NCBI RefSeq assembly: GCF_001458255.1
Contig: NZ_CYSB01000029.1
Span: forward strand, 1 to 64,000
From: Thalassovita autumnalis
Lineage (GTDB): Bacteria > Pseudomonadota > Alphaproteobacteria > Rhodobacterales > Rhodobacteraceae
Length of the DNA stretch: 64,000 bases
Reading direction: 5' to 3'
Part shown: piece after piece, positions 1 through 64,000 of the stretch
How positions within the stretch are numbered: position 1 is the stretch's first letter
Layout of the letters: each line of letters starts with the position of its first letter
Position numbers and translations under genes: made by a program
Notes under the pieces: model-generated
Told to the model about the DNA's origin: nothing
What the model saw: the letters and a program-made list of their open reading frames with translations, nothing else
The model's database searches: none

Positions 1-203
1 ACAAAAAAGATCAAAAAATAAATGAATTCAATAACATAGAAGGAGAAAGAAAGAGAAGGAATGGCCATGCGCCTGCATTTCCACAATCAAAACTCCAGAA
101 TCCCTGCCCCGTCACCGGGAATCCCCCACGAGTCGCTTTGGCAAATCGCTTATTCGGGGGTGTATCAAGGGGCTACACTCGCCATTTGCGTGCGATTTCC
201 GGC

Positions 204-236
204 AAAAAGGGCGGCTGATTGCTCAGCCGCCCTTTT
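204..236 (-). terminator. Rho-independent terminator of the TRAP/uspA operon
   Basis: A GC-rich hairpin with a stem of about 11 pairs and a 4-base loop lies about 45 bases past the uspA stop codon. It is flanked by A-runs and T-runs on both sides, so it can end transcripts in either direction. On the minus strand the stem is followed by TTTTT. Confidence 0.85.
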
Positions 237-280
237 GATTCACTCAAGTGACTCGGTTTTCACGCCGGTCCGAGTCGCCT

Positions 281-712
281 TTAGCGCACCACGTAGACCG
301 ACACCTCGGCGTGGCGGACCACTTTGGCGGCGTTGGTGCCCAAGAGGTAGTCCCGTGCCGTGGGGCGGTGCGAGCCGATCACGATCAGATCGCTGCCAGC
401 CAGTTCGGCCGCATGCAGCACCTCCTGGTAGACCTTGCCGGTGGCCACCTCATGGCGGACCTTGAACGGCAGCTCTTCCCCCAGAACCGATTTCACAAAA
501 GCCTTCAGACGCGACACGGTCTCCTCCACGGCTTTGGCGTGATAGTTCTTTGGGAAAAAGTCCGGGATCTCCCCGGCGCCAAAGTCGGGCACCACGGTGA
601 TGACATCCAATTGGGCGCCATCAAGGCGGGCCAGCTTGGCCGCCTCTTCCAGCACCCGTTTGTCCGGGCTGTGTTCACTCATGTCGATGGCACAAAGGAT
701 TGCACTGCTCAT
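281..712 (-). CDS. Universal stress protein (UspA family) of the TRAP operon
   Basis: This 143-residue protein has the length and pattern of a single-domain UspA protein. The start (SSAILCAIDMSEHS) carries the conserved aspartate of the first strand. Near the C-terminus IGSHRPTARDYLLGTNA resembles the ATP-binding loop, but the usual second glycine of the G-2x-G element is replaced by arginine, so nucleotide binding is uncertain. Its ATG overlaps the stop codon of the TRAP permease gene as ATGA, which implies translational coupling. A known precedent is TeaD, a UspA protein encoded with the TeaABC TRAP transporter of Halomonas that tunes its activity. By context this protein probably modulates the adjacent permease; that is inference. 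A terminator follows about 45 bases downstream. Confidence 0.9.
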   Translation of the reverse strand: MSSAILCAIDMSEHSPDKRVLEEAAKLARLDGAQLDVITVVPDFGAGEIPDFFPKNYHAKAVEETVSRLKAFVKSVLGEELPFKVRHEVATGKVYQEVLHAAELAGSDLIVIGSHRPTARDYLLGTNAAKVVRHAEVSVYVVR

Positions 713-3324
713 GCCTGAACCTCCTTGGGCTGACGGGCGGCACGGCCGCGTTGCAGGAAGGCGATGCCAGCAAGCAGCAGCAGCGCCGGGATATACATCA
801 ACTCCTTCGGCAATTGATCCGCCGGAGCAGCCACCGAAGTGACCTGCATCGGGGCATCGCCATAGAAGTCAAAGTTCGACATCGTCTCAAAATAGGGGGT
901 GCCCGGGAAAGGCTCCTCCAACAGAAGCACGTCACCCTCTGGGATCGTGGTCAGACCCAAGGCGGCCAGACGGGCCTCACCATCAGCGGCACCGGTTGCA
1001 GGCAGAACGATGGTGGTTTCCTTGACCTCACCTGTGTCGAAGTCAGGACCGGAGACAACCACCCGCAGTTCCGTGCCTTCCGGCGCCTTGCCCATGACCT
1101 CAACCAGCTGTGCTGGGGCTGAGACCTCAAACGGAGGCTGGATGCGATCTATCAGGAAGCCCGGGCGGAACAGCGCAAAGGCGATCAGGATCAGCAGCAC
1201 GCTTTCGATGATGGTGTTCTTGGTCACAAACCAGCCCATGGTGCCTGCGGTGAAGATCAGGATTGCCACAGACGCCACAATGAAGACGATGATACCCTCC
1301 ACCAAGGTCACATCAATCAACAACAGGTCGGTGTTGAAGATGAAGACAAAGGGCAGTGCCACGGTCCGCAGGCTATAGAAGAAGGCGGTGAACCCGGTGC
1401 GAATGGCATCGCCACCCGAAACGGCCGCCGCGGCAAAGCTTGCCAGACCCACAGGCGGGGTCACGTCCGCCATGATGCCGAAATAGAACACAAAGAGGTG
1501 CACCGCGATCAGCGGAACGATCAGGCCCGAGTTTGCGCCCAGTTCCACAACCACGCCCGCCATCAGCGAGCTGACAACGATGTAGTTCGCAGTGGTCGGC
1601 AGGCCCATACCAAGGATGAGGGACAACAGCCCCACCATCACCAGCATCAGGATCAGGTTACCGCCCGAGAGGAACTCCACCAGATCTGCCATCACCTGGC
1701 CCACACCGGTCAGCGTTACTGTGCCAACGATCACACCAGCAGTGGCCGTGGCCAGACCGATGCCGATCATGTTGCGCGCGCCATCGATCATGCCCTGTGC
1801 CAGATCGCCAACGCCGAACTTGAAGGCGGCGGGCAGGTCACCCTCGCCACGGAACATGGCCTTCAGCGGGCGTTGGGTCAGCAGGATGACAAACAACAGT
1901 GCCGTCGCCCAGAATGCCGACAGGCCCGGCGACTTCTGTTCGATCATCAGGAAGTAGACCAGCACGATGATCGGCAGCAGGTAATAAAGACCCGCTTTGT
2001 AGATCTCACCCACGACGGGCAGCTGCACATCTTTGGCGTTGGGATCATCCGGTTCCAGATCAGGAACCGAAGCTGCCAGCCACAGCAGGATCACATAGGC
2101 AACAAACACCAGTGCGGACAGGATCAGACCCGATCCACCCGGCACCATGGCGACGATTGCTTTCACCGGAAACTGCACGCCGTAACACAGACCAGCAAAG
2201 CCCGCGAAGAACAGGAACATGCCGAAAATGGTGCGCGACAGCGAAACAACGCGGTCGCCCAAGGTGGGCAGGTTCCGTTTCACTGCTTCCAGGTGCACGA
2301 TGTAAACCAGCGCCATGTAAGAGATGACCGCCGGCAGGAAGGCGTGGGTGATCACCTCGACATAGGAAATGCCGACATATTCCACCATCAGGAAGGCCGC
2401 GGCCCCCATCACCGGTGGCATGATCTGCCCGTTCACCGACGAGGCAACCTCAACCGCGCCGGCCTTCTCACTGGAGAAGCCCACACGTTTCATCAGCGGA
2501 ATGGTGAAGGTGCCGGTGGTCACAACGTTCGCAATCGATGAGCCCGAGATCAGGCCGGTTGCGGCGGAGCCAACAACAGCCGCCTTAGCCGGGCCACCAC
2601 GCAGGTGACCGAGGGCGCCGAAGGCCATCTTGATGAAGTAGTTGCCTGCGCCTGCCTTCTCCAACAGTGCGCCGAAGAGCACGAAGAGGAAGACAAACTT
2701 GGTCGAAACGCCCAGCGCGATGCCAAACACACCTTCGGAGGTGATCCACATGTGGCTCATCGCTTTCTTGAGCGAAGCACCTTTCCAGCGGATGACTTCG
2801 GGCACCCAGTCGGAGGAGCCGAAGAAAACATAGCCGAGGAAGATCGTCGCGATGATCGCCATGGCCGGGCCCAATGCACGACGCGCGGCCTCAAACAGCA
2901 GGATCAGGCCAACCAGCGCCACCCATTTATCGGTGTCATCGGCCAATCCGCCCGAGTTCACGATCTTGTCGTAGAAGAAATAGCCATATAGCGCGATGAA
3001 TGCGCCGACGCCGGCCATCACCCAATCCTGGATCGGGATCCGCTTGCGCGGGCTGGTCGCCAAGGCCGGATAGGCCAGAAAGGCCAGGAAAATTGCAAAG
3101 GCCAGATGGATCTGGCGCGAGTTGTTAATCAAATCGCCGGGCAGGATGTAATTTGCCAGAGGCGAGGCCAAGGTGACCTGAAAGACCGACCATAACAGCG
3201 CAATCGCTGCCATGAAGGTTGCCACGGCGCCTACGGGATTTCGCCCGCCTGCGTCACTGGCGGCAACCAGTTCCTGTAGTTCTTCTTCGCTGAGCGCGCG
3301 GCCCTCTGTCTTTGGCTTGGCCAT
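709..3324 (-). CDS. TRAP transporter permease, 4TM/12TM fusion (TAXI type)
   Basis: An 871-residue integral membrane protein that fuses the small (DctQ-like) and large (DctM-like) TRAP permease subunits, as is usual for TAXI-type systems. The large-subunit part shows typical glycine-rich segments such as GLISGSSIANVVTTGTFTI and LGMGLPTTANYIVVSSL, with many hydrophobic helices through about residue 700. The final stretch (roughly 700-850) is a mostly soluble module ending in another helix, matching the DUF3394 extension seen on some TRAP permeases. I chose the ATG at 3324 because GGGAGGG precedes it; an in-frame ATG lies 57 bases upstream without a good ribosome site. The protein should import an organic acid-like solute using an ion gradient, with the substrate delivered by the upstream binding protein. 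The substrate cannot be read from the sequence. Confidence 0.95.
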   Translation of the reverse strand: MAKPKTEGRALSEEELQELVAASDAGGRNPVGAVATFMAAIALLWSVFQVTLASPLANYILPGDLINNSRQIHLAFAIFLAFLAYPALATSPRKRIPIQDWVMAGVGAFIALYGYFFYDKIVNSGGLADDTDKWVALVGLILLFEAARRALGPAMAIIATIFLGYVFFGSSDWVPEVIRWKGASLKKAMSHMWITSEGVFGIALGVSTKFVFLFVLFGALLEKAGAGNYFIKMAFGALGHLRGGPAKAAVVGSAATGLISGSSIANVVTTGTFTIPLMKRVGFSSEKAGAVEVASSVNGQIMPPVMGAAAFLMVEYVGISYVEVITHAFLPAVISYMALVYIVHLEAVKRNLPTLGDRVVSLSRTIFGMFLFFAGFAGLCYGVQFPVKAIVAMVPGGSGLILSALVFVAYVILLWLAASVPDLEPDDPNAKDVQLPVVGEIYKAGLYYLLPIIVLVYFLMIEQKSPGLSAFWATALLFVILLTQRPLKAMFRGEGDLPAAFKFGVGDLAQGMIDGARNMIGIGLATATAGVIVGTVTLTGVGQVMADLVEFLSGGNLILMLVMVGLLSLILGMGLPTTANYIVVSSLMAGVVVELGANSGLIVPLIAVHLFVFYFGIMADVTPPVGLASFAAAAVSGGDAIRTGFTAFFYSLRTVALPFVFIFNTDLLLIDVTLVEGIIVFIVASVAILIFTAGTMGWFVTKNTIIESVLLILIAFALFRPGFLIDRIQPPFEVSAPAQLVEVMGKAPEGTELRVVVSGPDFDTGEVKETTIVLPATGAADGEARLAALGLTTIPEGDVLLLEEPFPGTPYFETMSNFDFYGDAPMQVTSVAAPADQLPKELMYIPALLLLAGIAFLQRGRAARQPKEVQA

Positions 3325-3386
3325 GCATCCCTCCCCCTGCCGGATGTCCCCCCGGCATCTATGCCTGTTTATCTTATTCACAAATG

Positions 3387-3419
3387 GAAAACCGGCGGCT
3401 GGGGTGAGCCAGCCGCCGG
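3387..3419 (-). terminator. Intercistronic hairpin between TAXI binding protein and permease
   Basis: A perfect 11-base-pair GC-rich stem (3392-3402 with 3409-3419) with a 6-base loop is followed on the minus strand by TTTT. It sits just after the binding-protein stop codon and before the permease gene. Such hairpins often cause partial termination or protect the upstream message, giving more binding protein than permease. Confidence 0.75.
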
Positions 3420-3433
3420 AAGGTTAAGATCGA

Positions 3434-4402
3434 TTATTCGATCCAGCCCATTTCTTTGTAGTACTTGGCAGCACCGTCATGCAGCGGTGCCGACAGACCG
3501 GCGGTTGCCATGGTCTGCGGGTCCAGGTTTGCAAAGGCCGGGTGCAGCTTTTTGAAGTCTTCGATGTTGTCCATCACCGACTTCACAACAGTGTAAACCG
3601 CTTCGTCCGAAACATCGGCCGAGGTCACGAAGGTTGCGCCCACACCAAAGGTGGCGGTGTCACCGTCGTTGCCGCGGTACATGCCGCCCGGGATGGTGGC
3701 GGTGCGGTAGAAGCTGTTGTCAGCGATCAGGCCGTCAACGGCTTCGCCCGACACTTCAACCAGAACCGAGTCACAGGCAGTGGTGGCTTCCTGGATCGAA
3801 CCGGACGGGTGGCCAACGGTGTAAACCATGGCGTCGATCTGGTTGTCACACAGGGCTGCCGACTGTTCAGCCGCTTTCAGCTCGGTCGCCAGTTCAAAGG
3901 CGTCCATGCCCCAGCCCTTGGCTTCCATCAGCACTTCCATAGTGCCGCGCTGACCGGAACCGGGGTTGCCGATGTTCACACGCTTGCCAGCCAGATCGTC
4001 AAAGGTTTTGATGCCTGCGTCGGCACGGGCCACAACGGTGAAGGGCTCGGGGTGAACCGAGAATACAGCGCGCAGGCCTTCGAAGGCGCCAGCGTCTTCG
4101 AATTTCGAGGTACCGTTATAGGCGTGGTACTGCCAGTCGGACTGAGCAACACCAAACTCCAGCTCGCCTTCGCGGATGGTGTTGATGTTGTAAACCGAAC
4201 CACCGGTCGACTCGACCGAGCAGCGGATGCCGTGCTCTTTACGGCCTTTGTTCACCAGACGGCAGATTGCGCCACCGGTCGGGTAGTAAACGCCGGTCAC
4301 GCCGCCGGTGCCGATGGTGATGAACTCTTCCGCCATTGCGAAAGGGGCAGTCGCCACGGTAGCAGCCAGCGCAAATGCGCCGAGTTTGAAGTTGGAAAAC
4401 AT
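3434..4402 (-). CDS. TAXI family TRAP transporter solute-binding protein
   Basis: A 322-residue exported protein. Residues 1-25 form a signal peptide with a charged start, a hydrophobic alanine-rich core and a likely cleavage after AMA. The mature start [20 protein letters not shown] is the hallmark of the TAXI (TRAP-associated extracytoplasmic immunogenic) family, followed by [19 protein letters not shown], the usual second half of the ligand cleft. The start at 4402 has a GGGAGA ribosome site; a longer in-frame start at 4429 would add nine residues ahead of the signal peptide and is less likely. It captures a small ligand in the periplasm for the fused permease encoded next. TAXI proteins often bind glutamate, 2-oxoglutarate or similar acids, but nothing here fixes the ligand. 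Confidence 0.95.
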
Positions 4403-4447
4403 CTCTTTCTCCCTGATTTGATGTTTCAAGTTTAGGATCTTCGGGTG

Positions 4448-5332
4448 TCAGCCGGACCAGAATTCACCCAGTCCGCCATTTCGTTGCTCAACCTCTCTAA
4501 TGCGGTGGCTGGTCGCCTGCGGATCGCGGGACACAAGAACTGCCATGAGACTTTCGAGGAGAGCGAGTGTAGCTGTATATGATGAAAAAAATTGCGGGCT
4601 CTCAGAGGGCACGATGAACGGAAAATCCGCGAATTTCAATGCCGGACACGTATGATTATCCGTGATGATGATCGTACGCGCTCCTTGATCCTGCGCCATC
4701 TGGGCCGCCGCAATGGCGCGGCGGGCATAGGGGGATTTGGTCACAATCAGCAGCGCATCCTGCGGCCCCATATCCACCATTGCCGCCCCCAGTGAGGCCC
4801 CCATGCGCCCGGCCAGAACCCAGTTGGTCATGCAGTAATGGGCAAGGTAGGCGAGGTATTCGACAATCCCGGTGGAGCCATAGGCGCCAAACAGAACCAC
4901 CCGGCGCGCCTGACCCAAGGCTTCGGCCGCGGCCTCCACCCGATCTGGGTCCAGCTGGGCGTTCAGCTGCTGGATATTGGCGATCACCGCCTCAGACTGG
5001 CGCTGGATGATCGATGCGGTGGTAGCGTCCCCCTGCCCCAGCTTCGCCGCCTTTTCCGAAAAGCTCTCGACGCGCTGACCAACAGCCTGCCGGCACAGTT
5101 CGCGGATTTCTTCATAGCTGTCGAATTCCAGCGCGCGGGCCAGCCGGGAATAGGTGGCAGGCGGCAGACCGGAGGAGGCCGAGATCGCGCGCAACGACCG
5201 CGAGGCGACATCAATAGGGTTGGACGCAACATAATCGGCTGCGCGCCGCAACTGGGCGCTCAGGTCACTGTATCTGGATGCAATCCGATCTTCGATGGAT
5301 GTCAATTGCGTCACGAATCCCCCCTGTTTCAT
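4448..5332 (-). CDS. RpiR/MurR family transcriptional regulator
   Basis: A 294-residue cytoplasmic regulator. Residues about 15-85 form the RpiR-type helix-turn-helix (RSLRAISASSGLPPATYSRLARALEFDSYEEIREL) and residues about 130-260 a SIS sugar-isomerase fold (VVLFGAYGSTGIVEYLAY, ALLIVTKSPYARRAIAAAQMA) that usually senses a phosphosugar or amino acid-derived ligand. The ATG at 5332 lacks a good ribosome site, whereas the GTG at 5314 (residue 7) follows AGGGGGG, so the protein may be six residues shorter. It is first in the TRAP operon and divergent from an aminotransferase gene, with a palindrome in between, so it most likely controls both. The inducer is unknown. Confidence 0.92.
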   Translation of the reverse strand: MKQGGFVTQLTSIEDRIASRYSDLSAQLRRAADYVASNPIDVASRSLRAISASSGLPPATYSRLARALEFDSYEEIRELCRQAVGQRVESFSEKAAKLGQGDATTASIIQRQSEAVIANIQQLNAQLDPDRVEAAAEALGQARRVVLFGAYGSTGIVEYLAYLAHYCMTNWVLAGRMGASLGAAMVDMGPQDALLIVTKSPYARRAIAAAQMAQDQGARTIIITDNHTCPALKFADFPFIVPSESPQFFSSYTATLALLESLMAVLVSRDPQATSHRIREVEQRNGGLGEFWSG

Positions 5333-5368
5333 CGCAACTTTTCATTTGTATTTTTTCTTGTCAAGAAA

Positions 5369-5384
5369 TGAAACATATGTTTCA
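5369..5384. promoter_or_regulatory. Palindromic operator, probable RpiR-type regulator site
   Basis: TGAAACATATGTTTCA is a perfect 16-bp palindrome in the 130-bp divergent region between the RpiR-type gene and the aminotransferase gene. TGAAA/TTTCA dyads are typical for RpiR-family operators in alphaproteobacteria. An identical half-site, ATGTTTCA, recurs at 4421-4428, about 20 bases before the TAXI gene. Confidence 0.7.
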
Positions 5385-5462
5385 CCTCCCACAAGTCACG
5401 CCGTGTCAGGCGACGATTCGACTTTCTTTGTTTTTGCTGTCTCAGGCTGAAAGGGCGGCACC

Positions 5463-6812
5463 ATGGCTGCATCCACATTTGCAAACACCTCCCATATCTT
5501 TCCCCGTCACACCCAAGTGATTCCCCCACGGGCGGCCCGCGGGGACGGGTGCTATATTCTTGATAAGGATGGGAAACAATACTTCGATGGCTCCGGCGGC
5601 GCGGCGGTGTCCTGCCTTGGGCATTCCGACCCTGATGTGATCGCAGCAGTGCAGGACCAGACCGCCACTTTGGCCTATGCCCACACCAGTTTCTTCAGTT
5701 CAGACCCCGCCGAAGAGCTGGCGGATCTGCTGATCAATCACGCCCCGAAAGGGCTGGATCGGGTCTATTTTGTTTCGGGCGGCTCAGAGGCGATGGAATC
5801 AGCGCTGAAACTGGCGCGGCAGTATTTCACCGAAATTGGCCAGCCGCAGCGGCGCCATGTCATCGCCCGCCGCCAGAGTTATCACGGCAACACGCTGGGG
5901 GTTCTTTCGGTTGGCGGCAACATGTGGCGGCGCGAACAATTTGCCCCGCTGCTGATTGAAACAACCCACATCAGCCCCTGCTACGAATATCGCGGCCGCG
6001 CAGAGGGCGAGAGTGCCTTTGACTACGGTCAACGCGTTGCCAACGAACTGGAAGCGGAAATTCAGCGTCTGGGGCCGGACACGGTCATGGCCTTTGTCGC
6101 GGAACCTGTGGTCGGAGCCACCGCCGGCGCAGTGCCGCCGGTTGAGGGGTACTTCAAACGGGTGCGCGAGATCTGCGATCAACATGGCGTCCTGCTGATC
6201 CTGGATGAGGTGATGTGCGGCATGGGGCGGACCGGAACGCTGTTTGCCTGCGAACAGGAGGGCGTCGCGCCTGATATCACCGCCATCGCCAAGGGGCTGG
6301 GCGCAGGCTATCAACCGATTGGCGCCATGCTGTGTACGAAACAGATCTATCAGGCCATCGAAGAGGGCACCGGCTTCTTCCAGCATGGCCACACCTATCT
6401 GGGCCATCCAGTGGCCGCCGCCGCCAGCCGCGCGGTACTCCGCAAACTGACCGAGGGCGGATTGGTCAAACGCGCCGCCGTGATGGGGGAGACGCTGAAC
6501 ACCGCGTTGCAGGAGCGTTTTGGCCAGCACCCCCATATTGGCGACATTCGCGGCCGCGGCCTGTTCCGTGGGCTGGAGCTGGTGGCGGACCGTGCCAGCA
6601 AAGCGCCCTTTGCCCCGGATCTTGCCCTGCCGAAGAAAATCAAAGCCGCCGCCTTTGAGGCGGGTCTGCTGTGTTACCCGATGGGTGGCACAATAGATGG
6701 CAAGACCGGCGCGCATATCCTGCTGGCGCCGCCGTTTATCATGACCGAGGATCAGATTGGCGAAGTGGTGGATAAGCTGGACATCGCCCTGCGCGCCGCC
6801 CTGCCCGGCTGA
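5463..6812 (+). CDS. Class III pyridoxal-phosphate aminotransferase
   Basis: A 449-residue cytoplasmic enzyme of the class III (omega/ornithine) aminotransferase family. Conserved features in order are the phosphate-binding FVSGGSEAMESALKLAR, the histidine segment RQSYHGNTLG, the cofactor aspartate in LILDEVMCGMGRTGT, and the Schiff-base lysine in AIAKGLGAGYQPIGA. The C-terminus AHILLAPPFIMTEDQI is also typical. Length is normal. It is divergent from the RpiR-TRAP operon and shares its operator, so it probably acts on an amino-containing compound imported by that TRAP system, transferring the amino group to pyruvate or an oxo-acid. The amino donor cannot be named from sequence. A bidirectional terminator follows. 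Confidence 0.92.
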   Translation: MAASTFANTSHIFPRHTQVIPPRAARGDGCYILDKDGKQYFDGSGGAAVSCLGHSDPDVIAAVQDQTATLAYAHTSFFSSDPAEELADLLINHAPKGLDRVYFVSGGSEAMESALKLARQYFTEIGQPQRRHVIARRQSYHGNTLGVLSVGGNMWRREQFAPLLIETTHISPCYEYRGRAEGESAFDYGQRVANELEAEIQRLGPDTVMAFVAEPVVGATAGAVPPVEGYFKRVREICDQHGVLLILDEVMCGMGRTGTLFACEQEGVAPDITAIAKGLGAGYQPIGAMLCTKQIYQAIEEGTGFFQHGHTYLGHPVAAAASRAVLRKLTEGGLVKRAAVMGETLNTALQERFGQHPHIGDIRGRGLFRGLELVADRASKAPFAPDLALPKKIKAAAFEAGLLCYPMGGTIDGKTGAHILLAPPFIMTEDQIGEVVDKLDIALRAALPG

Positions 6813-6832
6813 TCTGATACCCCCGAAACGCA

Positions 6833-6859
6833 AAAGGCCAGCCGCACGGGCTGGCCTTT
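6833..6859. terminator. Bidirectional terminator between aminotransferase and coxG
   Basis: A perfect 11-bp stem (6833-6843 with 6849-6859), loop GCACG, ends in TTT on the plus strand and in TTTT on the minus strand. It separates two convergent genes and can serve both. Confidence 0.85.
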
Positions 6860-6880
6860 CTGTTCGGCGTGAAACGCCCC

Positions 6881-7330
6881 TTAAGCGGCGGTTTCCGAAA
6901 CCTTATCCGCAAAGCTTTGGAAAAATTTCGCCGACAGTTTCTTGGCGGTGCCTTGGATCAAGCGGCTGCCCAGCTGGGCAATCTTGCCGCCCATTTCCAC
7001 CTTGGCCACATAGGTCAGCACGGTTTCTTCGCCCTCATCGGCCAGCGTCACATCCGCGCCGCCTTTGGCAAAACCCGCTGCGCCACCTTTGCCTTCGCCG
7101 GTCAGGCTGAAGGCGCCGGGCGCGTTTGAATTGTCCAGCGTCACCGCGCCTGAAAACTTGGCCTTCACCGGGCCGATTTTCAGCACAACCTTGGCTTCCA
7201 GCTCCTCCGGAGAATGCTGGATCAACTCCTCACAGCCGGGAATGCACTCTTGCAGCACCTCCGGATCATTCAGCGCGGCATAAACCACGTCACGAGGGGC
7301 GGAGATGCGGATTTCGTCGCTCAGTTCCAT
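6881..7330 (-). CDS. coxG: CoxG-like SRPBCC family protein
   Basis: A 149-residue SRPBCC-fold protein. The start ELSDEIRISAPRDVVYAALNDPEVLQECIPG is the standard opening of CoxG proteins, and VLKIGPVKAKFSGAVTL follows as in the family. In Afipia (Oligotropha) carboxidovorans CoxG is reported to help recruit CO dehydrogenase to the cytoplasmic membrane. It is the last gene of the cox cluster here, 28 bases after coxF, in the same relative place as in Afipia. The ribosome site is AAGGAT. The sequence shows no membrane helix, so any membrane association would be through the lipid-binding pocket or the C-terminal helix. Confidence 0.88.
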   Translation of the reverse strand: MELSDEIRISAPRDVVYAALNDPEVLQECIPGCEELIQHSPEELEAKVVLKIGPVKAKFSGAVTLDNSNAPGAFSLTGEGKGGAAGFAKGGADVTLADEGEETVLTYVAKVEMGGKIAQLGSRLIQGTAKKLSAKFFQSFADKVSETAA

Positions 7331-7358
7331 TTAACTCATCCTTCTTTCGTCAATCTGT

Positions 7359-8264
7359 TCAACAGCAGCGCGGGAACACCTGCAAGGCGATTTGGGTAGC
7401 GCGGTCTGTTGCTTGTGGGGTCGCGGCGGCGGGGGAGGATGCTGGCGTGCCGCTCCTCTCGCCCTCCGCAGGGTCAGTGGTTTCGCCATCCGGGCCACCG
7501 ATCTGGCGCGGATGTTTGGTGGCCGCGCGCCAGGTGATGATTTCCGCCAGGATCGACAGCGCAATCTCATGCGGATCCACCGCGCCAATGTCCAAACCGG
7601 CAGGCGATTTCAGCCGGGCGATCTGCGCTTGAGTGACGCCGTCTTTGGTCAGCTTTGCGGTCAGGTGGCCGGCCTTTTTGCGGCTGGCAACCATGGACAC
7701 CCGCGCGGCATCGCTGGTCAGCGCGGCCTTCAGCGCCAGCGCATCACCGCGCCCTTGTGAGGCGACAACAACAAAGTCCCGCGCCTGCAATTCCGTAGCA
7801 GCAGCCGCCGGATCATCCCCCGACAGGGTTGCGCGCACTCGGAACCCAGCCAGTTCGGCATGGGCTGCCAAAGCCTGCGCGATAGGCCCGTCGCCAAATA
7901 TCACCAGTTGCGGCGCCAGTTGGAACGGCTCGATCAGCAGATCCACCGTGCCACCTGAAGGACAGCCGCTTTTGAACAGTTGTACCCCGTCTTCATCAAC
8001 GAGGCTGACCACTTTTTCCGAGGGTTTCACCCGGATCATCCGCGGCCCGCCTTCGCGCAGCGCCTCCTCGGCGGAGGCGATCACCGCACGTTGCACGCAG
8101 GCCCCGCCCAGATGGCCCAGAATGTCACCGGCTGAGGTGACCGCCGCCTTGGCCCCCGCCTTGGCCGAGGTCACATCAGCGGTGCGCAATACGGTGGCCA
8201 CGCAAAACGGTGTGCCCCGGGTGCGCAGCCCCTCAATGTGGTCAAAAATATCCAGATCAGCCAT
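7359..8264 (-). CDS. coxF: XdhC/CoxF-like molybdoenzyme maturation protein
   Basis: A 301-residue XdhC/CoxI family protein. The first half (residues about 1-110: TPFCVATVLRTADVTSAKAGAKAAVTS, GGACVQRAV) is the XdhC/CoxI domain. The second half has a Rossmann-like segment LVIFGDGPIAQALAAHAEL and the typical end LKSPAGLDIGAVDPHEIALSILAEI. A low-complexity tail of about 50 residues follows. The start at 8264 has GGAGGAG in front; the open frame continues 81 bases further upstream without a good signal. Such proteins hand the molybdenum cofactor to the large subunit or assist its sulfuration. Its position after coxD and coxE matches coxF of Afipia. It lies 13 bases after coxE. Confidence 0.85.
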   Translation of the reverse strand: MADLDIFDHIEGLRTRGTPFCVATVLRTADVTSAKAGAKAAVTSAGDILGHLGGACVQRAVIASAEEALREGGPRMIRVKPSEKVVSLVDEDGVQLFKSGCPSGGTVDLLIEPFQLAPQLVIFGDGPIAQALAAHAELAGFRVRATLSGDDPAAAATELQARDFVVVASQGRGDALALKAALTSDAARVSMVASRKKAGHLTAKLTKDGVTQAQIARLKSPAGLDIGAVDPHEIALSILAEIITWRAATKHPRQIGGPDGETTDPAEGERSGTPASSPAAATPQATDRATQIALQVFPRCC

Positions 8265-8277
8265 CTCCACTCCTCCT

Positions 8278-9471
8278 TCAGAGCCGGGCAAATTCGGGTT
8301 CCAAGGCGGCCAGCGCCTCGATTGTATTGGCAGGCAGATGCGCATCCAGATGCGGCAAGGCCTCTTGCATGGCGGCGGCCACAGGTTCGTAGCCCTGCCA
8401 GCCCTTCAAGGGGTTCAGCCAGACGATCCGGCGCGACCGCCGTTTGATCCGCGCCAGAACCGATCCCAGATCCTGCGGCGATGAGGTGCAGTAACCATCA
8501 GACAGGATCAAAACGACGGTGCGCCCGTTGAGCACCCGCCCCGCGTGATGCTGTAGGAAGCTGCGCAAACAACCCGAAATATCGGTACCGCCACCAAAAC
8601 CCTCGGCCATCAGCGACAAGCGGCCAGCGGCGCGCAGGCTGTCATGGTCGCGCAGCGTATCGGTCACGCGCAAAAGTCGGGTGTGAAACAGATAGGCCTC
8701 AGCCTGAGTGTCAGACCCAATCAGCCCTTTGAGGAAGGCCAGAAACACCCTTGCATAGACCGTCATCGATCCGCTGACATCGCATAGCGCAACCACACGC
8801 AGGGGCCGCAACGGGCGTTTGCGGTGAAACAGCCGCAGCGGATCGCCGCCAGACGCCAGCGAGCCGCGCAAGATCCGCCGCAGGTCCAGCGCCGGGCCTT
8901 TGCGCGCCTGTTTGCGCCGCCGCGAACGTTTGTCCCGCAGCGCCTTGCCCAGGCGTTCCGCGGCCTCTTCGGCGCGGCGCAGGCTGTCTTCGTCCATCAG
9001 CTCACGCAAGTCACGTTTGCTGAGATTGTCCTGACGGGTGGCGATCAACTGGCCGTCGGTGCCTTCGGCCTCATCCTCCCCTTCGGGGTCCGCCGTCATC
9101 GGCGTATCCTCAACGCCTTCGGTCCCATCGCGGGTTTCGCCAAAATGGTCCTGCCACAGCATCGGCTTTTGCGCCTGAACCTTCACATGATCCGATTTGG
9201 CCTGCCCCATCTTCTGTTTGCCGGCATTGAACCAATAGGCGTCAAACAGATCATCAAAGCGGCGCCACCCTTCCGCATCCGGCACCAGCATGGCCCGCAG
9301 CGCCAGGCGCACCTGAAACACATCACGAACATCAACCTGATGCAGCGCCTCCAGCGCCTGCGCGGTTTCTTGCGGGCCCAGCGTGAACCCGTTGCCCCGC
9401 AAATGCGCCATGAAGCCCGCCAATCGCTCGGCAGGTCCAGAGGCGCGGGTTGGGAAACGGGTGATCATCAT
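8278..9471 (-). CDS. coxE: VWA-domain protein CoxE, partner of the CoxD ATPase
   Basis: A 397-residue cytoplasmic protein. Its C-terminal half is a von Willebrand A domain with a complete metal-ion site start, DVSGSM (D231, S233, S235), and GGGTDISGC further on. The N-terminal half is helical, with a highly charged middle (residues about 110-200). The family is the CoxE-type partner of MoxR ATPases; the pair matures the CO dehydrogenase active site in Afipia. The ATG at 9471 overlaps the coxD stop by one base (TGATG), so the two are translationally coupled. No ribosome site of note is seen, consistent with coupling. Confidence 0.9.
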   Translation of the reverse strand: MMITRFPTRASGPAERLAGFMAHLRGNGFTLGPQETAQALEALHQVDVRDVFQVRLALRAMLVPDAEGWRRFDDLFDAYWFNAGKQKMGQAKSDHVKVQAQKPMLWQDHFGETRDGTEGVEDTPMTADPEGEDEAEGTDGQLIATRQDNLSKRDLRELMDEDSLRRAEEAAERLGKALRDKRSRRRKQARKGPALDLRRILRGSLASGGDPLRLFHRKRPLRPLRVVALCDVSGSMTVYARVFLAFLKGLIGSDTQAEAYLFHTRLLRVTDTLRDHDSLRAAGRLSLMAEGFGGGTDISGCLRSFLQHHAGRVLNGRTVVLILSDGYCTSSPQDLGSVLARIKRRSRRIVWLNPLKGWQGYEPVAAAMQEALPHLDAHLPANTIEALAALEPEFARL

Positions 9472-10337
9472 CAGGCAACCTTTCCGATCACCTGATCCAG
9501 CCACACCTGCGGCGCCGCATCGCGGTCCGCCGCGGTTTTCAGCAGACACACCATAGTGGCCTGCAACTGATCGCGGGCCTCACTCAGGTCATTGACCCCC
9601 AGACCGGCCAGCGCTGCAGCCCAATCCAGCATTTCCGCCACGCCGGGGCTTTTTTCCAACTCTTCTTTGCGCAGCGCCTGCACCACGCTGACGATCTGGC
9701 GCGCCAGTCTCGCCTCCAGCCCGGGATGACGGGCGTGCAGGATGGCCAATTCGCTTTCCAGATCCGGAAAGCCCAGATAGCTGTAAAGGCAGCGCCGGCG
9801 CAGCGCGTCGCTTAGATCGCGGGTGCCATTTGCCGTCAGGATCACCACCGGACGATGCTGCGCCGTGATGGTTCCCATCTCAGGGATGGTGATCTGAAAA
9901 TCCGACAGGATCTCCAACAGGTAGGCCTCAAACTCTTCATCCGCGCGGTCGATTTCATCGATCAACAAGACCGGCGCCGTCTCAGCGGTGATCGCGCGTA
10001 GCAAAGGCCGTTTCAGCAGATAGTCTTCGCCAAAGAGCGCCCGTTCCGTGACGCCGCCCTGTGCCTCAGCGGCGCGGATTGACAGCAGTTGCCGTTGGTA
10101 GTTCCATTCATAAATCGCGTGGCTGGCATCCAGCCCTTCATAACACTGCAGCCGGATCAACTCGGTGCCCTGCACCGTCGCCAAAGCCTTGGCCACTTCG
10201 GTTTTGCCCACGCCTGCGGGCCCTTCCAGCAAGACCGGCCGGCCAAGGTTCAGCCCCAGCGACAGCGCCATGGCTAGGCTGTCATCCGCGACATAGCCCG
10301 TCGCGGCCAGCTGTTGTTGCAATTCCAGATGCGTCAC
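9471..10337 (-). CDS. coxD: MoxR-type AAA ATPase CoxD
   Basis: A 288-residue AAA+ ATPase. Walker A is GPAGVGKT (residues 39-46), Walker B is LLIDEIDRADEEFE, and the sensor 1 region is VILTANGTRDLSDALRRRC. This length and pattern match MoxR proteins of the CoxD type. In Afipia CoxD is needed for introducing sulfur and copper into the [CuSMoO2] site of CO dehydrogenase; that is known for the family, not shown here. The start is GTG, with only a weak ribosome site. A hairpin separates it from coxL, so its expression may be lower than that of the structural genes. Confidence 0.92.
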   Translation of the reverse strand: MTHLELQQQLAATGYVADDSLAMALSLGLNLGRPVLLEGPAGVGKTEVAKALATVQGTELIRLQCYEGLDASHAIYEWNYQRQLLSIRAAEAQGGVTERALFGEDYLLKRPLLRAITAETAPVLLIDEIDRADEEFEAYLLEILSDFQITIPEMGTITAQHRPVVILTANGTRDLSDALRRRCLYSYLGFPDLESELAILHARHPGLEARLARQIVSVVQALRKEELEKSPGVAEMLDWAAALAGLGVNDLSEARDQLQATMVCLLKTAADRDAAPQVWLDQVIGKVA

Positions 10338-10352
10338 GTCCCGACACTCTCT

Positions 10353-10372
10353 TTCATCTTGCTAAAAATACG
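10353..10372 (+). repeat. Short dispersed element, copy A
   Basis: The stretch CATCTTGCTAAAAATAC closely matches two other copies at about 47298-47317 (opposite orientation) and 47472-47492. Here it lies between coxL and coxD, beside a GCCGGAGGGG hairpin. I recognise similar runs beside genes in roseobacter genomes, but no function is known to me. Confidence 0.5.
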
Positions 10373-10380
10373 CTGAGGTC

Positions 10381-10408
10381 GCCGGAGGGGGTAAAAGCCC
10401 CTTCCGGC
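10381..10408 (-). terminator. Intercistronic hairpin between coxL and coxD
   Basis: A 10-bp GC-rich stem (10381-10390 with 10398-10408, one bulged base) lies about 20 bases past the coxL stop. No T-run follows at once on the minus strand, although TATTTTTAGC occurs about 20 bases on. It is more likely an mRNA-protecting or attenuating hairpin than a full terminator. Confidence 0.5.
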
Positions 10409-10429
10409 CCTCCTTCAGTCAGGGAGCAC

Positions 10430-12859
10430 TCAGTCGTGCAGTCCCAGATCGTTGGCGGTTTTCCAGATCCGCCAATGGTCATGCGGCATGTTGGTATGGG
10501 TCAGACCAAAGGCCCGGAATGCATCCTGCACCGCGTTGGAGAAACAGGGCACACCGCCCACATGCGGGCTTTCGCCCACACCCTTGGCGCCGATCGGGTG
10601 ATGCGGGCTGGGGGTGACGGTGTAGTCGGTTTCATAGTTCGGCACTTCCCATGCTGTCGGCAGGAAGAAGTCCATCAGCGTGCCGGTCTTCACATTGCCC
10701 ATTTCGTCATAGGCAATTTCCTGACCCAGGGCGACGGCCAGCGCTTCGGTCAGACCGCCATGCACCTGTCCTTCGATGATCATCGGGTTGATCCGCGTGC
10801 CACAGTCATCCAGCGCATAGAAGCGGCGGATGTCCGGCACCCCTGTGTCCACGTCGATGTCCATCACACAGACATAGGCGCCGAAGGGGTAGGTCATATT
10901 GGGCGGATCATAGTAGCTGACCGCTTCCAGACCGGGCTCAATGCCGGGGATCGCCTGGTTATAGGCGGCGAAGGCAATTTCCTTCATCGTCTTGAACCGT
11001 TCCGGCGCGCCCTTGACCACAAAACGATCCACGTCGAACTCAACGTCGTCGTCATGCACTTCCAGCAGATAGGCCGCGATCATCTGCGCCTTGGCGCGGA
11101 TCTTACGCGCCGCCATCGCAGTGGCCGCACCGGCCACAGGGGTCGAACGCGATCCATAGGTGCCCAGACCATAGGGCGCAGTGTCGGTATCGCCTTCCTC
11201 CAGCGTGATATCATCGGCCGGAATACCGATTTCCGAGGCGATGATCTGGCTGAAGGTCGTCGCGTGGCCCTGCCCCTGGCTGATCGTGCCCAGACGGGCA
11301 ATCGCCGAACCGGTGGGGTGAATGCGGATCTCACAGCTGTCGAACATGCCAAGGCCAAGGATGTCACAGTTCTTGACCGGACCCGCGCCAACAATCTCGG
11401 TAAAGAAGCTGAGGCCGATGCCCATCAGGCTGCGGGTTTTGCCGGCTTTGAAATCCTCAACCCGTTGCGCCTGTTCAGCCCGCAGACCGTCATAGTCCAC
11501 CGCCTTCATCGCCTTGTCCCAGGCTGTGTGATAATCGCCCGAGTCATATTCCCAGCCCAGCGCAGACTGATAAGGGAACTGTTCCTTCTTGATGAAGTTG
11601 ATCCGGCGCAGTTCGGCCGCGTCCATGTTCAACTTGATCGCCAGCACCTCAATCATCCGTTCGATGAAATACACCGCCTCTGTCACGCGGAAGGAACAGC
11701 GATAGCTGACCCCGCCCGGTGCCTTGTTGGTGTAAACACCATCCACGGCCAGATAGGCGGTTGGGATGTCATAAGACCCGGTGCAGATGTTCATGAAACC
11801 GGCCGGGAATTTGGTCGGGTCAGCGCAGGCGTCAAAGCCGCCGTGGTCTGCCGTCACATGACAATGCAGGCCGGTGATCTTGCCCTCTTTGGTGGCCGAG
11901 ATCTTGCCCTTCATCCAATAATCACGGGCAAAGGCCGTGGTCATCAGGTTTTCCATCCGGTCTTCGATCCATTTCACCGGGCGGCCCGTCACGATGGAGG
12001 CCACGACCGAGCAGACATAGCCCGAATAAGCGCCCACCTTGTTGCCGAAGCCACCGCCGATGTCGGGGGAAATCACACGGATGTTGTGTTCCGCAATGCC
12101 CGAGATCAGTGAGACCACGGTGCGGATCGCATGCGGTGCCTGGAACGTGCCCCAGAGCGTCAGCTTGCCGGTGACCTTATCCATCGATGCCACCGAGCCG
12201 CAGGTTTCCAGCGGGCACGGGTGGGTGCGGTGGTAATACATCGTCTCTTCCGCCACCACTTCGGCGCTGTCGATCACGGCGTTGGTTTCCGCCTCTTCCC
12301 CGGCTTCCCAGGTGAAGATGTGGTTGGGGTGGTTGCGCGGACCGTGGGCGCCATCGGTGGCCTTGCCGTTTTCATCTACCGTGTCTTCGCGCAGCACCAC
12401 ATCGGATTTCAGCGCTTCAAACGGATCGACGATCACCGGCAGCTCTTCGTATTCGACCTCAACCAGTTCCACAGCGTCGGCGGCCGCATAGCGGTCCTCA
12501 GCCACAACAAAGGCCACTTCTTGTCCCTGGAACAGCACCTTGCCATCGGCCAGCACCATCTGTTTGTCACCGGCCAGCGTCGGCATCCAATGCAGGCCCA
12601 GCGGTTCCAGATCAGCGGCCGTGATCACGGCAACCACGCCGGGCACTTTCATCGCCTCTTCGGAGTTGATCGATTTCACCCGCGCATGGGCATAGGGCGA
12701 GCGGACAAAATCGCCAAACAGCATGCCGTCCAGCTTGATGTCATCGACGTAGTTGCCCTTGCCTTGGGTGAAGCGCACGTCCTCAACCCGCTTGCGCGAG
12801 CAGCCCATGCCTTTGAGGCCAGCGGCGCGATCTTCGGGGGTTTGTACCTCGTCCTTCAT
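10430..12859 (-). CDS. coxL: Aerobic carbon monoxide dehydrogenase, large subunit, form I
   Basis: An 809-residue molybdenum hydroxylase subunit, the same length as Afipia CoxL. The active-site loop is SYRCSFR at residues 385-391, so the copper-binding cysteine falls at C388 exactly as in Afipia. Form I enzymes carry AYXCSFR, whereas form II enzymes carry AYRGAGR, so this is form I with serine in place of the first alanine. The catalytic glutamate is E763 ([13 protein letters not shown]). It oxidises CO to CO2 at a [CuSMoO2] centre, passing electrons to the iron-sulfur subunit. The ATG at 12859 overlaps the coxS stop as ATGA; an in-frame ATG 84 bases upstream would run into coxS. It forms the (MSL)2 complex with its neighbours. 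Confidence 0.96.
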
Positions 12860-13350
12860 TCCGCGGCCTCCTTCTGGGCGTTCAACTGATCCGACGCCGC
12901 CATGATCGATTTCACGATGTTCTGGTAGCCAGTGCAGCGGCAAAGGTTGCCAGCCATGCCGAAACGTACCTCTTCCTCAGTTGGGCTGGGGTTTTCCTGC
13001 AGCAGGCGATGGGCGCGGGTGATCATGCCCGGTGTGCAGAAACCACACTGCAGCCCGTGGTGTTCGCGGAACATTTCCTGAATGACACCAAGGGTGCCAT
13101 CGTCATTGGCCAGACCTTCAACGGTGGTGATTTCAGCCTCTTGCGCCTGCGCCACAAAAACGGTGCAGGATTTGACCGACTTGCCATTCAGATCAACGGT
13201 GCAAGCGCCGCAGTGGCTGGTTTCACAACCGATATGCGGACCGGTGATTTTCAGATTTTCCCGCAGGAAATGGATCAGCAGGGTGCGCGGCTCGGCAAGG
13301 CCTTCAACCTCGCGCCCGTTCACCTTCAGCTTTACGTGCATCTTGGACAT
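12856..13350 (-). CDS. coxS: Carbon monoxide dehydrogenase, small [2Fe-2S] subunit
   Basis: A 164-residue iron-sulfur protein with both expected clusters. The plant-type ferredoxin domain holds C42, C47, C50 and C62 ([11 protein letters not shown]), and the C-terminal helical domain holds C102, C105, C137 and C139 (CGFCTPGM and CRCTGY). It carries electrons from the molybdenum site of CoxL to the FAD of CoxM. The start at 13350 is preceded by GGGAGGAACC; the open frame runs further upstream into coxM and is not used. There are 20 bases between it and coxM. Confidence 0.96.
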
Positions 13351-13370
13351 TGGTTCCTCCCTCAGCCCGA

Positions 13371-14237
13371 TCAGTTGGACGCGCGCGCAATGGCGCGGTC
13401 GATGGCCCGGCGCAGAATGACGCCCGCCACATGTTTCTTGAATTCGACGGGACCGCGGTTGTCGGCCACGGGTTCGATCGCATCGATGGCCGCAGCAACC
13501 GCCGCCTTGCAGGCCACATCGCCCAGATCGGAGCCCACCAGCGCGTCGCTGGCCGCTTCGCACCAGATCGGCGTATCGGCGAGGTTGGTCATTGCAATGG
13601 ACGCCGCGGTGCAGACACCGCCTTCGGTCTGGATCATCACACCCGACGCTGCGGTGGCGTAGTCACCGATTTTGCGCTTTTGCTTTTCATAAGCCTGACC
13701 CGTCCCTGCGGCGGGTACAGGAATAATCACCTTGGTCAGGATTTCCTCATCCTCACGGGCGGTGAAATAGGCGGCCTCATAAAACTCACGCGCCGGAACC
13801 TCACGGGTGCCGTCGGGGCCCACCAGTTCAAAGCGCGCATCAAGGCATTGCATCAGTCCCGGCATGTCATTGCCCGGATCGCCGTTCGCCACATTGCCGC
13901 CGATGGTGCCAACGTAGCGCACCTGCGGGTCCGCGATCACCAATGCAGCTTCGCGAATGATCGGCACGGCCTGCGCAAGCGCGTCATTTTCAATCAGCTC
14001 ATGCTGGGTAACCATTGCACCGATCGTGACTTCGTCGGTTCCGATCGAAATGCCTTTGAGGGCGTCGATGTCTTGCAGATCAATCAGGTGATCCACATCC
14101 GCCATGCGCAGTTTCATCATCGGGATCAGGCTGTGCCCGCCCGCGATCACCCGCGCGTCATCTCCGTGTTCCTGCAAAATGGACAATGCCCCGGCAACGT
14201 CCGCGGGCCGATGGTATTCAAATCCACTGGGTATCAT
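13371..14237 (-). CDS. coxM: Carbon monoxide dehydrogenase, medium FAD subunit
   Basis: A 288-residue flavoprotein subunit. The two FAD-binding signatures are present, AGGHS at residues 32-36 and TIGGN at 111-115, and the ending is typical of the CoxM/CutM family. It takes electrons from CoxS and passes them to the respiratory chain. It is first of the structural genes in the order M-S-L, which is the form I arrangement (form II clusters read S-L-M). A GGAGG ribosome site lies nine bases before the ATG at 14237. Upstream are a small leader hairpin and direct repeats that may bind the adjacent LytTR-type regulator. Confidence 0.95.
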
Positions 14238-14255
14238 ATGTCATATCCTCCCTGT

Positions 14256-14271
14256 GCCCGTCCTCACGGGC
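14256..14271 (-). promoter_or_regulatory. Small leader hairpin before coxM
   Basis: A perfect 6-bp stem, GCCCGT with ACGGGC, and a 4-base loop lie just upstream of the coxM ribosome site. It could stabilise the 5' end of the message or affect translation. No known riboswitch is recognised. Confidence 0.35.
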
Positions 14272-14324
14272 GACACGGGGCGATGACCTCAAATGTGACG
14301 TTGGTTTGCCAACAAACTCAAACG

Positions 14325-14374
14325 GTTGACGAGTTGCGCTGCACGAAATGCGAATAGTCTGCACGAGTTGCGAA
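14325..14374. promoter_or_regulatory. Direct repeats upstream of coxM, candidate LytTR-regulator sites
   Basis: Three copies lie in the same orientation: GTTGACGAGTTGCG (14325-14338), CTGCACGAAATGCGAA (14339-14354) and CTGCACGAGTTGCGAA (14359-14374). The last two match at 14 of 16 positions and start exactly 20 bases apart, about two helical turns. LytTR domains typically bind pairs of short direct repeats spaced about two turns apart. They lie 88-137 bases before coxM, inside the 367-base gap behind the LytTR gene, which otherwise holds no gene I can see. Confidence 0.6.
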
Positions 14375-14604
14375 GGGCGAGACAGCACGCTCAGGTTGAG
14401 CGCCGCTGCGTTCAGCGGGGACCGCGGCACCCAATTACGGCAACTACCGCATCCAACTGCATCCACAGACGGCGAGTTTCAGCAGGGGCAAAGTCATGGA
14501 TTACAAGTAGGATCAAACGTGGCGTCAGCGCATCGCAAAGCAGCCAATCGCGCTATTCTGCGTCGGAGAGAAACCGGAAACCATCCGTTAAGAAAGCGCC
14601 CCGA

Positions 14605-15723
14605 TCAGACGCCCAGCACGTCGCGCACTTCGCTCATCCGAGAGCGCGAGACCGGCACTTTCGGCAGGGCCGGCACCTCATCGAAGTAGCAGGTGCCATT
14701 GTCCTTGCGGCGCTCAAAGCTGGACACGAAGGCGGGGTTCACCAGATAGGATCGATGCACCCGCAGGAAGCCTGCGGGTGCAAGCCGGTTTGCCGCTTCG
14801 GTGATGGACCAGGGGCAGAACAGCTTCTCCTCGCCGACATAAAGCAGGGTGTAATGCCCCTCGGCGCGCAGGGCCGCAATGGTTTCGGGCAGGGCAAAAT
14901 GTGTCTGCCCCTCTCGCTCAAAAGGCACCCCGACCTTGGGCGCCGTTATCGGCGCGGGCTCCGGCGCGCTGGCGACCTCTGGCACATCGGGGTTGGTGGG
15001 CGGCGCAAGGTCCTCATCGGCGCTGAAAAAGGTGATCCCGGTTAGCAAAAACGCCCCGCAGATCAGGAACACCGCAACCGTGACCCCCATGGCCAGCACC
15101 TGATTGTCCAAGGCCGGTCCGGCAACGCCGGTTGCCTCAGACGTGGTGAATTCGGTCAACCCAATGGCAACGAAGTGCATGCTGACCACCGCCAGGCCGA
15201 AACACACGGTTCCCAACAGGATGTTGCGATGGGTGCGGGCGTCATAGGCCACCCAGATCGCCAGGGTCGACAAAACCAGCGAAGCCGCGGTTGATATAAC
15301 AATGTCCAAGACGCCATAGACCGGGCGACACAGCTGCATGCCCGCCATACCGATATAGTGCATCGCCACGATACCCAGACCAAGGATACACCCCGCAGCC
15401 ACAATCACCGGCGGGCGACGTTTCTGAAAATGCAGCAGCAACAACGCCAGCCCCACCACAAGAATCGCCACCAAGGCCGAGGCCAAAGTGATCAGCGCGT
15501 CATAGTAAAACAGGATCGGCAGCTGCAGCCCCAGCATCGCCACGAAGTGCATCGACCAGATGCCACCGCCCAGCACGACGGACGCCATGGCCACCGCAAT
15601 CTTGCGCCGGGCCGCAGGCAAGGTCGAGGCGCCCTTGGTCAGGGTTAGCCCGGTGAATCCCGCCATCAAGGCCACAGCAAAGCTTGCCGCAACCAGCCAC
15701 CATGAGTGGGTAAAGTCCAACAC
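14605..15723 (-). CDS. coxC: MHYT-LytTR membrane regulator, CoxC/CoxH type
   Basis: A 372-residue protein with an N-terminal membrane sensor and a C-terminal DNA-binding domain. The sensor shows three MHYT-type motifs, SMHF (residues 57-60), AMHY (120-123) and SMHF (181-184), in seven predicted helices through about residue 233. These motifs have been proposed to bind a metal, perhaps copper, and sense a diatomic gas. After a proline-rich linker (about 240-265), residues 275-372 form a LytTR domain (FLRVHRSYLVNPAFV, VPVSRSRMSEVRDVLG). CoxC and CoxH of Afipia have this same architecture, and coxC lies directly upstream of coxM there as here. The start is GTG after GGGAGGC. It probably switches the cox genes in response to CO or redox state. 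It could equally be named CoxH-like. Confidence 0.88.
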   Translation of the reverse strand: MLDFTHSWWLVAASFAVALMAGFTGLTLTKGASTLPAARRKIAVAMASVVLGGGIWSMHFVAMLGLQLPILFYYDALITLASALVAILVVGLALLLLHFQKRRPPVIVAAGCILGLGIVAMHYIGMAGMQLCRPVYGVLDIVISTAASLVLSTLAIWVAYDARTHRNILLGTVCFGLAVVSMHFVAIGLTEFTTSEATGVAGPALDNQVLAMGVTVAVFLICGAFLLTGITFFSADEDLAPPTNPDVPEVASAPEPAPITAPKVGVPFEREGQTHFALPETIAALRAEGHYTLLYVGEEKLFCPWSITEAANRLAPAGFLRVHRSYLVNPAFVSSFERRKDNGTCYFDEVPALPKVPVSRSRMSEVRDVLGV

Positions 15724-15820
15724 GCCTTTGCCTCCCTATGCGCGAGGCGGAGGTTAGCAAAGGGTTCTTTTTGGCGCAAATGAAGAAGCGCACAACAACT
15801 TCAAATTGCAGAAATTTTAT

Positions 15821-16024
15821 CTAGTGCGGCTTCTGTTGTTGGGCGTTTTGGGCGCGCAGTTCCGCATCCATCGCCTCAGCCACGTCTTCTGCATCCTCTG
15901 GGTTGTCAGAGGGAATGGCATAGCCGCCGTTCAGCCAGCGCCCCAGATCAATATCGGCGCAACGCTTGGAGCAGAACGGCCGATATTTGGCGTTGCTGTC
16001 TTCTGAACAGATCGGGCAGGCCAT
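15821..16024 (-). CDS. yacG: Zinc-binding DNA gyrase inhibitor YacG
   Basis: A 67-residue zinc-ribbon protein. Cysteines sit as CPIC near the start and FCSKRC about 15 residues on, the arrangement of YacG, followed by DLGRWLNGGYAIP, a strongly conserved YacG segment, and an acidic tail. YacG binds GyrB and limits gyrase in E. coli. The ATG at 16024 overlaps the stop of the RNase gene (TGATG); a GTG one codon earlier is also possible. It is the last gene of the infA-maf-rng-yacG group. Confidence 0.93.
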   Translation of the reverse strand: MACPICSEDSNAKYRPFCSKRCADIDLGRWLNGGYAIPSDNPEDAEDVAEAMDAELRAQNAQQQKPH

Positions 16025-17046
16025 CACAGCAGATCCTTCAACGGCAGCCGATCGCGCTTGCGCTGCAGCTCAAAATTCCCCAGCGGCGTCCAACCGGCCA
16101 TCACGGTTTCGGTGGTGTCCGCCTTCAGCGCAGCCCGCAGCGACTGTTCAAAGGTCCGCCGGTCCCGTTTCGGCATCGGGGCCAGATCCAGGGTGATCTG
16201 ACCACCCAACCCGCGCAGGCGCAACTGGCGCGGCAGGTCACGGGCAGCGGCCAGATTGGCCTTCAGCCCGGCGGCCGGTGAGGTATCACCGCCGGTGTTC
16301 ACATCCACCGCAACCATGGCACGGGTGGGTTCGACATACATATAGGCGCCGCCTTCCAGCTTGACCCGCGCGGTTTGCGCATCCTCCAGCTGGTCCAGCA
16401 CGCCATGGGTTTCAAAGCCGCCTGCTTCGGTCACGATATCTGCTGGCTCAACCCATTCGCGCCAGGCCTGGCCATGCGGACCATCGCCTTCGCTCAGCAC
16501 TTCGGCGTCGCCGGTGCGGTCGGCCATCACGGCCTGGGCCAGATCATACATCGCCATAATGTCTTCGGCGATTTCACCTGCCTCAGCCCCTTCACAAGAA
16601 GAGCGCAGGATCAGACCCATCTCAGGCTCTTCGCCCATCACCTCATGCGCAATCCCCAGAAGCACATCGCGCAGGTCGTCATCGCGGATCTTGCGGCTGA
16701 TGTTCAGCCCCGGCGCATCCGGCGTGACAATCGCGTAGCGGCTTTTGAACAAAACCTTATAAGTGACCGGCAGGGCTTTGCCGTCTTCGGCATAGCCGGT
16801 GACCTGCACCAGCAGGCGCTCACCGGGAGAAATCCCTTTGACCTGACGCAGAAAGGCCTGCCCGTCGGGCGTGCTGAGGAACAGCCCACCCTGCCCTTTC
16901 ATCGGGCGATCGGCGACAGCGCGGTAGACCGTGCCTACACGCGGCTGATCGCTATCGATCAGAATGTCATGCAGCTTGCCATCAACCATCAGCGCCGCAG
17001 CTTCGCGGCCGTCCAGATGGTCCAGAATGATCTGGCGTCCCTTCAT
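16024..17046 (-). CDS. RNase E/G family ribonuclease, short form
   Basis: A 340-residue member of the RNase E/G family. It holds an S1-like region near the start ([20 protein letters not shown]) and the catalytic magnesium site [12 protein letters not shown]. It is much shorter than RNase E or standard RNase G (about 490) and ends at [14 protein letters not shown], so the zinc-link tetramerisation part and any scaffold are absent. Such short forms are usual beside maf and yacG in Rhodobacterales. It probably trims or turns over RNA; the exact substrate is not known. The start at 17046 overlaps the maf stop as ATGA and has GGAGGG in front. Confidence 0.9.
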
Positions 17047-17618
17047 GTGTCCCTCCACATCGGGTAGCCGGCAGCCGTCAGCAAACCAGCTGTTTCCGCC
17101 AGGGGCAGCCCCACAACGGCGGTGAATGATCCTGAGATCCACGGGATCAGCGCACCAGCTGGCCCCTGAATACCATAGCCCCCCGCCTTGCCCTGCCAAT
17201 CATTGGTGGCAAGATAGGCGTTCAATTCATCATCCGACAGGCGTTTCATCCGCACATCGGTGACCACATCTTTTTCCCAGATCCGGTCACCGCGGCGCAC
17301 GGCCACGGCGGTGATCACCCTGTGACGGCGGCCAGACATGGCCAGCAGGAACTCAGCCGCTTCGCCCACATCCGCAGGTTTGCCTAAGATGCGACGGCCC
17401 AGGGCCACGGTGGTGTCAGCGCACAGCACGATATCATCCGCATCGGCAGTGACGGCCTGCACTTTTTCACGGGCCATACGCGCGCAATAGGGGCGCGGCT
17501 GTTCAGATTTTCGGGGGGTTTCGTCGATATCGGGCGGGCGGATATCATCCGCCACAACCCCGATTTGGCCCAACAGCTCCTTGCGCCGTGGGCTACCTGA
17601 CCCGAGGATCAGGCGCAC
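17043..17618 (-). CDS. Maf-type nucleoside triphosphate pyrophosphatase
   Basis: A 191-residue Maf/HAM1-fold enzyme. The N-terminal [13 protein letters not shown] is the Maf signature, [11 protein letters not shown] carries the catalytic aspartate, and [16 protein letters not shown] is the third conserved block. Maf proteins hydrolyse modified or canonical NTPs and so keep them out of nucleic acids. The GTG start follows the infA stop directly (no gap), which argues for coupling. It sits between infA and the RNase gene as in many alphaproteobacteria. Confidence 0.95.
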
Positions 17619-17837
17619 TTACTTGAAGCGGTAGTTGATCCGACCCTTGGTCAGATCGTAGGGGGTCATTTCGACCTGAACCCGGTCGCCTGCCAGAACA
17701 CGGATGCGGTTTTTGCGCATCTTGCCTGCCGTATGTGCGATGATCTCATGGCCGTTTTCCAGCTCGACCCGAAACGTCGCATTCGGCAGGAGTTCCTTCA
17801 CGACACCGGGGAATTCGAGCATCTCTTCCTTGGCCAT
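17619..17837 (-). CDS. infA: Translation initiation factor IF-1
   Basis: A 72-residue protein that matches IF-1 over its whole length: [13 protein letters not shown] at the start, then [26 protein letters not shown] and the end [15 protein letters not shown]. It binds the ribosomal A site during initiation. The ribosome site AAGGAGA is strong. A 5-bp leader hairpin (CCCGC/GCGGG, 17859-17873) lies upstream. It leads the infA-maf-rng-yacG unit. Confidence 0.98.
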
Positions 17838-17920
17838 GGTCTCTCCTTGGGTTGGCGACCCGCCTAGTGCGGGACGCGCGTTAGATGGTCTTATTTTACC
17901 AGATTTTCAAGGGGAAATCT

Positions 17921-18811
17921 CTATTTCACCAAAATGTGGTCCGGTTTTCCGTCACGACCGACCTGTTCGCCCCAATGACTGGCATTGAGAACATGACCAT
18001 CCGCGCGAACCGCCCGCACTTTGCCAAGGTCAATTTCACCGTAGGTCCAGCCCGGCTGACCCAGTGTACCCTCGGCGATCACGCCGGTTGGTGGGAACCC
18101 TTCATCCGGGGGGCCAAAGACGCCGCCCATGCCGGTGTTGGTCTCCATCCCGGAAATCTCGGGGCGATCCCCGACCAGTGAGGCCATGACCGTCACACAT
18201 TGCCCTTCCAGCGCGCGGGACATGGCACCGATCCGCACCCGCCAGTAACCTTCCAGCCCTTCGGTGCAGGAAGGCACCAGGATCACCTCAGCCCCGGCCT
18301 CAACCAAGGCGCGGCCCAGGAGCGGGAATTCACTGTCATAGCAGGTCAGGATGCCCAGTTTGCCCACCGGTGTGTCGAAGATCTGCAGCGGTTCGCCCCC
18401 TTCGATCGCCCAAGGATCACGTTCGAACCGGGTCATGATCTGCTTATCCTGATAGCTGATCGTGCCTTCGGGCCCAAAGACCGGTGCGCGGTTGACCATG
18501 ACACCGTTTTCAAGAACCGGGGCTGAGCCGCCAACGATGGTCACGCCAAATTCCTGCGCCAAGGCGCTGTGCAATTCGTTGGAGCGCGGCACGTAGTTGG
18601 AGGTCGCCTGCAGGCAGGACGCCGCATTGCTGGAAACCGCGGTGCCATCCAGTGTGGCCAGTTCCAACGCGCCATATTCCGGAAACAGCAGCAGATCGGA
18701 CCCCTGCCCCGCAGCCTCGACCACCCATTCCCGGATTTTTGCCGCGTAACCGTCCCACTGGTCAAAGACCCCCAAAGGGTAGGCCGCGGTGGCAACTTTA
18801 AATCTACTCAT
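17921..18811 (-). CDS. Carbon-nitrogen hydrolase (nitrilase superfamily)
   Basis: A 296-residue cytoplasmic hydrolase. The Glu-Lys-Cys triad is present: LLFPEYGALEL (Glu), SYQDKQIMTRFE (Lys) and GILTCYDSEFPLLGRAL (Cys). It cleaves an amide or nitrile carbon-nitrogen bond; the substrate cannot be read from the sequence. The start at 18811 follows AAGGACGAAAGAG; the open frame continues 54 bases upstream without a better signal. With the GNAT and NTF2-like genes it makes a three-gene set placed between the phosphatase gene and infA. Confidence 0.9.
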   Translation of the reverse strand: MSRFKVATAAYPLGVFDQWDGYAAKIREWVVEAAGQGSDLLLFPEYGALELATLDGTAVSSNAASCLQATSNYVPRSNELHSALAQEFGVTIVGGSAPVLENGVMVNRAPVFGPEGTISYQDKQIMTRFERDPWAIEGGEPLQIFDTPVGKLGILTCYDSEFPLLGRALVEAGAEVILVPSCTEGLEGYWRVRIGAMSRALEGQCVTVMASLVGDRPEISGMETNTGMGGVFGPPDEGFPPTGVIAEGTLGQPGWTYGEIDLGKVRAVRADGHVLNASHWGEQVGRDGKPDHILVK

Positions 18812-18865
18812 CTCTTTCGTCCTTAGTGTCTTAGGCGCCGGAGGGGGCGGACCCGGCGCAGGCAT

Positions 18866-19462
18866 TCACAGGCTTTTCACCCAGACCTGCAAGGGTTTTC
18901 GTGTTTGGCGGGACTCACCCAGATCGGTCCAGTCAAAATGCACCACGGCCCCGGGCATCGGGGCATAACCGCGGCGACGCCAGAACGGGGCCAGATCACG
19001 GGCCCCTTCTGGGCGCATCGGATGATCGTCAGGCCGGATCACCGCGCAGAAGCTGCTGATCCGGCGGCCCAGCCGGCGCGCGTGTGCCTCCCTCAGATCA
19101 AAGAACTGATGGCCAATGCCCAGACCGCGATAATCGGGCAACAAAACCGATTCCGCGCAGTAAAAGATATCGGCCAGATCGGCACCGTCGCCCGTGAACG
19201 CCGCCGCGAAGTCATCCGCGTGATCTTCCATCGGGGTGCCTGTCGCCGCGCCGATTAAACGATCACCGTCAAATGCGCCAACCAAAATGGCATCTGCCGA
19301 ATCGCGGTAGCTTTGCAGATAGCTGCGCTCATATTCCAAACTGCCGTCATACAGATACGGCCAGTCGCGAAACACCTCGATCCGCAACCGTGCCACATCG
19401 TCAAGCGCGGCCTCCAACGCCGCACCGGTCAGGACATCGACCCGGATCGCGGCGCGGCTCAT
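18866..19462 (-). CDS. GNAT family N-acetyltransferase
   Basis: A 198-residue acetyltransferase-fold protein. The acetyl-CoA phosphate-binding loop is LPDYRGLGIGHQFFDLRE, fitting the R/Q-x-x-G-x-G/A rule, and the fold ends with a strand near the C-terminus (VVHFDWTDLGE). Substrate is unknown. The ATG at 19462 overlaps the preceding stop as ATGA, so it is coupled to the NTF2-like gene. Partnership with the hydrolase encoded next (54 bases away) is likely, but the shared pathway is not evident. Confidence 0.85.
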   Translation of the reverse strand: MSRAAIRVDVLTGAALEAALDDVARLRIEVFRDWPYLYDGSLEYERSYLQSYRDSADAILVGAFDGDRLIGAATGTPMEDHADDFAAAFTGDGADLADIFYCAESVLLPDYRGLGIGHQFFDLREAHARRLGRRISSFCAVIRPDDHPMRPEGARDLAPFWRRRGYAPMPGAVVHFDWTDLGESRQTRKPLQVWVKSL

Positions 19463-19854
19463 GCAGCGACCTGTTTGATCCAATCGGCCAGATTGTAATA
19501 GGTGACCACCCGGGTGATCTTACCATTTTCAAGGCTGAAGAACGATCCAGCCGGTAAACGGTAGGTCTGGCCCTTGGCTTTGGGCAGGCCGGCATCGGTT
19601 TCCAGGTAGGTGCCGTTCACCGTGTATTCCGCCGCAGCGCGGGTGCCTGCCGCGGCCTCAAAGATCACCAGATCCGTCAATTCTTCGCGGTAGCAACGTG
19701 ACATATGGGCACAAAATTCGCCAAAGGCCGCTTTGCCCTGCCTCACCTGCCCCTCATTCACATGATGGGCCACATCTTCGGCCAGGCAGTCCAGCATGCC
19801 GTCAATATCCCCGGCGTTGAAGGCGGCGAAATAGGCGCGAATCGTGTCACTCAT
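19459..19854 (-). CDS. NTF2-like / ketosteroid isomerase-related protein
   Basis: A 131-residue small alpha-beta cone-fold protein. The pattern IRAYFAAFNAGDIDGMLDCLAEDVAHHVNEG at the start and GKITRVVTYYNLADWIKQV at the end is typical of SnoaL/NTF2-like proteins. These bind small hydrophobic molecules or act as isomerases or hydrolases; no specific activity can be assigned. I placed the start at 19854; the frame continues upstream into the phosphatase gene. The ribosome site is weak. Confidence 0.85.
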   Translation of the reverse strand: MSDTIRAYFAAFNAGDIDGMLDCLAEDVAHHVNEGQVRQGKAAFGEFCAHMSRCYREELTDLVIFEAAAGTRAAAEYTVNGTYLETDAGLPKAKGQTYRLPAGSFFSLENGKITRVVTYYNLADWIKQVAA

Positions 19855-19897
19855 ATCTTGGTCTTTCCATATTGATCTGCTGGGATACTTGCCGCGA

Positions 19898-20368
19898 TCA
19901 TACGCCGTCGCGCGGTGGTCCCCAGCGGGCAATCAGACGGTTCACGATCTGATCGCGACTATGGCGGTAGGCATCCAGCTTCTGATCGCGGTTCTCGCCC
20001 AGACCCGCCGGATCGTCGATCGGCCAGTATTCCACATCCAGATGGAACACCCGGGTCAGCTCCTCGGCCTGGGCCTTGCTGGTTGGGGTCAGGGCCACAA
20101 TCAGATCGAAGGAGGACAGATGATCACCATATTCATGCAGCTCCTCAAAGCCGCGCGACTGATGGCGCGCCAGTTCGACCCCCAGTTCATCGCAGACCGC
20201 AATGGCAAAACCGTCAATATCCAAATCGCCCCTGACACCGGCTGACTGCACGTAAGTGCCGGTGCCATAGAATTTTTTCATGATGCCCTCCGCCATGGGG
20301 GAGCGCACCGAATTATGGTCGCAGCAGAAGAGAACAGACTGGGGAAGCGTCTCAACCAATGCGCTCAT
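19898..20368 (-). CDS. Low-molecular-weight phosphatase / ArsC-like protein
   Basis: A 156-residue protein with the phosphate loop C16-x5-R22 (FCCDHNSVRSPMAEG) and a later WPIDDPAG aspartate pair that supplies the general acid. The loop resembles the thioredoxin-linked arsenate reductases (xNSARSQMAEG) as much as true tyrosine phosphatases, so either activity is possible. Its ATG overlaps the UPF0262 stop as ATGA. In this lineage the gene regularly sits between UPF0262 and infA, which suggests a housekeeping role rather than arsenic resistance. Confidence 0.88.
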   Translation of the reverse strand: MSALVETLPQSVLFCCDHNSVRSPMAEGIMKKFYGTGTYVQSAGVRGDLDIDGFAIAVCDELGVELARHQSRGFEELHEYGDHLSSFDLIVALTPTSKAQAEELTRVFHLDVEYWPIDDPAGLGENRDQKLDAYRHSRDQIVNRLIARWGPPRDGV

Positions 20369-20844
20369 CCTCCGAAATGCAGGACGCAGATGAGGGTGAA
20401 CAGACGGCGCGCAGTGTCCAGATCGATCTCGGCCTTGCCCTCCAGCCGTTCCTGCAGGATACGCGCGCCCTCATTGTGGATGCCGCGACGGGCCATATCG
20501 ATGGTCTCGATCTGGCTGGGCGGCATGTTTTTCACCGCGTCAAAGTAGCTTTCGCAGATGGCCCAGTAATCCTTGACCACCTGACGAAAGGGCGACAGCG
20601 ACAAATGGAATTCCGCCGCCTTCTGCGCATCCTCGGTGTTGATATCAAAGACCAGCCGTTTGTCCTTGATCGACAGATCCAGATGATAAGGGCCGACCGG
20701 CACCTCACGGTCCGCACGCGCCGGTAAGGCAAAGCTGTTGTCCTCCAAGAGGTCAAACATCGCCACCTTCCGCTCCTGCTCAATCTCCGGCGTGGGCGGC
20801 GGCAGGTTGCGATCATCCAGCGCAATATGGCTGATCCGGGACAT
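20365..20844 (-). CDS. UPF0262 family protein
   Basis: A 159-residue conserved protein of unknown function found next to hisD in many alphaproteobacteria. The start MSRISHIALDDRNLPPPTPEIEQER and the end DTARRLFTLICVLHFGG are characteristic. I chose the ATG at 20844 because AAGGAAGAG precedes it; an ATG at 20862 lacks a ribosome site and would overlap hisD by 8 bases. It has no signal peptide or membrane segment. Confidence 0.9.
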   Translation of the reverse strand: MSRISHIALDDRNLPPPTPEIEQERKVAMFDLLEDNSFALPARADREVPVGPYHLDLSIKDKRLVFDINTEDAQKAAEFHLSLSPFRQVVKDYWAICESYFDAVKNMPPSQIETIDMARRGIHNEGARILQERLEGKAEIDLDTARRLFTLICVLHFGG

Positions 20845-20854
20845 GGGCTCTTCC

Positions 20855-22156
20855 TTACTCATTCAATGCGTCAAGGCGGGCGCGAACAGACAGGCCGTGC
20901 GCCTCCAGACTTTCCGAGATTGCCAGCGTTTCCGCCGCAGGTCCAATAGCTTGCAGCGCTGCAGGCGTCATTTTTGCCAAAGTGGTGCGTTTGACAAAGT
21001 CCATCACGCTGAGGCCGCTGGAAAAACGGGCAGAGCGGGCGGTGGGCAGAACGTGGTTCGGGCCACCGATATAGTCACCAATGGCTTCCGGCGTCCAACC
21101 GCCCAGGAAAATCGCACCGGCATGGGTGATCTTCGCCGCCAATGCGTCTGGATCCTCCACACACAGCTCCAGATGTTCGGGGGCCACGCGGTTTGAGAGC
21201 GCCGCCGCCTGATCCAGGTCCTCAACCAGCACCACGGCGCCGTAGTCCTGCCAAGAGGCGCCCGCGATGGCGCGGCGTTCCAGCGTTTCCAGGTGTTTTT
21301 CCACCGCGGCCACCACAGCATCGGCCATCGCCTGGCTGTCGGTGATCAGGATCGACTGAGCGCTTTCGTCATGTTCGGCCTGGCTCAGCAGATCCAGCGC
21401 GATCCAATCCGGATTGGCATGTTGATCGGCGATCACCAGAATCTCAGACGGGCCGGCGATCATGTCGATGCCCACCTTGCCAAAGACCCGGCGTTTGGCA
21501 GCCGCCACAAAGGCGTTGCCCGGGCCGGTGATCTTATCCACCGGCGGAATGCTTTCCGTGCCATAGGCCAATGCCGCCACCGCCTGCGCGCCACCGATGC
21601 GGTAAATCTCATCCACACCTGCCAGCTGCGCCGCCAGCAGAACCAGCGGATTGGCCACACCATCCGGGGTGGGCACCACAATAGCCAGCCGTTCCACACC
21701 GGCAACCTTGGCCGGGATTGCATTCATCAGGACCGAAGACGGATAGGAGGCCAGACCGCCGGGCACATAAAGCCCCGCCGCAGAAACCGGCGTCCACCGC
21801 CAGCCCAGCTGCGCGCCGGTCTCTTCTTCCCACAGCATATCTTCGGGCAGCTGTTTGGCGTGATAGGCCCGGATCCGCTCCGCCGCGAGTTCCAGCGCCG
21901 CACGCTCCGCGTCTGAGACCTGCGCGACCAGCGCTGCGATCTCACCCTCCGAGAAGCGCAGGGTATCCGGGGTCAGCTCCAGCCGGTCAAACTTGGCCGT
22001 CAGCTCAATAACCGCGGCATCGCCACGGGTGCGCACATCATGGATAATGCCGGCAACAACCTCATCAACATCGGGGCTGTCTTCGCGTTTGGCGCTCAGC
22101 AACGCGGTGAAGTCTGCATCAAAATCTGCGGCTTGGGTGTTCAGAAATACAGGCAT
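20855..22156 (-). CDS. hisD: Histidinol dehydrogenase
   Basis: A 433-residue enzyme of normal length that oxidises L-histidinol to L-histidine in two NAD-dependent steps. The zinc and catalytic residues are in recognisable blocks: [12 protein letters not shown] (Gln and His ligands), [15 protein letters not shown] (catalytic Glu-His), [13 protein letters not shown] (Asp ligand) and [19 protein letters not shown] (C-terminal His ligand). The ribosome site GGAGGG precedes the ATG. It heads the hisD-UPF0262-phosphatase group. No other his genes are in the window. Confidence 0.97.
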
Positions 22157-22333
22157 GGTCCCTCCGGCTCTTGCAAATTGACATACAAGGGTGTGCGGCG
22201 GGCCTCAAGCGCTGGTCGCCGCACGGGGCAGGAACCTTCGCGTCATGTGGTCACAGCGCGGCATCCTACGGCAGCGCGCCCCTTGGCAGCAGGTCACAAA
22301 ACCCTAGCTATCAGCCAGGAGAGGAGCCGAGCC

Positions 22334-22570
22334 ATGACCCTACAGGAAAAACGCAAAGATCTGGACGTTGAGCGCCAAAAGCGCCTGCTGACCCGTCTGG
22401 TGGAGGAACTCAGCCGCTCAGACCCCGAGCTTTATTACCGTTCCACCAGTGAGGTGGCGGCGCAAATCGAAGGGCTAATTGGCAAGGCAGGCCGGCTGAG
22501 CCTTGAGGACCGCCAATTGCTGATGCGCCTCAGCCGTCGTGACATTGAGGTGTTGCTGAGCCTGCATTGA
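22334..22570 (+). CDS. Small conserved-looking protein of unknown function
   Basis: A 78-residue, highly charged, helical protein (MTLQEKRKDLDVERQKRLLTR at the start, LSRRDIEVLLSLH at the end). The ATG at 22334 follows AGGAGAGGAG, a strong ribosome site, and codon use looks normal for the region. It reads against hisD and DUF2948 on either side and has no operon partner. I do not recognise the family. Confidence 0.7.
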   Translation: MTLQEKRKDLDVERQKRLLTRLVEELSRSDPELYYRSTSEVAAQIEGLIGKAGRLSLEDRQLLMRLSRRDIEVLLSLH

Positions 22571-22743
22571 GGGCGTCAACCCGTGCCGGGCCAGACCCTG
22601 GGTGGACGCATACAAGGCCAGAACGATAGTAGGCCACCACATCCTTACAAAACACCGCTTTGTCGCAAGACATTGCAAAACCGCCCTCCCATGGGGAGGG
22701 TCGACCGCGGCGCTGGCTGATGCGCCCGCTGGACCAGCGCAAC

Positions 22744-22766
22744 AAAAAGGGCGCCGCAGCGCCCTT
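22744..22766 (-). terminator. Terminator of the murA-DUF2948 operon
   Basis: An 8-bp GC-rich stem (22747-22754 with 22759-22766) with a 4-base loop and TTTTT on the minus strand lies just past the DUF2948 stop. A second perfect hairpin, CCCTCCC/GGGAGGG at 22684-22700, follows without a T-run. Confidence 0.85.
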
Positions 22767-22771
22767 CCCGA

Positions 22772-23245
22772 TCAACTCAGATCATGTTCCGGCGCCTTGC
22801 CCGAGGGCGCCCGGTAGGGCCGGGTCACATCCCGCAGCGACACCTCCAGCGCCTCAACCGTCAGCCGGATCGCCCCATCGCCGGCCAGCACCAGCTCCAA
22901 CGCGCCATCAGCGTCTTCGCCCGGCTGCCAGTCAATCGACAGGAGCGACAGAATGATATCTTTGTCTTTGCGATCAATCCCTTGCGAGGACACGCCTTGC
23001 ACATTGTCAATCACCAGAACGGATTGCACCCGCTCCGCGCCGTGACGCTTCAGGCCCTCATCTTCCCAGCGAAACCGGTTGAGCAGCAGGGCAAAGCGCC
23101 GCTCGGACGCCTGCCAGCGCATTTCGCTGACGGGGAACACCGCATCCTGCACCAAGGCCGACAAGACCTTCAGATCTTCGCCATCAAAGGCACCCAGGTT
23201 CAGTGGCTTTTCCTGTCCGTCTTCGAAACGCGCATCATCCTCCAT
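22772..23245 (-). CDS. DUF2948 family protein
   Basis: A 157-residue cytoplasmic protein of the DUF2948 type, which usually lies between murA and hisD in alphaproteobacteria. Recognisable stretches are LNLGAFDGEDLKVLSALVQDAV, RRFALLLNRFRWE and GALELVLAGDGAIRLTVEALE. Function is unknown. Its ATG overlaps the murA stop by one base (TGATG), so it is co-translated with murA. Confidence 0.9.
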   Translation of the reverse strand: MEDDARFEDGQEKPLNLGAFDGEDLKVLSALVQDAVFPVSEMRWQASERRFALLLNRFRWEDEGLKRHGAERVQSVLVIDNVQGVSSQGIDRKDKDIILSLLSIDWQPGEDADGALELVLAGDGAIRLTVEALEVSLRDVTRPYRAPSGKAPEHDLS

Positions 23246-24510
23246 CAGCTTTTCACCCGCTCAATCTTGGCCCCCAAGGCACCCAGTTTCTCTTCGACCC
23301 GTTCATAGCCGCGATCCAGATGATAGACGCGATTGACGATGGTTTCACCCTCTGCCGCCAGACCCGCCAGAATCAGCGAGATCGAGGCGCGCAGATCGGT
23401 CGCCATCACTGGCGCCCCTTTCAGGCGTTCCACCCCGTGCACGGTGGCGGTGCCGCCCTGCACTTCGATCGAGGCCCCCATGCGCATCAGTTCCGGCGCA
23501 TGCATAAAGCGGTTTTCAAAGATCTTCTCTTCCAGAACCGCGGTGCCCTCAGCGGTACACATCAGCGCCATCATCTGCGCCTGCAGGTCAGTGGGGAAGC
23601 CGGGGAAAGGTTCGGTCACCACATCGACCGCCTTCACACGGCCGTTCTTGCGCGCCACCTTCAGGCCCTTTTCGGTTTCCTCAACCGAAATGCCAGCCGC
23701 GTCCAGCTTTTCACAGAAAGCTTCCAGCAGATCGATTCGCCCGCCCAGCAGCTCCACCTCACCGCCGCAGATCGCTGGGGCCAGCATATAGGTGCCCAAT
23801 TCGATTCGGTCGGTGACCACCGGATGGGTGGCGCCATGCAGTCGGTCCACACCCTGAATGGTGATGGTCGATGTACCCTCGCCCTCAATCTGTGCACCCA
23901 TTTTGCGCAGGCAATGCACCAGATCCACGATCTCAGGCTCGCGGGCTGCGTTTTTCAGCACGGTGGTGCCTTTCGCCAGCGTCGCTGCCATTACCACGTT
24001 TTCCGTCGCCCCAACCGAGGCGAATCGCAGCTCATGCGTCGCGCCCTTCAGGCCACCGGGGGCTTTGGCATGCAGGTAGCCGTCTTTCAGCTCAATCTCA
24101 GCACCCAGCGCTTCCAGCGCGGTGATGTGAATATCCATCGGACGCGCGCCAATGGCACAGCCCCCAGGCAGCGACACTACCGCCTCATGTTCGCGCGCCA
24201 GCAAAGGCCCCAGAACAAGGTTCGACGCACGCATTTTACGCACGATTTCATAGTCTGCCTTGGTGGTTGCAATGGTGTGGCTCGACATCGCCAACACCTG
24301 CCCATCCTGCATCGAGGTCACTTCCGCCCCCAGCGAGCGCAACAGTTCCGACATGGTTTTAATGTCTGAAAGACGCGGCGCATTGGTCAGCGTCAGCGGC
24401 TCATCACTCAGCAGCGTCGCCGGCATCAGCGTCAGACAGGCGTTTTTTGCCCCAGCAATGGGAATCGTGCCGTTCAGCGGGCCGTTGCCCGTTACAATAA
24501 TGGAATCCAT
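23245..24510 (-). CDS. murA: UDP-N-acetylglucosamine 1-carboxyvinyltransferase
   Basis: A 421-residue enzyme of normal length for the first committed step of peptidoglycan synthesis, transferring enolpyruvate from PEP to UDP-GlcNAc. The N-terminal [19 protein letters not shown] and the loop [15 protein letters not shown] are diagnostic; the cysteine in the loop is the residue alkylated by fosfomycin, so the enzyme should be sensitive to that drug. The start at 24510 overlaps the upstream stop (TGATG); a TTG one codon earlier is possible. A FosX-type gene occurs at 37.4 kb in the same window. Confidence 0.97.
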
Positions 24511-24722
24511 CAATCCTGCCCTTTATCCGTTTTTCTTGCGCCCCGATGGGCCTGACCACTGAACCGCGCCTGTGGTTCTGCGCCCTCCACCTCAACCGAA
24601 GAGGAGCGTGCCCTTGCCTGTGACTTCCGACGAGCCATATTGGCCTTCAGCGCGGCCTTCAATCGGTCCTCGCGCGCGTCAGGTTTTTTAGGCTGTTTCT
24701 TGCTGTTTGAATTCTCGCTCAT
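24510..24722 (-). CDS. Small basic protein upstream of murA
   Basis: A 70-residue, strongly basic, low-complexity protein ([34 protein letters not shown]) with no hydrophobic segment. It is coupled to murA by a one-base TGATG overlap, which supports its being translated. The family is unknown to me; the charge suggests nucleic acid or ribosome contact, but this is only inference. The ribosome site is weak. Confidence 0.65.
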
Positions 24723-24837
24723 GAAAGTTTCTTACATGAGGGCGAAAAAACCGTCCACTACCCCCTTGCGCCCGGATTCTTGTTTGGCTAAACACCGCCA
24801 CACAGTCGAGACCGGCGACGGAACGACTGCAAACGGC

Positions 24838-24912
<75 letters not shown>

Positions 24913-25044
24913 TCTTCACCCCAGATAGTCTGTGTGTGGCTCCAATTAGAGCGTCTTTGTGCCCCTGCGTCCTACCGTGGTCCTCCGGCTTGCGGGTTAT
25001 GGCTCTGCGGCTTAGCCTCATCAGGGGTTTAGGGAGGAGAGGCC

Positions 25045-26205
25045 ATGACACCGTTTGCATTCAACACCACCAAATCTGTGGTTTTTGAAACCGGCGCTGC
25101 GGCGCGGATGGCTGAGGTTGCGGGCGCAACGTTGGGCAAAACGGTGTTGCTGATCACCGATTCTGGTCTGCGCAAACTGGGGCTGTTGGATCCGGCGCTG
25201 CATTCGCTCACCGATGCCGGTCATGAGGTGGTGGTGTTTGACGGGGTGGAGGCTGACCCCTCCCGCGAGACTTTGGAACAGGCGGTTGAGGTGGGGCGCA
25301 CTATCGGCGCCACAGGCGTTCTGGGATTCGGCGGCGGCTCACCGATGGATGTGGCCAAGCTGACGGCGCTGCTCTTGGGATCGGACGAGGATCTGGACAG
25401 CGCCTGGGGTGTGGCCCAGGCCAAAGGGCCCCGATTGCCCTTGGTACTGGTGCCAACCACGGCCGGCACCGGGTCTGAGGTGACACCTGTGGCCATCATC
25501 ACCGTCGGTGTTGAGGAAAAGCGCGGAGTCTCCTCCCCCATCATCCTGCCTGACATTGCTATTCTGGATGCGGACCTGACCCGCGGGTTGCCGCCCCATA
25601 TCACCGCGGCCACCGGGGTGGATGCGATGGTGCACGCGATTGAGGCCTATGCCTCAACCTCCGCCAACAACAATCCTATGTCCCAGCTGTTGGCGCGCGA
25701 AGCGCTGCGGCTGCTGGGGGCCAATATCGAAACCGCGGTGTTTGAGGGCGCCAATGCCGCGGCGCGCGGCGCCATGTTGCTGGGCTCCATGCTGGCCGGT
25801 CAGGCCTTTGCCAATTCACCCGTGGCGGCGGTGCATGCGCTTGCCTATCCAATCGGCGGCACCTTCCATATTCCGCATGGTCTGTCCAACGCGCTGGTGT
25901 TGCCGCATGTGCTGCGGTTCAACGCACCAGAGGCCCATGCCGTATATGCTGAAATCGCGGCAGATGCCTTTCCGCATCTGGCAGAGGTAGAGGGCAGCCA
26001 GGCCCGCTGCGCGGCCTTTATCGAAGCCTTGGAAAATCTGGCGGAAACGCTGGGCATGCAGACCCGGTTGCGTGATGTGGGTATACCCGAAAGCGCCCTG
26101 GCCAAGATGGCAGAGGATGCGATGCTGCAGCAGCGCCTGCTGGTCAACAACCCCCGTAGCGTGAGCGAGGCAGATGCCCTCGCCATCTACCGGGCCGCTT
26201 GGTAA
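25045..26205 (+). CDS. Iron-containing (group III) alcohol dehydrogenase
   Basis: A 386-residue enzyme. The NAD-binding loop is GFGGGSPMDVAK, and PTTAGTGSEVTPVAII is conserved in the family. The metal site is formed by the aspartate and histidine of GVDAMVHAIEAY and the histidines of AVHALAYPIGGTFHIPHG. It oxidises a primary alcohol or reduces the aldehyde; the exact substrate is not evident. GGGAGGAGAGG gives a strong ribosome site. A thioesterase gene follows 10 bases on, so the two form an operon. Confidence 0.92.
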   Translation: MTPFAFNTTKSVVFETGAAARMAEVAGATLGKTVLLITDSGLRKLGLLDPALHSLTDAGHEVVVFDGVEADPSRETLEQAVEVGRTIGATGVLGFGGGSPMDVAKLTALLLGSDEDLDSAWGVAQAKGPRLPLVLVPTTAGTGSEVTPVAIITVGVEEKRGVSSPIILPDIAILDADLTRGLPPHITAATGVDAMVHAIEAYASTSANNNPMSQLLAREALRLLGANIETAVFEGANAAARGAMLLGSMLAGQAFANSPVAAVHALAYPIGGTFHIPHGLSNALVLPHVLRFNAPEAHAVYAEIAADAFPHLAEVEGSQARCAAFIEALENLAETLGMQTRLRDVGIPESALAKMAEDAMLQQRLLVNNPRSVSEADALAIYRAAW

Positions 26206-26215
26206 GGGGCGCCGC

Positions 26216-26656
26216 ATGAGTGAGAAAACGTCCCCGACCCGCCGCGCCGATTATGTGGATTTCTACCCGCTGCAAACCCGCTGGAATGATAATGACTGCT
26301 ATGGCCACATGAACAACGTGGTGCATTACGCGCTGTTTGACACTGCGGTGAACGGCTGGCTGATGGAGCGTGGCCTGCTGGATCCGCGCAGTTCGGAAAC
26401 CTTTGGACTGGTGGTGGAAACCGGCTGCAAATATTTCGCTGAGATGGGGTTTCCGGATCGGGTCACCGCTGGGCTGCGGGTGGCGCATCTGGGCAGCAGC
26501 TCGATCCGGTATGAGCTGGGGCTGTTTCGCAACGACGAAGATCAGGCCTCGGCCGAGGGGACCTTTGTGCATGTCTATGTCAACCGCGACAGCCGCCGCC
26601 CCAGCCCGATCGAAGGCGAACGTCGCGCCGCGTTTCAGGCCCTGATGCGCCCGTAA
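26216..26656 (+). CDS. Acyl-CoA thioesterase (4HBT hotdog family)
   Basis: A 146-residue hotdog-fold protein. The segment TRWNDNDCYGHMNNVVHYALFDTAVNGWL is the 4-hydroxybenzoyl-CoA thioesterase-type signature with its catalytic aspartate. It should release a free acid from an acyl-CoA. I chose the ATG at 26216 after AAGGGGCG; the frame extends back into the dehydrogenase gene. The pair dehydrogenase plus thioesterase suggests handling of alcohols, aldehydes and acyl-CoA of one substrate, but which one is unknown. Confidence 0.88.
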   Translation: MSEKTSPTRRADYVDFYPLQTRWNDNDCYGHMNNVVHYALFDTAVNGWLMERGLLDPRSSETFGLVVETGCKYFAEMGFPDRVTAGLRVAHLGSSSIRYELGLFRNDEDQASAEGTFVHVYVNRDSRRPSPIEGERRAAFQALMRP

Positions 26657-26798
26657 CCGGGCCATCCCCCTTGGTATTCAGGTCGCTTGACCGCAAAACA
26701 CAGGCAATGTTACCGCTAGGGCAGCCGAGCGGCAGATTTCATGCCGCAGGCTGATTCCAACAGTAGACGTTCTGCGAGGCATCCTGCGATGGGCCGTT

Positions 26799-27029
26799 AT
26801 GGCGCGTTTTGAGCAAGAGTTGAAATGGCTGGCGCTTGCGCTTGGGCTGGCCTCGACCCTGGCACTGGTCAATGCATGGCATCCCTGGCCCATGGTGCTG
26901 GGCCTGCCCTTCTGCCTGCTTTGGGCCTATTTCGGCTGGCTGCGCACGGAACCTCAGCTGAAATACATCAACATCGTGTTCAGCGGCCTCTATGTGTACG
27001 GATTGGTGAAGTATTTCCTGCCGGCCTGA
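26799..27029 (+). CDS. Small two-helix membrane protein
   Basis: A 76-residue protein with two hydrophobic segments (residues about 9-25 and 31-48) and a third weaker one near the end. Its start ELKWLALALGLASTLALVNAWHPWPM resembles small DUF6552-like proteins of Rhodobacterales, but I cannot confirm that. The last 50 bases overlap the end of the convergent AarF-type gene. The ribosome site (GATGGG) is modest. Confidence 0.6.
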   Translation: MARFEQELKWLALALGLASTLALVNAWHPWPMVLGLPFCLLWAYFGWLRTEPQLKYINIVFSGLYVYGLVKYFLPA

Positions 27030-28347
27030 GGTGCGACGCCAGCAGCGCCCGCAGATCAACACGCGCGCGAAGGCGCGTTGCCAGCAAGGCCAGCCCGCCC
27101 AGTTTGCGCTGCACGTAGAGCACATCCATCGCCACGGGCGGTGGGGTCATCCCCTCCTCCATCAGGGCCAGCCCTTCGGCCTGCAGCTGTTGTGACAGGC
27201 GGGTATCGGCAAAATCAAACGGACCCGGCGCACGCAATGCCGTGAAGACCAACTGCATCATTGCGATCAAGCGCGCGTGGTGGTCAGGGCGCATATCCCC
27301 CGCCAACAGGCCCATTGCGGCTGCGGCCTGCTGCATTTCCGTCCAACACCCGGCCAAGCCTGCCGTCAACAGATCGCGGTACCCCTGCACCACATCAGAT
27401 GCGATGGCGCGGGTGGCACCGAAATCCAGCAACACGATCCGATCCTCCTCAGGCTGATAGAGGAAGTTGGCGAAATTCGGATCACTTTGCATGTCATCGA
27501 GGGTGAAGAGCTCATCAAAAAACAACGCAAAGAGATCCCGCATCACGCCATCCTGCGTGGGCTGAGGCGCGGCCTGCAGATCCTCCACCGGCTGACCCGC
27601 TATATGGGACATCGCCAGGACCTGCCCAGTTGACCAATCGGCATGAAACGCCGGCAGCAGGAACCGCTCCTGCCCCTCCAGATAGCGGGCGAACCGCTGC
27701 AGCTGCGCGCCCTCGCGCAGGTAATCGGTTTCCTCATGCAGTTGCAGGCGCGCAGCCTCCAGATAGGGGGCCAGATCAAAGCCCTTGGGCAAGACCCGCG
27801 CCGCGCGCAACAGCGCCCCGACATTGACCACATCGCTTTCGATGCTTCGCGCCACGCCGGGGTATTGCACCTTCACAGCCAGATCGCGCCCATCCTTCAG
27901 CTGTGCCCGGTGCACCTGCCCGATCGAGGCCGCCGCAATCGGGCGCACGTCAAAACGGGCAAACTGGCGCTGCCAGCCCTGCCCCCAGGCCGCGTTCAGC
28001 ACCTGCTTCAACTGCTGCGGCGGCATCTGATGGGCGTCAGACCGCAGCCGGGACAGGATCGCGGTCAGTTCTGCCGGCAGCAGATCCCCAGCCTCCAGCG
28101 AAATCAGCTGACCAACCTTCATCGCCGCGCCGCGCATCTGCGCCAGCTCCTGCGTCAGACGTTCGATATTGCCGGGGGTCAGCACCAGATCGCGCAGCTG
28201 TGGCCGCGCCCCACCCGCCAGCGCCTTTGCGCCGCCAAGGGCCACGGCGCCCGCAACCTGTGTTGCCAGCCCGCCAAGACGCGCCATGCGATGCAAACGG
28301 CCCGCAGGCACCGCAACGGGACGCGGACGATGGGAGGTATCAGACAT
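26980..28347 (-). CDS. ABC1/AarF (UbiB-like) atypical kinase family protein
   Basis: A 455-residue protein kinase-like fold protein. It has the KxGQ motif (AAMKVGQLISLEAGDLLP), the alanine-rich loop IAAASIGQVHRA that replaces the glycine loop, the lysine in LAVKVQYPG, the catalytic QSDPNFANFLY and the metal-binding LLDFGATRA. UbiB-type members support ubiquinone synthesis through ATPase activity; whether this one does is not certain, since several paralogues exist. No C-terminal membrane helices are clear, unlike E. coli UbiB. The start at 28347 has AGGAG in front. The end overlaps a small plus-strand gene by 50 bases. Confidence 0.88.
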   Translation of the reverse strand: MSDTSHRPRPVAVPAGRLHRMARLGGLATQVAGAVALGGAKALAGGARPQLRDLVLTPGNIERLTQELAQMRGAAMKVGQLISLEAGDLLPAELTAILSRLRSDAHQMPPQQLKQVLNAAWGQGWQRQFARFDVRPIAAASIGQVHRAQLKDGRDLAVKVQYPGVARSIESDVVNVGALLRAARVLPKGFDLAPYLEAARLQLHEETDYLREGAQLQRFARYLEGQERFLLPAFHADWSTGQVLAMSHIAGQPVEDLQAAPQPTQDGVMRDLFALFFDELFTLDDMQSDPNFANFLYQPEEDRIVLLDFGATRAIASDVVQGYRDLLTAGLAGCWTEMQQAAAAMGLLAGDMRPDHHARLIAMMQLVFTALRAPGPFDFADTRLSQQLQAEGLALMEEGMTPPPVAMDVLYVQRKLGGLALLATRLRARVDLRALLASHLRPAGNTSPIRTHRGR

Positions 28348-28442
28348 TCTGCGGCTCCTAGACTTGCGACGCCCTTCGCCAGCTAACGCCGAAAGCCACA
28401 GCGTCAATTCCCTGCGCCGCCCTGACGCAGGTTCCAGACAGC

Positions 28443-28467
28443 AAAAAGCCGCCCCGAGGGGCGGCTT
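28443..28467 (-). terminator. Terminator of the acyl-CoA synthetase gene
   Basis: A 9-bp GC-rich stem (AAGCCGCCC with GGGCGGCTT) closing a 4-base loop, followed by TTTTT on the minus strand, lies about 25 bases past the synthetase stop codon. Confidence 0.88.
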
Positions 28468-28490
28468 GCTTTACTGCAGGGCCTGAGAGG

Positions 28491-30374
28491 TTACTCAGCC
28501 CATTCCCACGGGCGGGTGTAGGCGCCCAGAACGTGGCCAACCTCATCATCATGGACAACGCCGGTGCGCTCGACACGGGCCACCAGACCACGTTTCTTGT
28601 CGTCCAGAACCTCAATCACCTTGGCGTTCAGCTTGGCCTCATCCAGCGCCTTGTTGTAGATGCGGGTGATGGCACGTTTGCGCAGGTCCGGCTTGAATAC
28701 CTTGCCAACAGCGGTTTTCGGCAGCTCGTCCAGCACCTCAACATGTTTCGGGATGGCGGCGCGTTCGTGCACATGCACCTTGGCGTGCGCTAGCAGTTCT
28801 TCACCGGTGACGGATGCGCCCTCAACCAGCTCCACATAGGCACAGGGCAGTTCGCCCGAATGCGCATCCGGCTGACCGATGGCACCGGCCATGGCCACAT
28901 CATGGTGCTGCAGCAGCGCCTCTTCGATCTCCGCTGGATCAATGTTGTGACCACCACGGATGATCAGGTCTTTGGCGCGACCAGTGATCCAGATGTAGTT
29001 TTCTTCATCGATACGGCCCAGATCGCCGGTCCGCAGGTATTTGCCGTGATGATAAAGCTCGGCGTTTTTCTCGGCCTCAGTGTAGGTGTTGCCCGCATAG
29101 ACGCCGGGGTTTGAGACACAGATCTCACCCACCTCGTCAGGACCACATTCCACCGGTTCACCGTTGACCTCTTTGAAGATGCGCACATCGCTATAGGGGA
29201 AGCGGATCCCGACCGAGCCGACCTTCTTGCCACCGGTGGGCGGGTTACAGGACACCAAGCAGGTTGCTTCGGTCAGGCCGTAGCCTTCAACGATGGTCAC
29301 GCCAGAGGTTTCCTCAAACCGTTTGAACAGCTCCAGCGGCAGCGGCGCGGAGCCCGAGAATGAAGTTTTGACCGAGGAGATATCCGCATCCACCGGGCGC
29401 TGCATCATCGCCGAAATGGCGGTGGGCACGGTAATGATGAAGGTGATCTGCCAGCGTTCGATCAGCTTCCAGAAGTTGTCAAAGACGCCATCACCGCGAT
29501 AACCCGCCGGTGTGGGGAAGACCACATGGGTGCCCGCCGAAATGGCCGACATCATGATGACGTGGCAGGCAAAGACGTGGAACATCGGCAGCGGGCAGAT
29601 GACGTTGTCATCATTGGTGAACAAGAGCGTTGCGCCCAGCCACCCATTGTAGACCATGCCGGAATAGCGGTGCTGCGCCACCTTGGGCATACCAGTGGTG
29701 CCGCCGGTGTGGAAATAGGCCGCAACGCGATCCTCGGTGCTGTCGGCAAAGGACAGCGAGGTCGGGTATTTCTTGGCCGTCTTGTTGAAGTCCAGCACAT
29801 CAGCGTGGTGGTTGCCCGGATTCTTCGGGCGGATCAGCGGCACGATCAGCGATTTCGGCGGCGTCAGGTACCGGTTCAGGTCGATTTCCAGAACGGTTGC
29901 AACACCCGGCGCGTGGCGCACGGCCTCCGCGGTTTTCTGGGCCACATCGGTTTTCGGGAAGGCCTTCAGCGTCACCACCACCTTGGCTTTGGTTTCGCGC
30001 AGGATAGCGGCGATCTGTTCCGGCTCCAGCAGCGGGTTGATCGGGTTGATGATCCCTGCAATGGCGCCACCAAAGATCGTCAGCAGTGTTTCGGTACAGT
30101 TGGGCAGGATGCAGGCCACCACATCCTTTTCCCCGATCCCTAGATCCCGGAACATGTTGGCCACCTGACAGGTGCGCGCGTGCAGATCGTTCCAAGTCAG
30201 CGTTTCCGCCTTGTCCTTGGGGCCGCTTAGCAGCTGAAACGTGGTGGCTTTGCCGTTGCCATGGCGATCCTTGGTGCGTGTCAGCAGCTCATAGAAAGTG
30301 ACCGGAACATCGCGGTCCTCCCATGGCATTTCGTTTTCCAAGGCAATTGTATCTTCTACCGAGGCAAAGGCCAT
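28491..30374 (-). CDS. Acyl-CoA synthetase (AMP-forming), long form
   Basis: A 627-residue adenylate-forming enzyme. The P-loop is YFHTGGTTGMPKVAQH, the A5 region is VEGYGLTEATCL, the A7/A8 region is YLRTGDLGRIDEENYIWITGRAKDLIIRGGHNI, and the A10 lysine is in LPKTAVGKVFKPDLR. It activates a carboxylic acid to its CoA ester using ATP. The chain length cannot be judged from these motifs. I placed the start at 30374, seven bases after GGAGG; the ATG at 30380 is too close to that site. It is single, with its own terminator and a likely promoter near 30424-30452. Confidence 0.9.
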   Translation of the reverse strand: MAFASVEDTIALENEMPWEDRDVPVTFYELLTRTKDRHGNGKATTFQLLSGPKDKAETLTWNDLHARTCQVANMFRDLGIGEKDVVACILPNCTETLLTIFGGAIAGIINPINPLLEPEQIAAILRETKAKVVVTLKAFPKTDVAQKTAEAVRHAPGVATVLEIDLNRYLTPPKSLIVPLIRPKNPGNHHADVLDFNKTAKKYPTSLSFADSTEDRVAAYFHTGGTTGMPKVAQHRYSGMVYNGWLGATLLFTNDDNVICPLPMFHVFACHVIMMSAISAGTHVVFPTPAGYRGDGVFDNFWKLIERWQITFIITVPTAISAMMQRPVDADISSVKTSFSGSAPLPLELFKRFEETSGVTIVEGYGLTEATCLVSCNPPTGGKKVGSVGIRFPYSDVRIFKEVNGEPVECGPDEVGEICVSNPGVYAGNTYTEAEKNAELYHHGKYLRTGDLGRIDEENYIWITGRAKDLIIRGGHNIDPAEIEEALLQHHDVAMAGAIGQPDAHSGELPCAYVELVEGASVTGEELLAHAKVHVHERAAIPKHVEVLDELPKTAVGKVFKPDLRKRAITRIYNKALDEAKLNAKVIEVLDDKKRGLVARVERTGVVHDDEVGHVLGAYTRPWEWAE

Positions 30375-30423
30375 CAGCATTCCTCCCAAAGTATCTCCCG
30401 TTTCGGACCCCAGATGGGCCAGT

Positions 30424-30452
30424 ATTTAACGAAGCGGTTTTGTCCCTCGCAA
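30424..30452 (-). promoter_or_regulatory. Candidate promoter of the acyl-CoA synthetase gene
   Basis: On the minus strand TTGCGA and TTAAAT are separated by exactly 17 bases, with the start of transcription expected about 45 bases before the ATG at 30374. Confidence 0.4.
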
Positions 30453-30801
30453 CAATGTGGAAGGGAAATTGTGCTGATACAAGGTTTCATTCGGACAGGG
30501 GCGCAACGTCAAAGAGAAGTTCGACCGGGGCAATCACACGCGGGGCGGGAAGTTTCCCAAAGGTCATGCCGCCTAAACAAGGCTTTCTACGGGATCAGTC
30601 CCGGGTGCAGCCCCCCACGTTGGGGATCCGCGTGGCCTGTCACCGGCGCGCACCTGCAGGAGTGGAAGAGGAAGACCGATGCGAGTGTCCCGGCCCTCCT
30701 CTTCCGTCCCGTGGTGGGTGCGCCGCTTATGCACCCATCTCTGGCACCGGTTCACGGGGAAGAATCTTGCGTCTGCATCACATTGCGCGCAGGCTGACCG
30801 C

Positions 30802-30834
30802 AAAAGAAAACCGGCCGGGGTTTGCCCGACCGGT
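30802..30834 (-). terminator. Terminator of the ABC exporter gene
   Basis: A GC-rich imperfect stem of about 10 pairs (ACCGG-CGGG with CCCG-CCGGT) followed by TTTTCTTTT on the minus strand lies about 30 bases past the ABC-gene stop. Confidence 0.82.
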
Positions 30835-30861
30835 GTCCTAACTCAGCATATTCAGTTCCGC

Positions 30862-32655
30862 TCAGGCCGCTTCAAAGCCTTCGGTGAACTGCAGCTTGGC
30901 CAGCTGGGCATAGAGCCCACCTTCGGCAACCAGCTGATCATGGGTACCCTGCGCCACAATGCGGCCTTCGTCCATCACCACAATCCGGTCGGCCTTTTTC
31001 ACGGTGGCCAGACGGTGCGCCACGATCAGGGTTGTGCGGGTCTTGGACAGTTCATCCACAGCGCCCTGCACCGCGCGTTCGCTGGCCGCATCAAGCGCAG
31101 ATGTGGCCTCATCCAGCAGCAGTACCGGGGCATCGCGCAGAATGGCCCGCGCAATGGCAATCCGCTGTTTCTGGCCGCCTGACAGCATGACACCGCGTTC
31201 GCCCACTTCGCTGGCGTAGCCATCCGGCAGTTTCATGATGAAATCATGCGCAGCGGCGGCTTTGGCGGCGGCCTCAACCTCGGCATCGCTGGCCTCAGGC
31301 CGGCCAAACCGGATGTTTTCCATCGCGCTTGAGGCAAAGATCACCGGATCCTGCGGCACCAGCGCCAGGTGTTTGCGGAAGGCATCACGCGCCATATCTT
31401 TCAGATCCACACCATCCAGCAGGATCCGTCCCTCCTGCGGGTCATAGAACCGCAGAATGGTCTGAATGATGGTGGTTTTGCCCGCGCCAGAGGGGCCGAC
31501 AAAGGCCACCGTTTCACCGGGCTGGATTTGCAGATCCACCTGATCCAGCGCCGACACATCAGGCCGGGTCGGATAGCGGAAGCTGACGTTTTCAAACTGG
31601 ATCTGACCAGTGACCTCAGCAGGCACGGCCTTGGGGGCTTCGGGATCGGCGACGCTGTCTTCCGCGTTCAGCAACTCGACCAGTCGCTCGGTCGCCCCGG
31701 CGGCCCGCTGCAGCTCGCCCCAGATCTCTGACAAGGCCCCGACGGAGCCTGCAACCATCACCGAATAGATCACGAACTGCACCAAGGCGCCGGCGCTCAT
31801 CGTGCCGCTGCGCACGTCATTTGCACCGATCCACAACACGCCAACCACGCCCGAGAAGACAAGGAAGATCACGATCACCGTCATCAGCGCCCGCGTTGTG
31901 ATCCGCCGCTTGGCCGAACCAAAGCTCGCCTCGGTCACATCCGAGAAGTCACGGCGCACGGCCATCTCATTGGTGAAGGCCTGCACGGTCTGAACGCTTT
32001 GCAATGCCTCTGACGCGCTACCGGAACTGGCGGCGATCCAATCCTGGTTTTCCCGGCTCAGCACCCGCAGCTTGCGGCCCAGCACCAGAATAGGCACCAC
32101 CACCATCGGCACGATCAACAGGACCAACCCCGTCAGCTTGGCCGAGGTGAACAGCATCAGCACCAGCCCGCCAAGGAAGATCAGCACATTGCGCAGCGCG
32201 ATTGAGATTGACGAGCCGATCACAGACAGGATCAGCGTGGTGTCGGTGGTGATCCGGCTCAGCACTTCACCGGTCATTATGTTTTCAAAGAACGCCGGGG
32301 ACATGCCGACAACTCGGTCGAATACCGCCTTGCGAATATCGGCCACCACCCGTTCCCCCAGCCGGGTCACCAGCATGTAACGCAGACCGGTGCCCACCGC
32401 CAACAAGCCAGCAATCGCCATGGCCGCGGTGAAGTAGAGGTCCAGAATACCGCCATCTTCGGCGTTGAAATTATCGACCACCCGGCGCACGGCCAAGGGC
32501 AGCATCAAGGACACACTGGCCGTCAGAACCAGCGCCAAGCCCGCCAGGGCAGCCAGCCCGCGGTATGGCCTCAGAAAAGGCCAAAGCTCGCGCAGGGCGC
32601 CAACCTGTTTGGATTTTTCGCGGTCCTCATCCGATGAGATCGGGGCACGGGCCAT
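30862..32655 (-). CDS. ABC transporter, fused permease and ATP-binding protein (MsbA/LmrA type)
   Basis: A 597-residue half-transporter. Residues about 15-310 hold six membrane helices of the exporter type (ABC_membrane). The ATPase domain shows Walker A GPSGAGKTT, the Q loop LVPQDPVIF, the signature LSGGQKQR, Walker B LLLDEATSALD and the H-loop AHRL. It should act as a homodimer and export a lipid, peptide or drug. The ATG at 32655 is preceded by AAGGAAGGA. It stands alone with its own terminator. The exported compound cannot be told. Confidence 0.93.
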   Translation of the reverse strand: MARAPISSDEDREKSKQVGALRELWPFLRPYRGLAALAGLALVLTASVSLMLPLAVRRVVDNFNAEDGGILDLYFTAAMAIAGLLAVGTGLRYMLVTRLGERVVADIRKAVFDRVVGMSPAFFENIMTGEVLSRITTDTTLILSVIGSSISIALRNVLIFLGGLVLMLFTSAKLTGLVLLIVPMVVVPILVLGRKLRVLSRENQDWIAASSGSASEALQSVQTVQAFTNEMAVRRDFSDVTEASFGSAKRRITTRALMTVIVIFLVFSGVVGVLWIGANDVRSGTMSAGALVQFVIYSVMVAGSVGALSEIWGELQRAAGATERLVELLNAEDSVADPEAPKAVPAEVTGQIQFENVSFRYPTRPDVSALDQVDLQIQPGETVAFVGPSGAGKTTIIQTILRFYDPQEGRILLDGVDLKDMARDAFRKHLALVPQDPVIFASSAMENIRFGRPEASDAEVEAAAKAAAAHDFIMKLPDGYASEVGERGVMLSGGQKQRIAIARAILRDAPVLLLDEATSALDAASERAVQGAVDELSKTRTTLIVAHRLATVKKADRIVVMDEGRIVAQGTHDQLVAEGGLYAQLAKLQFTEGFEAA

Positions 32656-32863
32656 GCACTGTCCTTCCTTCGCTTTGCGCAGCGGGTTTATGCGAGGACA
32701 CGCGCCCCGGCAAGCGTGGCGCGCCCCGTGATGGGTGCGGTGTATCGCCTCCGTGACGGTAAATCGACGCGGCAGACAAGTCGAGCGCCGTAATTTTTGT
32801 TGACTCACATCTCTTCAGCCGACAAATAACACACAATTAATACGTTACGCAGGAGATATTACC

Positions 32864-33337
32864 GTGATTGACAGCACCGACCGCAAAATCTGCGACATCC
32901 TGCAACAGAACGCCCGCACCTCCTCCACCGATGTGGCGGCGATGGTTGGCCTGTCGGTCTCGGCCACAAACGAACGGATCCGGCGATTGAGTGACAGTGG
33001 CACCATCACCGGCTGGCATGCCACGCTGCGCCCGGATCGCTTTGACGCGGCGCTTTGTGCCTTTGTGCTGATCGACATGTCTTATGAAGGTGAGGCCGAA
33101 GCGGTCGCGGCCCTCAGCCAGCGCGATGAGGTGCAGGAGCTGCATCACATCTCCGGCCCGCACTCCTATCTGATGAAACTGCGGGTGGCAGACACCGCGG
33201 CGCTGCAGGCCTTTCTGAGCGAAGCGGTCAAACCCCTGCCCGCCATCACCCGCACCGAAACCGTCATCACCCTGGGGTCACCCAAGGAAACGCCGGCGAT
33301 TGCAATCCCGGCCGGTATTGGGGGCGCAGATGTTTGA
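32864..33337 (+). CDS. Lrp/AsnC family transcriptional regulator
   Basis: A 157-residue regulator. Residues 1-55 are the winged helix-turn-helix (TDRKICDILQQNARTSSTDVAAMVGLSVSATNERIRRL), and residues about 65-140 the RAM ligand-binding domain (CAFVLIDMSYEGEAEAVAALSQ, VQELHHISGPHSYLMKLRV). The start is GTG after AGGAGAT. It overlaps the lysE-type gene by 8 bases. Lrp-type regulators next to LysE exporters usually sense amino acids, so control of that exporter is likely. A TTGACT element lies about 65 bases upstream. Confidence 0.92.
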   Translation: MIDSTDRKICDILQQNARTSSTDVAAMVGLSVSATNERIRRLSDSGTITGWHATLRPDRFDAALCAFVLIDMSYEGEAEAVAALSQRDEVQELHHISGPHSYLMKLRVADTAALQAFLSEAVKPLPAITRTETVITLGSPKETPAIAIPAGIGGADV

Positions 33338-33956
33338 GGTTTTCCTGAAAGGGCTGGCTGTGGGCTTTGCCATCGCGGTGCCGGTCGGCCCCATTGGGCT
33401 TCTGTGCATTCGCCGCTCCATGACCGAAGGGCGCGCGGCGGGGTTTGCCACGGGCCTTGGCGCGGCGGCGGCAGATGGCACCTATGGGTTTCTGGTTGCG
33501 GCAGGGGTCGCCGCCAGTGGCCTGCTGCTGAGTTACACGACCGAAATGCAGCTGTTTGGCGGTTTGCTGATCGCGGTGCTGGGCGTGCTGAGTGCGCGGG
33601 CCTTCTTTCAGCCGCGTCCTGAGGCTGCGGACATGGCCCCTAGCAGAAACATCGCCAGCGCCTTTGGCACCACCTATCTGCTGACCCTATCGAACCCGAT
33701 GACGATCATTGCCTTCACCGGCATGATTGCCGGCCTTGGCGCGGCGGCAGGCACCGGGGGGCAGGCGGCCTATGTTTTGGTCCTGGGGGTGTTTCTTGGT
33801 TCCGCGCTGTGGTGGTTGATCCTGGTGCAGCTGGCGCTTTGGGCGCGCAAACGGCTCACAGGCAACGCGCTGAAATGGCTGGACCTTCTGGCGGGCAGCG
33901 TCTTGATCCTCTGGGGGCTGCAACTGGCCCTGACCGCAGGCAGCGGAACACATTAA
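33330..33956 (+). CDS. LysE/RhtB family amino acid exporter
   Basis: A 208-residue membrane protein with five to six helices. The start FLKGLAVGFAIAVPVGPIGLLCIRRSM carries the conserved LysE glycine-proline element, and YLLTLSNPMTIIAFTGMIAG the second signature asparagine-proline. It should export an amino acid or derivative. The ATG at 33330 lies inside the end of the Lrp-type gene (GGGGGCG upstream), so translation is coupled. Confidence 0.9.
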   Translation: MFEVFLKGLAVGFAIAVPVGPIGLLCIRRSMTEGRAAGFATGLGAAAADGTYGFLVAAGVAASGLLLSYTTEMQLFGGLLIAVLGVLSARAFFQPRPEAADMAPSRNIASAFGTTYLLTLSNPMTIIAFTGMIAGLGAAAGTGGQAAYVLVLGVFLGSALWWLILVQLALWARKRLTGNALKWLDLLAGSVLILWGLQLALTAGSGTH

Positions 33957-33997
33957 CGGCCTCAGTAGATCGCAAGGGCATCACTGTCAGGGGAGTT

Positions 33998-34071
33998 TGG
34001 AGCGGGTAGCGGGAATCGAACCCGCACCTTAAGCTTGGAAGGCTCTTATGATACCATTTCACCATACCCGC
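33998..34071 (-). tRNA. tRNA-Gly (anticodon TCC)
   Basis: A full cloverleaf on the minus strand: acceptor GCGGGTA with TACCCGC, anticodon stem AGAGC/GCTTA-type with loop CTTCCAA (anticodon TCC, codons GGA and GGG), and T stem GCGGG/CCCGC with loop TTCGATT. Discriminator T and encoded CCA follow. Confidence 0.96.
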
Positions 34072-34157
34072 TCAGAGTAGGCGAGGGTTTAGGAAATGCA
34101 CCGGGGGAGGTCAAGCAGAAAGCGGCACACCCCGGACGTTCCACTGCCTCACCCATG

Positions 34158-34185
34158 AAAAACGGGGCCTCGTGGGCCCCGTTTT
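34158..34185 (-). terminator. Terminator of the bioMNY operon
   Basis: An 11-bp stem (AAAACGGGGCC with GGCCCCGTTTT) and a 5-base loop lie about 20 bases after the bioY stop and end in TTTTT on the minus strand. Confidence 0.9.
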
Positions 34186-34206
34186 CAATCGCTTATTTGG
34201 CGCGTA

Positions 34207-34746
34207 TTAGCCTGCAACCAAACCCGGGCGCGCCTTGCGCAGGCCCTGGGTGATCAGACCCGCCAGGACACATTTGATCAGGTCGCCGGGCACAAACGGC
34301 CCCATCGACAGGGTCAGCCCCATCAGCGTGGCGTCCAGCTTAAGGTACATGCCGATGATGCCGATCGGGTAGAGCACCAGAATGCCCCCAATGGCCGAGG
34401 CGATGGCCGGTGCGATCCAGCCGCCTTTGCCCGCCCACATCTCAGCCAGCAGGCCAGTCACGTAAGCCGCCACAACCCAGCCAAACAGGAAACCAGCGGT
34501 CACACCGCTGAACACGCCCAGACCACCGCGGCCGCCCGCCAGCAGCGGCAGGCCCAGCGCCACCAGACCCAGGAACAGGATCACGGCCAATGCGCCGCGT
34601 TTTGCCCCCAAAACAGTGCCCGCCAGCATGATGCCCAGGCTCTGACCGGTGATCGGTACGCCCAGCGGCAGGGTAAATTTCGGGATCAGCCCCAGTGCTG
34701 CGATCAGCGCAGCGAACAATGCGATTTGAGTGAGATTGCGTTCCAT
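34207..34746 (-). CDS. bioY: Biotin transporter substrate-binding subunit BioY
   Basis: A 179-residue membrane protein with about six helices. KFTLPLGVPITGQSLGIMLAGTVLGAKRG is the BioY signature, and GRGGLGVFSGVTAGFLFGW and YPIGIIGMYLKL follow as in the family. It captures biotin with high affinity and works with the BioMN energy-coupling module. The start at 34746 has GGAAGGA upstream; the frame continues 60 bases back into the end of bioN. The gene lies 46 bases after bioN. Confidence 0.95.
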   Translation of the reverse strand: MERNLTQIALFAALIAALGLIPKFTLPLGVPITGQSLGIMLAGTVLGAKRGALAVILFLGLVALGLPLLAGGRGGLGVFSGVTAGFLFGWVVAAYVTGLLAEMWAGKGGWIAPAIASAIGGILVLYPIGIIGMYLKLDATLMGLTLSMGPFVPGDLIKCVLAGLITQGLRKARPGLVAG

Positions 34747-34792
34747 ATGTCCTTCCCCCAACTCCGTAGTTTTACTGTATTCGCAGAGGTGT

Positions 34793-35392
34793 TTATTCCA
34801 CACCACCCCGTGCCTTCAACGCCTCAGCGACCTGTTCTGCATCATCAAGAGCTAACAGCGCGAAAGGTAACAGTAATTTCCAACTGAATTTCTTGGTACT
34901 GCGGGCGCGCCAGGCTTCGATCAAGGTGCCGCCCTTACGGGTCAGTTCCGGGATGAAACGTATCACGAGGGTCACCGACAAGGCAATGCGGCGTCGGATC
35001 TTGGCACCGATAAACAGCCGCGCCATCAGGCGCTCCATCACATCCAGCATATCCTCCAGCGCGGTGGTCAGCGTCACCAGATTGGCCGCCGCCACCGCCG
35101 TGGCCAGCCGCATACACACCAACAGCCCTGCCTCAACATCGCGGGTCAGCACATGGTAAGTCATAATGATCAGCGACACCCAAAACACCGGCCGGATCAG
35201 CCGCAGCCCCTGCCGGGCAAAGCGCCGCCCTGCCACCAGATAGGCGCAGGCCACAGCTCCCATGACCAGCAGCGCGGCGACGCTCTGCTCAAGGTAGAAG
35301 ACTGCGACGGTAAACAGGCACAGGCCCAGCAGCTTCCTGCCCGCGGGCCATGAATGGTAAGGCGTGCGGACCTCAGAGGTCAGCGAAATCAT
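34793..35392 (-). CDS. bioN: Energy-coupling factor transmembrane protein BioN
   Basis: A 199-residue EcfT-type protein. Several helices are followed by cytoplasmic coupling helices with two Ala-Arg motifs, EAWRARST and EALKARGG, which contact the ATPase. It links ATP hydrolysis by BioM to biotin uptake through BioY. It overlaps the bioM end by 20 bases, so the two are tightly coupled. Its length is typical for the short BioN forms. Confidence 0.92.
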   Translation of the reverse strand: MISLTSEVRTPYHSWPAGRKLLGLCLFTVAVFYLEQSVAALLVMGAVACAYLVAGRRFARQGLRLIRPVFWVSLIIMTYHVLTRDVEAGLLVCMRLATAVAAANLVTLTTALEDMLDVMERLMARLFIGAKIRRRIALSVTLVIRFIPELTRKGGTLIEAWRARSTKKFSWKLLLPFALLALDDAEQVAEALKARGGVE

Positions 35393-36155
35393 CGCTGCTA
35401 CCCTGCCCTTTCATCGCCGCCACATAGGCCGCGATCACCTCTTTGGCGGGGCCGTCCCGTTCAATGCGCCCCTGTTCGACCCAAAGCACCCGATCATAAT
35501 CGGCCAGCGCGTCCAGATCATGGCTGATGTGGATCAACGCCGGGCTGACCCCATCCAGATAGCGGGTCAGCGACAGGGTGGTGGGCAGGTCGAGACCGGC
35601 AAAAGGTTCATCCAGCACGATCACACCGGGGTTCATGGCCAGCACGGCCATCAGACAGACCAGATGGCGCTGCCCCTGGCTGAGCGTCTGGATCGAGCGG
35701 TCATACCAATCGGGACGTTTGAACTTTTCCAGCGTGACGCGTGCCTTGGCCTGGGCGTCATCCTTGGGCATGCCCTGTGCCACCAGACCAAAGGTCAGCT
35801 CCTCGCCGACGGTGGGGAAAATGATCTGATGATCGGGGTTCTGAAACAAAATGCCAACGGTGCGCAGCGCCTGCAGGCGCTCTTTGGCCACCGCAACGCC
35901 GTTCACGGTGACGGTTCCCTCATCTGCAGGCGCCAGCCCCGCGATCAGACGCGCCAGTTGCGATTTGCCAGAGCCATTGCGCCCGATCACCCCGATGCGA
36001 TGTTCCCGCAGAGACAGGTTCAGACCATTAAAAATCTCAACACCATCACGCAGATAGCGCAGATCTGTGATCTCCACTTTGCAGGCAGGGTTCAGCGTTT
36101 CAACCTGCGATGCGGCGCTTTGGCCAGGGGTGTTGCCGTCTTCGTGGCTGTGCAT
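35373..36155 (-). CDS. bioM: Energy-coupling factor ATP-binding protein BioM
   Basis: A 260-residue ABC ATPase. Walker A is GRNGSGKS (residues 58-65), the Q loop is ILFQNPDHQIIFPTVGEE (typical of ECF and cobalt-type ATPases), the signature is LSQGQ and Walker B is VIVLDEPFAGLD. It drives biotin transport with BioN and BioY. The ATG at 36155 follows GGAGG by seven bases; a long upstream in-frame extension has no signals. It leads the operon. Confidence 0.93.
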   Translation of the reverse strand: MHSHEDGNTPGQSAASQVETLNPACKVEITDLRYLRDGVEIFNGLNLSLREHRIGVIGRNGSGKSQLARLIAGLAPADEGTVTVNGVAVAKERLQALRTVGILFQNPDHQIIFPTVGEELTFGLVAQGMPKDDAQAKARVTLEKFKRPDWYDRSIQTLSQGQRHLVCLMAVLAMNPGVIVLDEPFAGLDLPTTLSLTRYLDGVSPALIHISHDLDALADYDRVLWVEQGRIERDGPAKEVIAAYVAAMKGQGSSDDFADL

Positions 36156-36218
36156 CAGGCGTCCTCCGTTCGGGCAGGAAGTACAAGGAGAATCAGGGCC
36201 ATGGCAAGGTGCTGCGTT

Positions 36219-36232
36219 TTTTTTCGAAAAAA
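36219..36232. promoter_or_regulatory. AT-rich palindrome upstream of bioM
   Basis: TTTTTTCGAAAAAA is a perfect 14-bp palindrome about 65 bases before bioM. No TTATxxATAA-type BioR box is seen in this 267-base gap. A hairpin, CCTACC/GGTAGG (36354-36371), lies nearer the end of the upstream SRAP gene. A role in biotin control is only a guess. Confidence 0.3.
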
Positions 36233-36422
36233 CTTCTAAAATGGGCGCGCCAGCTGCCGTTGTTATAATTGCGAGGGACCTCCTGCCTGAAATGCTTGGC
36301 CCGACTTGCTTGCCTGAACAGCGGTGCTGCGGCGTCACATGTCCTCCGATCCGCCTACCGTGCTTGGTAGGAACCGGCCCTCGCCCCCAACTGACATTCC
36401 CTCAGATTCCCTCATAGGTCGG

Positions 36423-37094
36423 TTACGTTTCCTCAAATGGTTCGATCAACTCTGGCCCTGAGGCCCGGTTGGAATTTACGCGCCGGTCGACCCGGTGCAG
36501 CTGCAGGGTCTGCGGCGGCGCTGCCTGCATCAGGGCAGCCGCGCCGTGCCCTTCCTCCCCCAGCCATTTGCCCCATTGATCGGGGCCAAGGATCACCGGC
36601 ATGCGGTGATGCACCTGATCGATATCGCTGCTGGCGCCGGTGGTGACCACCGCGCAGGTGCGCAACGCTTCGCCCCCCTCAACCTGCCAATCCTGCCAGA
36701 TGCCGGCCATCACCAGCGGCGTGTGATCCTGCCGGGTGATGTACCATGGCAAACGGTTGCCTTCGCTGTCCTTACTCCATTCATAGAACCCTGAGGTCGG
36801 GATCAGACAGCGACGGCTGCGGCAGGCCGCGCGAAAGGCTGGTTTCTCTGCGATGGTTTCCGCCCGCGCATTGATCAGCAGCGGCCCATCATTTGGCGCC
36901 TTGTACCAATGCGGCAGAAATCCCCAGCGCATCGCCCCGAGCCGCCGCATATCACCGTCAGAATAGACCACGTGAATGCCCGTCGTGGGGCAGACGTTGT
37001 AATTAGGCACATCGGGCAGATTGTTCGCCGGCGCCGCCTGAAACAGCTGCGCCATCGCATCATTGGGGAGCGTTACCGCAAAGCGCCCGCACAT
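36423..37094 (-). CDS. SRAP (YedK/HMCES-type) abasic-site protein
   Basis: A 223-residue SOS response-associated peptidase family protein. The catalytic cysteine is residue 2 (MCGRFAVT) after removal of Met1. LLINARAETIAEKPAFR and CLIPTSGFYEW carry the other conserved residues, and HHRMPVIL ends the domain. It crosslinks to abasic sites in single-stranded DNA and protects them. It lies four bases after the DUF1992 gene. No SOS box was seen in front. Confidence 0.94.
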   Translation of the reverse strand: MCGRFAVTLPNDAMAQLFQAAPANNLPDVPNYNVCPTTGIHVVYSDGDMRRLGAMRWGFLPHWYKAPNDGPLLINARAETIAEKPAFRAACRSRRCLIPTSGFYEWSKDSEGNRLPWYITRQDHTPLVMAGIWQDWQVEGGEALRTCAVVTTGASSDIDQVHHRMPVILGPDQWGKWLGEEGHGAAALMQAAPPQTLQLHRVDRRVNSNRASGPELIEPFEET

Positions 37095-37097
37095 CGC

Positions 37098-37406
37098 TCA
37101 GCGCCGATGCTCTTTGCGGGCAATCTCAATACGCGCTTCCATCATCGACATTTCCGTCATGATCTCCTTGCGGCGTGTGCGGTCACCTGTGTCGCGCAGT
37201 TCTTCACGCAGCCGGGCCAGTTCGCGCGACAGGCTGACGAATTCAGGAACGCCGCCGGCCTCTTTGACCAACCGGTTGACCAAATGGTTTTCCGGATCCT
37301 CCACCTGCGGCAAGGGCTGCCCTGCCCCTTCGAGGTTGTCAAAAGCACCCTCTGCCTCAGCGGCGGCGATTTTGGCGTTGATAAGATCGATCAGCGGATG
37401 GTCCAT
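37098..37406 (-). CDS. DUF1992 (DnaJ-related) small protein
   Basis: A 102-residue protein of the DUF1992 type, with the diagnostic start DHPLIDLINAKIAAAEAEGAFDNLEGAGQPL and a C-terminal coiled coil. The family is linked by name to DnaJ homologue C28, but here there is no J domain. Function is unknown. It lies nine bases after the fosX-type gene and four before the SRAP gene, in one likely transcript. Confidence 0.9.
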   Translation of the reverse strand: MDHPLIDLINAKIAAAEAEGAFDNLEGAGQPLPQVEDPENHLVNRLVKEAGGVPEFVSLSRELARLREELRDTGDRTRRKEIMTEMSMMEARIEIARKEHRR

Positions 37407-37415
37407 ATCCGCAGT

Positions 37416-37853
37416 TTATCCCGACCCACTGGCTGGGGGAAGCACGGATACACCCCGTTCATAGCGCGCCAAACGCTGTTCCAATGTGCCGGTGTGCAGC
37501 TCAAACAGGTGGTTGTCCTCATCATAGAAGTAGAGCGACTGCCCCTCCCCTTCGACGCGGGGTCTGGGGGGCTTCACCTCCAACCCCAGCGCTTTCACCT
37601 TTTCGGTCAGTTTGGGCAAATCCGCCTCAGACACTTTGAAGGCCACATGATTGTAGCTGCGCGCCTGCAGCGGATCGCCCTGCATCACCGCGATCCACAA
37701 CCCCGCCACGTCAAAAAACCGCTCAGCCGAGAGTGAAAACCCCTCGGCCCCGCTGTCATAGATCCGCTTGGCGCCCAGAACTTCGATCAGGATCCGTTCC
37801 ATCCGGTCCAGATCGCGCACCACAAAGGTCATATGTGACAGGCCTTCAATCAT
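37416..37853 (-). CDS. fosX: FosX-type fosfomycin hydrolase (VOC family)
   Basis: A 145-residue vicinal-oxygen-chelate protein. The start GLSHMTFVVRDLDRME, the middle FSLSAERFFDVAGLWI and NHVAF, and the end GEGQSLYFYDEDNHLFELH follow FosX from Listeria and Mesorhizobium closely. The metal ligands fall at H7, H69 and E118 and the hydrolysis-specific base at E44, as I recall for those enzymes, so water addition to fosfomycin is plausible. It may serve another epoxide in nature. It leads the fosX-DUF1992-SRAP unit. The end of the chain (PPASGSG) is a small extra tail. Confidence 0.88.
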   Translation of the reverse strand: MIEGLSHMTFVVRDLDRMERILIEVLGAKRIYDSGAEGFSLSAERFFDVAGLWIAVMQGDPLQARSYNHVAFKVSEADLPKLTEKVKALGLEVKPPRPRVEGEGQSLYFYDEDNHLFELHTGTLEQRLARYERGVSVLPPASGSG

Positions 37854-37880
37854 CGCGGGCTCCTCCGCTCCTCAATATGC

Positions 37881-37911
37881 AAAACGCGCGGAACATCCCT
37901 GTCCCGCGCGT
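37881..37911 (-). terminator. Terminator of the 5'-nucleotidase gene
   Basis: An 8-bp stem (37884-37891 with 37904-37911) with a 12-base loop, TTTT on the minus strand, lies about 35 bases after the nucleotidase stop and just before fosX. Confidence 0.75.
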
Positions 37912-37946
37912 CCTGATGTTTCAGTGTTTTCCGGTCAACGACCAGA

Positions 37947-39506
37947 TCACTTCATCTTGATACGGCCGTCCACGTAAGGGGTGTAAGGCGCGTTTTCTGC
38001 CAGATACTCGGCAGTGACGTCTGCCAGATCGGGGCCGAAGTCATAGGCGTTCATGGCGCCACGGAACATTTTGTAGCCGTCGCCGCCGTTGCGCACGTAG
38101 TTGTTGGACACAGCACCGTAAACCTTATCCAGATCCACCGGCGCACCGCCAACCATCACGTCCGAAATACGCGAGCCAACTTCAGCCGAAACGTCCACGG
38201 TGAAGGTCATGCCCGCAACCTGCGGGAAGCGGCCTTTGACTTCTTCGATCTGGCTCACACCGTTTTCCAGCGCTTCAACCAGGGTCGAGCCTTTGATCTG
38301 GAAGGTCGACAGGGTGTTCTGGAACGGCAGCACGGTCAGCACTTCGCCCATGGTCACATCACCCGCATCGATGGAGGCGCGCAGACCACCGGAGTTGGCG
38401 ATCGCAATGTCGATGCCCTGATCGGCCACACGGGCCAGCATCGCATCTGCCACCAGGTTGCCCATCTGGCATTCTTTCACGCGGCAATCGCCACGCTCAC
38501 CGTTGATCGCTTCGGCGGCCGAGGCGACAACCTTGTTGCGGATCTCATCCAGCGGGGCTGCCGCTTCGGTGATACGCGCCTTGGTGGCTTCGTCTTCGGT
38601 CACGGCGGCGTCCATGATGATCGGCTCACCAGTGGCCGAGACAATCTCACCCGCATCGTTGAAGGTGACGTTCAGCTCACCCAGGAATTTGCCGTAGGCA
38701 TAGGCCGAAACAATTGCAGTGCCGCCGACCATGGTCGGGTAAGCGCCTTCGGCACGGTCCGAGGTGTTGGACAGGTAGGTGTTGGAGTGGCCGCCAACGA
38801 TCACGTCAACACCGGTGGTGTTGGCTGCAACCTGCTGGTCCACAACATAGCCCGAGTGCGACAGAACGATGATCTTGTTCACGCCTTCCGCGGTCAGCTT
38901 GTCAACTTCACCCTGAACCGCCTGAGACGGGTCGGTGAAGATAACGTTAGGACCGGGCGAGGCCAGTTCATCGGTGTCCTGCGGGGTCAGGCCGATCATG
39001 CCGATCTTTTCGCCACCACGTTCGATCACGGTCGATTTGGCCAGTTTGCCGGCCAGCAGCGGCTCCTGGCTGACGTCAGCGTTCGACATCAAAACGGGGA
39101 AGTTCACCGCATCCATGAAGCCACGCAGCACTTCGGGGCCATCGTCAAACTCGTGGTTGCCAACGGTCATGCCGTCGTAACCCAGTTTGTTCATCATCTC
39201 AGCGGCAAGTTTGCCTTTGTAGTAGGTGTAGAACAGGGTGCCCTGGAACTGGTCACCGCCGTCCACCAGGATCGAGTTCTCGGCGCGTGCACGGGCCGCT
39301 TCAACAGCGGTCACCAGACGGGCGGAACCACCGAAACACTTGCCTTCGGCGTTGCTGTCAGGCGAACAGCCCGAGTCATATTTGCTGATCGGTTCAAAAC
39401 GGGCGTGGAAATCATTGGTGTGCAAAACGGTCAGATTAAAATCTGCCGCAGCCGCACCTGCACTCAGGGCGAGCGCAGCGGCGGAGGCAAGTAGACGAAC
39501 GGACAT
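37947..39506 (-). CDS. Periplasmic 5'-nucleotidase / bifunctional metallophosphatase
   Basis: A 519-residue exported enzyme. A signal peptide of about 21 residues (MSVRLLASAAALALSAGAAAA) precedes the metallophosphatase domain: LHTNDFHARFEP, LVDGGDQFQGTLFY, TVGNHEFDDG, VLSHSGYVVD and VGGHSNTYL supply the two-metal ligands. The C-terminal domain shows NSGGLRASIDAG and the base-stacking NNYVRNGGDGYKMF. It releases phosphate and nucleosides from nucleotides in the periplasm, feeding uptake systems. It stands alone. A GAGAGGAAG ribosome site lies before the ATG. Confidence 0.95.
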   Translation of the reverse strand: MSVRLLASAAALALSAGAAAADFNLTVLHTNDFHARFEPISKYDSGCSPDSNAEGKCFGGSARLVTAVEAARARAENSILVDGGDQFQGTLFYTYYKGKLAAEMMNKLGYDGMTVGNHEFDDGPEVLRGFMDAVNFPVLMSNADVSQEPLLAGKLAKSTVIERGGEKIGMIGLTPQDTDELASPGPNVIFTDPSQAVQGEVDKLTAEGVNKIIVLSHSGYVVDQQVAANTTGVDVIVGGHSNTYLSNTSDRAEGAYPTMVGGTAIVSAYAYGKFLGELNVTFNDAGEIVSATGEPIIMDAAVTEDEATKARITEAAAPLDEIRNKVVASAAEAINGERGDCRVKECQMGNLVADAMLARVADQGIDIAIANSGGLRASIDAGDVTMGEVLTVLPFQNTLSTFQIKGSTLVEALENGVSQIEEVKGRFPQVAGMTFTVDVSAEVGSRISDVMVGGAPVDLDKVYGAVSNNYVRNGGDGYKMFRGAMNAYDFGPDLADVTAEYLAENAPYTPYVDGRIKMK

Positions 39507-39820
39507 GGTCTTCCTCTCTGTTGATTATTATCGCGTGAATCTGCACTGGTGTGCACCAACTGTCAAAAACTCAGTCCACATAGTGGTTTCAGGCCGGTGC
39601 AGCACCGCTGTTAGGCCTCAATTGTAACCGAATCGCTACGAAACCCGCATGAGTTTATTCGGATTTTTGCCCTGACGCTGGGGCAGCCATCGAAATGCGG
39701 CCATGGGATTCGGCGCGATGTTTTGAAATTGAGTATTTCCGGAACATTGAAAGCGGTGTTTTTCGCGCCCCAGCAGGGCGAAGCCTTGACGGGTGCGGCG
39801 CGGGGCGGCATCACGCGGAC
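39507..39820. promoter_or_regulatory. 314-base divergent region between the 5'-nucleotidase and DUF952 genes
   Basis: On the minus strand TTGACA lies about 65 bases before the nucleotidase ATG, next to a dyad, TGGTGTGCACCA (39547-39558). GATAAT follows nearer the gene. A single CTGTCA is present but no paired Pho box. No gene is recognised here. Confidence 0.35.
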
Positions 39821-40159
39821 ATGCTGATATACAAGATATTCCGGGCACCCGAATGGCAGGTGCTGGTCGATCATGGCGAGACCACAGGTGCGCCGATCGA
39901 TGTCACCGACGGCTTTGTGCATTTCTCCACCGCTGCGCAGGCGGCAGAAACGGCCGCCAAACACTTCACCGCCGAAGAGGGGCTGACCCTTGTTGCGCTG
40001 GAGGCGGATGCCCTGGGCGATGCGCTGAAATGGGAAGTGTCGCGCGGCGGCGCCCTGTTCCCGCATCTCTACCGTAAAATGCAGATGGCGGATGTTCTGT
40101 GGCACAAGCCTTTGCCCTTGGTGGACGGCAGCCATCAGTTTCCGGAGGATATAGTATGA
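39821..40159 (+). CDS. DUF952 family protein
   Basis: A 112-residue cytoplasmic protein matching DUF952: [15 protein letters not shown] at the start, [20 protein letters not shown] in the middle and LFPHLYR near the end. Its fold resembles glutathione S-transferase-linked small enzymes, but no activity is known to me. The stop overlaps the pyrD start as ATGA, so it is co-translated with pyrD, as commonly seen in this group. The ribosome site is poor. Confidence 0.88.
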
Positions 40160-41214
40160 AGCTGATCGAAAAGATCGGCCTCAGCGCGCTGCACCGGGTG
40201 GATCCCGAGCGCGCCCATGGTCTGGCGCTGCTAGCGCTACGCACGGGCGCCGCGCCTTTGGCGGGGCTGGTGACCTCAGCGCGGTTGCGCACCTCGGTCG
40301 CGGGTCTGAATATGGCCAACCCGGTGGGCATTGCCGCAGGGTTTGACAAAAACGCCGAAGCGCTGTCACCGCTGTCACGCGCCGGATTTGGTTTTGTGGA
40401 GGTGGGCGCGGCCACGCCCCGCCCGCAGCCCGGCAATCCCAAGCCGCGCCTGTTCCGCCTGTCCGAAGACCGCGCCGCGATCAACCGCTTTGGCTTCAAC
40501 AACGACGGGATGGAGGCCATCGGCACCCGCCTGTCGCAGCGTCCGCGCGATATGGTGCTGGGGCTGAACCTTGGCGCCAACAAAGACAGCGAAGACCGCG
40601 CCAGCGATTTTGCCCGTGTTCTGGCCCACACCGGCGCAAACTTAGATTTCGCGACGGTCAACGTGTCGTCGCCGAACACCGAAAAACTGCGCGACCTGCA
40701 GGGCGCGGCGGCGCTGACCAGCCTGCTGAACGGTGTGGTTGACGCCCGCAATGCGCTGGACCGGCCAATCCCGATCTTCCTGAAGATCGCCCCTGATCTG
40801 ACCGGCGCGGAAATCGCTGAAATTGGTGAGGTGGCGCTGTCTACCGGGATCGATGCGGTGATTGCCACCAACACCACCCTGTCGCGCGACGGGTTGCAAA
40901 GCCCCCATGCCGCAGAGGCCGGTGGCCTGTCTGGCGCGCCGCTGTTTGACAAATCGACCCGGGTGCTGGCGCAGCTGTCCAAGCAGCTGGACGGGCGTCT
41001 GCCGATCATCGGTGTAGGCGGGATTTCATCGGCGGCAGAGGCCTATGCCAAGATCTGCGCCGGCGCCTCGGCCGTGCAGCTTTACACCGCGCTGATCTAC
41101 GGCGGGCTCAGCCTCGGGGCTGAGATTGCCCGCGGGCTGGACCGGTTGCTGGAGCAGGACGGCTTCACCAATGTTGCCGACGCCGTGGGCCACAAACGGG
41201 AGGACTGGCTGTGA
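40156..41214 (+). CDS. pyrD: Dihydroorotate dehydrogenase, quinone type (class 2)
   Basis: A 352-residue membrane-associated flavoenzyme that oxidises dihydroorotate to orotate in pyrimidine synthesis. The N-terminal amphipathic helix ([17 protein letters not shown]) is the class 2 mark. [27 protein letters not shown] and [15 protein letters not shown] carry the FMN and catalytic residues (serine base in the last), and [22 protein letters not shown] binds phosphate. The ATG at 40156 has GGAGGAT in front. It is between DUF952 and arsC with overlaps on both sides. Confidence 0.97.
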
Positions 41215-41549
41215 TAACCATCTGGCACAACCCGCGCTGTTCCAAATCGCGCCAGACCCTGGCCCTGATCGAAGAAAAGGGTGAGGTGACCATCCGCCGT
41301 TACCTGGATGACGCCCCCAGCGTTTCCGAGATCCAAGAGGTGCTGAACCTGCTGGGTCTTTCAGCGGTGGAGCTGATGCGCGTGAAGGAAAAACGCTTCA
41401 AAGAGCTGGAGTTGTCCAAAAGCGATCCTGAGGCCGGTTTGATCGCCGCAATGGCACAAAATCCTGTCCTGATCGAACGTCCGGTGGTCTTGGCCAACGG
41501 CAAGGCCGCGATTGGCCGCCCGCCGGAACAGGTGCTGGATATCCTGTAA
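41211..41549 (+). CDS. arsC: Arsenate reductase, glutaredoxin-coupled ArsC type
   Basis: A 112-residue thioredoxin-fold protein. The catalytic cysteine is C10 in [10 protein letters not shown], and arginines at about 57 or 62, 90 (IERPVV) and 103 (GRPPE) match the three arginines of E. coli ArsC. It should reduce arsenate to arsenite using glutathione. The GTG start overlaps the pyrD stop (GTGA). No arsenite pump or ArsR gene is near, so a broader redox role is possible. Confidence 0.88.
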
Positions 41550-41572
41550 CGTCGGCTCCCCTAGATGCGCTT

Positions 41573-41615
41573 GATTACCCACAGGCCACGTGCCGGTGGG
41601 TAATCGCTTTTTCTT
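41573..41615 (+). terminator. Terminator of the DUF952-pyrD-arsC operon
   Basis: A perfect 10-bp stem (GATTACCCAC with GTGGGTAATC) closing a 13-base loop is followed by GCTTTTTCTT, a typical rho-independent terminator about 25 bases after arsC. Confidence 0.92.
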
Positions 41616-41640
41616 ATCTAAATCAGTGCTATATCTTAGT

Positions 41641-41707
41641 TCATCCACAGTGGCGCATCCGGTCCGCCCCTCGGTAACTTAAGGCAAACATCCCCAGATT
41701 TTCCACA
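41641..41707 (+). promoter_or_regulatory. DnaA-box-like 9-mers beside an AT-rich stretch
   Basis: TCATCCACA (41641-41649) and TTTTCCACA (41699-41707) each differ at one base from TTATCCACA; the second fits the relaxed TTWTNCACA rule. TTACCCACA (41575-41583, inside the terminator) and ATATCCACA (41828-41836, inside the MATE gene) are also one base off, all in one orientation. They may be chance. Confidence 0.3.
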
Positions 41708-41723
41708 GGCTGTGTATCGCAGA

Positions 41724-43088
41724 TCAACCGGCCATTGCGGCGGGTCTGTTGGCCTCAGCCCGGGCTTCCAGGCTTGGGTAACGCGCTGCCAAGGTGACGG
41801 CCCGGATCACGAAACTTACCAACATAGATATCCACAGACCGTGGTTGCCTAAGGAAGGCACCAGCAGCGCGACCGAGGCCAGGTAAACCGCAAGGCTGAT
41901 CGCCATCATATTGCGCATATCGCGGGTGGCTGTGGCGCCAATAAACACCCCATCCAGCATCCATGAGGCCAACCCCACAACGGGGCACAGCACCAGATAG
42001 GGCAGGAAGGCGCGCGCACCGGCACGCACATCCTCGGCAGTGGTCATTGTGTCGATGATCATCCCGCCAAACAGGGCAAAGCCCAGCGCCATCAGCACCG
42101 AAACCACCACACCCCAGATCGTCGCCAAGAGTGCCGCGCGACGCATGTGCCGCTTGAGGCCCGCGCCGAAGTACTGCCCCACCATCGCCTCGACCGCGAA
42201 GGCAAAGCCATCCAGCCCATGGGCGGTGATATTGAGGAATTGCAGTAGCACCTGATTGGCAGCCAGCGTCGTGTCGCCAAAGCCTGCGCCTGTCAGCAGG
42301 AAGGAGAGGAAAATCGCCTGCAACATCAGGGACCGCAGCAGGATGTCTGAATTGACCGCCATCATGTGGCGCAGCGCCACCCGGTCAAACACCCGCGCCC
42401 AATCGCGCCAGGCCGCATTGGAAAAACCCGCCCGGCACAGCCACAGCCCCATCAGGGCACCACTCCATTCGGCCAGGAAGGTGGCAATGGCCACGCCCTC
42501 CACACCCCAGCCCAGCCCCAGCACAAACCACAGGTCCAGCAGGATGTTCAGCCCGTTCATCCAGATTTGCAGGGCAAAGACGGCGCGGGTGCGTTCCTGC
42601 GCGATCAACCAGCCGGTCAGGCCATAAACCGCAATGGCGGCAGGGGCCGAATAGACCCGGATCTGCATATAGTCCCGCGCCAGTGCCTCCACCTCGGGTG
42701 AGGCGGGCGAGATCTGAAAGGCGGCCCAGAACAGGGGCATCTGCAGCAGAATGACCGCAACCCCGCCAAGGCCCGCGATCAACAGTGCACGGGTCAGCAG
42801 CGCTGCAACCTCACCGGATCGCCCGGCGCCCAGCGCCTGGCTGACCAGCCCGGTGGTGCCCATCCGCAGGAAGCCAAACATCCAGTAGATCGCGCTGAGA
42901 AAGATCGCCCCGACGCCAACCGCCCCGATCGGCACCGCCTGCCCCATCTGGCCAACAACACCGGTGTCCACCGCCCCCAGCAAGGGCACGGTGGCATTGG
43001 ACAGCACAATCGGAATGGCGATGTTGAGCACCCGTTTATGGGTGATCTCAGCCTCAGGGCTGTGACCAGAGCTGCGACTGTCAGTCAT
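41724..43088 (-). CDS. MATE family efflux transporter (DinF subfamily)
   Basis: A 454-residue protein with about twelve membrane helices. The two bundles begin VLNIAIPIVLSNATVPLLGAVDTGVVGQMG and VNSDILLRSLMLQAIFLSFLLTGAGFGDTTLAANQVL, typical of DinF-type MATE proteins. It exports organic cations or toxic metabolites using Na+ or H+ gradients. The ATG at 43088 lies 8 bases inside the end of the thioesterase gene, so it is coupled and lacks its own ribosome site. Confidence 0.92.
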   Translation of the reverse strand: MTDSRSSGHSPEAEITHKRVLNIAIPIVLSNATVPLLGAVDTGVVGQMGQAVPIGAVGVGAIFLSAIYWMFGFLRMGTTGLVSQALGAGRSGEVAALLTRALLIAGLGGVAVILLQMPLFWAAFQISPASPEVEALARDYMQIRVYSAPAAIAVYGLTGWLIAQERTRAVFALQIWMNGLNILLDLWFVLGLGWGVEGVAIATFLAEWSGALMGLWLCRAGFSNAAWRDWARVFDRVALRHMMAVNSDILLRSLMLQAIFLSFLLTGAGFGDTTLAANQVLLQFLNITAHGLDGFAFAVEAMVGQYFGAGLKRHMRRAALLATIWGVVVSVLMALGFALFGGMIIDTMTTAEDVRAGARAFLPYLVLCPVVGLASWMLDGVFIGATATRDMRNMMAISLAVYLASVALLVPSLGNHGLWISMLVSFVIRAVTLAARYPSLEARAEANRPAAMAG

Positions 43089-43590
43089 CACGCGAGGGCA
43101 TCAGGAAATGGCCGGTCGCCTGTGCGTAGGGCCGGGCGCGATTGTCCTGCCAGGCCTCCACATGCACCGAACCGTAGCGCCGCCCGGACCGGTTGATCTG
43201 CGCCCGCGCATAGGCATCCCGCGGCAAGCCGGAGCGCAGGTAGTCCACGGTAAAGTCGATGGTTTTGGGCAGCGGCGGCATTTTCCCGGCGACCAGCGCC
43301 TCGGCCTCCAGCTGGCCGCTTTCGATATCTTCCCACAGCGTGGCCCAGCTGAGGCCGATGATTGCGGTCATCTCAAGGAAGGCCGCCGTCGCACCACCAT
43401 GCAGCGCCGGCAGAAAGGGGTTGCCGATCAGCTCATCTTTGAAGGGCATGATCGCGGTCAGCTCATCGCCGCGTCGATCAAACTCAATGCCAAGAAACTT
43501 GATGTAGGGAATGCTGTCGACCAGCGCGTTCAGCGCCGCATCCCGGCGTTGTTTTACCACCTGAACCGGTTCGGGACGTTTATGGGCCAT
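43081..43590 (-). CDS. PaaI-type hotdog thioesterase, first of two
   Basis: A 169-residue hotdog-fold protein. The helix-capping LPALHGGATAAFLEMTAIIGLS matches the HGG segment of PaaI-like thioesterases, and IDFTVDYLRSGLPRDAYARAQI follows. It likely hydrolyses an acyl- or aryl-CoA. Residues 90-105 are a small insert. Its ATG overlaps the preceding thioesterase stop by one base (TAATG). Confidence 0.88.
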   Translation of the reverse strand: MAHKRPEPVQVVKQRRDAALNALVDSIPYIKFLGIEFDRRGDELTAIMPFKDELIGNPFLPALHGGATAAFLEMTAIIGLSWATLWEDIESGQLEAEALVAGKMPPLPKTIDFTVDYLRSGLPRDAYARAQINRSGRRYGSVHVEAWQDNRARPYAQATGHFLMPSRDD

Positions 43591-44012
43591 TACTTCTTCT
43601 CCGCCACAAAGGCGCCGGTGGCGCTGGCCACCGGGGAGGCCTCATTGTCATCCAAGGCTTCAGCACGCACAAAGGCCACTGACCGGGTGACCCGATAACA
43701 GGTCGCGCGGGTGCGGATCGCCTGCCCAGGGGTGGCGGGACGCATGTAATCAATGCGCAGATCGATGGTTGCGGTGGTGCCCTTCACCTCAGGATGGGCC
43801 ATCACGGCCGCGCCACAGGTGGTGTCCAAAAGGGCAAAGACCGCCCCACCATGAATCACCCCGCTTTCGGGATCGCCGATGAAACGTTCGTCATAGGGCA
43901 TCTGCATCTCCGCCTGCCCGTCACTGACGTTGGTGAAAACCATGCCCAGCGCCTTAGCGTGTGGAATCGCCTCGATAAACTGCTGCGCAGCTTTGGTGTG
44001 TTCTTCACTCAT
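43590..44012 (-). CDS. PaaI-type hotdog thioesterase, second of two
   Basis: A 140-residue hotdog-fold protein with [21 protein letters not shown] and [23 protein letters not shown], both typical of PaaI-like thioesterases. It leads a three-gene operon with the other thioesterase and the MATE exporter. It faces away from two MerR-type regulators and a beta-oxidation region, so the two thioesterases may relieve CoA trapping during that catabolism; this is inference. Confidence 0.9.
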
Positions 44013-44125
44013 CTCATACCCTCTTGTGCTGCGCCGATAAGACCGCCTCCGGTCTCAATTCGCAAGACCAACGGTTGCCCTCCTGCCCGCGAGACCCTAG
44101 TTTGCCGCCAAGGGAGCACCGCGTT

Positions 44126-44500
44126 ATGTCCGAAATCAGACTGTCCTTTAAAGAGATGTGCGCCAAGTTTGACGTCACGCCACGAACTTTGCGTTATTAT
44201 GAGTATATCGAGCTGCTGCAGCCCGAACGGCAGGGGCGGTCCCGTTTCTATGGCCACCGCGAAGTGGCCCGGATGACCCTGATCCTGCGTGGCCGGAAAT
44301 TCGGCTTCCCACTGGAAGAGATCCGCCAGTGGCTGCTGATCCGCGATGACGAAGGCGATGTGGCTCAGCAGAAGGCCTGGGTGGTGATGGCCTCAAATCA
44401 GCTGAAACAGCTGGCTGAGCAGCGTCAGCAAATCGACGAAGCCATCGACGAATTGCAGAGCCTGCATGATGACACCCTGGCGGCCCTCGACGGTCGCTGA
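44126..44500 (+). CDS. MerR-type transcriptional regulator, first of tandem pair
   Basis: A 124-residue regulator. Residues about 5-72 are the MerR helix-turn-helix and wing (FKEMCAKFDVTPRTLRYYEYIELLQPERQGRSRFYGHREVARMTLILRGRKFGFPLEEIRQWL), followed by a coiled coil. There are no C-terminal metal-binding cysteines. It is clearly a paralogue of the next gene. The ATG at 44126 follows AGGGAG. MerR proteins of this kind control acyl-CoA and branched-chain amino acid breakdown in proteobacteria. Confidence 0.9.
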   Translation: MSEIRLSFKEMCAKFDVTPRTLRYYEYIELLQPERQGRSRFYGHREVARMTLILRGRKFGFPLEEIRQWLLIRDDEGDVAQQKAWVVMASNQLKQLAEQRQQIDEAIDELQSLHDDTLAALDGR

Positions 44501-44561
44501 TTCTACACAAACCGTAAAAATCAGGGCAAAATTCACCGTACATGCACGGGAAACACCCTAG

Positions 44562-44586
44562 AAAGCACCCATAGCGGGTGCTTTTT
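44562..44586 (+). terminator. Terminator after the first MerR gene
   Basis: A 9-bp stem (AAAGCACCC with GGGTGCTTT), 5-base loop and TTTTT follow the gene by about 60 bases, so the two MerR genes are transcribed separately. Confidence 0.88.
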
Positions 44587-44673
44587 GCGTTTTGACGGAG
44601 CGTCATTCCCGCCCGTCAAAAAGATTACCTTGATTGATCCTACGTCAACATCCAAAGTGACGCGACGTATTAA

Positions 44674-44687
44674 TTACGTAAACGTAA
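44674..44687. promoter_or_regulatory. ACGT-type dyad, candidate operator of the MerR/acyl-CoA genes
   Basis: TTACGTAAACGTAA has half-sites TTACGT and ACGTAA with a 2-base centre, 70-80 bases before the second MerR gene. Two more ACGT cores occur just upstream (about 44642 and 44665). From memory this resembles the LiuR (MerR family) operators of proteobacterial acyl-CoA degradation genes. Confidence 0.55.
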
Positions 44688-44755
44688 ATCAGTGGTGTAG
44701 CCCTAAGACACAGCTCAAGCTCTGTCTTCCTGGGCCCATATGGAAAGCGTGAAAA

Positions 44756-45160
44756 ATGACCGAAGAAGACACAATGACCATCCGCGAAATGTGCGACGCA
44801 TTTCAGGTCACCCCGCGTACCCTGCGCTTCTACGAAGCAAAGGAACTGCTGTTCCCGATCCGGGAAGGGCAGAAACGGCTGTTCACCAAAAGTGACCGCG
44901 CCCGCTTGAAATTGATCCTGCGCGGTAAACGTTTTGGGTTCTCGCTGGAGGAAATCCGCCAGCTTCTGGACCTCTATGACATGGGCGACGCCCAGCTGAC
45001 CCAGCTGAGCCGCACCTATGAAGTGGCCCAGCAGCGTCTGGATGACATGATCCGCCAGCGCGACGAACTGGAAGAAGCGATCGACGAGCTGAAGGAACAA
45101 ATGAAATGGGGCGCCGAAATGATCGTCTCACTTCAGGAGCAAAAAAACGCCGCAGAGTGA
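44756..45160 (+). CDS. MerR-type transcriptional regulator, second of tandem pair
   Basis: A 134-residue regulator with the MerR DNA-binding domain (IREMCDAFQVTPRTLRFYEAKELLFPIREGQKRLFTKSDRARLKLILRGKRFGFSLEEIRQLLDL) and a long coiled coil (about 75-120). It has no metal-ligand cysteines. It lies 30 bases before the acyl-CoA dehydrogenase and is probably co-transcribed with it; the ACGT-type dyad upstream is the likely operator. The ribosome site is weak (GGAAAG). A LiuR-like role in acyl-CoA sensing is plausible but not proven. Confidence 0.9.
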   Translation: MTEEDTMTIREMCDAFQVTPRTLRFYEAKELLFPIREGQKRLFTKSDRARLKLILRGKRFGFSLEEIRQLLDLYDMGDAQLTQLSRTYEVAQQRLDDMIRQRDELEEAIDELKEQMKWGAEMIVSLQEQKNAAE

Positions 45161-45190
45161 TCGCGGCCCTTCGTTACTTGGGAGAGAGAC

Positions 45191-46969
45191 ATGCCTAGCT
45201 ATACCGCCCCCACCAAGGACCTGCAGTTTGTCCTGCATGACCTGTTGAACGTCAGCCAGTCCGACATCCCCGGCTACAGCGATCTGGAGGCTGACTTCAC
45301 CTCCGCCGTGCTGGAAGAAGCTGGCAAGATCACCTCCGAGGTGCTGGCCCCGCTGAACGTGGTGGGCGACAAGGAAGGCTGTTCACTGGACAACGGTGTT
45401 GTGCGCGTGCCAACCGGCTTCCAGGAAGCGTTTGATCAGGTCCGCGAAGGTGGCTGGACCGGTCTGGACATGCCCGAAGAGTTCGGCGGCCAGGGCCTGC
45501 CCTATGTGATGGGCACCGCGGTTGGTGAAATGTTCTCGGCCTCAAACCAGGCCTTCACCATGTACCAGGGCCTGACCCACGGCGCGGCATCGGCCATTCT
45601 GGCCCACGGCACCGACCAGCAGAAAGAAACCTATCTGCCCAATATGATCAGCTGTGAATGGACCGGCACCATGAACCTGACCGAACCGCATTGCGGCACC
45701 GATCTGGGTCTGATGCGCACCAAAGCAGAACCGCAGGACGATGGCTCGTTCAAAATCTCCGGCCAGAAGATCTTCATCTCGGCGGGCGAACATGAAATGG
45801 CCTCCAATATCATCCACTTGGTGCTGGCCAAGATCCCCGGCGGCCCCGAGGGCATCAAAGGCGTGTCCCTGTTCATCGTGCCCAAGTTCATCGTGAACGA
45901 AGACGGCTCGCTCGGCGCCCGCAACGGCGTCAGCTGTGGCAACCTCGAAGAGAAAATGGGCATCCACGGCAACTCAACCTGTGTGATGAACTACGATGAG
46001 GCCACCGGCTACCTGCTGGGCACCGAACACAAAGGCATGCGCGCCATGTTCACCATGATGAACGAGGCCCGTCTGGGCGTCGGCATGCAGGGCATGGCTC
46101 AGGCCGAAGCCGCCTACCAGAACGCGCTGATCTACGCCAAGGACCGCCTGCAGGGCCGCGATGTGACCGGCGTGAAAAACCCTGATGGCCCGGCCGATCC
46201 GCTGATCGTGCACCCCGACATCCGCCGCAACCTGATGGATCAGAAAAGCTTCGTAGAGGGCGGCCGTGCCTTCCTCCTGTGGGGCGCGATGATGATCGAC
46301 AAGGCACACCGCAACGGCGACAAAGACGCCGACGGCCTGATCTCGCTGCTGACCCCGGTGATCAAAGGCTTCCTGACCGATGAGGGCTACGACATGACCG
46401 TGCAGGCCCAGCAGGTCTACGGTGGTCACGGCTACATCGAAGAATGGGGCATGTCCCAGTTCACCCGCGACGCCCGGATCGCCATGATCTACGAAGGCGC
46501 CAACGGCGTTCAGGCGCTGGATCTGGTTGGCCGTAAACTGGCCCAGGACGGTGGCAAGCATGTGATGGCCTTCTTTGATCTGGTCAAATCCTTCCTCAAA
46601 GAAAACGCCGAAAACGAAGCCCTGAAAGCCGACTTCATGGAGCCGCTGAAAGCCGCCTCCAAGGATCTGCAGGCGGCCGGCATGTTCTTCATGCAGAACG
46701 GCATGAAAAACCCCAACGCGGCGCTTTCGGGCTCTTACGACTTCATGCACCTCTTCGGTCATGTCTGCCTCGGCCTGGTGTGGGCGCAGATGGCCAAGGC
46801 CGCGCAGGAAGCGCTGGACGGCGGTGCATCGGACAAGGCGTTCTATGAAACCAAACTGGCCACCGGCCGCTACTACATGGCCCGCCGTCTGCCGGCGACC
46901 GCCATGCACCTGGCGCGCATCAACACCGGTGCCGACACGGTGATGGCGCTGGACGCCGAACAGTTCTGA
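45191..46969 (+). CDS. Acyl-CoA dehydrogenase, DmdC-like
   Basis: A 592-residue FAD enzyme, longer than usual acyl-CoA dehydrogenases because of an N-terminal and a C-terminal extension. The start [19 protein letters not shown] is that of the DmdC/3-methylmercaptopropionyl-CoA dehydrogenase type. [21 protein letters not shown] binds FAD, and the base is E435 in [15 protein letters not shown], the position I recall for roseobacter DmdC. It may oxidise methylmercaptopropionyl-CoA in DMSP demethylation, or ordinary acyl-CoA; roseobacters hold several paralogues and no dmdD is near here. GGGAGAGAG lies before the ATG. It follows a MerR gene and precedes a thiolase operon. Confidence 0.93.
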
Positions 46970-46982
46970 ACGATCTAAACGG

Positions 46983-47002
46983 GGTGGGCCTTCGGGCCCG
47001 CC
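46983..47002 (+). terminator. UUCG hairpin after the acyl-CoA dehydrogenase
   Basis: GGGCC TTCG GGCCC with extra pairs outside forms a very stable tetraloop hairpin right after the stop codon. No T-run follows, so it may protect the message or only slow transcription. Confidence 0.5.
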
Positions 47003-47046
47003 CTGCCCCTGTTGGTTTTGACCTGTCATGGGTCATGGGAGGACCG

Positions 47047-47259
47047 ATGCCGAAACGTTTTCGCCTGACCCGCCGCATGCCCATCGCGATGACCGAGGAC
47101 GCCTACCGGCGCCTGAAGAGGTTTTCGCAAGAGGCCGGGCTGGACGAGGGCGAGGCGATTTCCTTCCTGTTTGAAAACCTCGACGGGGTAATCGATGAGG
47201 AAAACTTCGGCCATAAACTGCGGCTGTTCAACGCAACGCTGGACGCCCGCAAACGCTAA
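47047..47259 (+). CDS. Small helical protein, possibly ribbon-helix-helix-like
   Basis: A 70-residue basic protein (PKRFRLTRRMPIAMTEDAYRRLKRFSQEAGLDEGEAISFLFENLDG). A strand followed by two helices, and the phrase TEDAYRRLKRFSQEAGLDEGEAIS, resemble ribbon-helix-helix proteins. GGGAGGACC lies in front of the ATG. It sits between the dehydrogenase and the GST gene. I do not know the family; DNA binding is only suggested. Confidence 0.65.
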   Translation: MPKRFRLTRRMPIAMTEDAYRRLKRFSQEAGLDEGEAISFLFENLDGVIDEENFGHKLRLFNATLDARKR

Positions 47260-47297
47260 ATCCGCTGCGGTAGCGCGGGGGAAAATGACGGGAGAAT

Positions 47298-47317
47298 GAG
47301 TATTTTTGGCAAGATGA
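47298..47317 (-). repeat. Short dispersed element, copy B
   Basis: GAGTATTTTTGGCAAGATGAA-type sequence here is the reverse complement of copy C at 47472-47492, so the two form an inverted pair about 155 bases apart around an otherwise empty gap. Confidence 0.6.
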
Positions 47318-47471
47318 ATTGAGGGCGCGGCGCCCCGGCCACACTGGTCCCTTTCAGGAGAGTATGGCGCGGGGTTTCACCTTGCGCGCCCATCGCCTCT
47401 CCAGGCTGTGACGCATGGTTAGGCTAGCGGGTTAACCTTAACAGTGCGTTACTTGCACAAAGCCCAAGGCT

Positions 47472-47492
47472 TTCATCTTGCCAAAAATACTC
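47472..47492 (+). repeat. Short dispersed element, copy C
   Basis: CATCTTGCCAAAAATACTC matches copy B inverted, and copy A at 10353-10372 with two or three changes. The 277-base gap that contains copies B and C has no gene I can see. Confidence 0.6.
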
Positions 47493-47536
47493 AAAAAACG
47501 ACGCAGCCGTAGGCCGCGCGCTTCGGGAGGAAGACC

Positions 47537-48172
47537 ATGACCATCAAACTGCATTGCTTCGGCGAAAGCGGTAATTCCTACAAGGCAGCGCTGGCGCTGC
47601 AGCTTTCCGGTCTCGACTGGGAGCCGGTGTTTGTTGACTTCTTCAACGGCGCAGCCCGCCAGCCGGAGTATCTGGAAAACGTCAACGCCATGGGCGAAGC
47701 GCCGGTTCTGGTGGACGGCGATGTGAAGCTCAGCCAATCCGGCGTGATCCAGCAATATATCACCGACAAAACCGGCAAGTTCGGCGGCAGCAACGCCGAG
47801 AAATACGATGTGCTGCGCTGGGTGCTGTGGGACAATCACAAACTGTCCAGCCAGGCCGGCATGACCCGGTTCCTGATGAACTTCCTGCCCGAGGACAAGC
47901 GCCCGCAGCAGGTGATCCCCTTCATGCAGGGCCGTCTGAAGGCCGCCTATGCCGTGCTGAACAAACATCTGGAGGGGCGCGACTGGATTGTGGGCAATGG
48001 CATCACCAATGCCGACATTTCCTGCTGCGGCTACCTCTACTACCCCGAACCTTTCGGTTTTGACCGCAAAGAGTGGTCCAACATCGACCGCTGGCTCGAC
48101 AATATCTCGAGGCTCAAAGGCTGGAAACACCCCTATGACCTGATGCCCGGCCACCCCTCGGACCGGACCTAG
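47537..48172 (+). CDS. Glutathione S-transferase family protein
   Basis: A 211-residue GST. Residues 1-77 form the thioredoxin-fold domain with LHCFGESGNSYKAALALQLSGL at the start and NAMGEAPVLVDGDVKLSQSGVIQQYI carrying the glutathione-binding proline and serine. The rest is the helical domain with NADISCCGYLYY. It likely detoxifies a by-product of the CoA catabolism encoded around it, or conjugates a substrate; this is not fixed. GGGAGGAAG lies before the ATG. Confidence 0.93.
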   Translation: MTIKLHCFGESGNSYKAALALQLSGLDWEPVFVDFFNGAARQPEYLENVNAMGEAPVLVDGDVKLSQSGVIQQYITDKTGKFGGSNAEKYDVLRWVLWDNHKLSSQAGMTRFLMNFLPEDKRPQQVIPFMQGRLKAAYAVLNKHLEGRDWIVGNGITNADISCCGYLYYPEPFGFDRKEWSNIDRWLDNISRLKGWKHPYDLMPGHPSDRT

Positions 48173-48183
48173 TGGATCTGAGC

Positions 48184-48477
48184 ATGAAACTTCCTGAATT
48201 CAAGATCGTGTTAGAACCGCGCTCGGAAGACGCAATTTCCGCTCAGGGGTTTGACTGGGCCGATGACGATGTTGGCACGCGCTCGAAGGTAGGTGGAGCT
48301 GCTGACTTGCCGGCAGAGGTTGCACTGCCAAACTGCCCTAGCTGCACTGTCGCTATGACCTTTGTTTCGCAACTAGACTCGATCGGCGACTCAATTTGCT
48401 TCGCCGATGCAGGCTTGTTGTTCACCTTCGTCTGCTTCGATTGTTTCGAGGCAGCCAGTATCATCCATAGCTCTTAA
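48184..48477 (+). CDS. Small cysteine-pair protein, DUF1963/YwqG C-terminus-like
   Basis: A 97-residue protein with two Cys-x-x-Cys pairs, C51-C54 and C84-C87, able to form a zinc ribbon. KVGGAADLP and CPSCTVAMTFVSQLDSIG and FADAGLLFTFVCFDC resemble the C-terminal half of YwqG (DUF1963) proteins. A GTG at 48172, overlapping the GST stop, would add four residues. The base composition is less GC-rich and codon choice (TTA, CTA, TTG) differs from the genes around it, suggesting transfer. It sits between the GST and thiolase genes. Function is unknown. Confidence 0.65.
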   Translation: MKLPEFKIVLEPRSEDAISAQGFDWADDDVGTRSKVGGAADLPAEVALPNCPSCTVAMTFVSQLDSIGDSICFADAGLLFTFVCFDCFEAASIIHSS

Positions 48478-48486
48478 GGAGATCCT

Positions 48487-49698
48487 ATGACTGACGTATA
48501 TATCTACGACGCGCTGCGCACCCCGCGTGGCAAGGGCCGCAAGGATGGCTCGCTACACGAGGTGACCGCCTCGCGCCTTTCGGCCAATGTGCTGAACGCG
48601 CTGAAAGAGCGCAACAATCTGGACGGCCACGCCGTCGAGGATGTGATCTGGGGCAATGCCACCCAGGTGATGGAACAGGGCGCCTGCCTGGCGCGGACCG
48701 CCGTGCTGGCCTCGGACCTGGATGAGCGTATCCCCGGCCTGTCGATCAACCGCTTTTGCGCCTCGGGCATGGAGGCTGTGAACCTTGCCGCCAACCAGAT
48801 CGCCGGTGGCGCAGGCGATGGCTACATCGCCGGTGGTGTTGAGATGATGAGCCGCGTGCCGATGGGCAGCGACGGCGCGGCTGTTGCAGCGGATCCTTCC
48901 GTGGCGATGGACCGCTATTTTGTCCCGCAGGGCATTTCGGCCGATATCATCGCAACCGAATATGGCTTCACCCGCGATCAGGCCGACGCATTGGCCGTTG
49001 AATCGCAGCGCCGCGCCGCTGAGGCGATGGCCGATGGCCGTTTCGACAAATCGGTGATTGCGGTCAAGGACGTCAACGGTCTGACCATTCTGGACCGTGA
49101 TGAATACCCCCGCCCCGGTACTGACATGCAGGCCCTGGGCGCGCTGAAGCCGGCGTTTAAGGATCTGGGTGAAATGATGCCCGGGTTCGACAAGGTGGCG
49201 CTGCTGAAATACCCACATCTGGAAAAGATCAACCACATCCACCACGCCGGTAACTCGTCCGGTATCGTGGACGGATCCGCAGGTGTTCTGTTGGGCAACG
49301 AAGAGTTCGGCAAGAAGTTCGGCCTGACGCCGCGCGCCCGCATCCGCGCCACCGCCAAAATCGGCACCGATCCGACCATCATGCTGACCGGTCCGGTTCC
49401 GGTGACCGAAAAACTGCTGGCTGACAGCGGCATGTCCATTTCGGACATCGACCTGTTTGAAGTGAACGAAGCCTTTGCATCGGTTGTGCTGCGCTTCCAG
49501 CAGGCCTTTGATGTTGATCCGTCGCTGGTCAACGTGAACGGCGGTTCCATCGCGCTGGGTCACCCGCTGGGCGCCACCGGTGCCATCATCATCGGCACCC
49601 TGCTGGACGAGCTGGAGCGTCAGGACAAAGAGGTTGGTCTGGCCACCCTCTGCGTGGCCTCCGGCATGGGCGCCGCCACCGTGATCGAACGCGTGTAA
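48487..49698 (+). CDS. fadA: Acetyl-CoA C-acyltransferase (thiolase)
   Basis: A 403-residue thiolase. The acylated cysteine is C91 (INRFCASGMEA), and H359 (SIALGHPLGATG) and C389 (LCVASGMGAA) complete the site. It cleaves 3-oxoacyl-CoA with CoA in the last step of beta-oxidation. AAGGAGATCC before the ATG is strong. It is followed after 22 bases by the FadB/J-type gene, the two subunits of a trifunctional beta-oxidation complex. Confidence 0.94.
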   Translation: MTDVYIYDALRTPRGKGRKDGSLHEVTASRLSANVLNALKERNNLDGHAVEDVIWGNATQVMEQGACLARTAVLASDLDERIPGLSINRFCASGMEAVNLAANQIAGGAGDGYIAGGVEMMSRVPMGSDGAAVAADPSVAMDRYFVPQGISADIIATEYGFTRDQADALAVESQRRAAEAMADGRFDKSVIAVKDVNGLTILDRDEYPRPGTDMQALGALKPAFKDLGEMMPGFDKVALLKYPHLEKINHIHHAGNSSGIVDGSAGVLLGNEEFGKKFGLTPRARIRATAKIGTDPTIMLTGPVPVTEKLLADSGMSISDIDLFEVNEAFASVVLRFQQAFDVDPSLVNVNGGSIALGHPLGATGAIIIGTLLDELERQDKEVGLATLCVASGMGAATVIERV

Positions 49699-49720
49699 CC
49701 CCAGGGGAAGAGTTGAGATT

Positions 49721-51922
49721 ATGACTGACTTTACCATGAACAAAGATGCCGAGGGCATCGCCACCATCACCTGGGACACTCAGGGCAAATCCATGAACGT
49801 CATGAATGAGCAGGGGTTCTATGATCTAGACGCTCTGATGGATGACGCGCTAGCAGATGACGCCGTAAAAGGCATCATCATCACCTCAGGCAAAGCGGGC
49901 TCTTTTGCCGGCGGCATGGACCTGAACGTGATTGCCAAGATGAAAGAAATGGCTGGTGACAGCCCGGAACAGGGCCTGTTTGACGGGCTGATGAAAATGC
50001 ACGGCATCCTGCGCAAGATTGAGCGTGCCGGCATGGACCCGAAGACCAACAAAGGCGGCAAGCCTGTTGCCTGTGTAATGCCCGGCACCGCGCTTGGCAT
50101 TGGTTTTGAGATCCCGCTCAGCTGTCACCGCACCTTTGTCGCCAACAACCCCAAAGCCAAGATCGGCCTGCCGGAAATCATGGTCGGCATCTTCCCCGGC
50201 ATGGGCGGCACCACCCGTCTGGTCCGCAAGCTGGGGGCCATGGGCGCCTCGCCCTACCTGTTGCAGGGCAAACAGCTGAACCCCGCGAAGGCCAAAGCGG
50301 CCGGTCTGGTGGATGAGGTTTCTGATGATCCAATGGCGGCGGCGCGTGAATGGGTGCTGTCTGAACCGAAGATCGTGAAGCCCTGGGATGAAAAGGGCTA
50401 CAAAATGCCCGGCGGTGCCCCTTATCACCCGGCTGGTTTCCAGACCTTCGTTGGGGCCTCGGCCATGGTGAACGGCAACACCCAAGGTGCCTTCCCGGCT
50501 GCCAAGGCGCTCTTGAGCGCGGTTTATGAAGGTGCATTGGTGCCCTTCGACACCGCCATCAAGATTGAGGCCCGTTGGTTCACCAACGTGCTGATGAACC
50601 CCTCCTCCGCTGCAATGATCCGGTCGCTCTTCATCAACAAGGAAGCGCTGGAAAAAGGCGCCAACCGTCCCGCCGTTGCCGATGAGACCGTCAAGAAAGT
50701 GGGCGTTCTGGGCGCCGGCATGATGGGCGCAGGCATTGCGCTTGTTTCGGCCATGGCCGGTATCGAAGTGGTTCTGATCGACCAGAAACAAGAGGCCGCG
50801 GACAAAGGCAAAGCCTATACCGAGACCTATATGGACAAGGGCATCAAACGCGGCAAAGCCACGGCTGAGAAGAAAGAGCAAGTGCTTGGCCTGATCACCG
50901 CGACCACCGATTATGCTGCCCTCGCTGACGCCGATCTGATCATTGAAGCCGTGTTCGAAGACGTCGGCATCAAGGCCGAGGTGACCAAAGCGGTTGAGGC
51001 TGTGATCTCAGAGGATTGCATCTTCGCCTCCAACACCTCGACCCTGCCGATCACCGGTCTGGCCAAAGCCTCCAGCCGGCCTGAGCAGTTCATCGGCATC
51101 CACTTCTTCTCCCCTGTTGAGAAGATGCTGCTGGTGGAGATCATCAAAGGCAAGGAAACCGGTGACCGCGCGGTGGCCAAGGCGCTGGATTACGTGCGCC
51201 AGATCCGCAAGACCCCGATCGTTGTGAATGACGAACGGTTCTTCTACGCCAACCGCTGCATCATCCCCTACCTGAACGAAGGTGCGCGGATGGTCACCGA
51301 AGGCGTCGCCCCGGCGCTGATCGAAAACGCCGCACGTCAGCTGGGCTTCCCGCTGGGCCCGCTGCAGCTGATCGATGAGACCTCGCTGGAACTGGGTGTG
51401 AAGATCTCCAAAGCGACCAAAGCAGCGATGGGCGATGCCTACCCTGCCGATATGGGACCGGTGGATGATCTAATGTACGCCATGGTGGAAGAGGGCCGTC
51501 TGGGCCGTAAATCCGCCGCGGGTTTCTATGCCTATGACGAAAAAGGCAAACGTCAGGGTCTGTGGGAAGGTCTGGGCGAACGTTGCCCGGTTGCCGCGGA
51601 TCAGCCCTCGCTGATCGACGTGCAGCACCGTCTGATGTTTGCGCAGGTGTTGGAAGCGGTGAAATCGCTGGAAGAGGGCGTGTTGGAAGACATCCGCGAA
51701 GGCGACGTCGGCGCGATCCTCGGCTGGGGTTTTGCACCTTGGTCCGGCGGCCCGTTCAGTTGGCTCGACATCATCGGCACACCCTATGCGGCTGAGCGTT
51801 GCGCAGAACTGGCCGAAACCTATGGCGATCGCTTCACCCCGCCTGCCCTGCTGAAGGAAATGGGCGACAAGGGTCAGAGCTTCTACGGTCGGTTTGACAA
51901 GGCTGCTGCAAAAGCCGCCTAA
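49721..51922 (+). CDS. fadJ: 3-hydroxyacyl-CoA dehydrogenase / enoyl-CoA hydratase (FadB/FadJ type)
   Basis: A 733-residue bifunctional enzyme. Residues 1-190 form the crotonase domain (GLPEIMVGIFPGMGGTTRLVRKLG), about 320-500 the NAD-binding domain (GVLGAGMMGAGIALVSA), and about 500-720 the 3-hydroxyacyl-CoA dehydrogenase C-terminal domains (GFFSPVEKMLLVEIIKG-like, PLGPLQLIDETSLELG). It hydrates enoyl-CoA and oxidises the 3-hydroxyacyl-CoA. It forms a pair with the thiolase upstream. The choice between fadB and fadJ names is not settled by sequence alone. Confidence 0.92.
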   Translation: MTDFTMNKDAEGIATITWDTQGKSMNVMNEQGFYDLDALMDDALADDAVKGIIITSGKAGSFAGGMDLNVIAKMKEMAGDSPEQGLFDGLMKMHGILRKIERAGMDPKTNKGGKPVACVMPGTALGIGFEIPLSCHRTFVANNPKAKIGLPEIMVGIFPGMGGTTRLVRKLGAMGASPYLLQGKQLNPAKAKAAGLVDEVSDDPMAAAREWVLSEPKIVKPWDEKGYKMPGGAPYHPAGFQTFVGASAMVNGNTQGAFPAAKALLSAVYEGALVPFDTAIKIEARWFTNVLMNPSSAAMIRSLFINKEALEKGANRPAVADETVKKVGVLGAGMMGAGIALVSAMAGIEVVLIDQKQEAADKGKAYTETYMDKGIKRGKATAEKKEQVLGLITATTDYAALADADLIIEAVFEDVGIKAEVTKAVEAVISEDCIFASNTSTLPITGLAKASSRPEQFIGIHFFSPVEKMLLVEIIKGKETGDRAVAKALDYVRQIRKTPIVVNDERFFYANRCIIPYLNEGARMVTEGVAPALIENAARQLGFPLGPLQLIDETSLELGVKISKATKAAMGDAYPADMGPVDDLMYAMVEEGRLGRKSAAGFYAYDEKGKRQGLWEGLGERCPVAADQPSLIDVQHRLMFAQVLEAVKSLEEGVLEDIREGDVGAILGWGFAPWSGGPFSWLDIIGTPYAAERCAELAETYGDRFTPPALLKEMGDKGQSFYGRFDKAAAKAA

Positions 51923-51942
51923 AGGCACCGGTTAAGAACAGC

Positions 51943-51973
51943 AAACGCGCCTCGGGATCCCTGGGCGCGTTTT
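51943..51973. terminator. Terminator of the fad operon
   Basis: A 9-bp stem (AAACGCGCC with GGCGCGTTT) around a 12-base loop ends in TTTT on the plus strand. It lies between convergent genes and may serve the antiporter gene too. Confidence 0.82.
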
Positions 51974-51989
51974 CGTTTGGGCAAAGCTA

Positions 51990-52958
51990 TCAGGTCCCGG
52001 TGGCCATGGTCAGCAGCACCGTCAGATAGATCCCGTAGCACAGCACAAACGACGCGCCCTCCCGCCGGCTGACGGTCCAACGTGTGCGGGCAAACAGCAT
52101 CAGCACCAGCGATGCCGCCACCAGAACCCAGATATCAAGGCGCATGATCTCAGCCGGGATCTGCATCGGTTGCACCCAGGCCGTGATGCCTAAGATGCCC
52201 AAAATGTTGAAAATATTGCTGCCCAGCACATTGCCCAGGGCCACGTCACCTTCGCCTTTGCGCACGGCAATCACGGCGGTGGCCAGTTCCGGCATGGAGG
52301 TGCCGATCGCCACAATGGTCAGGCCGATCACCGCCTCAGACAGGCCCGCCGCCTCGGCAATGCTGACGGCGCCTGACACCAAGGCCCGCGCGCCCAGCAC
52401 CGTCACAACCAGCCCGGCCACAGCAATCATCAGCGATGGGCCCAGCGCCAGGTCTGGCCCCGGCACGGCCTCTGCTTCGGCCTCATAAACCTCCCCCGAA
52501 GGGGAACCCTGATGCCGCATCTCATACCACAGCGTTGCGGCCAGATAGACACAGAGTGAAAAGAAGAACAGCGCCCCAATCGGCCGCGTGGCTTCGCCGT
52601 TCAGGACAACGATCAAACAGGCCGTGGTGGCCGCGATCATCACCAGCCCGTCCCGTTGAAACGCCCGTGGATCCACCGCCACTGGCGCCATCAAGGCCGC
52701 AACGCCAAGGATCAACAGGATATTGCCGATGTTGCTGCCAACCACATTGCCCACCGCAATGCCCGAAGACCCGGACAAGGCCGCCTGCAGGCTGGTCACC
52801 AGTTCCGGAGATGAGGTGCCAAAGCCCACCAGCGTCAGCCCGATCACCATGGGCGACAGGCCGAACCCCTTGGCGACAGAAACGGACCCCCGCACCAGCA
52901 TCTCGCCTCCAAGGACAAGCCCAACAAGGCCAAGCAATACCAGCAGCGCCGCAGTCAT
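51990..52958 (-). CDS. Calcium/sodium antiporter (YrbG/CaCA family)
   Basis: A 322-residue membrane protein with ten or so helices and two alpha repeats: [19 protein letters not shown] with [16 protein letters not shown], and [17 protein letters not shown] with [16 protein letters not shown]. These are the ion-binding motifs of the CaCA superfamily. It exchanges Na+ (or H+) for Ca2+ at the inner membrane. It is a single gene facing the fad operon. Confidence 0.95.
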
Positions 52959-53020
52959 CTGATCACCTCGTCATTCACACAAGGATCAGCTTAGCCCCTT
53001 TTTGCGCCATTGCGAGGGTC

Positions 53021-53587
53021 TTAGCCGCGATAGCCCAGCGCCGCCTCAGCCAGATGGGTGGTCAACTGGCGCAATTCCTCAAGTGGCATGTCCTTCAGCG
53101 CCCCTAGGCGGAAGTTCTTGCGCATCAGCGCCAGGCCGAACAGCACCGCCAACAGCATCGCCGCACGTTCCGCAGCACGCGGCCCGCCGATGGTTTCGGC
53201 CAACGGGTCCGCCATGCCATTTTGCACCATATCCTGAATGCGCGGCCCCATTTCCGGGTCGATGACATTGCTCAGCAGCATGGAAAAGGCACTGGCCGCC
53301 TCACTTTGGTCATCCACCGGATGGGTGAAACTGGCCACCGCGGCTGCCAGCAGGCCATCGCGGTCAGCTGCCAGCGCCTCCCACGGGGCGACCTCGGCCA
53401 ATGTGGCCTCAAACAGCCCTTGTTTGCCGCCGAAATAGCGTGACACCAAAGCCGCATCGACCCCCGCCGCACCGGTGATATCGCGTACCGACACATTGGA
53501 ATAGCCCCGCGTCCAGAACAACTGGCGCGCCGCAACAAGCAGCTTGTCCCGGGTCGTTGGGGCCTTGGTCGTGAGTGCCTTGGTCAT
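53021..53587 (-). CDS. TetR family transcriptional regulator
   Basis: A 188-residue regulator. Residues 10-58 are the helix-turn-helix (TRDKLLVAARQLFWTRGYSNVSVRDITGAAGVDAALVSRYFGGKQGLFEATL); the rest is the helical ligand-binding domain (TetR C-terminal 17-like). It is divergent from an SDR gene, and two matching dyads lie between them, so it most likely represses both itself and that gene. The inducer is unknown. Confidence 0.93.
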   Translation of the reverse strand: MTKALTTKAPTTRDKLLVAARQLFWTRGYSNVSVRDITGAAGVDAALVSRYFGGKQGLFEATLAEVAPWEALAADRDGLLAAAVASFTHPVDDQSEAASAFSMLLSNVIDPEMGPRIQDMVQNGMADPLAETIGGPRAAERAAMLLAVLFGLALMRKNFRLGALKDMPLEELRQLTTHLAEAALGYRG

Positions 53588-53616
53588 AGGCCATACCTAA
53601 TAGCGGTGGAAAAAAT

Positions 53617-53675
53617 GTCAACAAGTGTTGACGACCGTAAAACCCTCCCTATATGGAACGTCAACAACCGTTGAC
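53617..53675. promoter_or_regulatory. Twin TetR operators and SDR promoter
   Basis: GTCAACAAGTGTTGAC (53617-53632) and GTCAACAACCGTTGAC (53660-53675) are near-identical 16-bp dyads 43 bases apart. For the SDR gene TTGACG (53628-53633) and TATATG (53650-53655) are 16 bases apart, so the first dyad covers the -35 element and the second the start of transcription. Confidence 0.8.
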
Positions 53676-53706
53676 AAATCCTCATCATACCCGCCAGGAG
53701 ATCCCC

Positions 53707-54486
53707 ATGGCCAAGAACCTTGCCCTTATCACCGGTGCCTCATCTGGCATCGGAACCGAATTTGCCCGCTATCACGCTGCCCGAGGCGGCGATCTGGTGA
53801 TCGCAGCCCGCCGCGAAGCGCCGCTGCAGGCGCTGAAGGCCGAACTGGAGGCTGCCCATGGCATCACCGTCACGGTGATTGCGATGGACGTCGGCTCCTC
53901 CGAGCAGGCGACCAAACTGTTTGAAGTGATCAAGGCACAGGGGCTTGAGATCGATGTGCTGATCAACAACGCCGGCTTTGGCGGCCATGGCGCCTTCCTT
54001 GATCGGGATCTGGCCAAAGATCAGGCGATGATTGACCTCAACGTCTCGGCGCTGGTGACATTGGCCCATCTGGTCGGCAATGACATGCGCCAGCGTGGCG
54101 GCGGCAAGATGCTGCATGTCTCCTCCACCGCCAGCTTCATGCCCGGCCCCTATCAGGCGGTCTATTTCGCGACCAAAGCCTTCGTCACCTCCTTCAGTCA
54201 GGCCATCGACGAAGAGATGCGCAAGGACGGGATCACCTCCACCGCGCTCTGCCCCGGTCTGGTGGCCACCGAATTTGTTGAGGCTGCCGATCTGGGTGGC
54301 ACCGGTCTGGCCAATCAGAAAGCCGCCACGCCGCAGTCCGTCGCCAAATGCGGCTATGACGCGATGGTCAAAGGCGATCTGATCGCCATCAACGATGGCC
54401 GCCTGTCGTTCATGCTGAACTGGATCACCCCGTTCCTGCCACGCCGCCGGATGCTGAAGATGATGGCGGGCATGCAGACCAAGTAA
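53707..54486 (+). CDS. Short-chain dehydrogenase/reductase
   Basis: A 259-residue SDR of the classical type. The NAD(P) loop is ITGASSGIGTEFA, the NNAG motif is INNAGFGG, and the catalytic serine and Tyr-x3-Lys are in HVSSTASF and YFATK. It oxidises or reduces an alcohol or ketone. The start at 53707 follows CAGGAGATC. The C-terminal LNWITPFLPRRRMLKMMAG resembles a membrane-contacting helix of some acyl or steroid reductases. Its TetR-type repressor is divergently encoded. Confidence 0.93.
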   Translation: MAKNLALITGASSGIGTEFARYHAARGGDLVIAARREAPLQALKAELEAAHGITVTVIAMDVGSSEQATKLFEVIKAQGLEIDVLINNAGFGGHGAFLDRDLAKDQAMIDLNVSALVTLAHLVGNDMRQRGGGKMLHVSSTASFMPGPYQAVYFATKAFVTSFSQAIDEEMRKDGITSTALCPGLVATEFVEAADLGGTGLANQKAATPQSVAKCGYDAMVKGDLIAINDGRLSFMLNWITPFLPRRRMLKMMAGMQTK

Positions 54487-54501
54487 GGCCACGTGAACGG
54501 T

Positions 54502-54528
54502 GAACGCGCCCCAACGCGGGACGCGTTC
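54502..54528. terminator. Weak hairpin after the SDR gene
   Basis: A 7-bp stem (GAACGCG with CGCGTTC) and 13-base loop separate the SDR gene from a convergent gene; no clear T-run follows, so termination is uncertain. Confidence 0.4.
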
Positions 54529-54537
54529 CTATTCCGG

Positions 54538-55359
54538 TTAACCCAGCGCCATTGACGCCCGAACGGTTTGGATCGTTTGTTCATAGAATGTGTCGACGTC
54601 CCGCCGGGCGGCCTCGGTCTTTTTCAACGCAAGCTCGGCCACGATCCCGTCGCGCAGGGCGCGGGTGGCGCGCATGCTGTAGGCATAATCGCGCATGTGA
54701 TAACCTACAGCAACGCCGACAAATTCGCAGGCCCGGTCATCATTCAGGTAACCAACCTCAGACATGATCGGCTCACCATCATGGCCGCCTGTCACCTCCC
54801 CCTCACAGCCGCGGTGAAACTCGGTGAACAGCCGGATCTGCGCCGCCTCAGTTGCAGCCTGCGCTTTGGGGATATTGTCCAGCAGCTCATTGGCGTTGGG
54901 ATAGGATTTGCCAAGGATCGCCAGAATTGCGCTCTGCTGCGCAAGGGTCACATCATGCAGGGCTGAGATGCGCACCAGATCCTCATCACTCAGGAACCCC
55001 GGCGCATTCAGCATCATGGTCAGCAGAAAGTTATAGTTTGCGTTGGCATTAAGCCAGGCATCGCTGACCCGCCCCTCATCTGCCGTGCCTTCCCAAAGCG
55101 CCAGCGTGGTGGTCACGCTTTGAATGTCCGCATAGGCGCGGGCAAAGGTCATATCGCTGAAGAACCCGCGATATTCGCTGCGGGCCGCATCCAACTCAGC
55201 CGCCAGCGCGTTCAACTGGTTTTGCAGCCCCTGAATGGCCGCGCCATTCACCATGCTTTCATAAAGCGCCCGGCCGATCCCCAGTATTGAAAACGCCGCC
55301 ACAGCCACTGTACCAGCATCTTTGGCCTCGACCATCTTAATTGTCTTTGCTTCCGTCAT
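54538..55359 (-). CDS. Unknown protein with N-terminal hydrophobic segment
   Basis: A 273-residue protein with a single hydrophobic stretch (residues about 14-33, AGTVAVAAFSILGIGRALYE), then a likely coiled coil (about 40-65), and a mostly helical remainder. The stretch FHRGCEGEVTGGHDGEPIMSEVGYLND contains one of its two cysteines. A ribosome site (AGGAACG) precedes the ATG. I do not recognise the family; it may be anchored in the membrane with a cytoplasmic or periplasmic helical domain. The sulfotransferase gene lies 148 bases upstream on the same strand. Confidence 0.7.
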   Translation of the reverse strand: MTEAKTIKMVEAKDAGTVAVAAFSILGIGRALYESMVNGAAIQGLQNQLNALAAELDAARSEYRGFFSDMTFARAYADIQSVTTTLALWEGTADEGRVSDAWLNANANYNFLLTMMLNAPGFLSDEDLVRISALHDVTLAQQSAILAILGKSYPNANELLDNIPKAQAATEAAQIRLFTEFHRGCEGEVTGGHDGEPIMSEVGYLNDDRACEFVGVAVGYHMRDYAYSMRATRALRDGIVAELALKKTEAARRDVDTFYEQTIQTVRASMALG

Positions 55360-55507
55360 TCGTCGTTCCTAAAAATAAGTGAAAACAAACGCGTAAACGG
55401 CGGGCAACGCCTATCGCGTCAGACCGCCAGACCATTCAAACATGCTGGATTTAGCCCGTTCAGGCCGCAGGACCAGTTGCGGCGCAACAGAATGCGGGCA
55501 TTAAGGC

Positions 55508-56170
55508 TTAGACAAAGGCCGGATCTTCAAATCGGTAGCCGAAGCGATCAATATCCTCAGCACAGATCTCCGCCAGGAAGGCCGCATCGGTGTCTGAGTA
55601 ATAGCGGCGATAGTCCCCGGCACGTGATGAGGCATTGGCGCGGGGCAGATCAATCGTGAAGCCCAGATGGGCCTCCACCTCGGGCAGGTCTTCCTCCAGA
55701 TGCTCCAGCCGCACGTATTGATCACAGACCTCATTGCCGCGGGCATCCGTCATGTAATGCCGGGCGGGGGCTTGTTTTTGCGCCTGCCAGGTCATCGGAT
55801 GCGACAGGAAGCCGGAAAACTCCTCACTCCGCGCCAATTGGATGGCGGGGTGGTCAAAGGTCTGGCGTTGCAGCCAGTGATAATAGCTGACCATCCGATC
55901 CCAGGGATTACGCACCATCGTGAAGGTGAAGTAGCGCTCCACCTCATCCGGGCCGACCAGCCCTTCGATATCGGCAAGGGTTGAGTGTTTCCAAAGCCTT
56001 CCGCGCGTCTCAACCCCGCTAAAACGCCGCCGCCGCTTGGCTGCCTTTGGCGTATCCCCGATCAGCACATCATCTTTCTTGGCACGATCCTCCAACGCCA
56101 GCGCCATTGAGGTGCCACCGGTCTTGGGGATGTGAATAAAAATGTATTGCCGCCCGTGAGAGATAAACAT
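55508..56170 (-). CDS. Sulfotransferase family 2 protein
   Basis: A 220-residue cytoplasmic protein. The PAPS-binding loop is IFIHIPKTGGTSMA, and FTMVRNPWDRMVSYYHW holds the 3'-phosphate contact. These are the hallmarks of Sulfotransfer_2-type enzymes, which sulfate carbohydrates or other cell-surface molecules. No glycan genes are nearby. The start codon follows GGGGGC. It precedes the unknown membrane-anchored protein. Confidence 0.88.
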   Translation of the reverse strand: MFISHGRQYIFIHIPKTGGTSMALALEDRAKKDDVLIGDTPKAAKRRRRFSGVETRGRLWKHSTLADIEGLVGPDEVERYFTFTMVRNPWDRMVSYYHWLQRQTFDHPAIQLARSEEFSGFLSHPMTWQAQKQAPARHYMTDARGNEVCDQYVRLEHLEEDLPEVEAHLGFTIDLPRANASSRAGDYRRYYSDTDAAFLAEICAEDIDRFGYRFEDPAFV

Positions 56171-56330
56171 GCCCCCAAGCTAACCAAATTGATCCGGACG
56201 GAAAAGCCCGAAGCGCAGGCAAGCCCCCATGCTGCACCCGCAACATTATTTCACACCTACGCAATAATACGTTCTTTTCATTCTCGCCGCATCTGCACAA
56301 TATACGCACATCTGAATACAGGAGGATCCC

Positions 56331-57956
56331 ATGGGCTGGATGGCGGATGAAACAGGTCTAGGCAAAACGCAGGCGAACTATGTGCCGCTGACACCGCTGT
56401 CATGGTTGCAGCGCGCGGCCGTGATTTACCGCGACCATCCGGCCGTGGTCTATGGCAGCCACCGCAAGAGCTACGGCGAATACCACGCCCGGGTCAGTCG
56501 GCTGGCCTCGGCCCTGAAAGGTCTGGGCGTTGCCCCCGGTGATGTGGTGGCCACGATCCTGCCCAACATCCCCGCTCAGGCCGAAGCGCATTTCGGCGTC
56601 CCCGCCTGTGGGGCAGTGCTCAACACCATCAACACCCGGGTGGAGCCTGAAACCATCGCCTATATTCTGGATCATGGCGGCGCCAAGGTGGTGCTTTGTG
56701 ATCCGCAGTTTCTGCCCTCTCTCGCCACCGCGCTGGAATTGATGGAGGGCCCCGCCCCACAGATCATTGAGGTTGCGGACGATCAGGCCGGCGTCCACGC
56801 CCATGGCCACTACATGGAGTATGAGGCGCTCTTGGACAGCGGCGATCCCACCTTTGAGTGGATCATGCCGCAGGACGAATGGGAAAGCATCGCGCTGAAC
56901 TACACCTCAGGCACCACCGGGCGCCCCAAGGGTGTGGTCTACCATCACCGCGGCGCCTATCTGAACGCGATGGGACAGGTGATCAGCTGGCGCATGGTGC
57001 TGCACCCGCGCTACCTGACCATCGTGCCGCTGTTTCACTGCAACGGCTGGTGCCACACTTGGCTGATGCCCGCGATGGGCGGCACGGTTGTGTGCTGCCG
57101 CGACATCACCGCCAAAGCCATCTATGACGCCATCGCCGACGAAGGTGTCACCCATTTCGGCGGTGCCCCCATTGTGCTGAACACTCTTGTCCACGCCGCC
57201 GAGGCCGACCGCCGCAGCTTTGACCATGTGGTGGAAGTGTTCACCGCCGGTGCGCCCCCCGCCCCTGCAACCCTCGCCGCGATTGAGCCGATGGGCTTCA
57301 ACATCACCCAGGTCTACGGCTTGACCGAGGTCTACGGCCCCGCCACCGAATGTACCTGGAAATCCGATTGGGACCCGCTGCAGGGCGACGATCGCGCCGC
57401 GATCAAGGCCCGTCAGGGGGTTGCCATGCCCGCCTATGAACATGTCACCGTGGTTGATGAAAACATGCAGCAAATCCCGATGGATGGCACCACGCAGGGC
57501 GAAATTGTGTTTCGCGGCAATGGGGTGATGAAAGGCTACCTGAAAAACCCCGACGCCACTGAAGAGGCCTTCAAGGGCGGCTATTTCCATTCCGGCGACA
57601 TCGCGGTGCAACATCCTGATAGCTATGTGCAAATCGCGGACCGCGCCAAAGACATCATCATCTCAGGCGGGGAAAACATCTCCTCCGTCGAAGTTGAGGG
57701 CGTCTTGATGGCCCATCCCGATGTGTTGCTCTGCGCGGTGGTGGCCAAACCGGATGAAAAATGGGGCGAGGTTCCTTGCGCCTTTGTCGAATTGAAAGAC
57801 GGCCATCAGGCAGAAGAGGCTGGCTTGATCGCCTTTGCCCGTGAACGGCTGGCCGGGTTCAAAACACCGAAAAAAGTCGTCTTCCAGGAACTGCCGAAAA
57901 CATCGACCGGCAAAATCCAGAAGTTTGAACTGCGCAGCATCGCCAAAACGCTCTGA
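56331..57956 (+). CDS. Acyl-CoA synthetase (AMP-forming), medium form
   Basis: A 541-residue adenylate-forming enzyme. The P-loop is YTSGTTGRPKGV, the A5 region is VYGLTEVYGPATE, the A7/A8 part is YFHSGDIAVQHPDSYVQIADRAKDIIISGGENISS and the A10 lysine is in LPKTSTGKIQKFELR. It makes acyl-CoA from short- or medium-chain acids; enzymes of this size include DmdB, but no motif here proves that substrate. The ribosome site AGGAGGATCC is strong. It is a single gene with a compound hairpin region after it. Confidence 0.9.
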   Translation: MGWMADETGLGKTQANYVPLTPLSWLQRAAVIYRDHPAVVYGSHRKSYGEYHARVSRLASALKGLGVAPGDVVATILPNIPAQAEAHFGVPACGAVLNTINTRVEPETIAYILDHGGAKVVLCDPQFLPSLATALELMEGPAPQIIEVADDQAGVHAHGHYMEYEALLDSGDPTFEWIMPQDEWESIALNYTSGTTGRPKGVVYHHRGAYLNAMGQVISWRMVLHPRYLTIVPLFHCNGWCHTWLMPAMGGTVVCCRDITAKAIYDAIADEGVTHFGGAPIVLNTLVHAAEADRRSFDHVVEVFTAGAPPAPATLAAIEPMGFNITQVYGLTEVYGPATECTWKSDWDPLQGDDRAAIKARQGVAMPAYEHVTVVDENMQQIPMDGTTQGEIVFRGNGVMKGYLKNPDATEEAFKGGYFHSGDIAVQHPDSYVQIADRAKDIIISGGENISSVEVEGVLMAHPDVLLCAVVAKPDEKWGEVPCAFVELKDGHQAEEAGLIAFARERLAGFKTPKKVVFQELPKTSTGKIQKFELRSIAKTL

Positions 57957-57990
57957 CGCGCGGGCGGCTTTGCCCCGGTAAATGGCGCAC

Positions 57991-58037
57991 GCGGGACCGT
58001 AAAAACGGGTGGGAGCCACACCCACCCCGCATCCCGC
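57991..58037 (+). terminator. Nested hairpins after the acyl-CoA synthetase gene
   Basis: An inner stem GGGTGGG/CCCACCC (58007-58013 with 58021-58027) lies within an outer stem GCGGGA/TCCCGC. It lacks a T-run, so it may be a weak or factor-dependent stop. Confidence 0.45.
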
Positions 58038-58096
58038 GTTGCCGCCTTGGGTCTGCCCGTGTTATCCATCGGGAAAAACAGGCAGAGCAGCCCGCC

Positions 58097-59140
58097 ATGA
58101 GCACCGCGCTACGCAAATATCAACGTCTGGAAGCCACCGCGCTCTGGCGTCCCACGCCCGAGGAGCAGCGGCGCGAGGTCATCGTTTCCATCGGCGATGC
58201 CACTTTGGTGATCACCGATATGCAAGACCGGGCGTTGACCCATTGGTCCCTGCCCGCGCTGCAACGGGCCAATCCCGGCAATTGGCCGGCGCTCTACCAC
58301 CCTGATGGCGACAGCGGCGAAACCCTTGAACTGGCTGAGGGCGAGGAGGAGATGGTCGCCGCCATCGAAAAGCTGCGCGCGGCCATCGAAAAACGCCGCC
58401 CCCGTCCCGGACGGTTGCGCTGGTGGATGATGGGCCTCTCGCTCAGCTCCGTTCTGGCGGTTGGGGTGTTCTGGCTGCCGGGAGCGGTGGTTGATCACAC
58501 CATCTCGGTTCTGGCCGCCAGCCAAAAACGCGCCCTGGGTGAGGCCCTGTTGGCCGAGGCAGAAGGGTTCAGTGGACAGCGTTGCCAGAAACCTGCGCAG
58601 GGTGCCGTACTGACCCGGCTGGCCGAACGCATGCGCCCCATCGCGCCCGACACACTGGACATTCACGTGGTGCGTGACAGCCAGATTGAGGTGGCGATGC
58701 TGCCCGGCAACCTGATGTTGCTGAACAGCCGCCTGCTGGAAGATCACGAAGTCCCAGATGTGGCCGCTGGCTACATCATTGCCGAATTGCTGCGCGCAGG
58801 GTCCAATGATCCGCTGCACGCGCTACTGTCTGACAGTGGTATGCTGGCCAACCTGCAACTGCTGGCAACCGGCACCTTGGATGCCACCAGCCTGCGCAAC
58901 CACGCCGAAGCCCTGCTGAGTGGCGCACGGGGCGCCACCGTCCAGCCCACCCCGGATGAGGCGTTGCTGATGGCCTTCCGCACGGCGGAGGTCAAATCGA
59001 CCCCATATGCCTATGCCGTTGATGTCTCCGGGGAAACCACGCTTGCCTTGATTGAGGCCGATCCCTTCCCCCAGGCCGCGCCGCGCCCGGTTCTCAGCGA
59101 TGCAGACTGGCTGCGCCTACAGGCGATCTGCGAAGGCTAA
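58097..59140 (+). CDS. Membrane protein resembling an M48 peptidase without its zinc site
   Basis: A 347-residue protein. Residues about 1-100 are soluble, with a charged stretch before a single membrane helix (about 110-130, SLSSVLAVGVFWLPGAVV). The later domain has DIHVVRDSQIEVAMLPGNLMLLNSRLLED and then DVAAGYIIAELLRA, the order seen in M48 metallopeptidases where LPG and HExxH appear. Here the would-be HExxH reads A229-E230-L-L-R233, so both metal histidines are gone while the glutamate remains. It is therefore probably not a peptidase. It stands alone between two hairpins. Function is unknown. Confidence 0.7.
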   Translation: MSTALRKYQRLEATALWRPTPEEQRREVIVSIGDATLVITDMQDRALTHWSLPALQRANPGNWPALYHPDGDSGETLELAEGEEEMVAAIEKLRAAIEKRRPRPGRLRWWMMGLSLSSVLAVGVFWLPGAVVDHTISVLAASQKRALGEALLAEAEGFSGQRCQKPAQGAVLTRLAERMRPIAPDTLDIHVVRDSQIEVAMLPGNLMLLNSRLLEDHEVPDVAAGYIIAELLRAGSNDPLHALLSDSGMLANLQLLATGTLDATSLRNHAEALLSGARGATVQPTPDEALLMAFRTAEVKSTPYAYAVDVSGETTLALIEADPFPQAAPRPVLSDADWLRLQAICEG

Positions 59141-59164
59141 CCCTCACAGCACCCAACCAGAAAC

Positions 59165-59192
59165 GCAAAAGGCCGGGAGATACCCCGGCCTT
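59165..59192 (-). terminator. Terminator of the SPOR-protein gene
   Basis: A 9-bp stem (AAGGCCGGG with CCCGGCCTT) and 6-base loop are followed by TTTT on the minus strand, about 20 bases after the SPOR gene stop. It faces the convergent M48-like gene and may serve both. Confidence 0.85.
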
Positions 59193-59213
59193 GCACATTC
59201 TCTGTCTAAGCGA

Positions 59214-60749
59214 TTAGCGCAGATAGGCGTCTTTGAACCCCGACCGGCGCACGATCGAAAGCGCCGCATTGGCATGTCCGCTGTCGACAAAGGGACCAAC
59301 CACCACCAATTGCACCGGCTTGCCGCCGCGCTTGGCGTTCCAGATCCGCATTGGCAGACCTTTGGCCGCCAGATTGCCCGCAGTGCGTTGGGCGTTGCCC
59401 GCTTGGGCAAACATCGCAACCTGCACATAGGTTTTCGCCGCCTCGTTCGTCGTGGGGGTGGGCTTGGCGGCAGGCTTCTTTTTGGCCTGCTTCACCTTGC
59501 TGCGCACCGCCGGTGCCTTCGGTTCAGTCACAAAGGACTTGCTCGACAGGGTAGCCTGACCCGAAATCGACGTTGAGGTTGCCGCATTCTGCGCGGCGAA
59601 ACTGGTGTAGGGATAGCTGAGTCCCGGATAATGGCGTGTCACATCCCGCCCCGAAGCCCGATCAATCAACTGACGCGGCACGGTCTGCGTCCAGATCAGA
59701 TCCATCGCGGCCTTGCCGGCCATGGTCTGATGCGCCCGTTTCGGGTTCAGCCGATCATCTTCCCACAGCGGCCGGTAGCCTTCAGGGATGCCCACAAGCA
59801 GGGCAGAACGCTGCTGTTTTTCATAGACATGCCGCGGCACAACCCGCTGACTGCCTGCGGCAACAGCCACATAGTCCGAAACCACTGCCGCCTGCGTGCG
59901 GCTTTGCGGAACCGGCGAAATACTCTGCGGTTTGACCCGCACCCCGGTTGCCGACGGGGCCGAAGCGATGGTTGCCATCGGCGCCGCAAAGGTGCCCAGC
60001 GGTACGGTTGGGGCCTGTGTGGTCACATAGCCAACAGGTGATTTCTGCTGCGGTCCGCAGCGCACACCGCTGCCAGTGCCCAGATAGCGCTGACTGACCG
60101 CCGTGCCGCCGGGACAGGCCGGGCTGGCAGGCTGCACCACGCGGCGCGGGCTGGGCGTGGCAACAGGCGCAGGAGCGCTGGGTTTGACAACGGTTCTTGC
60201 GGTCTGCTGCGGGACGGCCTGCACTGTGGTGCGTGTGCGCGGTTTAAACAGGGACGACAGGGTGAACCGTGGCTGACGCTGTGTGGTCGCTGCTGTTGTG
60301 GCGGCGGGGGCAATCACCTCGGCCTTTGGCGGGGTTTGGACCTGCGGCGCGGCAACTGTCGCCCGCGCGGTGCGCACCGGCTGAGCCGCGACGGTCGGTG
60401 CGGGTTTCGGCGCTGCTTGCTGTGCGGCGGGTTTGGCGGCCACGATGGCCGGCACGGGATCCGGATCCGGGATCACCGGCAAATCAGCAGATTGTGCCTG
60501 TGCAAAAGTCGGCTTCGCGTTGCAGATGTGCTGACGGCTGCGGCTGACGCGGGGGATCCAGTTCACCAAACCGCCCGTGCTGGCGCGGATAAAGACGCAG
60601 CCCCGGCTGTCGACATACTGGCGTCCATTGAAACTGCTGGGCGGAAATTCGGCAGGAATGCTGGTATCCGTACGCGCCATCGCAGGCGCGGCAGTAAAGC
60701 CGGTAGATGCAAGAATGACAGCGGTTACGACTGCGCGTTTAAAACTCAT
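59214..60749 (-). CDS. Secreted SPOR-domain protein
   Basis: A 511-residue exported protein. Residues 1-25 form a signal peptide ending PAMA. The stretch of about 80-210 is a proline-, alanine- and threonine-rich low-complexity linker. The final 75 residues are a SPOR domain (YVQVAMFAQAGNAQRTAGNLAAKG, VVVGPFVDSGHANAALSIVRRSGFKDAYL), which binds denuded septal peptidoglycan. It probably acts at the division site or in cell-wall turnover. The middle has a conserved-looking RGCVFIRASTGGLVNWIPRVSR block near residues 50-75. The start at 60749 follows GGGGG and lies in a stem that could mask it. Confidence 0.88.
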   Translation of the reverse strand: MSFKRAVVTAVILASTGFTAAPAMARTDTSIPAEFPPSSFNGRQYVDSRGCVFIRASTGGLVNWIPRVSRSRQHICNAKPTFAQAQSADLPVIPDPDPVPAIVAAKPAAQQAAPKPAPTVAAQPVRTARATVAAPQVQTPPKAEVIAPAATTAATTQRQPRFTLSSLFKPRTRTTVQAVPQQTARTVVKPSAPAPVATPSPRRVVQPASPACPGGTAVSQRYLGTGSGVRCGPQQKSPVGYVTTQAPTVPLGTFAAPMATIASAPSATGVRVKPQSISPVPQSRTQAAVVSDYVAVAAGSQRVVPRHVYEKQQRSALLVGIPEGYRPLWEDDRLNPKRAHQTMAGKAAMDLIWTQTVPRQLIDRASGRDVTRHYPGLSYPYTSFAAQNAATSTSISGQATLSSKSFVTEPKAPAVRSKVKQAKKKPAAKPTPTTNEAAKTYVQVAMFAQAGNAQRTAGNLAAKGLPMRIWNAKRGGKPVQLVVVGPFVDSGHANAALSIVRRSGFKDAYLR

Positions 60750-60751
60750 TT

Positions 60752-60778
60752 GTGCCCCCACACAATGTGCAGGGGCAC
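60752..60778 (-). promoter_or_regulatory. Inverted repeat over the SPOR-gene ribosome site
   Basis: GTGCCCC (60752-60758) and GGGGCAC (60772-60778) form a 7-bp stem with a 13-base loop, directly before the start codon, including the presumed ribosome site. Translation could be damped by it. Confidence 0.4.
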
Positions 60779-60815
60779 TCTGCACGAATCAGCGACTCGT
60801 GTAAAGAATCGGGGC

Positions 60816-61448
60816 TTATTTTGTGCCGAACATCCGGTCGCCCGCATCCCCTAGTCCGGGCATGATGTAGCCTTTTTCGTTCAAACACTCATCAAGTGAG
60901 GCTGTTACGATCGGCACATCAGGGTGGGCTTCCTTCATTTTTGCAACGCCTTCAGGCGCGGCCAGAAGGCACATGAAACGGATATTTGTGGCGCCTGCCT
61001 CTTTCAGCAGATCGATCGCGGCCGCCGAGGAATTGCCTGTGGCCAGCATCGGATCCACAGCAATGACCAGACGATCCTCCAGGTTTTCCGGCACCTTGAA
61101 GTAATATTGCACCGGCTGCAGGGTCTCTTCGTCGCGATAGAGGCCAACAAAACCCACGCGCGCACCGGGGATCAGCTCCAAAACGCCGTCCATCAAGCCG
61201 TTGCCGGCCCGCAGGATCGACACCAGCGCCAGTTTTTTGCCTTGCAGCACCGGGGCATCCATCTCTTGCATCGGGGTTGAGATGCGTTTGGTGGTCAGCT
61301 CCATTTCGCGGGTGATCTCATAGGCCAGCAGCTGGCTGATCTCACGCAGGAGGCGGCGGAATTCAGGGGTGGCGGTGTCCTTGTCCCGCATCTGGGTCAG
61401 CTTGTGCTGCACCAGCGGGTGGTCCACGACGGTCAGATGTTCGCTCAT
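60816..61448 (-). CDS. upp: Uracil phosphoribosyltransferase
   Basis: A 210-residue enzyme making UMP from uracil and PRPP. The PRPP loop is [22 protein letters not shown], and the uracil-binding end [18 protein letters not shown] is diagnostic. It is the last gene of the salvage operon, overlapping the add stop by one base (TGATG). No obvious terminator lies between it and the SPOR gene 66 bases on. Confidence 0.97.
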
Positions 61449-62431
61449 CAGGCTTCCAATCGCTGTTTGATACGTGTCTTTGTATCGGCGTCGCAGAAGG
61501 CGGCGTCAATCGCTGTCATATTCAAAGCTGTGAAATCTTCGGCGCCCCAGCCAAAGGCCTGCTCCAGCATTTCATATTCTTTGGTCATCGTGGTGTGGAA
61601 GAAGGGCGGATCATCAGTGGACACCGTGACCTTCACGCCCGCATCGCGCAGCCGTTTGATCGGGTGGTCCTTGATCGACGGGTAAACCCCCAGCACCACG
61701 TTTGAGCCCGGGCAAACCTCCAGGGTCACACCTTCGTCGATGACCCGCTGCATCAGCGCTTCATCTTCAATCACCTGAACCCCGTGGCCCAGACGCTCCA
61801 CCTTCAGATCATCCAGCGCCTGACGGATCGATTCCGGCCCGCCCCATTCACCGGCATGGGTGGTCAGCTGCAGACCGGCCTCACTGGCGCAGTCAAAGGC
61901 CCATTTAAAGGTGCCTTGGGTGAACTGGTTCTCATCGCCGCCCATGCCGAAACCGGTGATGAAATCCCCCTTGGTTTCCGCCGCACATTGCGCGGTTTCC
62001 TTGGCCCATTCTCCACCGAAGTGACGGATGCAGGTCACGATACCCTTTAGCGTGATGCCATGCGCGGCCTCAGCCTTGTCAGCCGCTTCCTGAATGGCGT
62101 GCAGGTATTCCTTCCACGCCCCCACATCACGGCCGCCGCAGAAATCGGGGCTGATGAAGCTTTCGGCGTAGATCACGCCGTTGGCGGCACATTCTTCCAG
62201 CACGGCGGTGGTCAGGCGGGCATAATCCTCAGGGCTTTTCAGCACCGAAGTTGCAGCCTCATAAACGCTCAGGAAATGTACAAAATCCTTGAAGGCGTAG
62301 CTGCCGTCCTCGTTGAAGACACCCTCAAGGTCGACCTTCTTTTCATGCGCCAGCTGTCGGATAAAGGCGGGCGGGGCCGCGCCTTCGTGGTGCAGGTGCA
62401 ATTCAACTTTGGGAAACTGGTTCCAGCTCAT
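61448..62431 (-). CDS. add: Adenosine deaminase
   Basis: A 327-residue metal-dependent deaminase. Zinc ligands and catalytic residues are in [30 protein letters not shown] and VSTDDPPFF. It turns adenosine or deoxyadenosine into inosine. The HLHHEGA form and TDDPPFF are shared with some adenine deaminase-like members, so the base or nucleoside preference is not fully certain; the deoA-deoB-upp context favours a nucleoside. It overlaps deoB by 4 bases (ATGA). Confidence 0.92.
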
Positions 62432-63639
62432 AGAAAACTCCGTCCTGGCCCTTCTGCGGCCACATCCAAATGCGCAGCCACCGAGGCTGCAACGTCAACA
62501 AAGGCGACCTGCCCAATGCTGCCGGCCCCTTTGCCCGCAATCAGCACCGGGGTGCGTTCACGGGTGTGGTCGGTGCCGGGCCAGCTGGGATCATTGCCGT
62601 GATCTGCGGTGATCAGCAGCATATCGTCGGGGCGCAACTGCGGCAGAATGGTGGATAGTTCAGCATCAAACCATTCCAAAGCCCGCGCATAGCCCGAGAT
62701 ATCGCGGCGGTGACCATAAAGGCTGTCAAACTCGACAAAATTGGCAAAGACCAGGCTACCCTCTTCCGCTTCAGCCACCAGATCCTTCAGGTGGCCCATC
62801 AGCTGGGCATCCGACCCTTTGCGCAGATCATCGATCCCCCGCATTGAGAAGATATCGCCAATCTTTCCAACACCATAGACCTTGCGTCCCGCACCCTGCA
62901 CCCAGTCACACAGGGTGGCTGACGGCGGCGCGATGGCATAGTCATGGCGGTTGGTTGTGCGGGTGAAGCCCTCAGCCTCAGACCCGATGAAGGGGCGGGC
63001 GATGACCCGGCCCACTTTCATATCATGCAGATAGGGCGCCACGTCCTGACAGAGCTGCAACAACCGGTCGAGGCCGAAATGCTCTTCATGGGCGGCGATC
63101 TGCAATACGCTGTCTGCCGAGGTGTAGCAGATCGGCCAGCCGGAACGGATATGTTCGGCACCAAAATCGGCAATCACCTGGGTGCCCGAGGCATGGCAAT
63201 TGGCCAAAATCCCTTCGGTGCCAGCATGTTGTGCAATGTGTTTGCTCAGCGCGTCGGGGAAGCTGGGCTGCTGATCGGGGAAATAATGCCAGTCCCACGG
63301 CACCGGCACGCCGGCCAGTTCCCAATGCCCCGATGGTGTATCCTTGCCCGGTGACACCTCGGTCGCCGCACCCCAAAGGCCGGTTGGCTCTGCCGCCAGG
63401 CCCGGTGCTTCAGCGCCCGAGGCCAGCGCAACCGCGCGGCCCAGCCCAAGCGCATCCAAAGTGGGCAGGCTCAAAGGCCCGGACCGGCCTTCTTCACCGC
63501 GCCCCTCGGCGCAGCCGTCGGCAATATGGCCGACGGTGTTCGCGCCCGTGTCGGGCAGCGACCCGTTATAAAATTTGTCGGCATCAGGGGCGCCCCCGAT
63601 ACCGACTGAATCGATCACAACCAAAAATGCGCGCGCCAT
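62428..63639 (-). CDS. deoB: Phosphopentomutase
   Basis: A 403-residue enzyme of the alkaline-phosphatase fold that interconverts (deoxy)ribose 1- and 5-phosphates. VVIDSVGIGGAPDADKF at the start, PSGHWELAGVP in the middle and LLITADHGNDPSWPGTDHTRE near the end carry the two-manganese site. The ATG at 63639 is one base past the deoA stop; an in-frame ATG 17 bases back lies inside deoA. It works with deoA to feed sugar phosphate to central metabolism. Confidence 0.96.
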   Translation of the reverse strand: MARAFLVVIDSVGIGGAPDADKFYNGSLPDTGANTVGHIADGCAEGRGEEGRSGPLSLPTLDALGLGRAVALASGAEAPGLAAEPTGLWGAATEVSPGKDTPSGHWELAGVPVPWDWHYFPDQQPSFPDALSKHIAQHAGTEGILANCHASGTQVIADFGAEHIRSGWPICYTSADSVLQIAAHEEHFGLDRLLQLCQDVAPYLHDMKVGRVIARPFIGSEAEGFTRTTNRHDYAIAPPSATLCDWVQGAGRKVYGVGKIGDIFSMRGIDDLRKGSDAQLMGHLKDLVAEAEEGSLVFANFVEFDSLYGHRRDISGYARALEWFDAELSTILPQLRPDDMLLITADHGNDPSWPGTDHTRERTPVLIAGKGAGSIGQVAFVDVAASVAAHLDVAAEGPGRSFL

Positions 63640-63640
63640 C

Positions 63641-64000
63641 TCAGCCGACCCTTTCATGTACAAGAGGAGGCAGATCAGGGGGAGTTTCACCCAAGGCGAT
63701 CGCCCCAAGCACCGCCTCGGCAGCCACATCCGCAGCCCCTTCCCGGGCCGCATGGATTCGCGCCAGCGGTTGGCCCTTTTGCACTTTTGCGCCCAGAACT
63801 GCAACCTCGGACAGGCCCACAGCCGGATCCACCACATCGCTTTCGACCTGACGCCCACCGCCCAATTCGACCACCGCCAAACCCAGCGCGTGACCGTTGA
63901 TCGCGCTGACATAACCATCCGCAGGCGCCTTCACCTCCCGGATCACCGGCGCCTCGGGCAGGAAACGGGCCCAGTTTTCAACGAATTGCAGCGGTCCACC
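63641..64000 (-). CDS. deoA: Thymidine phosphorylase, C-terminal part (cut by window end)
   Basis: Only 119 residues are in the window, beginning GGPLQFVENWARFLPEAPV. The C-terminal domain shows DGYVSAINGHALGLAVVELGGGR and DPAVGLSEVAVLGAKV, matching the end of DeoA/pyrimidine-nucleoside phosphorylases. It would split thymidine into thymine and deoxyribose 1-phosphate. The order deoA-deoB-add-upp suggests a single salvage operon starting beyond the window. Confidence 0.9.
   Translation of the reverse strand, partial: GGPLQFVENWARFLPEAPVIREVKAPADGYVSAINGHALGLAVVELGGGRQVESDVVDPAVGLSEVAVLGAKVQKGQPLARIHAAREGAADVAAEAVLGAIALGETPPDLPPLVHERVG

Follow-up and report, generated by a model that had tools for sequence, protein, structure and literature searches.

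A putative operator of paired direct repeats in front of coxM, linked to a CoxC-type MHYT-LytTR regulator, in Thalassovita autumnalis and its relatives

The DNA analysed in this work, hereafter the window, is a stretch of 64,000 nucleotides from Thalassovita autumnalis that harbors on its minus strand a cluster of CO dehydrogenase genes. The medium subunit is encoded by coxM (positions 13371–14237; Pfam FAD_binding_5 and CO_deh_flav_C), the proposed target of the element described below; the small subunit is encoded by coxS (12856–13350; Fer2_2 and Fer2), whose start codon was inferred from the relative in locus L034, and the large subunit by coxL (10430–12943; MoCoBD_1, MoCoBD_2, and Ald_Xan_dh_C), given here as the longest ORF, the true start of which probably lies further in. 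The gene upstream of coxM (14605–15723, minus strand) codes for a CoxC-type MHYT-LytTR regulator, the proposed binder, with Pfam scores of 107.8 bits for MHYT and 54.8 bits for LytTR (residues 275–370). Its N-terminal part carries the MHYT motifs MHFV, MHYI, and MHFV at residues 58, 121, and 182, respectively, which align with those of Afipia CoxC. This is in agreement with a previous sequence-only reading of the same DNA, which had seen in this gene a LytTR protein with a membrane MHYT sensor, as in Afipia CoxC. The Pfam search reported no heme-sensor domain in the protein, whose MHYT domain sets it apart from RcoM. The genes lying behind the regulator on the same strand encode, according to Pfam, CoxM, CoxS, CoxL, an AAA ATPase, CoxE, XdhC/CoxI, and CoxG proteins.

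The element under study (14325–14374) lies 88–137 bp 5' of coxM, inside the 367-bp gap that follows the MHYT-LytTR gene. The previous claim of two 16-mers matching at 14 positions, 20 bases apart and 88–137 bases before coxM, holds at the exact positions 14339–14354 and 14359–14374 (14 of 16 positions equal, starts 20 bp apart), and the coxM start at 14237 on the minus strand gives the same distance. Moreover, the 10-mer 14329–14338 is an exact copy of 14363–14372. On the minus strand, that is, the cox-coding strand, the element reads TTCGCAACTCGTGCAG-ACTA-TTCGCATTTCGTGCAG, then CGCAACTCGTCAACCGTTT, and the pair consists of half-site 1 of the putative operator, CGCAACTCGTGCA (14360–14372), and half-site 2, CGCATTTCGTGCA (14340–14352), which starts 20 bp past the former; both assignments are based on pattern and matrix matches and on the conservation of the pair in relatives (see below). 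The last eight bases of half-site 2, TTCGTGCA, agree with the core TTCNNGCA given for RcoM in PMC11347149, a paper that is quoted here and below from excerpts. When the gap was submitted to dinucleotide shuffling, 14 matches out of 16 at a spacing of 18–22 were reached in 0 of 1000 shuffles, and in 8 of 1000 at spacings of 16–100. In the whole 4.36-Mb genome, the pair pattern at fixed spacing, with up to three mismatches allowed, retrieved one perfect site, which is the one before coxM, and one site with three mismatches; the same pattern written backwards, used as a control, retrieved four such sites. As far as the surroundings are concerned, in most relatives the regulator stop codon comes just a few bases 5' of half-site 1, and the gap between the two is about 225 bp longer in the window (14375–14604).

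The phylogenetic distribution of regulator and pair was checked in a sample of 295 genomes of the family. The MHYT-LytTR regulator, called at E ≤ 1e-30, was present in 67 of them. A strict pair pattern (CGCANNTCGTG-N7-12-CGCANNTCGTG) occurred in 41 of the 295 genomes, with one site each, every one of them belonging to the 67 that harbor the regulator; none of the 228 genomes without it contained the strict pattern, and the backwards pattern gave one match in each of two genomes out of 295. Fisher's test of strict pattern against regulator, in which kinship is ignored, gave 9e-33. Close relatives of coxL (E ≤ 1e-200, 71–100% identity) were found in 72 genomes, among them all 67 regulator genomes, so that the association of the pair with cox is almost as close as that with the regulator. 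The five coxL genomes outside the 67 (G008, G083, G102, G109, and G110) did not show any regulator even at 1e-5. Besides the 67 coxM leaders, those of G083, G109, and G102 were read, G008 and G110 being left out. The leader of G102 is short, as the contig ends there; that of G083 contains no pair, and that of G109 (L214) has a degraded pair 122 bp 5' of coxM, reached by none of 200 shuffles, which is possibly an operator decaying after the loss of the regulator. The co-occurrence argument is weakest at this point because just two regulator-less coxM leaders, those of G083 and G109, can be judged.

With at most three mismatches out of 18 positions, the pair was found in 65 of the 67 coxM leaders from regulator genomes, at a spacing of 20 bp in 30 and 21 bp in 35, and with its start 118–166 bp 5' of coxM. 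Mononucleotide shuffles (20 per leader) gave a minimum of three mismatches in one genome and of at least four in all the others. The consensus of the 13-bp half-site over the 65 leaders is CGCANTTCGTGCA for both sites, and G at base 2, T at base 7, and G at base 11 are invariant at both sites in 65 out of 65, an invariance that is partly due to the sites having been picked by their likeness to the consensus. The two failing leaders belong to G227 and G017, whose regulators are diverged (about 41–44% and 32–34% identity, respectively); there the matrix gives a weaker pair, matched by 0 and 1 of 200 shuffles, respectively. According to the sequence-only reading, the repeats should fit binding by the adjacent regulator and should recur before coxM in relatives endowed with it; their presence in 65 of 67 such leaders and the lack of the strict pattern in the 228 regulator-less genomes bear out the latter and support the former.

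In seven genomes (L034, L094, L072, G007, L078, G279, and L069) the regulator gene lies away from coxM, at a distance of about 1.3 kb in L034 (Shimia), 1.6 kb in L094, 2.4 kb in L072, 3.8 kb in G007, about 9.5 kb in L078 (Shimia R9_2), and about 31 kb in G279, the two genes being on different contigs in L069 (Shimia abyssi). All seven have the pair still 118–137 bp 5' of coxM, L069 with two mismatches. The 500 bp 5' of the regulator gene did not contain any pair above 14 bits in 88 entries (a few genomes being counted twice), the pairs in the 65 coxM leaders scoring 25.8 bits or more. The displaced regulators, the empty regulator leaders, and the lone fitting site in the T. autumnalis genome indicate that the site is tied to coxM and resembles an operator with a single target. 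Two further observations concern the arrangement of the locus. In the Shimia MAG of L034, a 396-codon ORF (5155–6345), whose product we take to resemble a Hint-domain protein, is located between the regulator and the coxM operator. In G000 and G076, which belong to the same genus, the regulators are only about 50% alike and the pairs differ in spacing (20 and 21 bp, respectively), which suggests an exchange of the cox locus.

A third repeat accompanies the pair in most relatives. In 39 of the 65 leaders, the best third 13-mer over the 57 offsets following site 2 fell at +20 (18 genomes) or +21 (21 genomes), an even spread being expected to give about two, and the distance from the first to the third site is 41 bp in 29 of those 39 genomes, as though the overall length were under a tighter constraint than the individual spacings. 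This additional repeat varies and is weaker than the pair, being of the TTTCATTGA or CCGTTC types. In T. autumnalis, the predicted weak third half-site at +21 (CGTCAACCGTTTG, 14319–14331, minus strand) occupies the position held in relatives and is a poor match, outscored by the +14 copy (CGCAACTCGTCAA, 14326–14338, minus strand). The latter is the third, shorter copy that had been described alongside the two 16-mers: the identity of the 10-mer is real, but it starts 14 bp after the second repeat and is thus off the two-turn phase, the conserved third repeat being at +20/+21. Since +14 is the best offset in this genome alone out of 65 leaders, and no such copy was found in the three Shimia leaders inspected (L034, L259, and L260), we rejected it as a general third half-site; we take it as a local oddity that might still play a role in this genome. 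Extra part-copies occur nearby in L014 and L030, too.

The search was then widened to a class panel of 385 genomes, 37 of which matched the regulator at 1e-20: four from this family, ten others with a match extending over both domains, and 23 with a match covering the MHYT part only or nearly so. We chose 25 loci, namely those ten, G227 and G017, G083 and G109, five contigs, and six plasmid records (out of 19 with 80% coverage). In S. meliloti and G557 no coxM was found in the stretch examined, which leaves 21 loci with both regulator and coxM. In 18 of these regulator-linked coxM leaders, belonging to other families and loci and including those of Afipia, Bradyrhizobium betae, two Rhizobium, Shinella, and Zhengella, the pair beat all 200 dinucleotide shuffles. 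The remaining ones are G017 (reached by 1 of 200 shuffles), G476, which is borderline (2 of 200), and G625, where the regulator precedes coxM and no pair was found, since 58 of 200 shuffles attain its best score.

The binding site of CoxC-type regulators, which had been considered poorly defined, has already been described: in Afipia carboxidovorans OM5, CoxC, an MHYT-LytTR protein, binds three direct repeats at PcoxB (PMC11347149, 2024). According to the same source, it represses PcoxB, CO releases the repression, copper is needed, and the operator overlaps the -35 box. Among the literature matches listed, no other paper deals with a CoxC operator. The system described here shares with that of Afipia the MHYT-LytTR architecture, direct repeats with TTNNNGCN-like cores, and a cox target; it differs from it in that the site precedes coxM instead of coxB, in its 13-bp half-site, and in the starts of the 8-bp cores, which are 20–21 bp apart here versus 29 and 26 bp in the published Afipia repeats. 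The TTNNNGCN core is exact in half-site 2 and has one mismatch in half-site 1 (CTCGTGCA); an exact core occurs in 39 of the 65 leaders at site 1 and in 41 of them at site 2. Between the cores there are 12–13 bp and not the published interval of 18–21 bp between 8-bp repeats, an interval with which the sites would agree after the re-registering of the Afipia repeats proposed below. The RcoM-1 operator of Paraburkholderia xenovorans, which controls cox, has TTCNNGCA cores with 12–13 bp spacers and a 20–21 bp period, RcoM being an activator with a LytTR domain and a soluble heme sensor domain (PMC11347149). The likeness extends to LytTR, to these cores and spacers, and to cox control, whereas the sensor here is a membrane MHYT domain and T. 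autumnalis has a weak third repeat. In the 65 leaders, it is only the two strong sites that combine the TTCNNGCA core with a 12–13 bp spacer; the core is exact at site 2 in 40, and at site 1 it is exact in 18 and has one mismatch in 30. Canonical LytTR sites, that is, paired 9-bp direct repeats 10–13 bp apart (PMC11347149), are also direct repeats about two helical turns apart, and they differ from the present ones in the third repeat of most relatives and in the half-site, which here is longer and of another sequence.

The analysis of a 9.2-kb Afipia locus (L112) revealed two pairs. At PcoxB, CGCAGTTCATGCG and CGCCGTTGGTGGA are 21 bp apart and AGTCGTTTGGGCA follows 20 bp on (2184–2237; 23.8 bits for the pair); in the coxM leader, CGTATTTCGTGCA and TGCTTTTGGTGAC are 20 bp apart and GATGTCTGGTGCG follows 20 bp on (5224–5276; 22.0 bits). 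Both pairs were reached in 0 of 1000 shuffles, and among the best three per strand the other pairs did not exceed 5.4 bits; the third 13-mers have poor matrix scores at both sites. The operator-like set before Afipia coxM (20 + 20 bp) would be an unreported copy, absent from the account in the excerpts of PMC11347149, in whose main text the term "PcoxM" does not occur. The published PcoxB repeats, TTACCGCC, TTTGGGCA, and TTGCGGCA, have starts 29 and 26 bp apart, their intervals being given as 18–21 bp (PMC11347149). Published repeat 2 (TTTGGGCA) is the core of the third matrix half-site (AGTCGTTTGGGCA), the published change in repeat 1 (TTACCGCC) also hits the conserved G of matrix half-site 2, and repeat 3 (TTGCGGCA) falls outside the matrix triplet. 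Hence, the weak binding of PcoxB mutants 1 and 2 (PMC11347149) is compatible with both registers, but the complete loss in mutant 3 (PMC11347149) favors the published one. Moreover, the best pair inside the 282-bp published probe alone is weak (39 of 1000 shuffles, versus 0 of 1000 for the 626-bp leader), because the probe starts two bases inside matrix half-site 1. In view of the mutant data and of the probe start, the new PcoxB register represents a proposal and not a refutation.

What the sequences themselves show is a half-site that recurs with a 20–21 bp period, is located before coxM, and is tied to the presence of the regulator. On this basis, we consider it very probable that the repeats serve the adjacent CoxC-type regulator as its operator, through which it would control coxMSL. 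In this scheme, LytTR domains would bind the two strong 13-bp half-sites, and in most relatives the weaker third one, with the half-sites lying on one face of the helix; the membrane MHYT part would sense CO, which would change the occupancy of the operator, and the occupancy would in turn set the transcription of coxMSL and of the genes behind. We infer that it is this protein that binds here, presumably in a cooperative manner, and with which sign it acts. Concerning the sign, the Afipia precedent makes us lean slightly towards a repression lifted by CO. With the same operator, the regulator might otherwise activate coxM in the way described for RcoM, acting from sites 5' of the -35 box; we would give this somewhat less than an even chance. 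The scan of 14200–14650 found neither promoter nor terminator, and thus no -35 box that the operator would overlap as it does at PcoxB; the leader has no promoter-like site of 9/12 or better, as might suit an activator-dependent promoter. Furthermore, 14 of the 65 leaders have [CT]AT[GA]C at offset +59 relative to half-site 2, and were it the -10 box, the operator would lie just 5' of the -35. This promoter evidence is weak, however, as the search for a fixed -35/-10 pair across the 65 leaders gave no consistent answer, and the sole tested member, Afipia CoxC, is a CO-released repressor of PcoxB (PMC11347149).

It is improbable, in our opinion, that another cox-controlling protein uses the pair as its site, the tie of the pair to the MHYT-LytTR gene only reflecting a shared travel with cox. 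The close coxL in all 67 regulator genomes, the degraded pair retained in G109, where the regulator was not found, and a site whose location follows coxM rather than the regulator would all suit such a protein; G083, which has cox and in which neither regulator nor pair was found, does not. Moreover, the half-sites share core and period with the published CoxC and RcoM sites, and a pair of the same kind is present in the Afipia PcoxB region bound by CoxC in vitro (PMC11347149 for both). A role of the element in RNA, in transcripts running from the regulator gene into coxM, would take advantage of the co-directional arrangement of the two genes with the element in between where they are adjacent; it appears very improbable, given that the repeats are direct, that their place before coxM is kept when the regulator gene is elsewhere, and that Rfam gave no family match at 13900–14900. 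Chance or a functionless local duplication is hardly credible for the pair, considering the shuffles at spacing 18–22 and its conservation in 65 of 67 genomes, even if the +14 copy may be a local duplication.

Returning to the operator of the CoxC-type regulator, these data make it likely, although with less certainty than for the single locus, that one operator is shared across Alphaproteobacteria, with the CGCANTTCGTGCA half-site, a 20–21 bp period, and a place before coxM. Afipia would possess two, the coxM one unreported and the PcoxB one with its published register shifted; the CO dehydrogenase genes, rather than coxB, would be the general target and, in most of these genomes, the sole target; the operator geometry would then be common to CoxC and RcoM despite their unrelated CO sensors. 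This kind of operator is already known; what we add is a better-defined motif, its location at another promoter, and its broad distribution. The 13-bp half-site, its occurrence in coxM leaders of other families, the Afipia coxM copy, and the proposed PcoxB register would be new. Transcription of the cox genes has been described as CO-dependent (PMC3471820), and the present analysis points to coxMSL as the likely direct target of the CoxC-type regulator in marine CO oxidisers.
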